Assembly (NCBI RefSeq): GCF_903853455.1
Contig: NZ_CAINTR010000142.1
Coordinates: forward strand, 1-45,916
Direction of reading: 5' to 3'
Origin: an uncultured Magnetospirillum sp.
GTDB taxonomy: Bacteria; Pseudomonadota; Alphaproteobacteria; Rhodospirillales; Magnetospirillaceae
Length of the DNA: 45,916 nucleotides
This document shows positions 1 to 45,916 of the stretch, piece after piece. The notes beneath the pieces are model-generated. The model saw nothing but the letters and a program-made list of their open reading frames with translations. It was not told the DNA's origin and searched no databases. Numbering within the stretch: the first letter of the stretch is position 1; the number at the start of each line of letters is the position of its first letter. Made by a program: the position numbers and the translations under genes.

Positions 1-83
1 CCGCCGACCGCCCGCGCAAGGCCCTCCGAAGCCTGACATCCTTCTTCAAGCGCGGCATTCGCCGCCTTCAGGCCATCTTCCAA
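1..83 (-). CDS. Possible start of a gene leaving the left edge (phasin-like?)
   Basis: One minus-strand frame is open to the edge and reads, after a possible TTG start at 83, as an alanine- and glutamate-rich helical peptide containing GLKAANAALEEGCQASEGLA. That composition is reminiscent of the helical core of phasin-type granule proteins, but the match is weak and only about 27 residues are visible. No ATG or convincing ribosome binding site supports the start: a purine stretch (ggggagg) lies about 15 bases upstream of the TTG. The frame continues open further upstream, so the true start may be elsewhere. It would be divergent from the gene at 282. Confidence 0.3.
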   Translation of the reverse strand, partial: MEDGLKAANAALEEGCQASEGLARAVG

Positions 84-234
84 TCCTTCGCCCCATTGCC
101 TCCCCTGTGGCTGGTATGGAGAAACTGAGGGATGGTGAGGGGGGGCGTCACGGATGGCGTTTCGAGGGCATGCGGGAAAGACCCTAAAAAATATGCTTGA
201 TCCGCGGTGGAATTCGCCTTACACCTCAAATCGC

Positions 235-263
235 GATGATGTTGATACTTATTCGCATATAAT
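235..263 (+). promoter_or_regulatory. Candidate promoter with Fur-like operator
   Basis: An AT-rich stretch in GC-rich DNA holds a perfect TATAAT at 258-263. Just upstream, 235-256 can be read in two overlapping registers (235-253 and 238-256), each matching the classical 19-bp Fur consensus at 13 positions. No good -35 hexamer is present. The start codon at 282 is close, so the leader would be very short. Iron control by a Fur/Irr-type repressor is an inference. Confidence 0.35.
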
Positions 264-281
264 TCGAAGGGCCGCTCCCCC

Positions 282-1043
282 ATGAAATTCAGCCTTCTGC
301 CCGCCGCCTTGGCCTTGGCCGCCACCGCGATCCTCGCCGCCGCCAGTGGTGTCCGGGCCGAGTTCAAGGTCCGCTCTCCCGTCGTCGAGAAGGACGAGCT
401 GTCGCTCGAGCAGGTCGGTTCGGCCGGATATTCGCGCAGCGACCGCCGCAGCAACGAGTTGAGCGTGGTGCACGAACTGGAATACGGAGTGAACGACCAC
501 CTGCTGATCGAACTGGAGGGCGAGTGGGCCCGCGAGGCCGGCCCCGGCTCCGACCGCCGCTTCAAGGCCACCACCCTGGGCGGCATGATCGCGCCGTTCG
601 CCCAAGGCGAACTCTGGCTGGACGGCGCGTTCTGGATCGAATACGGCAGGGTCAACGCCACCACCGACCCCGACACCGTCAAGTTCGGCCCCGTCCTGCA
701 AAAGAGCCTCGGCCCCACCACCGTCACCGGCAACTTCTACATGGAAAAGCAGGTGGGGATCCACTCCTCGGGCTATCCGGTCGCCACCTACGGCGCGCAG
801 TGGCGCTACGACTGGCTGAAGGAGCTGGCCCCGGCCATCGAGGTGTTCGGCCAACTGGGCGACGTCAACGGCATGAACAACCCTCGTAACCAGCAGCACC
901 GCGTCGGCCCGGTCCTGACCGGCACCCTCGGCGTGGGCCGCGCCGGAGAGTTCAAATACGAGCTGGGCTACCTCGCCGGCCTGACCAATCTGACCGCCGA
1001 CCACACCGTCAAGTGGAAGGCCGAATACGAGATCGCATTCTAG
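282..1043 (+). CDS. Putative outer-membrane beta-barrel protein
   Basis: The 253-residue product starts with a clear Sec signal peptide (about residues 1-26, ending in VRA) and continues as alternating polar and hydrophobic strands rich in aromatic residues and Gly. It ends in Phe, as outer-membrane barrels do. I do not recognise a named family; its size suits an 8-12 strand barrel. GAAGG at 265-269 is about 12 bases before the ATG. The stop is followed after 14 bases by a cupredoxin gene on the same strand, so the two are probably co-transcribed and exported together. A role in metal handling is inferred from that neighbour and from the Fur-like site upstream. Confidence 0.75.
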   Translation: MKFSLLPAALALAATAILAAASGVRAEFKVRSPVVEKDELSLEQVGSAGYSRSDRRSNELSVVHELEYGVNDHLLIELEGEWAREAGPGSDRRFKATTLGGMIAPFAQGELWLDGAFWIEYGRVNATTDPDTVKFGPVLQKSLGPTTVTGNFYMEKQVGIHSSGYPVATYGAQWRYDWLKELAPAIEVFGQLGDVNGMNNPRNQQHRVGPVLTGTLGVGRAGEFKYELGYLAGLTNLTADHTVKWKAEYEIAF

Positions 1044-1057
1044 CAAAGGAACGCCGC

Positions 1058-1387
1058 ATGCGGATGAGAACGACACTGGCGCTGGCCCTGGTTGCCTTCG
1101 CTCTCCCGGCTTTGGCGGCCGACGGCGACGCCTACGAGCTGGTCATCAAGAACCACCGCTTCAGCCCGGATCGCCTGGAAATTCCGGCTGGCAAGAAGGT
1201 GACCCTGGTGGTGCGCAATCTGGACGACACTCCCGAGGAATTCGAAAGCCACGACCTGAAACGCGAGAAGGTGGTCAAGGGCGGCGACGAAATCCGGGTC
1301 ATCGTCGGGCCGCTTAATGCCGGCGAATATGCGTTCGTGGGCGAATACCACGAAGACACCGCCAAGGGCGTCGTGGTCGCCAAATGA
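1058..1387 (+). CDS. Periplasmic cupredoxin-like protein
   Basis: The 109-residue protein has a signal peptide (MRMRTTLALALVAFALPALA) followed by a compact beta-rich domain with the pattern YELVIKNHRFSP, IPAGKKVTLVVRN and a C-terminal GEYAFVGEYHEDTAKG. This is the cupredoxin_1 fold found with FTR1-type iron permeases and in EfeO-like proteins. The usual Cys-x(n)-His-x(n)-Met copper loop is not seen; His and Glu/Asp residues (FESHDLK, YHEDT) are the plausible metal ligands. The start at 1058 is chosen because AAAGGA at 1045-1050 sits 7 bases upstream and the signal peptide follows directly; an upstream in-frame ATG at 1013 lies inside the preceding gene. It may bind iron or copper in the periplasm. 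Confidence 0.8.
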   Translation: MRMRTTLALALVAFALPALAADGDAYELVIKNHRFSPDRLEIPAGKKVTLVVRNLDDTPEEFESHDLKREKVVKGGDEIRVIVGPLNAGEYAFVGEYHEDTAKGVVVAK

Positions 1388-1421
1388 CAAGGCCCGCGCC
1401 GGGGATGTGGCACGGGCCTTG
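1388..1421 (+). terminator. Hairpin after the cupredoxin gene
   Basis: Arms of 13 bases (CAAGGCCCGCGCC and GGCACGGGCCTTG, one mismatch) with an 8-base loop begin directly after the cupredoxin stop codon. No T-run follows on the plus strand. The stem separates this gene from the convergent gene ending at 1483. Confidence 0.6.
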
Positions 1422-1482
1422 ATCTTCGTCGCTCCAATCGGAGAGAACTTTGGAGTTAAGACGGCGGAGGACAATTGACGCC

Positions 1483-1950
1483 CTAATTCTTTACTTCCAT
1501 AACACTGCCGTCACGCTCGTCAACCTGGAACACGTGGGCCTTGCTTGCGCTGTCCTCCACGTGGACCAGAAATGTTGCGGACTTATATTCCATTGATACA
1601 AGCTTGAACTTTCCCTGCCCCAATACGGATTTCACGGCAGCATCGCCACTGATTTCCTTACCTTGGATGTCAGCGTGAACGGCATGACCAAAGATAGCCC
1701 GCTGGAAAATCTTGCCGGTTTTCCCATTAACGGCAACAATCAGGAGATTGTTATCGCTGTCGGCAACCGCAGCCGTGCAGATGGCGCCTTGCCTGCAAAA
1801 TATAGAGTGCGCATCATACCCATCAATTGCAAGCTTATGAACAACATCCTCAATTGGAAGCGTCTCTGTATTTCCAGCAAACGCGCCTATCGGCGCTAAT
1901 GCTGGAATCGATATTGTGCATGCAAACGCAATGGCCTTCGTTATTCTCAT
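1483..1950 (-). CDS. Periplasmic protein with two PepSY-like repeats
   Basis: The 155-residue product has a signal peptide (residues 1-25, ending GAFA) and two repeats of about 60 residues, each ending in the PepSY-like pattern of a hydrophobic strand followed by a D/NxxTGK-type turn: first VAVNGKTGKIFQ, then FQVDERDGSVMEVK. Two cysteines (IFCRQGAIC) could form a disulfide. GGGAGG lies 6 bases before the ATG. Base composition is visibly AT-richer (many AAT, ATA, TTA codons) than the neighbours, which suggests acquisition from elsewhere. PepSY domains often bind or inhibit partner enzymes; its partner is unknown. A relic of a second copy lies just upstream at 2020-2076. Confidence 0.7.
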   Translation of the reverse strand: MRITKAIAFACTISIPALAPIGAFAGNTETLPIEDVVHKLAIDGYDAHSIFCRQGAICTAAVADSDNNLLIVAVNGKTGKIFQRAIFGHAVHADIQGKEISGDAAVKSVLGQGKFKLVSMEYKSATFLVHVEDSASKAHVFQVDERDGSVMEVKN

Positions 1951-2019
1951 TTTAGCCTCCCTATTCGCACCAGTTCGTCGCGCTGAAACGCCGCCCCAAG
2001 CCCCTCAGACACGATCAAA

Positions 2020-2076
2020 TCATTTAATCTCAGCGACAGTGCCGGTCCTTTCATCGACGGCCAGCAAGACGGATTC
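2020..2076 (-). pseudogene. Relic of a paralogous PepSY-like C-terminus
   Basis: The minus-strand frame ending at 2020 reads ESVLLAVDERTGTVAEIK then stop, which parallels the C-terminus of the adjacent protein (VFQVDERDGSVMEVKN): VDER-G-V-E-K positions agree. No start codon or rest of the gene is readable upstream, where a purine-rich run (ggaggggggcaggggg) interrupts. I interpret it as the remaining 3' end of a duplicated gene. The match is short, so chance is not excluded. Confidence 0.45.
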
Positions 2077-2134
2077 CCTCCCCCTGCCCCCCTCCTGAGC
2101 CGCTGATGAACAGAACCGACACGTCCTCGGCCGG

Positions 2135-3604
2135 TCAGAAGGCGAACCACAGCCCGGTGTAGAGCAGGTTGTTGTCGCCTGCGTTGCGGCCGCTGTTGTC
2201 GTAGTTGTCCTTGGCGCCGTTGAACTTGTCATAGGCGGTGTACTGGGCGAACAGCCGGATATTGTTATAGGGATAGCCCCAGGTGTCCTCGTGACCGAAC
2301 GGAGTGTAGTCCAACTGGACCGTCCAATAGGCGGAATTGGGCTTGGCGACGCGGGTGGTGTACAGCCCGGTGTCCTGGTTGCCCACCGTCACCGTCCGCG
2401 ACACCGTGATGCCGTAGTCGTTCTGGAAATAGTACGAGCCGGTGGCACGGAAGGTCGTCAGCTTGTCGCGCGGATTCTGGCTGTTGGTCAGGCCAATATC
2501 GGTGTTCGCCTGGGCATTGTTGGTGGCGCCCCAGTACTGCCGCTCCTGCAGGATGAAGCCATAGAGCGAGACGATATGGTCGCCGCCGGCGAAGGTCCCC
2601 TGGTAGGTGGCGTCGAGGGCGTAATCGGTGAGCTTGTCCGTGCCGTACTGGCGCAGCGCCATGCCGAACGGCAGGCTGGTGTTGCCGCTGCCGGGCTGGG
2701 CCGTGGTGCCGGGAGATTGCCGCGCCACCATGCCGAAGGTGCCCAACTCCACATAATGCTCGTCGAAGGTATGCTGCAACGCCAGGCGCCAATAGGGGTT
2801 GAACGCCCCCAGGCGCGCCGCGCTGTCGGCGCCGATCTGGCCGAGCGCGGCCTGAGGCGCGCGCGACAGGCCGGAATAGTTGCTGAATTCGGCGTAAATC
2901 AGGTCGTCCCATAGGCCGTAGATGCCTTCACCCACCACCTTCTGCCCCTGAGCCCCCAGCAGCAGCGGCGACGTGGCCGGCGACAGCGAGCCGAGGCCCG
3001 CCTTGACATAGGGGAAGCCCCAGGCCGGGGTGGTCTGCCAGGCATCCTGCACCGTCGGGTTGTTGTTGACCGTGGCGCCCAGCAGCAGGTCGGTGCCGCC
3101 GATCTCGAATGTGTCGGCCAAGCGGATGTCGGTGTTGTCCCAGGCGAAGTTCTTGTTGACGCCGTTATAGGTCGCCTGCGCCAGCATGCCCAGTTTGCCG
3201 TAGACCGTGCCGCCGTAGAAAATCGCCGCCTGATCCAGGGTCCAGTTGTCGTTGGCGGCGAAGCGCCCCTGGCGAACGTTGGATTGGGTCGCCGAACCGG
3301 CGGAGTCCGGCAACTCGGTGCCGCGCCGCATGTCCTTGTTCACGTGGTTGTAGCCGCCGAAGATCATTCCAGACAGATGTTCGGCCGGATTGGTAATGTT
3401 TTCGCCGAGGGTGTAGCCCATCAGCTTGAACTTGCGGCCGAAATCGGTGAGCTGGGGACCGAAGCCGCCCACATGGCAGCTGATGCACTCCAGCCCGGTC
3501 TGGCGAGCGAAAGCCGGCATGGCCTCGGCCGATTGCGGCAGCAGCAGGAGGGCCGCGACGGCCAGGGCGGCCATCACCCCCGTGAACTTGTAGGTCCGAA
3601 TCAT
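2135..3604 (-). CDS. Fused monoheme c-type cytochrome / outer-membrane barrel (Cyc2-like)
   Basis: The 489-residue protein has a signal peptide (1-28, ending SAEA) followed at once by MPAFARQTGLECISCHVGGF, with one heme c motif, Cys40-Ile-Ser-Cys43-His44. The rest is a long series of amphipathic strands with many Tyr/Trp/Phe and Asn turns, and it ends in Phe (LWFAF), typical of a porin inserted by the BAM machinery. A small N-terminal cytochrome fused to a porin of about 400 residues is the architecture of Cyc2, the outer-membrane Fe(II) oxidase, whose heme region shares the FARQTG-x2-C-x2-CH pattern. A role in moving electrons across the outer membrane is inferred. The gene is divergent from a metal-type two-component system. 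An alternative is an uncharacterised cytochrome-porin for another donor. Confidence 0.8.
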   Translation of the reverse strand: MIRTYKFTGVMAALAVAALLLLPQSAEAMPAFARQTGLECISCHVGGFGPQLTDFGRKFKLMGYTLGENITNPAEHLSGMIFGGYNHVNKDMRRGTELPDSAGSATQSNVRQGRFAANDNWTLDQAAIFYGGTVYGKLGMLAQATYNGVNKNFAWDNTDIRLADTFEIGGTDLLLGATVNNNPTVQDAWQTTPAWGFPYVKAGLGSLSPATSPLLLGAQGQKVVGEGIYGLWDDLIYAEFSNYSGLSRAPQAALGQIGADSAARLGAFNPYWRLALQHTFDEHYVELGTFGMVARQSPGTTAQPGSGNTSLPFGMALRQYGTDKLTDYALDATYQGTFAGGDHIVSLYGFILQERQYWGATNNAQANTDIGLTNSQNPRDKLTTFRATGSYYFQNDYGITVSRTVTVGNQDTGLYTTRVAKPNSAYWTVQLDYTPFGHEDTWGYPYNNIRLFAQYTAYDKFNGAKDNYDNSGRNAGDNNLLYTGLWFAF

Positions 3605-3650
3605 GCGAGCCCCCCGGAAAGCCCTGAAAATAATGCCAGAATTGACGGGG

Positions 3651-3704
3651 GCTAATTTAGCGGCTGCACATGACGCACCGATGACCCGAAGATTAATTCT
3701 TCGG
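3651..3704. promoter_or_regulatory. Palindromes in the divergent cytochrome / two-component control region
   Basis: The 194-base gap between the cytochrome gene and the response regulator contains two AT-rich palindromes: GCTAATTTAGC at 3651-3661 and CCGAAGATTAATTCTTCGG at 3686-3704 (7-bp arms, 5-base centre). Both are placed where a regulator could act on either gene. A TTAA-N7-TTCA near-match to a CtrA site follows at about 3715-3729. No canonical CusR or CopR box was found. Confidence 0.4.
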
Positions 3705-3798
3705 CCCCCTTTCTTAACCTGCGGTTCATGTTGGCGTAATCTTCCGCCTCTATCTTGGAGGCCTTATCCTGAGTTGAACGCGGGCGGGGGGGCCGACC

Positions 3799-4473
3799 AT
3801 GAAGCTTCTCATCGTCGAGGACGAAAAGAAAAGCGCGAGCTACCTGAAGAAAGGCCTCCAGGAGGCCGGCTTCGTCGTCGATGTGGCCGACAATGGCGAG
3901 GACGGCCTCGACATGGCGCTGCGCGGCGATTACGACCTTGCCCTGCTCGACATCATGCTGCCGGGATGCGATGGCTGGCACATCTTGACCGAGCTGCGCC
4001 GGCGCGGCCTCGATCTGCCGGTGATGTTCCTGACCGCCCGCGACGGGGTGGAGGACCGGGTCAAGGGGCTGGAACTGGGCGCCGACGATTACCTGCCCAA
4101 GCCCTTCGCCTTTTCCGAACTGGTGGCGCGCCTGCGCACGGTTTTGCGGCGGGGACCGGTCCGGCAGGCGGACGTGCTGACCATCGCCGACCTCGAAGTG
4201 GACGGCCAGCGCCGCAAGGCCACGCGCGGGGGACAGCGGATCGACCTGACCCAGAAGGAATTCAGCCTGCTGTTGCTGTTGTGCCGGCGCAGCGGCGAGG
4301 TGCTGACCCGAACCTATATCGCCGAGCAGGTGTGGGACATGAACTTCGACAGCGAGACCAACGTCATCGACGTCCATATCCGCCGCCTGAGGCAGAAGGT
4401 CGACGACCCCTTCGCTCCGCCTCTCATCCACACCGTCCGTGGGGTGGGCTACGTCCTGGAGCAACGGGCGTGA
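3799..4473 (+). CDS. OmpR-family response regulator (CusR/CopR-like)
   Basis: This 224-residue regulator has an N-terminal receiver domain (about 1-115) with acidic residues Glu7/Asp8, phospho-acceptor Asp51, Thr79 and Lys101, and a C-terminal winged-helix DNA-binding domain (about 128-222) with the typical ending [11 protein letters not shown]. Overall it resembles the heavy-metal group (CusR, CopR, IrlR) of the OmpR family. It should be phosphorylated by the kinase encoded directly after it, whose GTG start overlaps its stop by four bases. The divergent Cyc2-like cytochrome gene is the obvious candidate target; this is inferred from position only. Confidence 0.92.
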
Positions 4474-5864
4474 CCGCGCTTGCCTCGGTGGTCCGGATGT
4501 TGTGTCAGTTCCGGTCGTCCCTGGCCATGCGTCTGACCGTTTGGTTCGCGGTGATGGCCTTCGTGCTGTTGTTCGCGGCGACGCTGCTGATGTATTGGAG
4601 GGTCGCCGCTCATCTGACGTCCGAGGACGAGATGGTGGTCAGCACCAAGTTGATGCTGGTCGAGGCGCTGCTGTCCGATGCGTTGCCGCCGCCGACCACG
4701 GTTCAGATGCTGGCCAATTCCGGCGAATCGTACCTGGATCGGGATACGTTCGTCCGCGTTCTCCGCCCCGATGGCAGTATCCTGGCGCAGACGGACGGAA
4801 TGGATTCCGAGCTTCCCGCCGCCACCATCCCCTCATGGCGGAAGCCCACGGTCATTCATGGCCTGTCGGGGCGGCCCTATTGGGTGGCGGCGTCCAAGGT
4901 GAACGACAACACCGTCCAGGTCGCCACCGAGGCCGACGACGAAGGGCGGCTGCTGGCTCCCTATCGCGGGCGCATGTGGGGGCTGTTCGGGCTGGCTTTC
5001 GCGGTCGCGGGCGCGATCGGCTACCGTATCGCCCTTCACGGCATCCGGCCGGTGCGGACATTGGTCGAGACCATGCGCGGGATCGAGAGCTCCACCCTGG
5101 ACAAGCGCATCGACGTCTCGCGCCTGCCGATGGAACTGGCGGCCCTGGGCGAGACCTTCAACGCCATGCTGGAGCGGCTTCAACGCTCGTTCGACCGGGT
5201 TTCCCAATTTTCCGACGACATCGCGCACCAGTTGAGGACACCGCTCGGCATCGTTCGCGGGCAGATCGAGGTGGCCTTGCGGGCGGAGCGATCCTCCGCT
5301 GATTATCGGGACATTCTCGAATCCTCGCTGGAAGAAATCGTGACCCTGTCGGATCTCGTCCATCGCATGCTGTTTCTGGCCCGTGCCGAGAACCAGGCGA
5401 TGGCGCTGACCCGCGAGGCGGTCGATATGGGGCGCGAGGTGCTGGCCGTCCACGACCTGTACGAACCGGTGGCGAGCGAGGCCGGCGTGATTTTCGACGT
5501 GGTCATTCCCGATCCGCCGCCCATGGCCGTCATCGACCGCCTGCTGACCCTGCGCGCCGTCGGCAATCTGGTGTCGAACGCCATCCGCTACACGCCGCCC
5601 GGCGGGAGGGTGACCATCGCCGTCGGGTCGGACAAGGAGGGGGCGCGAATCACGGTGGCCGACACCGGATGCGGCATCGCGCCGGACCACCTTCCCCATA
5701 TGTTCGACCGCTTCTACCGGGTCGAACGGGCGGGGACGGGGGGGCGGTCCGGGCTTGGCTTGGCGATCGTCAAGGCCATCGCCGAGCTTCACGGCGGTGG
5801 CGTCGGCATCACCAGCGCCGTCGGGGTGGGCACTCAGGTCACGATCCGCTTTCCCCCATCCTGA
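4470..5864 (+). CDS. Heavy-metal-type sensor histidine kinase (CusS-like)
   Basis: The 464-residue kinase has a transmembrane helix near residues 22-42, a periplasmic sensor of about 125 residues, a second helix near 168-186, a HAMP linker, a dimerisation domain with phospho-accepting His253 ([12 protein letters not shown]), and an ATPase domain with N box ([13 protein letters not shown]), G1 ([10 protein letters not shown]) and G2 (GLGLAI). GTG at 4470 is chosen because it overlaps the regulator stop (GTGA), the usual sign of translational coupling; ATG at 4497 is an alternative. The sensor contains no obvious Cys/Met/His metal cluster. It ends 7 bases before the convergent kinase gene at 5872, so the two transcripts must meet or overlap. 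Confidence 0.9.
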
Positions 5865-5871
5865 CCCGGGT

Positions 5872-8475
<2,604 letters not shown>

Positions 8476-8777
8476 ATCTTTCGTTCGGGATATTACACCC
8501 TAGGGTTAATAGGGGAAAGCCTTTAGGGCGAACCGGGACTGGCCTGCCCGCGAGGCCGCAAGATGTAGCAGATATGCGCCGTGCAGGACGTTAAACATCC
8601 GCTACGGTGGGGGGCTCGTCGTCATCATAATCCGTATCATTTTGTTGCAATCGACTGTCCGTGACATCAACTAATACTTTATTGCGGTGCGGCGGAATGG
8701 TCATACCTTTTCCCAGAAGCTATCGGAGAAGAATGGGGACAATATTCTTATGGGAAATGCCGTGGTGGAGTTACTCC
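8476..8777. other. Intergenic region between kinase and Aer-type operon
   Basis: The 302 bases between divergent genes hold no credible coding frame. An imperfect palindrome, ATTACACCCTAGGGTTAAT at 8492-8510 (perfect ACCCTAGGGT core), lies 17 bases from the kinase start and is a candidate operator. AAGAAT/ATTCTT half-sites at 8729-8749 flank the region before the PAS gene. No clear -35/-10 pair was recognised. Confidence 0.35.
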
Positions 8778-9302
8778 ATGTCAATGAGCGATCAAATCAC
8801 GGGGGTCGAAGTTTTCTTCGACAAGGACGAGGTCATCGTCAGCAAAACCTGCCCCAAGGGGACGATTACCTATGCCAACCGCACCTTCCTGACGGTGAGC
8901 GAGTATTCCGAGGATGAAGTCATCGGCAAGCCGCATAACCTGATCCGTCACCCGGACATGCCGCGCTGCATCTTCAAGCTTCTGTGGGAGCGGCTGCTGG
9001 GCGGCGGCGGAATCTTCGCCTATGTGGTCAACCGCACCAAGCGCGGCGACCACTATTGGGTGCTGGCCCATGTGACGCCCAGCTTCGATGCCGAACACCG
9101 CATCGTCGGGTTCCATTCCAGCCGGCGGGTGCCGGACCGTGCCCCGCTGGACGACGCGATCATCCCCCTGTACCGGACCCTGAGCCAGACCGAACGGCAG
9201 GCCGCCGACCCCAAGGCCGGGTTGCAGGCCTCCTCCGACCTGCTGCAGGCGATCCTTCAGGACAAAGGAGTCGGCTATGACCAGTTCGTCGTCTCTCTTT
9301 AA
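8778..9302 (+). CDS. Aer-type FAD-binding PAS redox sensor, stand-alone
   Basis: The 174-residue soluble protein is an Aer-type PAS domain with [10 protein letters not shown] and [13 protein letters not shown] signatures. Counting from the start at 8778, Asn34, Arg57, His58 and Asp60 fall at the same numbers as the residues important for FAD binding in E. coli Aer. There is no transmembrane helix or signalling domain; the last 40 residues are helical and Gln/Ala-rich. GGAG 7 bases upstream supports 8778, with a second ATG two codons later; a longer frame from 8661 has no support. Its 3' end overlaps the next gene by 26 bases, an MCP with a bare membrane anchor. The two together make a split Aer oxygen/redox taxis receptor. 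Confidence 0.88.
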
Positions 9303-10587
9303 CGCCCGCATGGCCATGACGGCCGCCGCGATCCTGTTCGCGGTGATCGTGGCGGCGGAACCGTTGCAAGGCCAGGTCCAGCCATGGATTCTGGGGATCG
9401 CCGCCCTCGGGCTGGTCGCGTCGCTGGCGGCGGTGGCCCTGCTGCTGCGGTTGCGCGCGCGGCTGGCTTCGGCGGTGGCCACCATGCGCTCGGTGGCGCG
9501 CGGCGATTTCGAGGCCCGTCTGGTTGGGATCCGCGAGGGCGGCTTGACCGGCGAACTGTTGCACAGCGTCAACGGCCTGATCGACCGCGCCGATGCCTTC
9601 GTCCGCGAGGCGGCGGAATCCATGGAGTATGTCAGCCGTGGCAGCTATTACCGCCGCATCGTCGAGCGGGGCATGCTGGGCAGTTTCCTCAACGCGTCGA
9701 AAATCATCAACGCCGCCACCATCGCCATGGACCGCAAGGTGACCGACTTCGCCACCGTCACTTCCCATTTCGAAAGCACCGTCGGCAAGGTGGTGGACCT
9801 GACCGCCGCCGCCGCCACCGAATTGCAGGCCACCGCCGAAGGCATGGAGCGGATCGCCGTCGGCACCAGCTCCACCGCCATCACGGTCTCCGCCGCCGCC
9901 GAGGAGGCTTCGAGCAACGTGGCCACCGTCGCCGCCGCCGCCGAGGAGTTGTCCGCCGCCATCGCCGAGATCAGCCGGCAGGTCGCCCAATCGACCGCCA
10001 TCGCCCAGGCGGCGGTGGCGCAGGCCGGTCGCACCAACGCCATGGTCCAGGGATTGGCCACGGCCTCGACCAAGATCGGCGAGGTGGTGAACCTGATCAA
10101 CGACATCGCGTCGCAGACCAACCTGCTGGCGCTCAACGCCACGATCGAAGCGGCCAGGGCGGGAGAGGCGGGCAAGGGCTTCGCCGTGGTGGCGGGCGAG
10201 GTCAAGGTCCTGGCGACCCAGACCGCCCGGGCCACCAGCGAGATCGGGGCGCAGATCGCGGCGGTGCAATCGGCGACGGCCGAGTCGGCGGTGGAGATCC
10301 AGTCCATCGCCGCCACCATCGGCAAGATCAGCGACTACGCCGCGGTCATCGCCGCCGCCGTCGAGCAGCAGGGCGCCGCCACCCGCGAGATCGCCCAGAA
10401 CGTCGAGCGCGCCGCCGCCGGCACCACCCAGGTCAGCGGCAATGTCCACAAACTGTCGGACGGGGCCGACGAAACCGGCCACGCCGCCAGCGAGGTTCTG
10501 AGCGCCGCCCACCAGCTGTCGTGCCAATCGGAACAACTGGGCACGGTGGTGGAGGATTTCCTCGGCGAGTTGCGCAAGGTCCTGTGA
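9277..10587 (+). CDS. Methyl-accepting chemotaxis protein with short membrane anchor (Aer partner)
   Basis: The 436-residue transducer has two adjacent transmembrane helices (about 10-28 and 36-58) with almost no periplasmic loop, the topology of Aer rather than a ligand-binding receptor. A HAMP-like segment follows, then an Ala-rich coiled coil and the conserved signalling tip ([20 protein letters not shown]) with its return helix. AAAGGAG sits 6-7 bases before the ATG, inside the upstream PAS gene. The overlap implies coupled translation of sensor and transducer in similar amounts. It lacks a C-terminal NWETF-type CheR tether. It should signal via CheW/CheA; no che genes are in the window. 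Confidence 0.92.
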
Positions 10588-10610
10588 CGGGACGGATGTT
10601 CTCGCTTGGT

Positions 10611-10675
10611 TTACCTGGCGCCTGAACGCTGTTTATAACCATATGACATGGTACCATCGACAAGTGTCTCGATGG
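10611..10675 (+). promoter_or_regulatory. Promoter and leader palindrome
   Basis: TTACCT at 10611-10616 and TATAAC at 10634-10639 are 17 bases apart, giving an expected transcript start near 10646. Just downstream, CCATCGA and TCGATGG (10654-10660 and 10669-10675) form a 7-bp inverted repeat around eight bases that would lie in the leader. The same -10 hexamer is used at rpsT. Confidence 0.45.
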
Positions 10676-10684
10676 GGTGGTGCC

Positions 10685-11455
10685 GTGCCGACCTCTCTCC
10701 CGCCTGCAGAACAAGAAGCGCTGTTTCAGGCCGTCATCCGGAAAATTCCGGTGATCAAGGATCCCGGACATCTCGAGGAGCTTGCCGTCCTGGCGGTGGC
10801 GCTGATGTTGCGCCGGCCGGTGGACCGGGGGCTGGCTCAGAAACTGACCCAATGTATCCACGGCATCTTCGCCGGTGGTGACGGCAACGCGCCTCCCGAA
10901 GAGATCCAGCCCCGGATGCGCCGGATCGCGCGCGACTGCGTCGAGGTGCTGCAAGCGGCCAAGGAGCATCGGTTGCCGCGCGACATCGTTTATCCGCCGG
11001 AGGCTCGGAGACGGCCTCGGGCCGCTCACCATGCGATCTCCGGGAGAGGCTACACCGCCACGACCGGGCGGGGCGTGCTGGCGGCCGTTGTGGTGATGGT
11101 CGTCCTGGGGGGGCTTTCGCTGTGGTACGGCGCCCGCCACCAAGGCGGTTCCAACTTCGCGGACGGCAACGCCTTTGCCGCCCAGGTCATCGCGGCCGGG
11201 GAAGCGGAGCCGGAGGCGGCGTCGGATCGTCCTCCCGGCGGCGTCCTGATCACACGGCGTGTGGTCGAGGGCCGCACGGTCGTGGTGGCCGAAGGGGTGG
11301 CGCCGCGAATCTGTGCGGCGGCGGGTGGGATCCTGGTCCGCAAGGGCGTTCTGACCGTCAACGGGGTGACCCCCAACCGCATCTCGTCGGCGATCATCAC
11401 CGAGTTGTGCAACAGCGAGGACGGCGACGCCAACATCATGTGGACGCCGAAATAA
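10685..11455 (+). CDS. Unknown single-pass membrane protein
   Basis: I do not recognise the family. The 256-residue form starts at a GTG with GGGGTGG about five bases upstream; an ATG at 10643 is in frame but lies upstream of the predicted transcript start and has no ribosome site. Residues 1-115 are soluble and helical (EALFQAVIRKIPVIKD, LEELAVLAVALML). A transmembrane helix follows at about 130-148 (GVLAAVVVMVVLGGLSLWYG), then a beta-rich extracytoplasmic part with two cysteines (APRICAAAGG and ITELCNSEDG). The ending, NGVTPNRISSAIITELC, is loosely like the C-terminal disulfide region of some type IV pilins, but I would not assign it. It stands alone between the MCP and a convergent MCP. 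Confidence 0.65.
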   Translation: MPTSLPPAEQEALFQAVIRKIPVIKDPGHLEELAVLAVALMLRRPVDRGLAQKLTQCIHGIFAGGDGNAPPEEIQPRMRRIARDCVEVLQAAKEHRLPRDIVYPPEARRRPRAAHHAISGRGYTATTGRGVLAAVVVMVVLGGLSLWYGARHQGGSNFADGNAFAAQVIAAGEAEPEAASDRPPGGVLITRRVVEGRTVVVAEGVAPRICAAAGGILVRKGVLTVNGVTPNRISSAIITELCNSEDGDANIMWTPK

Positions 11456-11464
11456 TACCGTATC

Positions 11465-11488
11465 CCGCTGATCGGAGCCGATCAGCGG
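11465..11488 (+). terminator. Hairpin after the 10685 gene
   Basis: Perfect 11-base arms CCGCTGATCGG and CCGATCAGCGG with a two-base centre begin nine bases after the stop codon. There is no T-run, so termination is inferred only from position and stem strength. Confidence 0.5.
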
Positions 11489-11490
11489 CG

Positions 11491-11590
11491 CCCTCAATCG
11501 GCGGGCACGCGTAGGCGTGCAATCATATGTTTGCCAGCGAAGCTGGCGGGCGCGAGCGCCCTTGCCTTCCGCGGCATGGGCCGCGCGTCG
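11491..11590 (+). repeat. Hairpin-rich intergenic repeat, copy 1
   Basis: Starts with CCCTCAATCGGCGGGCACGC and is followed by a run of short stems: ACGCG/CGTGC-type at 11506-11520, GCCAGC-gaa-GCTGGC, GGGCGC-ga-GCGCCC, then CTTGCCT and CCGCGGC..GGGCCGCG. The same order of a CCCTCAATCG(G/C)CGGGC(A/G)CGCG head, hairpins and TTGCCT recurs on the minus strand at 22483-22575. Both copies lie between convergent genes. Confidence 0.55.
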
Positions 11591-11602
11591 CGTTGCTCCT
11601 GA

Positions 11603-11637
11603 CCAAATCCCGATGAGGTACTCTCATCGGGATTTGG
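11603..11637 (-). terminator. Strong hairpin after the second MCP
   Basis: Perfect 14-base arms CCAAATCCCGATGA and TCATCGGGATTTGG with a 7-base loop start four bases beyond the MCP stop codon. There is no T-run on either strand. It most likely ends the leftward MCP transcript. Confidence 0.6.
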
Positions 11638-11640
11638 AAC

Positions 11641-13338
11641 TCAGGCGCGGCCGCTTTGCAGGTCGCGCACCTTGCCCAGGAACTGTTCGACCTCGCCGTC
11701 GAGGGACCGGACCACTTGGGCCAGACTGTTGGCGCTCCAGATGACCCGGACGGTGCCGGCGCAGGCCTGGGTCGAGGCGTTGGCCAGGGTGGTGACACTG
11801 CTGGAAACCTCCTGGGCCTCGTGGGCGACCTGGTCGATGTTGGTGGCGATTTCCTGCGTCGCCGCCTCCTGCTCCTGGACGGCGCCGGCAATGGCCGAGG
11901 ACACTTCGTCGATGGCGCGGATGGTCTCGGCGACCCCGTCGATGGATGCGGTCATCTCGCGGGTAGAATCCTGGACCGCGCTGACCTGCCGGGTGATCTC
12001 GTCGGTGGCGCGCGCGGTCTGGTTGGCCAGGTTCTTGACCTCGCCCGCCACCACGGCGAAGCCCTTGCCGGCCTCTCCCGCCCGGGCGGCTTCGATGGTG
12101 GCGTTGAGTGCCAGTAGGTTGGTCTGGGCGGCGATGTCGCTGATCAGCTTGACGATTTCGCCGATGGCCTGAACCGCCTGCGACAGCCCCCGCATATGGG
12201 TGGAGGTGGCGGTGACGTCGTTCACCGCCTTGCGGGCGATTTCGGTGGATTGGCTGACCTGCTGGGCGATCTCGTTGACCGACGCGGCCAGTTGCCGTGT
12301 CGCCGCCGAAACGACGGTGGCGCGGTCGTTGGTGTTGCGCGCGGCGTCGCCGACGGAGAGCGACCGGCCGCCGCTGTGCTCGGAATGCAGCGCCATGGTA
12401 TTGGCGGTGCGCCCGATGGCCGAGGACGATACCGCGACCTCGGCGACCTTGGCTTTGACGGTGGCCTCGAAGTGATCGGCCATGCGGCCGAGGGTGTCGG
12501 CCTTGTCGCGTTCCGCCCGGTGCCGCTCATCTTCCTGGGCCACGCGCAACTGCTCGTTCTCCTGGCCGTTCCGCTTGAAGACCTCCACCGCCCCGGCCAT
12601 GGTGCCGATCTCGTCCTTGGCGTCGGCGAAGGGAACCATGGCGGAGAAATCACCGGCGGCCAGCGTCTTCATGACGGCGGTGATGCGGCGCAGCGGGGTG
12701 ACGATCTTGGCCCGGACCACATGCATGGCGGTGGCGACGCCGAAAAGCAAACCCAGGGCCAAGACGATGAGCAGTCGGGCCTGCTGCGCGCCGAACTCCG
12801 ACTGGATCAGGTCGTGGAGGCGGATCACCTCGCCCTCGTTCTCGGCCGCCAGCGCCTTGATCGTGTCGTTGAGGGCGCCGCGGACCTTGCGGTTGGCGTC
12901 GTTGTCGCCGAAGGCCCGCGCCTCGGGCAGCGTCGTCTCGCGCGACAGGCGAACCAGTTCGGCGCGGAAGCGGATGAAGTCCTCGGTCGCCGTTTCCGCC
13001 GCGGTGAAGCGGCCCCGTTTGTCGGCCGGAAACTGGTCGCGCCATTCCTTGAGAACCGTGCGCAGCCTATCCAGGTTCTTGAGCAGCGGCACCGCGTATT
13101 TCTCGGCCTCGGCCCGGTCCTGGGCCATGTAGATGCCGCGCGAATCCATCACCACCGACAGGATCAGGCCGTTGACGCGCTCTCCCAGGACGGCGCTGCG
13201 CGAGACGTCGCCCATCTCATCGACGACGGTCTTGTAGGACCGGAGAGTGCTCAGCCCCATGACGCCAACCACCACGACGGCCGCAACGAGAATAGCCACG
13301 GCAAAGTAGACCTTGCCAGCAAGACGCAACTGAAACAT
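11641..13338 (-). CDS. Methyl-accepting chemotaxis protein, four-helix-bundle sensor
   Basis: The 565-residue receptor has a transmembrane helix at about 8-29, a periplasmic helical region (about 30-188) with the features of a 4HB_MCP ligand domain, a second helix near 190-208, a HAMP domain, a coiled coil and the conserved tip [20 protein letters not shown] with flanking helices. ATG at 13338 is preferred over an in-frame GTG nine bases upstream because GGACGGAG lies eight bases before the ATG. No CheR-binding pentapeptide is present at the end. The ligand is unknown. It is preceded by a separate kinase gene on the same strand 131 bases away. Confidence 0.92.
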
Positions 13339-13393
13339 CACGACCACTCCGTCCTTGGAAGGCGCCTATCCTCGGGACAGGCAGCCTGCCAAA

Positions 13394-13430
13394 CCATACC
13401 ATCGTATAGCACCCTAAGTCGATAGTATGG
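13394..13430. promoter_or_regulatory. Imperfect palindrome upstream of the second MCP
   Basis: CCATACCATCG at 13394-13404 and CGATAGTATGG at 13420-13430 form 11-base arms with one mismatch around 15 bases. The site lies between the kinase stop at 13470 and the MCP start at 13338, so it could be an operator for the MCP or a weak terminator for the kinase. Confidence 0.35.
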
Positions 13431-13469
13431 GGAGCGTGCAATGCGCCGTCTGCCGCAAATACGATGGCG

Positions 13470-14870
13470 TCAGGGGGCGGGCAGGGCTTCGGCGGCGGGG
13501 CAGCGGAAGGCCGGCAGGTCCACGGTGATGGTGGTGCCGATTCCCGGAGTGCTGGCGATCTCGAGCCGGCCGCCATGGGCTTCGGTCAGGGCCACGGCCA
13601 GGGGAAGCCCCAGTCCGATGCCCTCCTGTCGGTGGGTCAGGGTGCTTTCCACCTGACAATATTTGGTCAAGGCCCGCTTGATCCCGGCGGCATCCATGCC
13701 GATCCCGGTGTCGGCGATGACAAACGCGCCGCCGCCGCCGGGACGGTTCAGGGTGGAAATGTCCACCCGTCCCCCCTCGGGGGTGAACTTCACGGCGTTG
13801 ACCAGCAAATTGACGAGGATTTGCCGCAACCGCAACTCGTCGCAGATCGTCACCTTGAAGGGGCTGTCCAGCGTGCAGGAGACGGTGACCCCAGCCGCCT
13901 CGGCGCGCGGCCCGGTCATGCGGCGAACGGATTCGACCAGACCGGCGATCTCGACCCGTTCCTCGTGGAGTTCCAGCTTGCCGGACTCAATCCGGGAAAT
14001 GTCGAGGATGTCGTTGATCAGCAGCAGCAGGTGCTGCCCGGAAAACCGGATGTCCTTGATGTACTCGGCGTATTTCGGGCTGTTTTCCCCCAGAGCCTTA
14101 CTGTCGATGACGTCGGCGAAGCCGATGATGGCCTTCAGCGGCGTCCGCAATTCGTGGCTCATATTGGCCAGGGCTTCCGACTTGACCTTGCTGTCGGCCT
14201 CGGCCCGGATCCTCTCCTGGTTCAGGCGCTCGCTCACCATCAGGGTGAACGACAACGTCCAACCGACCACGAAAAAGATCTGCTCGACGATCACCAGGGC
14301 GTTGACCCAGTTGGGAGACAGGACGTCGGTGCCCCGGTCCCGGAACAGCGGCAACAGCGCGCAGGCGAAGAACGATACGCACAGAAGGCCGGCGACCCCC
14401 GCCGCAGCCAGATGCGAGGTGTTGCCGGTTCGGCGGTACTCCCGCACCGTCAACCGCAGGACATAGGCGATGACCAGCGAGTAGAACATCAGATAGCAGA
14501 ACAGCCGGGTATTGTAGGAGGGCTGGACGTAATAGAAATAGGCGAACTCGGCGCAATAGGCGGCGCCGATCATGGCGAGAATGAGCGGATTGACCCGGCT
14601 GCGGAAGAACGCCGCCATGCCGTAGAGCGCCACCAGATAGCCGGCGCAGATCAGCGCATTGGCCCCCATGAACGAGACGAGCGTCGGCAAAACGGGGCGG
14701 GCGATGACGCCCAGGAAGCCGATACAGACCAGGGTGTTGGACCAGGCGATGGCCTTGATCCCGGGAATGGGGCGATGGCCGCTGTAAAGAAACCACACGA
14801 AGGCAGCCGCCATGGCCGAGACCATGACGAGAACGGTCAGGAGGGTGGCCACATCCAGGCTCATGGCCAT
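13470..14870 (-). CDS. Polytopic membrane sensor histidine kinase
   Basis: The N-terminal half of this 466-residue kinase (about 1-215) consists of six or seven hydrophobic helices with short loops, similar in outline to 7TM-type sensor modules that read small or membrane-soluble signals. A short coiled coil leads to the kinase core: H box [14 protein letters not shown] near residue 240, N box LLVNAVKFTPEGG, G1 ADTGIGM and G2 EGIGLGLPLA. It ends after the ATPase domain, with no receiver or phosphotransfer domain. ATG codons at 14870 and 14864 are both possible starts. There is no adjacent response regulator; the next gene on the strand is an MCP, but a functional link is not shown. Confidence 0.87.
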   Translation of the reverse strand: MAMSLDVATLLTVLVMVSAMAAAFVWFLYSGHRPIPGIKAIAWSNTLVCIGFLGVIARPVLPTLVSFMGANALICAGYLVALYGMAAFFRSRVNPLILAMIGAAYCAEFAYFYYVQPSYNTRLFCYLMFYSLVIAYVLRLTVREYRRTGNTSHLAAAGVAGLLCVSFFACALLPLFRDRGTDVLSPNWVNALVIVEQIFFVVGWTLSFTLMVSERLNQERIRAEADSKVKSEALANMSHELRTPLKAIIGFADVIDSKALGENSPKYAEYIKDIRFSGQHLLLLINDILDISRIESGKLELHEERVEIAGLVESVRRMTGPRAEAAGVTVSCTLDSPFKVTICDELRLRQILVNLLVNAVKFTPEGGRVDISTLNRPGGGGAFVIADTGIGMDAAGIKRALTKYCQVESTLTHRQEGIGLGLPLAVALTEAHGGRLEIASTPGIGTTITVDLPAFRCPAAEALPAP

Positions 14871-14963
14871 AGACCGAGGGTATCGGGAGCGGTCGGCAGG
14901 GTCTGTTCTCGCACGGCTAAGGGGGCTCCTCGATCCTCCAGAGCGTGGGGTCGCTCGGTGGGG

Positions 14964-14983
14964 GGTATTCCATAGTTAATACC
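14964..14983. promoter_or_regulatory. AT-rich palindrome upstream of the 7TM-type kinase
   Basis: GGTATT and AATACC (14964-14969, 14978-14983) form a 6-bp inverted repeat around CCATAGTT, about 95 bases upstream of the kinase start. It is a possible operator; nothing else in 14871-15054 is recognisable apart from a weak ATTCGC/GCGAAT stem at 15038-15055 overlapping the stop of the upstream hybrid kinase. Confidence 0.25.
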
Positions 14984-15054
14984 AAAGTCATGCAACCATG
15001 TTTTGCGCTGAGGATGAATGTGACGTGAATGATTGACATTCGCAATATGGCGAA

Positions 15055-17673
15055 TCAGGCGGTCTCGGTCGCCGCGGCTTTCATCATGTCGCCGAGATGC
15101 AGAACGGTGGCGTCCCAGGTTTCGGGCAGGGTGGCGATGAGCGCCGAGGCCTCGCCGGTGCGGCCGGTGCGGCCGGCCTCCTCGATGGCGGCGGCAAGCT
15201 GGGAGAGCGCGGTCGCCCCGACATAGGCCGCCATGCCCTTCAGGTCGTGGGCGTGACTGCGGATCTCGCCCAGCGCTCCGTCGCCGTCGCCGGCCAGGTC
15301 CCGCAGCTTCCGACAGCCTTCCGCGCCGGCGGTCAGGAAGATTCCTTCCAACTCGCGCAGGATGTCGGGGCCGAGATGGGCCAAAAGGCCATCCGCCACG
15401 TCTTGCCCCACCGCCGTGCCAGCGGGCCGGTCCGCCGCCGCCGTCTCGGTCAGGACGGCCGCCATGGTTGCGAACAGATGCTCGGGGTCGATGGGCTTGG
15501 CGACGTGGGCGTCCATGCCGGCGGCGTGGCACCGCTCCGCGTCGCCGCGCATGGCGTTGGCGGTCAGGGCGATGATCGGCACCGTACCGGCGGGAGCGGG
15601 CAGGCGGCGGATGCGCCGGGAGGCTTCCAACCCGTCCATGCCGGGCATCTGCATGTCCATCAGGATGAGGTCGAAGCCGCCCTTCGCCGCCGCCGCGACC
15701 GCCTCGAGGCCGTTGGCGACGACGGTGACCTTATGCTGGCTCTTGGCCAGCAGACCCAGCGCCACCTTCTGGTTGACCGGATTGTCCTCGGCCAGCAGGA
15801 TCGACAGGGCCGGCAACTGGAGGGCCGGAGCGGCGGCGGCGGAAGCCGCCGGGGCCTCGGCGACGGCAAACCAGAGGCGGAACCAGAACCGGCTGCCGAC
15901 GCCCGGCTGGCTGTCGACTCCGATCTCGCCGCCTTGCGCCTCGACCAGACGCTTGCAGATCGCCAGCCCCAGGCCGGTGCCGCCGAAGCGGCGGGAAATG
16001 GACGCGTCGGCTTGGCCGAAGGCTTGGAACAGCCGTTCCCGCGCCTCTTCGTCCAGGCCGATGCCGGTGTCGCTCACTGAAAATTCGACGCCGGCCAGGT
16101 CGCCCCTGGCGGGCAGCGTCGTGACATGGACCGCCACCATCCCCGCATCGGTGAACTTGATGGCGTTGCCCACCAGATTGAGCAGCACCTGACGCAACCG
16201 TCCCGGATCGCCGCTGAGCCAGACCGGCATGGCGGCGTCGAGCGCGGTGGTGAGCCCCAGCCCCTTGTCGTCGGCCCGCGCCCGCAGCAGGGTGGCCACG
16301 CCCGTGACGACCCGCGACGGATTGAAGGCGACATGCTCGAACTCCACACGCCCGGCCTCCAGCTTGGACAGGTCCAGGATGTCGTCGAGGATGGCCAGCA
16401 GGGCCTCGGCCGAGGCTTTCAGCGTCTCCATCTGGTCGCGCTGAGCGGCGACCAGCGGCGAGTCCAGCACGAGGCGGGCCATGCCGAGAATGCCGTTCAT
16501 CGGCGTGCGGATCTCGTGGCTCATGGTGGCCAGGAAGTTGCTTTTGGCGGCGTTGGCGTCGCGCAGGGCGGCCTCACGCTCCTCCGCCTCGCCGGCGCTT
16601 CGCTGCAGCGCCGCCGCCATGTCGTTGAAGGCGTCGCCCAACTGGCCGATCTCGTCGCGGCGGTCCACCCTGATCCGGGCCGACAGGTTGCCCGCCGCCA
16701 TCAGGCGGACCGCTCCGGTCAGGTGGGCCACCGAGCGCAGGATCAAGGAATTGCCGATCGCCCAGGCGGCCAGCAGCACCGCCGCCGTCACCCCGGCCAG
16801 GGCGACCAGGCCCCGGCGCCGGGCAGCATTGGCCTCGGCGAACAGATTGGCGGTGGCCAGGTCGACGGCGACATAGAAGTCGTGGTCGCCGGAGGGAAGC
16901 CGGGCATAGGCGTAGAGGCGCTCTCCGCCCGAGGCGTCGCGGCCGCTGAAAGTGCCCTCGTCGTCGCCGGAGACCACCCGGTCGAAGATGGCGTCGCGAG
17001 TGCCCACCGCCGCCGCGTGGTCGGGCAGCCGCACCAGGATGGTTCCCTGACCGTCATAGAGCCGCAACGCGGCGCCGGGCGGCAGGCGCGGCGCCATGGT
17101 CTTGGCGATCCAGGCCAGGTTCACGGTGACCAGCATGACGCCCTTCAACTCGCCGCCGGCCATGATCGGCCCCGCCACCGGGATGACCGGCGCGTTGATG
17201 ATCTTGCCGAACACGTATTCGCCGGTGACCACGGTCTTGCGTTCGAGCACCTGCCAGAAATAGGCGCGGTCGCGCACCTGCATGTTTCCCGGCGTGCCGA
17301 TGCGCGCGGCGCAGTAGATGTCGCCGTCCAGGTTGATGGCGACGAAGTTGAAGAAGTTGTCGGGCTCGTTGACCGCGTTGAACAACAGGTCGGCGAAGCG
17401 GGCGCTGCACGCGGCCGGATCGCCGGACAGAACCGCCGGGTCCCGCGCCAGGACGTTCAACAAGGTGCGCGCTTGCCGGTCCAGGTCGTGATGGTAGTTG
17501 GCGACGATGCGGACCCACTGCAAGGACGATTGGGTGGCCTGTTCGGCGGCGGCCCGGCGGGCCGCTTCGGCATCGTAGATGATCAGGGCCAGCGCCGGCA
17601 GAACCGCCAGAAAGACGACGGCCAGCAAGCGCAGTCGCAATCCCAGCCCCCGCCCTCCCATGCCGTCCCCCAT
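15055..17673 (-). CDS. Hybrid histidine kinase: Cache-HAMP-HisKA-ATPase-REC-Hpt
   Basis: The 872-residue protein has transmembrane helices at about 10-28 and 288-310 bracketing a double-Cache type periplasmic sensor with [19 protein letters not shown] near its end. A HAMP follows, then HisKA ([18 protein letters not shown]), an ATPase domain ([27 protein letters not shown]), a receiver ([13 protein letters not shown], acceptor Asp in [13 protein letters not shown]) and a C-terminal Hpt ([13 protein letters not shown]). It therefore holds three steps of a phosphorelay, but the final receiver with an output domain is missing from the neighbourhood. AGGA about eight bases before ATG 17673 supports the start. 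Cache sensors often bind amino acids or small carboxylates; the ligand here is not predictable. Confidence 0.92.
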
Positions 17674-17748
17674 CCGAGAGTTCCTAGACCGTAGGATATA
17701 CGTCTTCGGAGGGTGGGCAAGAGGCCGCAGGCCGTCAGGAGGCCTTCC

Positions 17749-17973
17749 TTAAGGGGAAATGCATGTTTTTAAGTATAGTTCCTCGACCTTCTGGCGCGCC
17801 CAGGGGGTTTTGCGGAGGAATTTCAGGCTGGATTTGATGCTGGGGTTGTTGAAGAAGCATTGGAGGTTGATCTGCTCGCACAGCCCGGCCCAGCCGTACC
17901 GCCGCACCAAGGTAGTGAGCACCGTTTCCAGAGTGATCCCGTGAAGCGGGTTGTTGGCTTGTGTCGCGGTCAT
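17749..17973 (-). CDS. VF530 / DUF2132 family small DNA-binding protein
   Basis: The 74-residue protein matches the VF530 family closely: [10 protein letters not shown] near the N-terminus, [20 protein letters not shown] in the middle and [20 protein letters not shown] near the C-terminus. The family is small, helical and widespread in proteobacteria, described as a probable double-stranded DNA-binding protein on structural grounds, with no established role. It lies between two hybrid kinases on the same strand, 30 bases after the 18004 gene stop. A longer frame starting at 18094 overlaps that kinase gene and reads as non-coding, so 17973 is used. Confidence 0.9.
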
Positions 17974-18003
17974 GGCGCACCATAACGGGGCCGACCGCGC
18001 TTG

Positions 18004-20730
18004 TCATCTTTCCGCGATCCAGGCTTTCAACGCCGTCAGCCCGGCTTCCGCCGCCACCTCCAACTGGGTGGCCAGGGCGGGGATTCGCGCCCACTCGCCG
18101 ACGCGGGCCTCGCTTTCCAGGGTCTTGGCGAGGCGGCGGACCACGGCCATGCCGTTGGAGCCGGCGCTGCCGGCCAAGCGATGGGCGGTGGCTGCGACTT
18201 CGTCGATGCCGCCGCTCTCCACCGCCCGGCGCAGGCGATGCAATCCGGCCTGCACCGCCGCCTCGGCCACCATGGACAGGCGTTCGACCTCGGCCAGCCC
18301 CAGCGCCTCGGCCAGTTCGTCGAGCAGGCGGGTGTTGAGCACCGAATCGGGTTCGGTCTCGCCGTCCGCCGCCGCCACCGGCGTGGCGCCCGAGCGCACC
18401 GCCGCCAGGACCTGTTGCAGGCGGCGGGGATCGATGGGCTTGGCCACCACGTCCAGCATGCCGGCGGCGGCGCAGGCGGCGCGGTCCTCGCGCATCAGGT
18501 TGGCGGTGACCGCCACCACCGGCAGGTCGCGGCCCCGCTCGGCGGCCAGCAGCCGCATGCGCCGCGTCGCCTCGAAGCCGTCCATGCCGGGCAGGCGGAT
18601 ATCCACCAGGGCGACGTCGAAATCCTGTTCCGCCACCGCCTGGATGGCCTCATCGCCGGTCTTGGCGGTGACGACGCGATGGCCGGCACGGGTCAGCAGC
18701 CCCGCCAGCACCTGGCGGTTGACCTCCTCGTCCTCGACCATCAGCACCGACAGCGGCGCCCCGGCGGCCAAGCTTTCGCCCTCGAGCCGGGGCCGCGACG
18801 CCGGCGGCGCGGCGCGGGCGAAGTCCAGCCGGACGGTGAAGGTGCTGCCGCGACCGAGCGCGCTGTCCACCGCGATGGTGCCGCCCATGCCATCCACCAG
18901 CCGTTGGCTGATGGCCAGCCCCAGACCTGCCCCGCCATAGCGCCGCGACCGCGAGGCGTCGGCCTGGGTGAAGGGCTCGAACAAGGCTTCCACCGCCTCG
19001 GGGGCGATGCCGATGCCGCTGTCGGTGACCTGGAAGCGCAGCCGGACGCGGTCGCCCGCCTCCGCCTCCTCCTGCGTTACGGTGATGGTGACGCCGCCGG
19101 TATCGGTGAACTTGATGGCGTTGCCCATCAGGTTCAGCAGGACCTGACGCAACCGTGCCGGATCGCCCACCACCTCCGCCGGCAGGTCGGTCTCGGCATG
19201 GGCCTCCAGGGTCAGGCCCTTGGCGGCGGCCGGCACCCGCATCAGCGACACCAGGCTGTCCACCAGTTCGGCGGGATGGAACGGGCGCTGGTCGAAGGCC
19301 ACCTCGCCGGCATCCACCCGCGACATGTCCAGGATGTCCGACAGCAGAACGCTCAGCGTCTCGCCCGACTGGCGGATGGTGCCCAGCCAGCCCACGGCCT
19401 CGGCATCCTGGGCGGCGACCCGGTCCTTCAGCAGCTCGGCCATGCCGATGATGCCGTTCATGGGGGTGCGCAATTCGTGGCTCATCATGGCGAGGAATTC
19501 GGTCTTGGCGCGGGTGGCGGCCTCGGCGTGTTCCTTGGCGTCGCGCAGCTCCCGGGTCCGCTCGGCCACCTTGCGTTCGAGGCCGCGATGATAGGTGTGC
19601 AGTTCCAGCGCCATGTCGTTGAAGGCATGGGCCAGTTCGGCGATTTCCCGGCTGCCTTCCACCGTGACCGGCTCGTCGAATTCGCCGCGCGACAGCGAGC
19701 GGGTGGCCAGCCCCAACTCGCCCAGCGGTCCGGTGATGGCCCGCGACATGAACGCCGCCACCATCAGGCCGCAGATGGCGACGATGCCGGCGATCCACAG
19801 GCCCATGACCCGCAGCCGCGCCACGCTGGCCAGGGTCTCGGACACATCCATCTTGACCACCACCCCCCAGCGGAAGGAGGGCAGGTAGCGCCACGCCGCC
19901 AGCACCCGCTCGCCCCGGTAATCCTCGACCACCTCGACGCCGCGCTCGCCGCGCAAGGCCCGGTCCAGCACCTGCCCCATGGGGTCGCCGACCGCCAACT
20001 GATGGTCGAGGGCCAGCGACTGGGGATGGCGCACCGGGCCGTAGAGGGCGATGCGGCCGGGCGCCACCCTGCCGCCGGCCAGGGTTTCGCCGGTGCGGCC
20101 CAGGCCGGCATAGTCGGCCAGGATGTCGGTGATGGCGGCGGGGTCGATCTCCATCACCACCACGCCGATCAGGCTGCCGCCGTCGAGGATGGGCGCCGCC
20201 ACGAAGGCGGCCGGCAGGCCATAGGGGGCGGAGGGGGCGAAGTCGGAAATCTCGCTTTCCAGCAAGGTGCGGGCACGGTCGAAGACATTGGCCAGCAACG
20301 AGCCGCGCAACGGCCCCGACAGCAGGTTGGTGCCCGAGGCCGGCCCGGCGGTGGAGGTGAACACCACGTCGCCCGCCGCCGTCACCAGCATCAGGTTGCG
20401 GGCGCCGTAGGTGTCGGCGAAGCGCGACAGGATGGGGCGGAAGCGCTCCTCGGCCTTGACCCGCCGGCCGGGCGGCGACAGCGACGCCATGACCTCGACC
20501 ACGGTGGGGACATAGGCCAGCAGTGAAATCTCGCGCAGGCGCTCCTGGGCCAGGGCCTCAATGCGGGCGGTCTTCTGGTCGGCCAGCGAGGCGAGGTTAT
20601 GGCGGATCTCGTCGTTCAGCGCCTGCTCCGAGACGCTGAAATAGGCCCAGACCACCATGACCAGCGGCAGCACCCCCAGCAGCAGATAGCCGACCCCGAT
20701 CTCGGCGGCCAGTCCCATGCGGCGGATCAT
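18004..20730 (-). CDS. Hybrid histidine kinase with REC and Hpt (TorS-like layout)
   Basis: The 908-residue kinase has transmembrane helices at about 6-26 and 305-326, a long periplasmic sensor, a HAMP, a coiled coil (about 375-415), HisKA ([18 protein letters not shown]), an ATPase domain ([29 protein letters not shown]), a receiver ([10 protein letters not shown], acceptor Asp in [14 protein letters not shown]) and a C-terminal Hpt ([13 protein letters not shown]). ATG at 20730 is chosen because its first base is the last base of the upstream stop (TGATG) and GCAAAGGA lies eight bases before it. Tight coupling to a UrtA-like binding protein suggests the bound protein is its signal, as TorT is for TorS. 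No output regulator is adjacent. Confidence 0.92.
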
Positions 20731-22085
20731 CACGGCGGTCCTTTGCGAGCAGGGGCCGCCCAATTACCGTCCCAGCCGCCGTAAAGCTGGTCGAGAAAGC
20801 TGATCCACTCGCCCTTGGGCAGGAAGGAGGGGAACGGCACCGGTCGCACCGGCCGCTGGGAATCCCACAGGATCTCGAAATTGCCGTCAGGGCGGATGCG
20901 GCCGATGCGGACCGTCTTCCAGGTGTGCTGGGTCGCCGGGTCGATGGTGACGGTGCCGCCGGGCGCCGCCATGCTCTGGCCCTTGATGGTGGCGCGGAAG
21001 TCGCGGAAATCGGGCGACCCCGCCTCCTCCACCGCCTTGGCCCACAGCATGACGCCGAAATAGGCCGCCTCCATGGAATCGGTGGTGACGTAATCCTGGC
21101 CGTAACGGGCCTTGAAGCCGGAGACGAAGGCCCGGTTCTCGTCGGTGTCGACGCTCTGGAAATAGTTGCGGGCGGCATAGTCGCCGGCCAGCATGGCCGG
21201 CCCGATGGCCTTGACCTCGGCCTCGGCGATGGAAAAGCTCATGACCGGGATTCGGGCGGGGGTGATGCCGGCGGCCCGCAGCGCCCGGAAGAAGCCCAGG
21301 TTGGAATCGCCGTTGATGGTGTTGAAGATCACGTCCGGCTTGGTTCTGCGGATCTCGGCGACGATGGCGGCGAAGTCCTGGTCGCCCAGCGGGACATAGG
21401 CCTCGCCCACCACCTGGCCGTGCAGGGCGGCGGTCTGGGCGGCGATGATCTTGTTGGCGGTGCGGGGAAAGACGTAGTCGGAGCCCACCAGGAACAGGCG
21501 GCGCCCCAGATTGTCCAGGGTCCACTTGATGGCCGGGATGATCTGCTGGTTGGGAGCCGAGCCGGTGTAGACGATGTTGGGCGATTGCTCCAGCCCCTCG
21601 TACTGCACCGGATAGAACAGCACGGCGTCGCGGTGCTCGAACACCGGCCTGACCGTCTTGCGGCAGGCCGAGGTCCAGCAGCCGAACACCGCCGAAACCC
21701 GCTCGACGGCGATCAGCCGGTCGGCGGCGGCGGCGAACACCGCCCAGTCCGAACGCCCGTCCACCACCACCGGCTCGACCCGGCGGCCCAGCACGCCGCC
21801 GCGCCGGTTCAACTCCTCGATGGCGTAGAGGGTGGCGTCGGCGACGGTGCGCTCGGACACCGCCATGGTGCCCGACAGGGAATGCAGCACGCCGACCTTG
21901 ATGGGGCGGTTGCGGGCCTGGTTGGGCCAGGCGGCGATGGCGGCATAGATGGCGGCGCAGCTGATGGCCGCCAGCAGGACCGCCGCCACGAAATTGCGTC
22001 TGCGCTTGCCTGAATCCGCCAAGGGGTCGCTCCGAGCCTTATCCCCGGAAGTATGGCAGGCAGGACGGTTCTTTACAGCCGGCAT
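20730..22085 (-). CDS. UrtA-like type I periplasmic binding protein, membrane-anchored
   Basis: The 451-residue protein has a basic N-terminus, one hydrophobic helix (about 31-50, with no clear cleavage site) and a type I binding-protein fold. Segments [50 protein letters not shown] and APNQQIIPA are characteristic of UrtA, the urea-binding component of the Urt ABC transporter, and of the related AmiC amide sensor. There are no permease or ATPase genes nearby; instead the stop overlaps a hybrid kinase start. I infer a sensor role for urea or short amides rather than transport. The start at 22085 is the last ATG before the helix; the in-frame region upstream overlaps the divergent gene and is less likely coding. 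Confidence 0.85.
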
Positions 22086-22156
22086 CTTCCGCGCGCATGC
22101 TTCCCGGACCGGCGCACTGTCGAAGCGTGTGTCGAACCGTACTTCGGAGGTGTCCC

Positions 22157-22480
22157 ATGAGCGACACACCCTTGATCCGCACCCGAATTCTGACCCTGGC
22201 CCAGCCCGCCGACCCGGCGGTGGCGACACGGCTGGCGGAAAGCGACGGGATCGGCGCCGTCCGCCTGCTGCCGGACCGGCGCCACCTGGAGGTGAGCTAT
22301 GATCTCCGGCGGGTGAAGCTGCCGGACTTGACGGCGCGGCTGAGGGCGGAGGGGGCGCCGCCGTCGCGGAACATCGTCGCCCGCCTGGGGCGCGCCTTGG
22401 CGGCGTTCAAGGACGAGAACCGGCGGGACCAGGCCGACGTCGTCCACCAATGCTGCAGCCTGCCGCCCGAGCACAAGTAA
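22157..22480 (+). CDS. Small HMA-like fold protein lacking the CxxC motif
   Basis: The 107-residue protein starts at 22157 with GGAGGTG five bases upstream. Residues 8-70 read as a beta-alpha-beta-beta-alpha-beta unit (ILTLAQPADPAVATRLAES, GIGAVRLLPDRRHLEVSYD, LPDLTARLRAEG), the pattern of heavy-metal-associated domains, but the metal-binding CxxC loop is absent. A helical tail ends in QADVVHQCCSLPPEHK, so the only cysteines are an adjacent pair next to His. It is divergent from the UrtA-like gene, 71 bases away. I do not assign a function; metal binding at the C-terminal Cys pair is possible. Confidence 0.7.
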   Translation: MSDTPLIRTRILTLAQPADPAVATRLAESDGIGAVRLLPDRRHLEVSYDLRRVKLPDLTARLRAEGAPPSRNIVARLGRALAAFKDENRRDQADVVHQCCSLPPEHK

Positions 22481-22482
22481 GA

Positions 22483-22575
22483 CCGACGAGCTTCGCTCGG
22501 AGGCAAGGCCACAGGCCGCCGCGCCACATGGCGCGAAAGCCAAGCGCGCGGAGGCGCGCGCCCGGCGATTGAGGG
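22483..22575 (-). repeat. Hairpin-rich intergenic repeat, copy 2
   Basis: Read on the minus strand it begins CCCTCAATCGCCGGGCGCGC, continues with GC-rich stems (GCGCGCC-tcc-GCGCGC, CGCGCC-atgt-GGCGCG, GGCC-tgt-GGCC), then TTGCCT and GAGC-gaa-GCTC. The head and the order of stems match the element at 11491-11590 on the plus strand. It fills the gap between the convergent HMA-like gene and ubiB. Confidence 0.55.
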
Positions 22576-22590
22576 GCACACGACAGACCT

Positions 22591-24129
22591 CTACTTCAGG
22601 ATCAGCAGCACCGCCAGGATGGCCGCCAGCGCCCAGGCCAGCATGGCCGAGGAGGGGCGGCGGCGCTGGGTGGCGAAGATGTTCTTCACCGTGTCGGGGT
22701 GGAGCTTCAGCCCCTGGTTGACCAGCATGGAATAGGTCTTCTCGGTTTCGGCCAGCAGGCGCGGCAGACGCTCCAGCGAGCCGAGTACTCCGCCCACCGC
22801 TTCCCGCACCTTGGCCTCGGGGCCGAGATTGGCGCGCATCCAGCCCTCGATCAGCGGCTGGGCCAACTGCCACATATTGATCTGGGGGTCGAGGATGCGC
22901 CCCACCCCCTCGGCCACCAGCAAGCTCTTTTGCAGCAGCAGCAGTTGCGGCTGGGTTTCCATGGCGAAGGTCTCGGTCACCTGGAACAACTGCCCCAGTA
23001 GCTTGGCGATGGAAATCTCGTGCAGCGGCCGGCCCAGGATCGGCTCGGCGATGGAACGGCAGGCCTGGGTGAAGGAATCGATGGACTGGTCGGCGGGCAC
23101 ATAGCCGGCGGCGAAGTGAACCTCGGCCACCTTGCGGTAGTCGCCCGACAGGAAGCCCAGCAGCATCTCGCCCAGGAAGCGCCTTGTGCGCTGGTCCACC
23201 CGGCCCATGATGCCGAAATCCACCGCCACCAGATTGCCGTCGGAATCGATGAACAGATTGCCGGGATGCATGTCGGCGTGGAAGAAGCCGTCGCGGAACA
23301 CCTGGTTGAACATGGCCTCGGCGGCCTTGGCCAGGATGTCGACCGGGTCGTGTCCGGCTTCCCGCAGCCGGTCGACCTCGTCCACCGGAATGCCGGCGAC
23401 CCGCTCCAGGGTCAGCAGCCGGCGGCCGGTGCGCAGCCAATCCACCTCGGGCACTTTGAAATGTTCGTCGCCGCGGCAATTCTCGGCCAGTTCCGCCGCC
23501 GCCGCCGCCTCAAAGCGGAGATCCATCTCCAGGGTGACGGAATCCTCGAAGGTCTTGACCGTCTCCACCGGCTTCAGGCGGCGGATGCGCGGCACGGCGA
23601 ACTCGGCCCATTCGGCCAGCCAGTACAGCAGGTCGATGTCGCGGCGGAACTTGGTGTCGACGCCGGGGCGCAGCACCTTGACCGCCACTTCGCGGCCCTC
23701 GGTGGTGACGGCGAAGTGGACCTGGGCGATGGAGGCCGCGGCGATCGGGATGTCGTCGAAGCTGGAATAGTGGTCGGCGACGCTGCCGCCCAGTTCTTCC
23801 TCGATGATGTGGCGGGCGTCCGCGGCGGGGAAGGGCGGCAGCTTGTCCTGAAGTCCCGACAGGTCGGCCGCCATCTCCTCGCCCAGCAGGTCGGCGCGGG
23901 TGGACAGCGCCTGGCCCAGCTTGATGAAGGAGGGGCCGAGTTCGGTCAGCGCCTCGGCCAGCCGTTCGCCCGGCCGTCCCGACCCTACCGGCGGCTTGCC
24001 GCCGCGCAGCGCCGCCGACAGATAGCGGGCCAGCGGCAGGGGATCCTCCAGCAGGAACAGCGCGTCGTGGCGCGCCAACACCCGGCCGATGGTGAGCAGG
24101 CGATGAAGATTGCGGATGGACCGGATCAT
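22591..24129 (-). CDS. ubiB: UbiB-family atypical kinase for ubiquinone biosynthesis
   Basis: The 512-residue protein has the UbiB/ADCK hallmarks: the KxGQ motif in PSFIKLGQALSTRADLL, the Ala-rich loop PIAAASIAQVHFAV in place of a glycine loop, VAVKVLRPG with the ATP-binding Lys, HADMHPGNLFID as catalytic loop and VDFGIMG as the DFG-like metal site. Two hydrophobic helices at the end (about 490-512) anchor it in the inner membrane. UbiB is required for aerobic ubiquinone synthesis, probably by extracting hydrophobic intermediates. Ten bases separate it from ubiE upstream, so they form an operon. Confidence 0.95.
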   Translation of the reverse strand: MIRSIRNLHRLLTIGRVLARHDALFLLEDPLPLARYLSAALRGGKPPVGSGRPGERLAEALTELGPSFIKLGQALSTRADLLGEEMAADLSGLQDKLPPFPAADARHIIEEELGGSVADHYSSFDDIPIAAASIAQVHFAVTTEGREVAVKVLRPGVDTKFRRDIDLLYWLAEWAEFAVPRIRRLKPVETVKTFEDSVTLEMDLRFEAAAAAELAENCRGDEHFKVPEVDWLRTGRRLLTLERVAGIPVDEVDRLREAGHDPVDILAKAAEAMFNQVFRDGFFHADMHPGNLFIDSDGNLVAVDFGIMGRVDQRTRRFLGEMLLGFLSGDYRKVAEVHFAAGYVPADQSIDSFTQACRSIAEPILGRPLHEISIAKLLGQLFQVTETFAMETQPQLLLLQKSLLVAEGVGRILDPQINMWQLAQPLIEGWMRANLGPEAKVREAVGGVLGSLERLPRLLAETEKTYSMLVNQGLKLHPDTVKNIFATQRRRPSSAMLAWALAAILAVLLILK

Positions 24130-24139
24130 GGGGTTTCGC

Positions 24140-24895
24140 TCACAGGCGCCAGCCGGAATGAATGGCGGCGATCCCGGCCGACAGATTGCGCACGCTGACC
24201 TGCTCGAAGCCGGCGCCCTCGATCATGGCGGCCATTTCTTCCTGGGGCGGGAACTTGCGGATGCTTTCCACCAGATACTGGTAGGCGTCGCGGTTGCCGG
24301 TGACCATCTCGCCCACCCTGGGCAGGATGTTGAAGGAATAGGAATCGTAGGCCTGCTTCAGCCCCGGCAGGATGACATGGCTGAATTCCAGGCACATGAA
24401 GCGCCCGCCCGGTTTCAGCACCCGGAACGCCTCGGCGATGGCCTTGTCCCAGTGGGTGACGTTGCGCAGGCAGAAGGCGATGGTGTAGCGGTCGACGCTG
24501 CGATCAGGGATCGGCAGCGACTCGGCGTTGCCGCAGACCCAGGTGATCTCGCCCGGAATGTTGCGGTCGATGGCGCGGTCGCGGCCCACCGCCAGCATCT
24601 CGCGGTTGATGTCGCACACCGTCACCGGCCCGCCGCCGCGCTTGCGCCAACCGAAGGCGATGTCGCCGGTTCCCCCTCCCACGTCCAGCAGGGTCTGGTT
24701 GGGCTGCGGCCGCAGGGAATCCAGGAAGGCGGCTTTCCACAGGCGGTGGACGCCGACGCTCATCAGGTCGTTCATCAGGTCGTATTTGCCGGCGACCGAA
24801 TCGAAGACGTCGCGCACCAACGAGACCTTCTCGTCCTCCGCTACGGTGCGGAAGCCGAAATGGGTGGTGCCGGAAGAGGGGGGGTGGCTGGTCAT
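24140..24895 (-). CDS. ubiE: Demethylmenaquinone / 2-methoxy-6-polyprenylbenzoquinol methyltransferase
   Basis: The 251-residue SAM-dependent methyltransferase has motif I LLDVGGGTGDIAF, post-I VCDINREMLAVGRDRA, the family signature DVFDSVAGKYDLMNDLMSVG near the N-terminus, and RNVTHWDKAIAEAFRVLKPGG. It carries out the C-methylation step in ubiquinone (and menaquinone, where present) synthesis. Start at 24895 gives the standard family length and the common MTS start; an upstream in-frame start at 24970 adds a low-complexity Arg-rich tail. In many alphaproteobacteria mutM lies divergently next to ubiE; here about 1.2 kb with two extra genes intervenes. Confidence 0.96.
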   Translation of the reverse strand: MTSHPPSSGTTHFGFRTVAEDEKVSLVRDVFDSVAGKYDLMNDLMSVGVHRLWKAAFLDSLRPQPNQTLLDVGGGTGDIAFGWRKRGGGPVTVCDINREMLAVGRDRAIDRNIPGEITWVCGNAESLPIPDRSVDRYTIAFCLRNVTHWDKAIAEAFRVLKPGGRFMCLEFSHVILPGLKQAYDSYSFNILPRVGEMVTGNRDAYQYLVESIRKFPPQEEMAAMIEGAGFEQVSVRNLSAGIAAIHSGWRL

Positions 24896-25086
24896 GGGGG
24901 CGCAAGATAGCGGAACTGCGCGACGCGCGCGAGGGGGAGTTTGAAGATCCGCCCTTGTCCGGTGTAACATGGCATTGAGATCAGGGGGCCGCCATTGCTG
25001 CCCGTCTATATCTCGCTGTATTCTTTTTGCCTTGACCCATCCCTTGGTTTGAGACGAGAATTATTCGGGAAGGTTGCGTGAACAGG

Positions 25087-25115
25087 TTGACCTTTCGCCG
25101 GTAGCGGCGTATAAA
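25087..25115 (+). promoter_or_regulatory. Strong sigma70-type promoter
   Basis: TTGACC at 25087-25092 and TATAAA at 25110-25115 are separated by exactly 17 bases, giving a start near 25122, 20 bases before the ATG at 25142. This is one of the two best consensus promoters in the window. The remainder of 24896-25086 shows no coding frame or other clear signal. Confidence 0.65.
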
Positions 25116-25141
25116 CCCGCCCTTCCTCGGAGGGAGTTCCG

Positions 25142-25348
25142 ATGTTCAAGAAGTTTTTTGGTTGGCTGAGTCTTGCCGACCTGGACGCGGCTCGCGACGA
25201 GGCGTCGGTGCAGATTGCTGCGCGTTACGCCCGGGGAAATATTTTCATCCAGGAAGGCAGAGTCATGCATAAGGATGACTTGGCACGCCTTTCCGCCGCC
25301 GCCGATCAGGCGATGGGCCGTCTCCGCGACGCTCTGCGTCACCAATAA
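25142..25348 (+). CDS. Unknown 68-residue protein
   Basis: I do not recognise it. GGAGGGAG lies 5-6 bases before the ATG and a strong promoter precedes it, so expression is likely. The sequence starts with an amphipathic aromatic segment (MFKKFFGWLSLADL), which could touch a membrane surface, and is helical and charged after that, with RVMHKDDLARLSAAAD. There are no cysteines. It forms an operon with the next gene, 20 bases downstream. Composition is AT-richer than the housekeeping genes on either side. Confidence 0.65.
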   Translation: MFKKFFGWLSLADLDAARDEASVQIAARYARGNIFIQEGRVMHKDDLARLSAAADQAMGRLRDALRHQ

Positions 25349-25368
25349 CCAACAGGTTATTTCCCGCA

Positions 25369-25989
25369 ATGCCCAACCTGGATGACTTCCGGAGTCTGCT
25401 CGATTGCATCCACAAAGAGTGGAATAGGGCCGAGGGCGATATCAAGCAAGCGGAGCAAGTCTGCTCCAAGGTGATTGAGCCGGCTATCAACGAATTGCGC
25501 TATGCCGGGCGCCGACTGATCGACGCTATTGGCTCTGCAAACGCGGAAGGCGATCACCGACACGTCGAGTCACTCTTGACCGACGCCTTGTTCGATTGCC
25601 ACCGTGCCCGCCATGATGCGGTCGATGCCGCGACGTCGAAGATCGCCCTGGATCTCGACATCCTTCGCGATAAGCTCGGCATTGATGTCGTCCTACAGGC
25701 CTTTCCCAGCTTTCCTGTCCTGATGGGAGAGGTCGATTCCGTTCGGGAAAAAATCGTCGCTTCCAGAAAAATCCGTGAAAACCGGGAGAACATCTACACC
25801 GGTATCGAGGCTGTTGATTTTCCTGCCCTTGTTTCCAGCTACAACCGGTTCAAGGCGTCGGAACCGATCATGCGGGAACTGGCCAAGAAGCGCCGCTGGG
25901 AACGGGTTTGGACGTTGGCGTTCGGGATCATTGGCATTGTGGGGACGATCTTCACGGTCGTCGGTTGGCTTTTCCCCCGAAGCCCTTGA
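25369..25989 (+). CDS. Unknown tail-anchored helical protein
   Basis: I do not recognise the family. The 206-residue protein is predicted to be almost entirely helical (charged heptad-like stretches such as IHKEWNRAEGDIKQAEQVCS and FKASEPIMRELAKKRRWERV), ending in one transmembrane helix (about 181-202, WTLAFGIIGIVGTIFTVVGW) and a short RSP tail. This is the layout of a cytosolic helical domain anchored at its C-terminus. It has no signal peptide and no nuclease or ATPase motif. It pairs with the 68-residue gene upstream under a strong promoter. Together they interrupt the ubiE-mutM neighbourhood and are AT-richer, suggesting a late insertion; a small two-component toxin, immunity or stress module is possible but unproven. 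Confidence 0.7.
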   Translation: MPNLDDFRSLLDCIHKEWNRAEGDIKQAEQVCSKVIEPAINELRYAGRRLIDAIGSANAEGDHRHVESLLTDALFDCHRARHDAVDAATSKIALDLDILRDKLGIDVVLQAFPSFPVLMGEVDSVREKIVASRKIRENRENIYTGIEAVDFPALVSSYNRFKASEPIMRELAKKRRWERVWTLAFGIIGIVGTIFTVVGWLFPRSP

Positions 25990-26044
25990 TACTCGTCAGG
26001 TCGCCGCACCGGCCCAAGTGACTCAAGCCCTCGGGGCGCGCCGC

Positions 26045-26060
26045 GGTATCACGTGATACC
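26045..26060. promoter_or_regulatory. Perfect 16-bp palindrome upstream of mutM
   Basis: GGTATCACGTGATACC is fully self-complementary and lies 28 bases before the mutM start. It could be an operator for a dimeric repressor or part of a terminator for the preceding gene. A CACGTG core is present. Confidence 0.45.
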
Positions 26061-26087
26061 AAGTCACCACACCTGCCTGAGTGTTCC

Positions 26088-26927
26088 ATGCCCGAGCTTC
26101 CCGAAGTCGAAACCGTCGCCCGTGGTCTTGCCAGAGTCTGGGAGGGCCGGCGCTTCGCGTCCGTCACCTGCCGCCGGGCCGGGCTGCGGCTTCCCTTTCC
26201 GCCGGATTTCGCCCAGCGCCTCACCGGGCGGATGGTGGAGCAGGTGGGGCGGCGGGCCAAATATCTGGTGGTGCGCCTGGACGGCGGCCTGGTCATGCTG
26301 GGTCATCTCGGCATGTCGGGGCGGATGGTGATCTCGGGCCTGCGCAATACGCCGCCCGGCCCCCACGACCATGTGGAATTCGTCACCGACGCGTCCGTCC
26401 TGGTGACGCTCACCGATCCCCGCCGTTTCGGCCTGCTGACGCTCTGCGCGGCGGCCGAACTGGCGAGTCACCCCCTGCTGGCCGATATGGGGCCGGAACC
26501 GCTGGAGCCCGGTTTCGACGCCAAGGTGCTGGGCGCCGCCCTGGCCGGTAAGGCGACACCCATCAAGTCGGCGCTGCTGGATCAGAAGCTGGTGGCGGGG
26601 CTGGGCAACATCTATGTCTGCGAAAGCCTGTTCCGCTCCGGCATCTCGCCGTTGCGCGACGCCGGCTCGCTGACGCCGGACGAGGTCACCCGGCTGGTGG
26701 CGGCGATCAAGGCGGTGCTGATCGAAGCCATCGCCGCCGGCGGCTCGACCCTGCGGGACCACATCACCCCCGACGGCGAGCTGGGCTATTTCCAGCATAG
26801 CTTCAAGGTCTATGGCCGCGCCGGTCAGCGCTGCGACGATTGTCCCGGCCCGAAGCGCTGTGGCGGCATCCAGCGCATCGTCCAGGCCGGGCGGTCCACT
26901 TTCTATTGTGCAGAGCGGCAAGTGTGA
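26088..26927 (+). CDS. mutM: Formamidopyrimidine-DNA glycosylase
   Basis: The 279-residue bifunctional glycosylase/AP-lyase removes 8-oxoguanine and formamidopyrimidines. It has the catalytic N-terminal MPELPEVET (Pro and Glu after Met removal), the beta-hairpin lysine in [13 protein letters not shown], the helix-two-turn-helix region ([19 protein letters not shown]) and a C-terminal zinc-finger hairpin. The finger is unusual: Cys249, Cys252 and Cys274 are present, but the position of the fourth cysteine (C-x2-C at the end) is Arg277 (YCAERQV); an extra Cys258 may replace it. The start is fixed because Pro2 is the active-site residue. It is followed after 16 bases by an exported protein gene. 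Confidence 0.96.
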
Positions 26928-26943
26928 TGGTATAGCGTTGGTC

Positions 26944-27300
26944 ATGGCACGTATTCGGCATTTCGTTACCGCTTTCGCGCTTGTGCTCCTTGCCGCCGCT
27001 CCGGCGTGGGCCGAGGGGTTTCTCAGCGCCTACGAGGATCTGCCGGTGGCTCCCGGTTTGACCGAGGTCGCCGGCTCGGGCGTTTCCTTCGATTCGCCGG
27101 GCGGCCGCATCGTCGAGGCCTTCGCCCAGGGCCAGGTCAAGGCCGCCGAGGTGCTGAAATTCTATGCCGCCACACTGCCCCAGCTCGGCTGGACGCGGGA
27201 GACCGACACGCTGTACCGCCGCGAGGCCGAGGTGCTGCGACTGGATCCCGTGACCCAGGGCAAGGGCGTGACCGTTCGTTTCGCCGTTTCACCGGAATAA
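26944..27300 (+). CDS. Small exported protein of unknown function
   Basis: The 118-residue product starts at 26944 with a signal peptide ([23 protein letters not shown]) and continues as a mixed alpha-beta domain: [34 protein letters not shown] and a C-terminal strand [11 protein letters not shown]. The pattern of a helix ending in LPxLGW followed by strands is seen in small periplasmic domains that predict as ferredoxin-like, but I cannot name it. It lies 16 bases after mutM and 23 bases before the enoyl-CoA hydratase, all on the same strand. In-frame starts further upstream are inside mutM. Confidence 0.75.
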
Positions 27301-27323
27301 TCGCGAAGGAAGGAAGGACCCAA

Positions 27324-28100
27324 ATGGCTTTCGAGAACATCACCGTCGAGACCCGTGGCAATGTCGGCCTGATCGCCCTCAACCGCCCTCAGGCCATGAA
27401 CGCCCTGTGCGCCGCCCTGATCACCGAACTGGGGCAGGCCCTCGACGCCTTCGAGGCCGACGACGCCATCGGCGCCATCGTGCTGACCGGCTCGGACAAG
27501 GCCTTCGCCGCCGGTGCCGACATCAAGGAGATGGCCAGCCGTGGCTACATGGACGTCTACCTGTCCAACTTCATCACCAAGGGCTGGGAGCAGGTCACCA
27601 AGTGCCGCAAGCCCATCGTGGCGGCGGTGGCCGGCTTCGCGCTGGGCGGCGGCTGCGAGGTCGCCATGATGTGCGACTTCATCCTGGCCGGCGACAACGC
27701 CAAGTTCGGCCAGCCCGAAATCACCATCGGCACCATTCCCGGCGCCGGCGGCACCCAGCGCCTGACCCGGGCCATCGGCAAGTCCAAGGCCATGGAGATG
27801 TGTCTCACCGGCCGCATGATGGACGCCGTCGAGGCCGAGCGGGCCGGTCTGGTCAGCCGGATCGTTCCGGTGGCCGAACTGGTGGACGAGGCGGTCAAGG
27901 TGGCCGGCAAGATCGCCAATCTGAGCCGCCCCATCGTCATGCTGTGCAAGGAGTCGGTCAACGCCGCCTTCGAGACCGGGCTTGCCCAGGGCATCACCTT
28001 CGAGCGCCGGCTGTTCCACTCCACCTTCTCCACCGAGGATCAGAAGGAGGGCATGGCCGCCTTCGTCGAGAAGCGCAAGCCCGCCTTCAAGAACCGCTGA
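27324..28100 (+). CDS. Enoyl-CoA hydratase (crotonase family)
   Basis: The 258-residue enzyme hydrates trans-2-enoyl-CoA to 3-hydroxyacyl-CoA. It has the oxyanion-hole segments [11 protein letters not shown] and [19 protein letters not shown] and the second catalytic Glu in [19 protein letters not shown], so both glutamates of true hydratases are retained. The C-terminal [12 protein letters not shown] is typical of the short-chain EchA/PaaF-like group. GAAGGAAGGA lies about 5 bases before ATG 27324. The gene is commonly found between mutM/ubiE and rpsT-dnaA in Rhodospirillales. Likely role: short-chain fatty acid or polyhydroxybutyrate precursor metabolism. Confidence 0.93.
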
Positions 28101-28107
28101 TGTGACG

Positions 28108-28137
28108 TCGGAGCCCGGCGGTTTCGCCGGGCTCCGA
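28108..28137 (+). terminator. Terminator after the enoyl-CoA hydratase
   Basis: Perfect 13-base arms (TCGGAGCCCGGCG and CGCCGGGCTCCGA) around a GTTT loop, seven bases after the stop codon and just before the rpsT promoter. Confidence 0.8.
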
Positions 28138-28145
28138 TTCACCGC

Positions 28146-28174
28146 TTGACGAGACCGGCGCGGAGACATATAAC
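28146..28174 (+). promoter_or_regulatory. rpsT promoter
   Basis: TTGACG at 28146-28151 and TATAAC at 28169-28174, with a 17-base spacer, sit directly behind the previous terminator and about 40 bases before the rpsT start. This is a near-consensus sigma70 promoter, as expected for a ribosomal protein gene. Confidence 0.75.
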
Positions 28175-28214
28175 CGCGCCTTCGAATTTCAACCGTGTTC
28201 CAAGGTTCCAATCC

Positions 28215-28487
28215 ATGGCCCATCATAAGTCGGCTAAGAAGCGCATCCGTCAGACCGAGCGTCGTACCGAGGTCAATCGCGCCCGCGTGAGCCGCATCCG
28301 CACCTTCGTGAAGAAGGTGGAACTTGCCATCGCCGCCGGCGATGCCGAAGCCGCCAAGCTCGCTCTGCACGAGGCCGAGCCCCAGATGATGCGGGGCGTC
28401 CAGGCTGGCGTGCTGCACAAGAACACCGCGTCGCGGAAGGTGTCCCGCCTCTCCGCCCGCGTCAAGGTCATGCTGCCGCTGGCCTAA
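28215..28487 (+). CDS. rpsT: 30S ribosomal protein S20
   Basis: The 90-residue basic protein begins [17 protein letters not shown] and has the long helical S20 pattern ([27 protein letters not shown]). It binds 16S rRNA early in assembly of the small subunit. The start at 28215 gives the conserved N-terminus; an upstream in-frame start at 28146 would lie in the promoter. It forms a single-gene transcription unit between its own promoter and a strong terminator and, as in many alphaproteobacteria, stands immediately upstream of dnaA. Confidence 0.97.
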
Positions 28488-28508
28488 CCTCCGGTCGCCG
28501 ACGTTCTG

Positions 28509-28538
28509 CAAGGGCCGCACCTTCGGGTGCGGCCCTTG
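28509..28538 (+). terminator. rpsT terminator
   Basis: Perfect 13-base arms CAAGGGCCGCACC and GGTGCGGCCCTTG close a stable TTCG tetraloop, 21 bases after the rpsT stop codon, followed by a short T/G stretch. Confidence 0.85.
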
Positions 28539-29032
28539 TCGTTGGAAAATCGACTCTCGCCGGGAGTCCCAGGCAAACGCGCGAGTCTGGGAAAGCAAGC
28601 GAAAAATTTTCAATGTTCGCGTTCCGATCTCGTTGCCAGTGTCGGGGCGCATCGGTAGAGTCCCCTGCTCTCGACGGCTGGCTTAAAGACGCTGCGAGAA
28701 TTCAGAATACTTTTGCCTATTCTATACTGTGTCTGTGCCGCGGCTTTTGTGAAGCGGGCCACAGACAGACCGTGATGTTTTGTAATATCTATCGCAGGTC
28801 AGTTTACAGCCTCCGTCGCTTGGAGGTATGACTCGCAAAGGGCAAGCGCCGGGCGCCGACCATCGCCGGATGATGGAAGCGGTAGGGCTTGACGGAAGAT
28901 CGGCTCTCGGGGGCGGGAAGGCCGGTCCACACTCGCGGAGACAGGCCCTGAGAATAAGGGCCGGCGGCGTATCGCCCTGCCAAGACGTGGCGGCGGACCG
29001 CAGGTGGATGACAAGAATTCTAAGGGTGGGCA
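28539..29032 (+). promoter_or_regulatory. dnaA upstream control region
   Basis: This 494-base stretch has no credible gene. Five GANTC sites occur at 28552, 28564, 28583, 28658 and 28830. A TATACT at 28723-28728 could be a -10 element (weak -35), and an 8-bp inverted repeat TGTCTGTG/CACAGACA at 28730-28737 and 28760-28767 begins where that transcript would start. No TTATCCACA-type DnaA box was found, so I cannot call an origin here. AAGGGTGGG precedes the dnaA ATG. Confidence 0.45.
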
Positions 29033-30451
29033 ATGGCAAAGTCTGAGTGGGATCGGGTTAAGGTCAGGTTAAGAGACGAGGTCGGGGATGCCGCCTATCG
29101 CTCTTGGCTGCGTCCGATCACCCTGCACGGAGTCAGCGACGGCGACGTCAAGCTGGCCCTTCCCACCCGCTTCATGCGCGATTGGGTCGCCACCCATTAC
29201 GCCGAACGCATCCGCACCCTGTGGGGCGCTGAAAATCCCGGCATCCGCAATGTGGAGATCGTGGTCGGGGCGGTGCGCGCCACCGCCGCGCCGGCTCCCG
29301 CCGTCGAGCCCGCTGTCGTCGTCGCCGCCGTGCCGAAGGCTGCCGCGGCTCCGGTTCGGGCGGTTCGCGTTCCCGCCGCCGCGTCCGGCTCTTCCGCTCC
29401 GGCCGCCAGCAACAGCGACATCGACGAGTTGGGAGCCCAGCTCGACCCGCGCTTCACCTTCAAGAATTTCGTGGTGGGCAAGCCCAACGAGTTCGCCTAC
29501 GCCGCCGCCAACCGGGTGGCCGACGCCGACGCGGTCTCGTTCAATCCGCTGTTCCTCTATGGCGGCGTCGGTCTGGGCAAGACCCATCTGATGCACGCCA
29601 TCGCCCATCATATCCGCGAGCGCAATCCCCAGCGTACCGTGCTGTATCTGTCGGCCGAGAAGTTCATGTACCGCTTCATCCGGGCGCTCAGGACCCAGGA
29701 CACCATGTCGTTCAAGGAGCAGTTCCGTTCGGTGGACGTGCTGATGATCGACGATGTCCAGTTCATCGCCGGCAAGGACGCCACCCAGGAAGAGTTCTTC
29801 CACACCTTCAACGCCCTGGTGGACCAGGGCCGCCAGATCGTGATCTCGGCCGACAAGTCGCCGTCCGATCTGGAAGGCATCGAGGAACGGCTGCGCTCGC
29901 GCATGGCCTGCGGTCTGGTGGCCGACATCCACGCCACCACCTACGAGCTTCGCCTCGGTATCCTGCACTCCAAGGCCGAGCAGATGGGCGTGATCGTGCC
30001 GCAGAAGGTGATGGAGTTCCTGGCGCACAAGATCACCTCCAATGTGCGCGAATTGGAAGGCGGCCTGAACCGGGTCGTGGCCCATTCCCAACTGGTGGGG
30101 CGCGCCATCACCCTGGAATCCACCCAGGAGGTGCTGCAAGACCTGCTGCGCGCGTCCGATCGCCGGATCACCATCGAGGAGATCCAGAAGAAGGTGGCCG
30201 AACACTTCACCATCAAGCTGGCGGAAATGTCGTCGGCCCGGCGTTCGCGCCAGGTGGCCCGACCGCGCCAGATCGCCATGTATCTGGCCAAGCAGCTGAC
30301 CTCGCGTTCTCTGCCCGAGATCGGCCGCAAGTTCGGCGGCCGCGACCACACCACCGTCATGCACGCGGTGAAGAAGGTCGAGGAACTGAAGGAAAGCGAC
30401 CACAACTTCGCCGAGGATGTGGAGCTTCTGCGCCGCATGTTGCAGGGATAG
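29033..30451 (+). CDS. dnaA: Chromosomal replication initiator DnaA
   Basis: The 472-residue initiator has domain I (about 1-75, SEWDRVKVRLRDEVGDAAYR), an Ala/Pro/Val-rich linker (about 80-130), the AAA+ domain with Walker A GGVGLGKT (177-184) and Walker B VDVLMIDDVQF, and domain IV with the helix-turn-helix signature SLPEIGRKFGGRDHTTVMHA near 430-450. ATP-bound DnaA opens the replication origin. AAGGGTGGG about three bases before ATG 29033 supports the start. The first codons contain a perfect CtrA-type motif written with codons rare here (AGG, TTA, AGA), so the sequence at the 5' end probably serves a second, regulatory purpose. Confidence 0.98.
   Translation: MAKSEWDRVKVRLRDEVGDAAYRSWLRPITLHGVSDGDVKLALPTRFMRDWVATHYAERIRTLWGAENPGIRNVEIVVGAVRATAAPAPAVEPAVVVAAVPKAAAAPVRAVRVPAAASGSSAPAASNSDIDELGAQLDPRFTFKNFVVGKPNEFAYAAANRVADADAVSFNPLFLYGGVGLGKTHLMHAIAHHIRERNPQRTVLYLSAEKFMYRFIRALRTQDTMSFKEQFRSVDVLMIDDVQFIAGKDATQEEFFHTFNALVDQGRQIVISADKSPSDLEGIEERLRSRMACGLVADIHATTYELRLGILHSKAEQMGVIVPQKVMEFLAHKITSNVRELEGGLNRVVAHSQLVGRAITLESTQEVLQDLLRASDRRITIEEIQKKVAEHFTIKLAEMSSARRSRQVARPRQIAMYLAKQLTSRSLPEIGRKFGGRDHTTVMHAVKKVEELKESDHNFAEDVELLRRMLQG
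29058..29072. promoter_or_regulatory. CtrA-type site inside the dnaA 5' end
   Basis: TTAA-GGTCAGG-TTAA matches the full CtrA consensus TTAA-N7-TTAA and spans dnaA codons 9-14. CtrA is the essential cell-cycle or motility regulator of alphaproteobacteria. Binding here would place it about 25 bases into the gene, where it could block transcription. Confidence 0.55.
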
Positions 30452-30459
30452 AGGTTGCC

Positions 30460-30597
30460 GTGTCGCTCGCCCGCGAGACGCTTGAAGAACAAGTCCGCAA
30501 GGCGGCCAAGGACAATCCCGACCTTCCTGTCGCCCTGATCCGCGACATTTTGATTGCCCGCCAGGAAAAGGCCGTCGCGGAATACCGGTTCGGTTGA
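30460..30597 (+). CDS. Small 45-residue protein downstream of dnaA
   Basis: A GTG start 9 bases after the dnaA stop has GAGG five bases upstream. The frame reads as a charged helical peptide (SLARETLEEQVRKAAKDNP, VALIRDILIARQEKAVAEY) ending at 30597. Codon use is GC-rich at third positions, as in real genes nearby, and the frame is open from start to stop with no competing gene. I do not recognise a family. It would be translated from the dnaA transcript and may be missed by annotation because of its size and GTG start. Confidence 0.55.
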   Translation: MSLARETLEEQVRKAAKDNPDLPVALIRDILIARQEKAVAEYRFG

Positions 30598-30688
30598 TGC
30601 TGTCGCCGGGCGATTTCGTCATGGCCGGATGCATTCCTCTGCTGCCCGGCTTTCCGGTCACGCCATCTCGGACGGACGCGGATTCTTC

Positions 30689-30831
30689 ACCACCAAGACA
30701 CCAAGGGCACTAAGAGAACTTCGCGGAGGTATCGCTTCACGTTCCATCGACGCCTTGATTAACGTCTTGTCCGCTGCGCGGACGAAGGGCGGAACGCCGC
30801 CACCCAGGAGACCTCTTGGTGTCTTGGTGGT
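30689..30831. repeat. 143-bp segment with 17-bp terminal inverted repeats
   Basis: ACCACCAAGACACCAAG at 30689-30705 and its exact complement CTTGGTGTCTTGGTGGT at 30815-30831 bound a 109-base centre without coding capacity. Each arm is itself built from two near-copies of ACCAAGAC. The layout resembles a MITE or REP-type element; no flanking target-site duplication is visible. Confidence 0.6.
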
Positions 30832-31007
30832 CAATAACGACGCCAGCCTCAAACAAAGCCGTCTGAAGTTAAGCCGGACAGAAATGGGACAAGCGCGGGC
30901 ATGACGGCACAAGGGGCCGCGAGGTGAATCCGCGCGGTCGCTGGAACGTGGCTCCCACGAGAACTTTTACCGCGATCTCAAGCGCTGAGCCCCTCTCCCG
31001 AAAACGC

Positions 31008-31035
31008 TTTTGGACTCCCGCGCCTGTGATATACT
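31008..31035 (+). promoter_or_regulatory. Possible dnaN promoter
   Basis: TTTTGG at 31008-31013 and TATACT at 31030-31035 with a 16-base spacer lie about 60 bases before dnaN. The -35 is poor, the -10 good. Confidence 0.35.
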
Positions 31036-31093
31036 GCCCGACCCTGCCTCAGGGGGGCAGTCTTGAATCACATCGGGTAGTCAGCAAACCGCC

Positions 31094-32212
31094 ATGAAAC
31101 TGACCATCGAGCGCGCTGCGCTGTTGAAGTCGCTGGCCCACGTACAAAGCGTTGTCGAGCGCCGGACCACCATTCCGATCCTGTCGAACGTGAAGTTGGA
31201 GGGGCGCTCGGGCGCGCTTTCGCTCAACGCCACCGACATGGATCTCGACATCATCGAGTCCGTGCCGGCCGACGTGGTGCGCCCCGGCGCCACCACCGCT
31301 CCCGCCCACACCTTCTACGAGATCGTCCGCAAGCTGCCCGAGGGCAGTCAGGTGGAGATTGAGTACAACGCCGATGACGGCCAGTTGACGCTGCGCTCGG
31401 GCCGGTCGAAGTTCTCGCTGGCCTGCCTGCCGGTGGAGGATTTCCCGGTGCTGTCGGGGGGCGACCTGCCGTTCAGCTTCACCTTGGCCGCCGCCGAGTT
31501 GAAGACCCTGATCGACCGGACCCGCTTCGCCATCTCCACCGAGGAGACGCGCTACTACCTCAACGGCATCTACCTGCATGCCGCCATCGGCGCCTCGGGC
31601 GACGTCCTGCGGGCCGTGGCCACCGACGGCCATCGGCTGGCCCGGGTCGAGGTCACCTTGCCGGCCGGCGCCGCCGGGATGCCCGGGGTCATCATCCCGC
31701 GCAAGACCGTGGCCGAACTGCGCAAGCTGATCGACGAGACCGATGTGGAAATCACGGTGTCGCTGTCGGAGACCAAGCTGAAATTCGCCTTCGGCGACGC
31801 GGTCCTCACCTCCAAGCTGATCGACGGCACCTTCCCCGATTACGAGCGGGTGATCCCGGCCGACAACGACAAGATCCTGGAAGTGAACTGCAAGAGCTTC
31901 GCCCAGGCGGTGGACCGCGTTTCGGCCATCTCGACCGAGAAGTCGCGCGCCATCAAGCTGACCCTGGAGAAGGGCACCGCCACCCTGTCGGCGTCCAGCC
32001 CGGAAAATGGCAGCGCCACGGAAGAGATCGAGGCCGATTACGCCTCCACGCCGCTGGAGATCGGCTTCAACTCGCGCTACCTGATGGACATCCTGGCCCA
32101 GGTGGAGGGCGATTCGGCGCGCTTCGCCATGGCCGACGCCGCGTCGCCAACGGTGGTGCGCGAGGTCGCCGACGGTGGCGCCATCTATGTTCTGATGCCG
32201 ATGCGGGTGTGA
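31094..32212 (+). CDS. dnaN: DNA polymerase III beta subunit (sliding clamp)
   Basis: The 372-residue protein has the three-fold repeated clamp fold with the usual N-terminus MKLTIERAALLKSLAHVQSVVERRTTIPILSN-like pattern (positions 1-32), the central AVATDGHRLARVEV segment and the conserved C-terminal VLMPMRV that lines the peptide-binding pocket. It forms a dimeric ring that tethers polymerase III and other enzymes to DNA. No strong ribosome site precedes the ATG. Its stop overlaps the recF GTG start by four bases, so the two are co-translated. Confidence 0.98.
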   Translation: MKLTIERAALLKSLAHVQSVVERRTTIPILSNVKLEGRSGALSLNATDMDLDIIESVPADVVRPGATTAPAHTFYEIVRKLPEGSQVEIEYNADDGQLTLRSGRSKFSLACLPVEDFPVLSGGDLPFSFTLAAAELKTLIDRTRFAISTEETRYYLNGIYLHAAIGASGDVLRAVATDGHRLARVEVTLPAGAAGMPGVIIPRKTVAELRKLIDETDVEITVSLSETKLKFAFGDAVLTSKLIDGTFPDYERVIPADNDKILEVNCKSFAQAVDRVSAISTEKSRAIKLTLEKGTATLSASSPENGSATEEIEADYASTPLEIGFNSRYLMDILAQVEGDSARFAMADAASPTVVREVADGGAIYVLMPMRV

Positions 32213-33381
32213 CCACTTCCGGCGACGGTCGCGTGGGGGAGCCGGTTGCCCGGCCGGCGGTGCGCCGCCTCAGCCTCAGCGACTTTCGCTGCTACGAGCA
32301 TCTCCGCCTGGAGACCGATGCCCGGCCGGTGGTGCTGTTCGGCCCCAACGGCGCCGGCAAGACCAATCTGCTGGAGGCGCTGTCCTTCCTGGTCCCCGGT
32401 CGAGGACTGCGCCGCGCCAGCCTGGGCGATATCGCCCGCCATGGCCTGGAGGCCGGCGCGCCCTGGGCGGTGGCGGCGGTTCTCGACGGCGGCACCGAGA
32501 TCGGAACCGGTCGCGAGGCGGGATGCGAGCGCCGCTCGGTTCGACTGGACGGCCAGCCGGCCAAGCCGGGCGACCTGGGTGAGAGGATTTCGGCGCTGTG
32601 GCTGACCCCGGCCATGGATCGCCTGTTTACCGAGGGAGCCGGCGGTCGCCGCCGCTTTCTTGATCGCATGGTGTTCGGGGTCGAGCCGGGGCACGCCGCC
32701 CAGGCCAGCGCCTATGAACACGCCATGCGCGAGCGGACGCGTCTTCTCAAGGGCGCCAGGGACGGCGCCGGTCGCGCGGACCCGTCCTGGCTGGCGGCGC
32801 TGGAGGACGGCATGGCGCGGCACGGCGTCAGGGTCGCCGGCGCCCGGTTGAACGCGGTGACCCGCCTCGACGCGGCCTGCCGGCTGGGGATCGGGCCGTT
32901 TCCGGCGGCGCGGCTGGCGGTGGTGGGAGAGGTCGAGGGCTGGCTGGCCGATGGCGCCGAGCCCTCCGAGGTGGAAGACCGGCTGCGCGGCGCCCTTCGG
33001 AGCGCCCGGCCACGCGATGAAGCGGCGGGCGGCGCCACGTTGGGGCCGCATCGCAGCGATCTGGTGGTGCGCCACGCCGCCAAGGATCTGGCGGTGGGGC
33101 AATGCTCCACCGGCGAGCAGAAGGCGGTGCTGGTGGCCATGGTGCTGGCGCAGGCGCGGGTCCAGGCGGCCCTGACCGGCCGGGCGCCGCTGCTGCTGCT
33201 GGACGAGGTGGTGGCGCATCTGGACCAGATCCGGCGTGCCGCCTTGTTCGACGAACTCTGCGCCCTTGGGGTGCAGAGCTGGATGACCGGGACCGACGAA
33301 CTGCTGTTCGGCGGCTTCGGCGATAGGGCCCAGTTCTTCCGGGTGGTGAATGCCTCCGTCCATCCGGGCAACAGCGATTAA
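32209..33381 (+). CDS. recF: DNA replication and repair protein RecF
   Basis: The 390-residue SMC-like ATPase has Walker A FGPNGAGKTNLLEAL near residue 45, the signature STGEQKAVLVAMVLAQ and Walker B LLLLDEVVAHLD. RecF with RecO and RecR loads RecA at gaps. The GTG start at 32209 overlaps the dnaN stop (GTGA) and gives a short N-terminal extension of about 20 residues before the first conserved strand (VRRLSLSDFRCYEHLRL). Nine bases separate it from gyrB, whose ribosome site overlaps the recF stop (TAAGGTGA). Confidence 0.97.
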   Translation: MTTSGDGRVGEPVARPAVRRLSLSDFRCYEHLRLETDARPVVLFGPNGAGKTNLLEALSFLVPGRGLRRASLGDIARHGLEAGAPWAVAAVLDGGTEIGTGREAGCERRSVRLDGQPAKPGDLGERISALWLTPAMDRLFTEGAGGRRRFLDRMVFGVEPGHAAQASAYEHAMRERTRLLKGARDGAGRADPSWLAALEDGMARHGVRVAGARLNAVTRLDAACRLGIGPFPAARLAVVGEVEGWLADGAEPSEVEDRLRGALRSARPRDEAAGGATLGPHRSDLVVRHAAKDLAVGQCSTGEQKAVLVAMVLAQARVQAALTGRAPLLLLDEVVAHLDQIRRAALFDELCALGVQSWMTGTDELLFGGFGDRAQFFRVVNASVHPGNSD

Positions 33382-35847
<2,466 letters not shown>

Positions 35848-35861
35848 GGGCTTTGTCGGGT

Positions 35862-35923
35862 GACCCATAAAGCGCAAACGCGACCCATAACGCGCTAATT
35901 TTTGACGCGTAATGTGCAAAATG
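35862..35923 (+). repeat. Three degenerate 20-22 bp tandem repeats after gyrB
   Basis: GACCCATAAAGCGCAAACGC (35862), GACCCATAACGCGCTAATTT plus two T (35882) and GACGCGTAATGTGCAAAATG (35904) follow each other without gaps, sharing GAC-C-TAA-G-GC-AA. They are AT-rich relative to the surroundings. Spacing near two helical turns suits a series of binding sites for one protein, as in iterons or the ends of some transposons. Confidence 0.55.
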
Positions 35924-35942
35924 CCGCCCCGCGAGGGGCGGC
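35923..35942 (+). terminator. gyrB terminator hairpin
   Basis: Arms GCCGCCCC and GGGGCGGC around a GCGA tetraloop, extendable by AT pairs with one bulge, lie 75 bases beyond the gyrB stop and directly behind the tandem repeats. Confidence 0.65.
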
Positions 35943-36114
35943 CATTCTGACCTGTTCCCAGAAAATGTATCCGGTGTGAGGTAGAGTCCGTCTCTTGTCG
36001 TCGATGGCCTCTCCCCAAATCGGGAGGAGTTTTCCGGTCTCAGATCAAGGACTCCATCGCGCCCTGCATCCTGTGGCATAAGAAGGCCGCCACGTTCCGG
36101 GAACCCAGCCGCAC

Positions 36115-37734
36115 ATGATCCGTTTCGAAAATATCAGCAAGCAGAACAGCCACCGCATTCTCTTCCTCGATTCGTCTGCCGCCCTTAACCGGGGCGAAAA
36201 GGTCGGCCTGGTCGGCCCCAATGGCGCGGGCAAGACCACGCTGTTTCGCATGATCACGGGCGAAGAGGTGCCGGACGCGGGCCAGGTATCCGTCGAGAAG
36301 CAGGTCTCCATCGGCTATTTCAACCAGGATGTGGGCGAAATGGCGGGGCGCAGCGCGGTCGCCGAGGTGATGGACGGAGCCGGGCCGGTCAGCATTGTTT
36401 CGGCGGAATTGGCGGAACTGGAAGCCGCCATGTGTGATCCCGACCGCGACGACATGGACACGGTCATCGAGCGCTATGGCGAGGTGCAGGCCCGCTTCGA
36501 GGAGCTGGGCGGTTACGAGTTGGAGGGACGGGCGCGAGAGGTGCTGGCGGGCCTCAGTTTCAGCCAGGAGATGATGGACGGCGATGTGGGCGCCCTGTCG
36601 GGGGGGTGGAAGATGCGCGTGGCCCTTGCCCGCATTCTGCTCATGCGGCCCGACGCCATGCTGCTGGACGAGCCCAGCAACCATCTGGACATCGAAAGCC
36701 TGATCTGGCTGGAGGAATTCCTGAAGGGCTATGACGGCGCCCTGATGATGACGTCTCACGACCGCGAGTTCATGAACCGGATCGTCACCAAGATCATCGA
36801 AATCGACGGTGGATCGCTGAATACCTATTCCGGCGATTATGCCTTTTTCGAACGCCAGCGGGCGCAAAACGAGAAGCAGCAGCAGGCCCAGTTCGAACGC
36901 CAACAGGCCATGCTGGCCAAGGAGATCAAGTTCATCGAGCGCTTCAAGGCTCGAGCCTCCCACGCCGCCCAGGTGCAAAGCCGGGTGAAGAAGCTCGATA
37001 AGATCGAACGCTTCGAGCCGCCTAAGCGCCGCCAGATCGTGTCCTTCGACTTTCCGCCCGCGCCCCGTTCCGGCGATGATGTGGCCGTCCTTAAGAACGT
37101 GCACAAGGCCTATGGCGGCAAGATCATTTATGACGGCCTCGACATCACCATCCGCCGCAAGGAACGCTGGTGCGTCATGGGGGTCAATGGGGCGGGTAAA
37201 TCGACGCTGTTGAAACTGATCGCACACGCCACCCAGCCCGACAGCGGCACCGTCACGGTGGGGGCCAGCGTCAAGATGGGCTACTTCTCCCAGCACGCCA
37301 TGGAAGTACTGGACGGCGAGCGAACGGTATACGAATCCTTGGAAGACAGCTTTCCCCAGGCGAATCAGGGCTCCTTGCGGGCGCTGGCCGGCTGCTTCGG
37401 CTTTTCCGGTGATGATGTGGAAAAGAAATGCCGCGTCCTGTCGGGCGGCGAAAAAGCCCGCCTCGTGATGGCGATCATGCTTTATAACCCGCCCAATTTC
37501 CTGGTGCTGGACGAGCCCACCAACCATCTTGATCTTGATACCAAGCAAATGCTGATCACGGCCCTGGCGGCCTATGAGGGCACCATGCTGTTCGTGTCCC
37601 ACGACCGGCATTTCCTGGCCGCGCTGTCCAATCGGGTGCTGGAACTGACGCCGGAAGGCATCCACCAATATAGCGGCGGCTATACGGAATACGTGGCGCG
37701 CACCGGGCATGAAGCACCCGGACTACATGGTTGA
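36115..37734 (+). CDS. ABC-F family ATPase (YbiT/EttA-like)
   Basis: The 539-residue protein has two ATP-binding cassettes and no membrane domain: Walker A GPNGAGKTT and GVNGAGKST, signatures LSGGWKMRV and LSGGEKARL, Walker B MLLLDEPSNHLD and FLVLDEPTNHLD. A charged Gln/Glu-rich helical linker (about 245-300) joins them. This is the ABC-F layout, soluble factors that act on ribosomes; length and motifs are closest to YbiT. Codon composition is somewhat less GC-rich than the gyrB group. It is convergent with an ABC exporter gene, with a shared hairpin between them. Confidence 0.92.
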   Translation: MIRFENISKQNSHRILFLDSSAALNRGEKVGLVGPNGAGKTTLFRMITGEEVPDAGQVSVEKQVSIGYFNQDVGEMAGRSAVAEVMDGAGPVSIVSAELAELEAAMCDPDRDDMDTVIERYGEVQARFEELGGYELEGRAREVLAGLSFSQEMMDGDVGALSGGWKMRVALARILLMRPDAMLLDEPSNHLDIESLIWLEEFLKGYDGALMMTSHDREFMNRIVTKIIEIDGGSLNTYSGDYAFFERQRAQNEKQQQAQFERQQAMLAKEIKFIERFKARASHAAQVQSRVKKLDKIERFEPPKRRQIVSFDFPPAPRSGDDVAVLKNVHKAYGGKIIYDGLDITIRRKERWCVMGVNGAGKSTLLKLIAHATQPDSGTVTVGASVKMGYFSQHAMEVLDGERTVYESLEDSFPQANQGSLRALAGCFGFSGDDVEKKCRVLSGGEKARLVMAIMLYNPPNFLVLDEPTNHLDLDTKQMLITALAAYEGTMLFVSHDRHFLAALSNRVLELTPEGIHQYSGGYTEYVARTGHEAPGLHG

Positions 37735-37779
37735 TCCGGGGGCGGAACGACCGGGCCGGAAAGGGACGATCCCGGATCA
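37732..37779. terminator. Bidirectional hairpin between convergent ABC genes
   Basis: TGATCCGGG at 37732-37740 and CCCGGATCA at 37771-37779 are perfect 9-base complements that include the stop codons of both convergent genes. The 30-base loop is long, so strength as a terminator is uncertain. Confidence 0.5.
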
Positions 37780-39555
37780 GGGGATGGACGTTGCGGAGCC
37801 ATCGGTGAATTGCAGTGCGGCGAGCCGCGCATAAAGCCCCCCGGCCTGGATCAAGGATTGGTGCGAACCCTGGGCGACAATTCGTCCCTCGTCTATGACG
37901 ATGATCCTGTCGGCCTTCAGCACGGTGGCCAGGCGATGGGCGATGACCAGGGTGGCGAGGCCGACGGACACCCGTTCAAGGGCTGCCTGCACGCTCCGCT
38001 CGGATTCGGCGTCGAGCGCCGACGTCGCCTCGTCGAGAAGCAGAATCGGCGGGTCGCGCAGAATGGCTCGGGCAATGGCGATGCGCTGGCGTTGGCCGCC
38101 CGACAGTCGCACCCCCTTTTCGCCAAGGAATGTGGAAAACCCGTCCGGCAGCCGGTCCAGGAACTCGGTGGCTGCGGCGGCGTCGGCGGCGGCCCTGACT
38201 TCGGCATCGCTGGCATCGGCCCGGCCATACCGAAGGTTTTCCCATGCCGAGGCGCCGAAGATCACCGGATCCTGGGAGACCAGTCCGACGCGGCGGCGAA
38301 CCTCGGCGGGATCGGCGGCCTTGACGTCGATTCCATCGACTTTCACCACACCCGATGTCGGATCGTAGAAGCGCAGCAACAGTTGGAAGACCGTCGTCTT
38401 GCCGGCGCCCGATGGTCCGACCAGCGCCACGGTTTCGCCGGGCGAAACACTCAGGGAAAAATCTTGCAGCGAGGCACGGTCGGGTCGGGCCGGATAGCGG
38501 AAGGTGACCGCCGCGAACTCCACACCGCCAATGGCCGGCGATGGCAGCGGCACCGGTCGGGCGGGGATTCCGATATCCGGTTGGGCGGCCAGCAGTTCAA
38601 GCAGTCGCTCCGCGGCACCGGCGGCGCGTTGCAACTCGCCGATGACTTCGGACACCGTCCCGACGGAAACCGCCACAAGAATAGCGTAGAAGACGAAAGC
38701 GGACAGGGTGCCGCCCGTCATCCGGCCGGCGATGACGTCGTAGCCGCCAACCCACAGCACCCCGGCAACCGCGCCGAACGCCAGCAGGATGACCAATGCC
38801 ATCAGCAGCGCACGCACCTTGATGCGGGCCGTCGCCGTGGTGAAGGTCGCCCCCACGCGATCCGAGAAGTTATGGCGGTCGATGGCCTCATGCGTGAAGG
38901 CCTGCACCGTGCGAATGGCATTGATCGCTTCTTCCGCGTAGGCTCCGATATCGGCCACCCGATCTTGCGTGTTTCGCGACAGAACCCGCACGCGCCGACC
39001 GAAGACGATGATGGGAACGACCACGAGTGGGACGACGACCAGGACCATGGCCGTCAGCTTGGGACTGGTCACGACCAGCATGACGAGGGCGCCGAGCAGC
39101 GTGAGCGCGTTGCGCACCGCCAGCGACAGGCTGGACCCAATCACCGTCTGCAAGACCTCCGTGTCGGTGGTCAGACGCGACAGAACCTCACCGGTCTTGG
39201 TCGTCTCGAAATAGCCCGGGCTCATGGCGATCACGCGACGAAAGGCGGCGATCCTGAGATCGGCAACGACCCGTTCGCCGATCCATGAGACCAAGTAATA
39301 TCGGGCGCCGGTGCTGGCGGCGAGCAGCGCCACGACGGCAATGAAGGCGCCGACCGTCGCATCCAGCAGTGACGCGTCTCCGGCTCCCAATCCCTGGTCG
39401 ACGATATGACGCAGGCCCTGGCCCAGCAGCAGAACCGTCAGCGAAGACAAGACCAGCGCCAAACCCGCAGCAGCAAGGCGCAGCCGATAGGGCCGCAAGA
39501 AACCGGCAAGTGGGCGAAGCCGGACGACAGAGGTCGGCGCGGAAAAGCGGGGCAT
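37777..39555 (-). CDS. ABC exporter, fused membrane and ATPase domains (MsbA/BmrA-like)
   Basis: The 592-residue half-transporter has six transmembrane helices within about 20-310 and an ATPase domain at about 340-580 with Walker A GPSGAGKTT, signature LSGGQRQRIAIA, Walker B ILLLDEATSALDAES and H-loop VIAHRLATV. It should work as a homodimer exporting a lipid or hydrophobic compound; the substrate cannot be told from sequence. GRRVRVLSRNTQDRVADIGAYAEEAI is the typical intracellular loop of the LmrA/BmrA/MsbA group. No accessory periplasmic or outer-membrane genes are adjacent. Confidence 0.93.
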   Translation of the reverse strand: MPRFSAPTSVVRLRPLAGFLRPYRLRLAAAGLALVLSSLTVLLLGQGLRHIVDQGLGAGDASLLDATVGAFIAVVALLAASTGARYYLVSWIGERVVADLRIAAFRRVIAMSPGYFETTKTGEVLSRLTTDTEVLQTVIGSSLSLAVRNALTLLGALVMLVVTSPKLTAMVLVVVPLVVVPIIVFGRRVRVLSRNTQDRVADIGAYAEEAINAIRTVQAFTHEAIDRHNFSDRVGATFTTATARIKVRALLMALVILLAFGAVAGVLWVGGYDVIAGRMTGGTLSAFVFYAILVAVSVGTVSEVIGELQRAAGAAERLLELLAAQPDIGIPARPVPLPSPAIGGVEFAAVTFRYPARPDRASLQDFSLSVSPGETVALVGPSGAGKTTVFQLLLRFYDPTSGVVKVDGIDVKAADPAEVRRRVGLVSQDPVIFGASAWENLRYGRADASDAEVRAAADAAAATEFLDRLPDGFSTFLGEKGVRLSGGQRQRIAIARAILRDPPILLLDEATSALDAESERSVQAALERVSVGLATLVIAHRLATVLKADRIIVIDEGRIVAQGSHQSLIQAGGLYARLAALQFTDGSATSIP

Positions 39556-39684
39556 GGCACTACCTTAAGCGGATTGGGCGGCCTCTGCCTAGGGCAACGC
39601 CTGATCTTTGAAAAAACAGAGCTTTTTCACCATGATAAGAAACCTGAGGTTCCTTCTGGAATGGCTCCACCGATCCACGTTTCG

Positions 39685-40677
39685 CTATTTCGGCGGGGCT
39701 TTGGGGGGAACCAAGGTAATATCTTGACGAGGTGCGGCTCCATGGATGCCGGCCTTGTTGAGAGCCCCCCAGACATTGCGAAGAACGTCGCTCTCTATTC
39801 GGACGGTCCGCGCGTAATCGTCGATGGTGAAATACAGCTCATAAACAATGCCCGCGTCGCCATAGCGACGCGCAACCGCCTCGGGCGACGGATCACCCAG
39901 CACTCCCGTGGACGCGGTTGCCGCGGCCTGGAGTGTTTGGATGACGGTTTCGGGGTCTATTTTGTCATCGAGTTCCACCCGGAGCGTACTCACGTGACGG
40001 CGGGACGGAAGGTAGTGGTTCGTCACGCGGACCTTGGTCATCACGCTGTTCGGGATCACCATGAGATCGCCAGCGCGGCTCTGGATTCGCGTGGCGCGCC
40101 AGTTGATCTCGATGACCATCCCGTCCACCTCCCCCGCGACGGTAATCCAGTCGCCCGCCCGGAATGGAAGCTCGATATTCAGCGCCAAGCCGGAAAACAG
40201 GTCACTCAGGGTGCTTTGCAGCGCGAGACCAAGCACGATGGCCAGGACACCGGATGTGGCGACCAGACCGGTCACGGGCTGCCCGAAAACGAAGGTTGCG
40301 ATACCGAACAGCGCCAGAAGATAGATCAGTGCCGCCAGCAGGTCCGAGAACAGTTTCCGCGCGCGCGGCTGGCCGGCACTTGGAAAAATGATCCGCCGAA
40401 ACACCGTCTCGAGAAAACTCGTCAACAGCCACGCCGCGACAAGCCACCAGACCGTGCCGATGCTGCGCGAGAGAACCAGCACGAAAACATCCGAGACCTG
40501 ATGGTCGAACGCACGGAGCAGAGCGCTTTCATTGCCGACCAGCGCGGCGGTGAGGAAAAGCAAGGTCGCCGTTCCCAGCGTCAACCGCCGCTCTCGCCGG
40601 AGAGGGCCCACCTCGCCAGAGGCTGCCACAAGAACAGCCAGCGCAAGCAAGATGATCGCGATCCACCCGAGGGACAA
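39685..40677 (-). CDS. Mechanosensitive ion channel of the MscS family
   Basis: The 330-residue protein has about five transmembrane helices in the first 165 residues. The last is the MscS pore helix with Gly/Ala pattern (GVLAIVLGLALQSTLSDLFS), followed by the beta domain (IELPFRAGDWITV, WRATRIQSRAGDLMVIPNS) and a cytoplasmic alpha-beta end. It should open under membrane tension to release solutes on osmotic downshock. The start is a TTG at 40677, supported by AAAGGAAG six bases upstream; no ATG lies nearby in frame. It is on the same strand as the ABC exporter, 129 bases upstream of it, a gap where only a weak GAAAAA/TTTTTC stem is seen. Confidence 0.9.
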   Translation of the reverse strand: MSLGWIAIILLALAVLVAASGEVGPLRRERRLTLGTATLLFLTAALVGNESALLRAFDHQVSDVFVLVLSRSIGTVWWLVAAWLLTSFLETVFRRIIFPSAGQPRARKLFSDLLAALIYLLALFGIATFVFGQPVTGLVATSGVLAIVLGLALQSTLSDLFSGLALNIELPFRAGDWITVAGEVDGMVIEINWRATRIQSRAGDLMVIPNSVMTKVRVTNHYLPSRRHVSTLRVELDDKIDPETVIQTLQAAATASTGVLGDPSPEAVARRYGDAGIVYELYFTIDDYARTVRIESDVLRNVWGALNKAGIHGAAPRQDITLVPPKAPPK

Positions 40678-40752
40678 TTTGCTTCCTTTCTCGTTCTCAC
40701 AGCACGGCGCGTGAGGGCGTCGCGGATCGGTTACGATCAGCGAAATATGGGT

Positions 40753-41811
40753 TCAGACGGTCTCCAACGCGGGATAGTCCGTGTAGCCGACCGGTCCGGG
40801 GGCAAAGAAGGATTCCGGCCTCGGCGCGTTGAGTGATTGATCCGAGGCGAAACGGCGGGGAAGATCGGGATTGGCGATGAAGAGCTTTCCGAACGCCACG
40901 GCGTCGGCTTCACCGGCTTGCAGCACGGCTTCGGCCGTCGCCTTGGTGAAGCCTTCATTGGCGATGAAGACGCCGCCGAACGCCGCCTTCAACTGGGGGC
41001 CGAGGCGATTTTCGCCCAGGGATTCCCGGGCGAAGATGAAGGCGATCTTCCGCTTTCCAAGCTCCCGCGCCAGATAGCCGAAGGTCGCCGCCGGATCGGA
41101 ATCGCCCATGTCCTGGGCATCGCCCCGCGGCGCCACGTGCAGCCCGACCCGATCGGCGCCCCAGACGGCGATAACGGCATCGGTGACCTCCAGCATCAGC
41201 CGGGCGCGATTCTCGATGGAGCCGCCGTACTGGTCGGTGCGGTGGTTGCTGCCGTCTTGCAGAAACTGGTCGAGCAGGTAGCCATTGGCGCCGTGAATCT
41301 CCACACCGTCGAACCCGGCGCGCTGGGCATTCTCGGCCGCCTTGCGGTAAGCGGCGACAATGCCGGGAAGCTCTTCGATGGCCAGGGCGCGCGGCACCAC
41401 GTAAGGCCGTTCCGGACGGAGGAGGCTGACATGCCCCTCGGCGGCGATGGCGGACGGCGCCACCGGCAAGGCCCCGTCGAGGAACGCCGGATCGGAAATC
41501 CGCCCCACATGCCAAAGCTGTAGAAATATCCTGCCGCCGGCGGCGTGGACGGCGGCGGTGACCTTTGTCCAGCCTTCCACCTGCGCCTCGGACCAGATGC
41601 CGGGCGTGTCGGCGTAGCCCACCCCCATGGGCGTGACCGAGGTCGCCTCGCTGAGAATGAGCCCCGCCGAGGCGCGCTGCGCGTAATATTCAGCCATCAG
41701 GTCGTTCGGCACCCGAGAGGCGCCGGCACGGCTGCGCGTCAACGGCGCCATGATGATGCGGTTGGGGAGGTGCAGGGAACCGATGGTGATCGGTTCGAAC
41801 AGCGTTGGCAT
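40753..41811 (-). CDS. Old yellow enzyme family NADH:flavin oxidoreductase (NemA-like)
   Basis: The 352-residue FMN enzyme has the TIM-barrel signatures LFEPITIGSLHLPNRIIMAP, LQLWHVGRISDP, HGANGYLLDQFLQDGSNHRT and GGSIENRARL. The His-x2-Asn pair that binds the substrate oxygen and the nearby Tyr proton donor (HGANGYL) are kept. It reduces activated alkenes such as enones, N-ethylmaleimide or nitroesters with NAD(P)H, often as a detoxification step. GAGGGG eight bases before ATG 41811 supports that start over an in-frame GTG/ATG further up at 41853. It ends 75 bases before the MscS gene on the same strand. Confidence 0.94.
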   Translation of the reverse strand: MPTLFEPITIGSLHLPNRIIMAPLTRSRAGASRVPNDLMAEYYAQRASAGLILSEATSVTPMGVGYADTPGIWSEAQVEGWTKVTAAVHAAGGRIFLQLWHVGRISDPAFLDGALPVAPSAIAAEGHVSLLRPERPYVVPRALAIEELPGIVAAYRKAAENAQRAGFDGVEIHGANGYLLDQFLQDGSNHRTDQYGGSIENRARLMLEVTDAVIAVWGADRVGLHVAPRGDAQDMGDSDPAATFGYLARELGKRKIAFIFARESLGENRLGPQLKAAFGGVFIANEGFTKATAEAVLQAGEADAVAFGKLFIANPDLPRRFASDQSLNAPRPESFFAPGPVGYTDYPALETV

Positions 41812-41862
41812 GACAACAACCCCTCTTTTCTTTGGTTGACGAGGGCCGCCCAAACAGGTCCA

Positions 41863-41876
41863 CCTCGGCGCCGAGG
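41863..41876. promoter_or_regulatory. Palindrome upstream of the old yellow enzyme gene
   Basis: CCTCGGCGCCGAGG is a perfect 14-bp palindrome 52 bases before the start. Such genes are often controlled by a TetR-type repressor with a palindromic operator; no such regulator is adjacent. Confidence 0.3.
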
Positions 41877-42003
41877 AGTCCGCCGATCAGCCGAAGCCGT
41901 GTCGTTGCGGGAGGGAGGCTTTAAATTTCGCACATCATCCGACGGATGTACCATCGGTCAATCCTGGAGATGTCGAGCGCCATCATAGAACAGATCCGTG
42001 ACG

Positions 42004-42357
42004 CTAAATCACGCATCTTAGAATGCCGATTGCTCCGACCACCACGGCCGCCATGATCATCGCGGTTTTGACGGACTTCTCCCGCCGGATCCGGGCGGGA
42101 TCGGTGGTCTTCGTCGAATTTGCCCACGTCTTCCAGTGTTGCCCTGCCCACGAGTCGCTCCGATCAAATTGGTCGCGTGTCTCGGGATCGGATAGCAGCG
42201 CGTTGGCGGCCGACATTGTCTTGAATCGCCCTTCCGCCTTCGCGTCGCCAGGATTGACGTCGGGGTGGCACTGCTTGACCAGAGTGCGGTAGGCGCAATG
42301 GATGTCTTCTTGGCTCGCGTCGGGCGACACGCCGAGTGTCGTGTAGGGATTCTCCAT
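42004..42357 (-). CDS. J-domain protein with C-terminal membrane anchor
   Basis: The 117-residue protein has an N-terminal J domain (about 3-68: NPYTTLGVSPDASQEDIHCA, the HPD motif at 31-33, then a helix ending FDRSDSW) and a transmembrane helix at about 98-117 that reaches the C-terminus. Type III J proteins of this layout recruit DnaK to a membrane site. GAAGG eight bases before ATG 42357 favours this start over ATG 42372. No Zn-finger or client-binding domain is present. Base composition is slightly AT-richer than the neighbours. Its partner or target is unknown. Confidence 0.85.
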   Translation of the reverse strand: MENPYTTLGVSPDASQEDIHCAYRTLVKQCHPDVNPGDAKAEGRFKTMSAANALLSDPETRDQFDRSDSWAGQHWKTWANSTKTTDPARIRREKSVKTAMIMAAVVVGAIGILRCVI

Positions 42358-42510
42358 CGTATCAGCCTTCATTCATCGACGGCATGACGAGAACTTGCCG
42401 TGATCAAACGGATAGAACCGGCAATGAGGCATGGAAAGCGGCTGTCGCATCGACCGAAGCCAAACCATATCGCACGGGCGCGTGCCGGGTCAGGCTCGGA
42501 AACCACCTAA

Positions 42511-42548
42511 TGCCGTCTCACCCGCAAACTGACCTGGGTGAGACGGCA
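42511..42548. repeat. 13-bp perfect inverted repeat and adjoining hairpins
   Basis: TGCCGTCTCACCC and GGGTGAGACGGCA (42511-42523, 42536-42548) flank 12 bases. Further short stems follow toward the DUF3126 gene (GGGC-gaaaa-GCCC; CCCCTC..GAGGGG at 42595-42620). It may terminate the DUF3126 transcript; the composition resembles mosaic intergenic repeats. The rest of 42373-42638 shows nothing recognisable. Confidence 0.5.
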
Positions 42549-42638
42549 AGGGCGAAAAGCCCGCCGCGCAGCGGTGGGAGGGGGAAGGCAGATGTCCCCT
42601 CTCCCGCGAACGGATGAGGGGAAGAAGGCGGAAACCGC

Positions 42639-42887
42639 CTACTTCTTCGCCGGGGGCTTGCCCGCCTGGGGGGCGGCCGGCGGCAGGTCTTCTTCCAGGA
42701 TGGTCATGTTGACCGAATAGGAGATCTCGCCTTCGTCGTCGTCGCGATGCAGGACGCCGATGAACTCGTCGCCGATCATGATCTCGACCGGGGCGTTGCG
42801 CTTGGCCGGCGGGGCGATCTTGATCTTGGGGTTGGCGAAGGTGGCGCGGAGATAGGCCTCGACGCGGGCGATGTCAGTCGGATTCAT
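42639..42887 (-). CDS. DUF3126 family protein
   Basis: The 82-residue protein begins MNPTDIARVEAYLRATFANP and contains VEIMIGDEFIGVLHRDDDEG followed by SYSVNMTILEED, the conserved DUF3126 pattern. The family is small, restricted mainly to alphaproteobacteria and of unknown function. A Pro/Ala/Lys-rich tail (PPAAPQAGKPPAKK) extends past the domain. The start at 42887 gives the conserved N-terminus; an in-frame start at 42941 would overlap the cold-shock gene terminator. It lies downstream of that gene on the same strand, separated by a strong hairpin. Confidence 0.9.
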   Translation of the reverse strand: MNPTDIARVEAYLRATFANPKIKIAPPAKRNAPVEIMIGDEFIGVLHRDDDEGEISYSVNMTILEEDLPPAAPQAGKPPAKK

Positions 42888-42917
42888 GGCGCTCTCGAAC
42901 AAGGGTATAATATGAAA

Positions 42918-42949
42918 CGGGACCGGTGGCCTTGCGGTCACCGGTCCCG
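42918..42949 (-). terminator. Cold-shock gene terminator
   Basis: Arms of 14 bases (CGGGACCGGTGRCC type, one mismatch) close a four-base loop and are followed on the minus strand by TTTCATATT. It lies 20 bases after the cold-shock stop codon: the clearest intrinsic terminator in the right half. Confidence 0.8.
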
Positions 42950-42969
42950 AAACCTTAGCATCTAAAGGC

Positions 42970-43179
42970 TTAGATGGCCTTCAGATTGACCGCCGAGGTC
43001 TTGCCCTTCTTGGGGTCCCGCTCTTCTTCGAACGACACCTTCTGGCCTTCGTTCAGGCCGCTCATGCCGGCCCGCTCGACGGCGGAGATGTGAACGAAAA
43101 CGTCGGAGCCGCCGTTGTCGGGGGCGATGAAGCCGTAGCCCTTGGTGCTATTGAACCACTTTACTGTACCGTTCGGCAT
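42970..43179 (-). CDS. CspA-family cold-shock protein
   Basis: The 69-residue protein is a single cold-shock domain with both RNA-binding motifs, KGYGFIAPD (RNP1) and VFVHISAVE (RNP2), and the usual start [18 protein letters not shown]. It binds single-stranded RNA or DNA and melts secondary structure. TGGAGG lies six bases before the ATG. The upstream 198 bases (43180-43377) include a GCGCT/AGCGC-containing hairpin just before the ribosome site, which may form the structured leader typical of csp genes. No convincing promoter was assigned. Confidence 0.96.
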
Positions 43180-43377
43180 TTGATGCCTCCAATTATGAGC
43201 GTAGCGCTCCGCGTCTTCGCGTAGCGCATCAAGTGCCAGACGGGTCGTTGTGTTTCCCAGGGCAGAATGATGGCGTAATCTTGATGTTTAGCGCGGGAAA
43301 TGCAAGAGAAAGCGGCAAGCCTTTGATCGGCAAAGTCAAATTTTCGCGGGTTTGGCGGGGTCGGGGAGGGGTTTTCG

Positions 43378-44781
43378 CTAGACTCGGCCGGTCCGGATCA
43401 CCTCGGCGAACCATTTGAAACTGTCCTTGGGGGTGCGCTTCAGGGTGTCGTAGTCCACCCGCACCAGTCCGAACCGCTTGGCCAGACCGTAGGCCCACTC
43501 GAAATTGTCCAGCAGCGACCACGCCAGATAGCCCTTGACGTTGCAGCCGTCCTTCACGGCGCGGGCCACTTCCGCCACATGGTCACGCAGATAGGCCACC
43601 CGCTCGGGGTCGTGGACCTGACCGTCGGGCGACACCACGTCGTCATAGGCGGCGCCATTCTCGGCGATGAAGACGGCGAGGTTGCCGTACAGTTCCTTGA
43701 ACTCGCGCAGCAGGTCGTACAACCCGTCGGGCTGCACCGGCCAGGCCATGGCGGTCCAGCGGTCGCAATGGGCATCGCCCCAGAACACGTCGAAGGGATG
43801 GCCCTCCTCGTGCTTCATGGTCATGCGGGAGTAATAGTTGATACCCAGCAGGTCGATGGGGAACTTGATGGCCTCCAGGTCGCCGGGCTTGACGATGTCC
43901 TTCATCTTCTCGGCCAGCACATCCGGGATGGCGCCGCGCACTACCCCGTCCAGCGGCACCCGGTTCCACACCGCGTCCCAGCGGATGGCGGCGGCGCGGT
44001 TCTTGGGGTCGTCGTCCTGGGCGCGGCAAGGCTGAAGATTGATCACCGTGCCCAGCGTCGCCTTGGGATATTCGGCGCGGATGGCCCGTAGCGCGGCGCC
44101 TTGCGCCAGATTCTGGTGGTGCAGCGCCTTGAGGATGCCCTGTTCGCCCAGCTTGTAGCCCGGTGCATGTTCGCCGATGCCATAGCCGATGATGGCCACC
44201 ACATTGGGCTCGTTCAGCATGAACCAGTCCTTGACCCGGTCGCCCAGGCGGGCCGAGGCGATGCGGGCGTATTCGGCGAAGGGGCCGACGATCTCGCGCC
44301 CCTGCCAGCCGCCCTTGTCCTCCAGCGGCTGCGGCAGGTCCCAGTGATAGAGACAGGCCATGGGCCGGATGCCAGCCTCCAGGATCTTGTCCACCAGCCG
44401 GTCGTAGAAATCCAAGCCCTTGGGATTCACCGCGCCGGTGCCGGCGGGGATGATGCGCGGCCAAGCCAGCGAGAAGCGGTAGGCGGAAAAGCCGGCCTGC
44501 TTCATCAGGGCGATGTCTTCCGGGTAGCGGTGGTAATGGTCGCAGGCCACCTTGGCGCTTGAGCCGTCCATGATGCGGCCCTGGGCGGTGAAGGTGTCCC
44601 AGATGGACATGCCGCGCCCGTCGGTGTCGTAGGCGCCCTCGATCTGATAGGCGGCGGTGCTGGCCCCCCAGAAGAAGTCCTTGGGGAACTGCCGGTCGGT
44701 CGGTTTTGCATCGGCGGTGCTGGCGAGGGTCATGGCGGCGGCTCCGGCTAGGATCTGGCGGCGGGTGAAGGCGGGAATCAT
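43378..44781 (-). CDS. Tat-exported family 1 glycoside hydrolase (beta-glucosidase)
   Basis: The 467-residue enzyme starts with a twin-arginine signal (FTRRQILAGAAAMTLASTADA) and continues as a complete GH1 barrel: FPKDFFWGASTAAYQIEGAY, the acid/base Glu191 in FMLNEPNV, the nucleophile Glu374 in FIAENGAAY, and WSLLDNFEWAYG near the end. It should hydrolyse beta-glucosides or related sugars by the retaining mechanism, in the periplasm or outside. The ATG at 44781 overlaps the acylphosphatase stop (ATGA), so a longer reading that begins at 45009 inside that gene is rejected. A Tat-exported GH1 is uncommon; most bacterial members are cytoplasmic. Confidence 0.95.
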   Translation of the reverse strand: MIPAFTRRQILAGAAAMTLASTADAKPTDRQFPKDFFWGASTAAYQIEGAYDTDGRGMSIWDTFTAQGRIMDGSSAKVACDHYHRYPEDIALMKQAGFSAYRFSLAWPRIIPAGTGAVNPKGLDFYDRLVDKILEAGIRPMACLYHWDLPQPLEDKGGWQGREIVGPFAEYARIASARLGDRVKDWFMLNEPNVVAIIGYGIGEHAPGYKLGEQGILKALHHQNLAQGAALRAIRAEYPKATLGTVINLQPCRAQDDDPKNRAAAIRWDAVWNRVPLDGVVRGAIPDVLAEKMKDIVKPGDLEAIKFPIDLLGINYYSRMTMKHEEGHPFDVFWGDAHCDRWTAMAWPVQPDGLYDLLREFKELYGNLAVFIAENGAAYDDVVSPDGQVHDPERVAYLRDHVAEVARAVKDGCNVKGYLAWSLLDNFEWAYGLAKRFGLVRVDYDTLKRTPKDSFKWFAEVIRTGRV

Positions 44782-45062
44782 GCGGTGGGACGCTGGTGGA
44801 AGTCGTGCCCCACCGCTTCCACGGATGGCTCGACGGTGACGCGGGTGACGGTGGCGGCGGGCGGGCCGAAGCGGCAGGCGGCGACCATGTCGTCCACCGT
44901 GACGGCGGGGCCGTGGAACAGCGCCTCGACGCTGCCGTTGGCCATGTTGCGCACCCAGCCGGCCAGACCGCGGGCGGCGGCCTGCTCGATGGTCCAACCG
45001 CGAAACCACACGCCCTGGACCCGGCCCTCGATCACCACCCGCACGGTCTTGGCTTCGGTCAC
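44778..45062 (-). CDS. acyP: Acylphosphatase
   Basis: The 94-residue form starts at GTG 45062, which has GGGGAG about six bases upstream; ATG codons at 45083 and 45098 are in frame but lack a ribosome site. The family signature VRVVIEGRVQGVWFRGWT carries the phosphate-binding loop and catalytic Arg, and GLAGWVRNMANGSVEALFHG carries the catalytic Asn. It hydrolyses acyl phosphates such as acetyl or 1,3-bisphosphoglycerate groups. The last codons overlap the start of the glycosidase gene by four bases, so both come from one message. Confidence 0.93.
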   Translation of the reverse strand: MTEAKTVRVVIEGRVQGVWFRGWTIEQAAARGLAGWVRNMANGSVEALFHGPAVTVDDMVAACRFGPPAATVTRVTVEPSVEAVGHDFHQRPTA

Positions 45063-45151
45063 CGGTCTCTCCCCATCGTCCATACTGGATTTAAGCATGA
45101 GACAGGGTGTCTGCGAAGAGGCGAAACCAGCGCCATTCCCTGAAAGCCGTC

Positions 45152-45180
45152 TTGCGTCCGGTGGCTTGGCGGCCTACCCT
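45152..45180 (+). promoter_or_regulatory. Possible parDE promoter
   Basis: TTGCGT at 45152-45157 and TACCCT at 45175-45180 with a 17-base spacer lie about 30 bases before parD. ParD usually represses its own promoter by binding such a region; no clear repeat operator was found. Confidence 0.4.
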
Positions 45181-45209
45181 ATGTCAATCTTTGCCATCGA
45201 GGATCGGTC

Positions 45210-45461
45210 ATGGCGAGCAATGTGAATCTGACACCTGAACTGGAGCAGTTTGCCCGCGCTTGCGTGGATGCCGGCCGCTACAACAACATCAGCGAGGTGG
45301 TCCGCTCGGGATTGCGCCTGCTGCAAGAGGCCGAGGAGCGCCGGGCAGGGTTTCGCGCCATGCTGGCGGCGGCGGAAGCCGAGGCCGACCGGGAGGGCGA
45401 TTTCGCCCTCGACGACGTCATGGCGGAGGTTGACGGGATCATCGAGACCCGCCGGCAATGA
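45210..45461 (+). CDS. parD: ParD-family antitoxin
   Basis: The 83-residue protein has an N-terminal ribbon-helix-helix (NVNLTPELEQFARACVDAGR followed by YNNISEVVRSGLRLLQEAEE) and an acidic, probably disordered C-terminus (ADREGDFALDDVMAEVD) of the kind that wraps around the toxin. It should bind ParE and autoregulate the operon. Its last four bases overlap the start of the toxin gene (ATGA), the usual arrangement. GGATCGG precedes the ATG by a few bases as a weak ribosome site. Confidence 0.94.
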   Translation: MASNVNLTPELEQFARACVDAGRYNNISEVVRSGLRLLQEAEERRAGFRAMLAAAEAEADREGDFALDDVMAEVDGIIETRRQ

Positions 45462-45772
45462 GTTCGGCGACATTCGCGCCTCGGGCCCGTCACGACCTGC
45501 TGGAGGCGATTCGCTGGATCGCCAAGGATAATCCCGCTGCGGCGCGCGCTTTGCGGGAGACCGTCGCGGGAGCGGCTCAGCGGATCGGCACCCACCCCGA
45601 GATCGGCGTGGTCCGCCCCGATCTGGCCGAACTCCCTTACCGTTTCCTGGCCCTCACCGGTTTTCCCTACGTCATCGTCTATGATTCCCAGCGCGTTCCA
45701 CCGAGACTATTGCGCATCCTGCACGGAGCCCGGGACATTCCCGACCTGCTGAGAGCCGACCTGGGCGAGTAG
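45458..45772 (+). CDS. parE: ParE-family toxin
   Basis: The 104-residue protein matches the RelE/ParE superfamily: FAPRARHDLLEAIRWIAKDN, a helix AARALRETVAGAAQRIGTHP, then the strands GVVRPDLAELPYRFLALTGF, PYVIVYDSQ and PRLLRILHGARDIPDLL. The RxLHGARDIP ending is characteristic. ParE members inhibit DNA gyrase; gyrB itself lies about 10 kb away in this window, which is a coincidence of position only. It looks intact and is coupled to parD by a four-base overlap. Confidence 0.94.
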   Translation: MSSATFAPRARHDLLEAIRWIAKDNPAAARALRETVAGAAQRIGTHPEIGVVRPDLAELPYRFLALTGFPYVIVYDSQRVPPRLLRILHGARDIPDLLRADLGE

Positions 45773-45861
45773 AGCGCTCACCATCCCTCAGTTTCCGCTT
45801 GCCTGAAAGAATCGGTGTGTGATTCAAGGATTCCGCCCTTTGATCGAGCGGAGGCGGCAGG

Positions 45862-45916
45862 ATGGGTGGGATCGAGCACGTTGCGGCAGGGATCATTGCG
45901 GACCTTGAGGCGAAGC
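45862..45916 (+). CDS. Start of a gene leaving the right edge
   Basis: ATG at 45862 has GGAGG about eight bases upstream and opens a frame of 18 residues to the edge: MGGIEHVAAGIIADLEAK. It is too short for family assignment. It follows parE on the same strand after 89 bases without other features. Confidence 0.45.
   Translation, partial: MGGIEHVAAGIIADLEAK

Follow-up and report, generated by a model that had tools for sequence, protein, structure and literature searches.

Conserved CcrM sites upstream of dnaA in Magnetospirillum, one within a predicted promoter -10 box

Upstream of dnaA in an uncultured Magnetospirillum sp., comparison with related loci supports the presence of conserved sites for the methyltransferase CcrM (GANTC), one of which appears to lie within a conserved promoter -10 box, as opposed to the exceptional cluster of GANTC sites described in an earlier, sequence-only reading of this DNA. 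The same reading had drawn attention to a CtrA-type motif inside the gene, which, judged from the related sequences, is best read as an incidental, one-species coincidence. The window refers throughout to the whole stretch of DNA analysed, 45,916 nucleotides in length. Its dnaA coding sequence (29033 to 30451, plus strand, with the ATG at 29033) encodes 472 amino acids with the Pfam domains DnaA_N, Bac_DnaA and Bac_DnaA_C. The reading frame upstream (28215 to 28487, plus strand) is, going by its sequence, presumably rpsT, encoding 30S ribosomal protein S20. A dnaA match was obtained in 144 of the 149 genomes searched (source genome included), and the start of the gene was compared in 50 loci, these being the source and 49 of the 143 remaining genomes in which dnaA was matched. 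An Rfam search gave four matches, all below threshold; one of these, to AsdA, an antisense RNA of dnaA (29558 to 29625, minus strand; 32.2 bits against a gathering score of 52), probably reflects similarity to the dnaA coding sequence.

GANTC sites and a predicted promoter upstream of dnaA

Five GANTC sites are found upstream of dnaA, at 28552–28556, 28564–28568, 28583–28587, 28658–28662 and 28830–28834. The window as a whole is depleted in GANTC (103 observed, approximately 203 expected from shuffles), so that five sites in a 283-base stretch clearly exceed what is usual locally, and to this extent the cluster described earlier stands. However, at least five GANTC within 283 bases were counted in 11 clusters in 446 kb of the source genome, the dnaA cluster included. 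The count alone is therefore not exceptional, and we rejected it as weak evidence for a special cluster.

The density of GANTC in this region is shared with relatives. The 500 bases upstream of dnaA contain a mean of 5.38 sites in 16 genus members (10.75/kb) and 3.85 in 26 other family members (7.69/kb), while seven control pentamers of the same base make-up range from 1.5 to 4.75/kb and from 1.62 to 3.92/kb in the two groups, respectively. Several of the sites also keep their position. In the 16-member genus alignment (which leaves out L010, a locus counted among the 17 for the codon and TTTAC-block tallies below), the site at 28583, upstream of the predicted promoter P1, is aligned with GANTC in 14 members. 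The GAGTC at 28658, within the P1 -10 box, is aligned with GANTC in 13, and the site at 28830, downstream of P1 and in a second genus-wide block, in 14. A GANTC by the ribosome-binding region, at 29017–29021, is held by 12 of the 16 and lost in the window. A further one, aligned to 28637 straight after the -35 box (TTGCGAGTC), occurs in nine of the 16 and is likewise absent from the window. The sites at 28552 and 28564 are not among the shared positions, the window having kept three of the five shared places plus two of its own. Columns of the control pentamers reached 15 members once (TCNGA at 28623, within the conserved core) and otherwise six at most; as the species share ancestry, the GANTC columns do not represent independent counts.

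A consensus promoter scan, blind to conservation, identified TTGCCA-N17-TAGAGT at 28633–28661 (P1) and, in addition, TTCAGA-N16-TATACT at 28701–28728. Promoters mapped in M. gryphiswaldense carry cTTGcc at -35 and TATaaT at -10, with transcription starting 6–9 bases downstream, according to the sections consulted of PMC9549626. The predicted -35 box of P1 (TTGCCA, 28633–28638, plus strand) matches the former, and the putative promoter as a whole fits this mapped Magnetospirillum consensus. Its -10 box (TAGAGT, 28656–28661, plus strand) overlaps the GANTC site at 28658. Upstream of P1, alignment and pattern scanning of family members pick out a AAAAATTTT tract (28602–28610, plus strand), which would be UP-element-like in role. 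Just 5' of the -35 box they also show a GTTC-N2-GTTCCGATC block (28615–28629, plus strand), strongly conserved in the genus and variable in some family members.

Loci across the family share, upstream of dnaA, the order A/T tract, GTTC block, TTG-N20-TAGAGTC; this last pattern occurs twice in the whole source genome. Among 42 family members, a set that leaves out L010 and L022 (short upstream sequence) and L065–L070 (other families), the -10 element reads TAGAGTC in 36, TAGTCT in three, TACAGTC in one and TAAAGTC in one, with no element found in the last. The spacing from TTG to the -10 box is identical in 40 of the 41 members that have the element, L062 having one extra base. In another family, L065–L067 have TTG-N20-TANAGTC upstream of dnaA with a -10 box lacking GANTC, and L065 and L067 have a GAGTC in the spacer. 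A wide pattern scan among the listed matches (L073–L136, mostly distant taxa) found TTG-N20-TANAGTC in two of 64, both of them genomes already counted. The second genus-wide block, TTTACA ... TATGACTC (TTTACA at 28803–28808, GANTC at 28830), recurs as TTTAC...GANTC in all but two of the 17 genus members and in none of 27 other family members, and it is doubtful as a second promoter.

These variants bear on the strongest alternative, namely that the GANTC at 28658 merely forms the -10 box of an ordinary promoter and the others reflect a general enrichment between genes, with any methylation having no regulatory effect on dnaA. We regard this as a real possibility, albeit an unlikely one. The TANAGT frame persists where GANTC is lost (TACAGTC, TAAAGTC), and three congeners have TAGTCT, which indicates that the conservation is in part plain promoter constraint. 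Intergenic GANTC is generally enriched in Alphaproteobacteria, by the account in the available portion of PMC3973325, and the source genome shows 2.82/kb in non-coding against 1.98/kb in coding sequence (446 kb). Mutation of the site in the Caulobacter dnaA promoter reportedly did not significantly alter promoter activity, a negative result cited in PMC3885167 and seen here in excerpt. It is also pointed out, in the part consulted of PMC2877005, which deals with computer-predicted sites, that the presence of GANTC alone cannot establish methylation control. Against this alternative, the GANTC density upstream of dnaA is more than three times the source genome's non-coding rate, and sites outside the -10 box (28583, 28830 and 29017) are also kept. 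Furthermore, 39 of the 41 family members with the element have G as the third base of the -10 box, where the published consensus has T (PMC9549626, in part).

CcrM and GcrA in the lineage

The source genome encodes a CcrM of 362 residues with N6_N4_Mtase and RAMA domains. Matches to CcrM at an E-value of 1e-60 or better were obtained in 50 of the 60 genomes searched and in 16 of the 17 genus members, the one exception being a genome that is 79% complete. Together with the conservation of the GANTC sites, which is stronger evidence than their number, the presence of CcrM in the lineage lends support, at the level of sequence, to the earlier suggestion that methylation contributes to the control of dnaA. 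In G027, a reduced genome that lacks CcrM, the region upstream of dnaA contains few GANTC and gave no match of the TAGAGTC type, a pattern to be read with caution given a GC content of 32%. In three congeners (G004, G006 and G015; loci L014, L013 and L011) CcrM is more divergent, at 71–72% identity; the range for the remaining 12 congeners in which it was matched is 87–95%. It is these three genomes, too, that carry the TAGTCT -10 box with no GANTC. CcrM has possibly been replaced in these genomes.

Full-length GcrA was not detected in the source genome, where the search gave a C-terminal match only (25 bits for the genome and 23.3 for the protein, with a cut-off of 26.9). GcrA scored above the cut-off in one of 17 genus members (G009, a doubtful case within a 409-residue frame), in two of the seven other family members searched (G019 and G022) and in each of the 16 genomes searched outside the family but within the order. 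A small protein resembling only the C-terminal part of GcrA is present in six genus members (the source genome G000, G001, G007, G011, G012 and G014) and, outside the genus, in G017 and G025 (E below 1e-20). The versions in the source genome (L206:548-748, contig C35) and in G001 (L207:380-607) are 66 and 75 residues long. Searched by itself, the G001 protein passes the Pfam cut-off, at 27.3 bits and over C-terminal positions only, while that of the source genome fails (23.3). In GcrA, it is the C-terminal part that contacts sigma70.

The CtrA-type motif within dnaA

A full CtrA-type motif, TTAA-N7-TTAA, had been reported in codons 9–14 of dnaA, with no second full site seen in the window, and both observations were confirmed. 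The sequence TTAAGGTCAGGTTAA lies at 29058–29072 in codons GTT, AAG, GTC, AGG, TTA and AGA, with both half sites reading TTAACC on the minus strand, and the pattern occurs once in the window (mean of 0.01 in 100 dinucleotide shuffles). The cell-cycle control of dnaA by CtrA that was proposed on this basis is not supported. At this place in dnaA the full motif occurs in one of the 50 loci, that of the source, and in none of the 49 relatives; all 16 congeners lack it and, AGG apart, use ordinary codons there. Moreover, it lies inside the coding sequence, approximately 400 bases 3' of P1. In another family of the order, L065 and L066 have a different full TTAA-N7-TTAA approximately 296 bases upstream of dnaA, while L067 has none.

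The nine remaining full sites of the source genome served as a positive control and were set against every full-site locus (26 in total) of the congeners G011, G014 and G007. For seven of the nine (L031, L032, L033, L034, L035, L038 and L039), one or more of these genomes has a full site at the aligned position or no more than a few tens of bases from it, while L037 and L040 have no such counterpart. Most full sites are thus conserved, and the dnaA site is the exception. Genes adjoining the other sites include flgB (Flg_bb_rod), cheR and a CHASE5/HisKA sensor kinase. The source genome also encodes a CtrA relative (C201:63288-63962) with Response_reg and Trans_reg_C domains and 68% identity to an approximate query sequence. 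With a CtrA relative present, and with flgB and cheR each near a full site, the genome resembles others of the order with CtrA sites at flagellar and chemotaxis genes. Flagellar genes are CtrA targets in all orders studied, and CtrA is linked to motility in Rhodospirillales and dispensable in M. magneticum, as stated in the parts consulted of PMC8116508.

A genome-wide excess of full motifs was considered and rejected. The source genome (5.18 Mb in 223 contigs) has 10 full sites and 21 matches to the same pattern read backwards, and the respective counts are 5–11 and 14–34 in each of the 17 genus members; against this crude control, the exact motif is not enriched. Chance is not proved as the origin of the dnaA site. 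If a genome is assumed to have 4800 genes, gene-start codon usage gives an expectation of 0.062 full motifs at gene starts per genome, a value low enough to make the coincidence more than trivial. Codon shuffling within genes yields approximately 0.43 full motifs per 4.5 Mb of coding sequence (scaled up, by assumption, from the 446 kb sample). The motif is thus improbable at any named place and seldom expected at gene starts, which leaves some, if small, probability to a recently gained function confined to this species.

It had further been argued that the codons of the motif, otherwise avoided in this GC-rich DNA, reveal selection on the DNA itself. This argument fails on two counts. Firstly, codon 12 (29066–29068) is AGG in all 17 genus members, whether the motif is present or absent, and is therefore an old feature of dnaA, unconnected with the motif. 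Among the same 17, GTT is found at codon 9 in two, and codons 13 and 14 are TTA and AGA in one each. Secondly, such codons are commoner at gene starts. Between codons 2–20 and gene bodies, TTA falls from 1.6% to 0.2% of Leu codons, AGA from 6.6% to 1.0% and AGG from 8.5% to 3.7% of Arg codons, and GTT from 15.5% to 6.6% of Val codons. These values derive from 446 kb of the source genome, in which we ourselves called genes as long reading frames (331 and 334 genes), some of them false; one full site (L159:19603), for example, was counted as coding when its true place is upstream of an OmpA-family gene. The presence of rare, AT-rich codons in a motif at a gene start therefore argues only weakly for DNA-level selection, since such codons are enriched there in any case.

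A role for CtrA restricted to this species, in which it would bind the site and control dnaA, for example by acting as a roadblock, strikes us as quite improbable. The motif is an exact match to the Caulobacter-type full site, half sites included, it is rare, and a CtrA relative is available. Unlike the shared full sites, however, it is missing in every congener and far downstream of the predicted promoter, and the reported dispensability of CtrA in M. magneticum also counts against such a role. Nor did the promoter scan place any promoter-like site over the motif. An antisense promoter driven by it was rejected, as the minus strand has no promoter-like site between 28400 and 29200 and the motif is unconserved. 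CtrA half sites near the upstream promoter were likewise discarded, the positions of TTAA varying across the genus with no column common to most members. Our preferred reading is that the motif in codons 9–14 would be a recent coincidence, eased by the AT-rich codon usage of gene starts.

A possible link between dnaA transcription and replication

Taking both motifs together, we consider it probable, judging from the sequence comparisons, that a P1 bearing CcrM sites ties dnaA transcription to the passage of the replication fork and that the CtrA motif is a species-specific coincidence. P1 would be a conserved sigma70-type promoter between rpsT and dnaA, approximately 375 bases upstream of dnaA, in which the -10 box and a CcrM site are merged (TAGAGTC), with further conserved GANTC in the surrounding sequence. 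CcrM would methylate these sites, and replication would leave them hemimethylated until CcrM acts again. The methylation state of the -10 box could then alter the use of P1 by RNA polymerase, and dnaA transcription would thereby follow the fork. The conserved methylation sites, one of them in a likely promoter, may thus let dnaA register the recent replication of its own DNA.

The GANTC sites could instead belong to a replication origin adjoining dnaA. Origins in Alphaproteobacteria can carry GANTC, and a long conserved non-coding region does adjoin the gene. We nevertheless hold this to be very improbable, given that GC skew shows no clear change at dnaA within the window (a weak test) and that in Rhodospirillales a position of dnaA close to the origin is reportedly not a conserved feature (PMC8116508, in part).

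The closest parallel to the preferred reading, a methylation-responsive P1, is the dnaA promoter of Caulobacter crescentus (Collier et al. 2007, as described in excerpts of PMC3973325, PMC3708114 and PMC3885167), which likewise has GANTC in the promoter region, in an organism that encodes CcrM and for which a link between dnaA transcription and replication has been proposed. Caulobacter dnaA is affected by CcrM methylation according to the parts seen of PMC3973325 and PMC3708114. In the present case, one GANTC falls within the -10 box as predicted, and a number of aligned sites persist genus-wide; the full-length GcrA of the Caulobacter GcrA-CcrM module was not detected in the source genome. 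A likeness also extends to the Caulobacter ftsZ and mipZ promoters, which are methylation-activated (PMC3708114, in part), and to 96 Caulobacter cell-cycle start sites with a GANTC at most 50 bp upstream (PMC4287350, in part), where GANTC is again near the promoter core and conserved among relatives. Those are other genes with measured effects, and the function of methylation at Caulobacter dnaA is disputed, whereas the present case is a prediction from sequence. The titles and abstracts of the literature searched, most of it unread in full text, contained no description of this dnaA promoter.

More tentatively, this lineage, having kept CcrM and lost full-length GcrA, might run a GcrA-independent epigenetic clock for replication initiation. 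In this speculative scheme, which would hold family-wide, the sigma70 polymerase itself would read methylation of the -10 box, perhaps helped by the small protein resembling the GcrA C-terminus, and so tie DnaA synthesis to fork passage. Methylation control of dnaA is disputed even in Caulobacter. A -10 box that is conserved across the family and is itself a CcrM site, in a family where most of the members searched have no detected full-length GcrA, would offer a clean test of whether RNA polymerase can read GANTC methylation directly.
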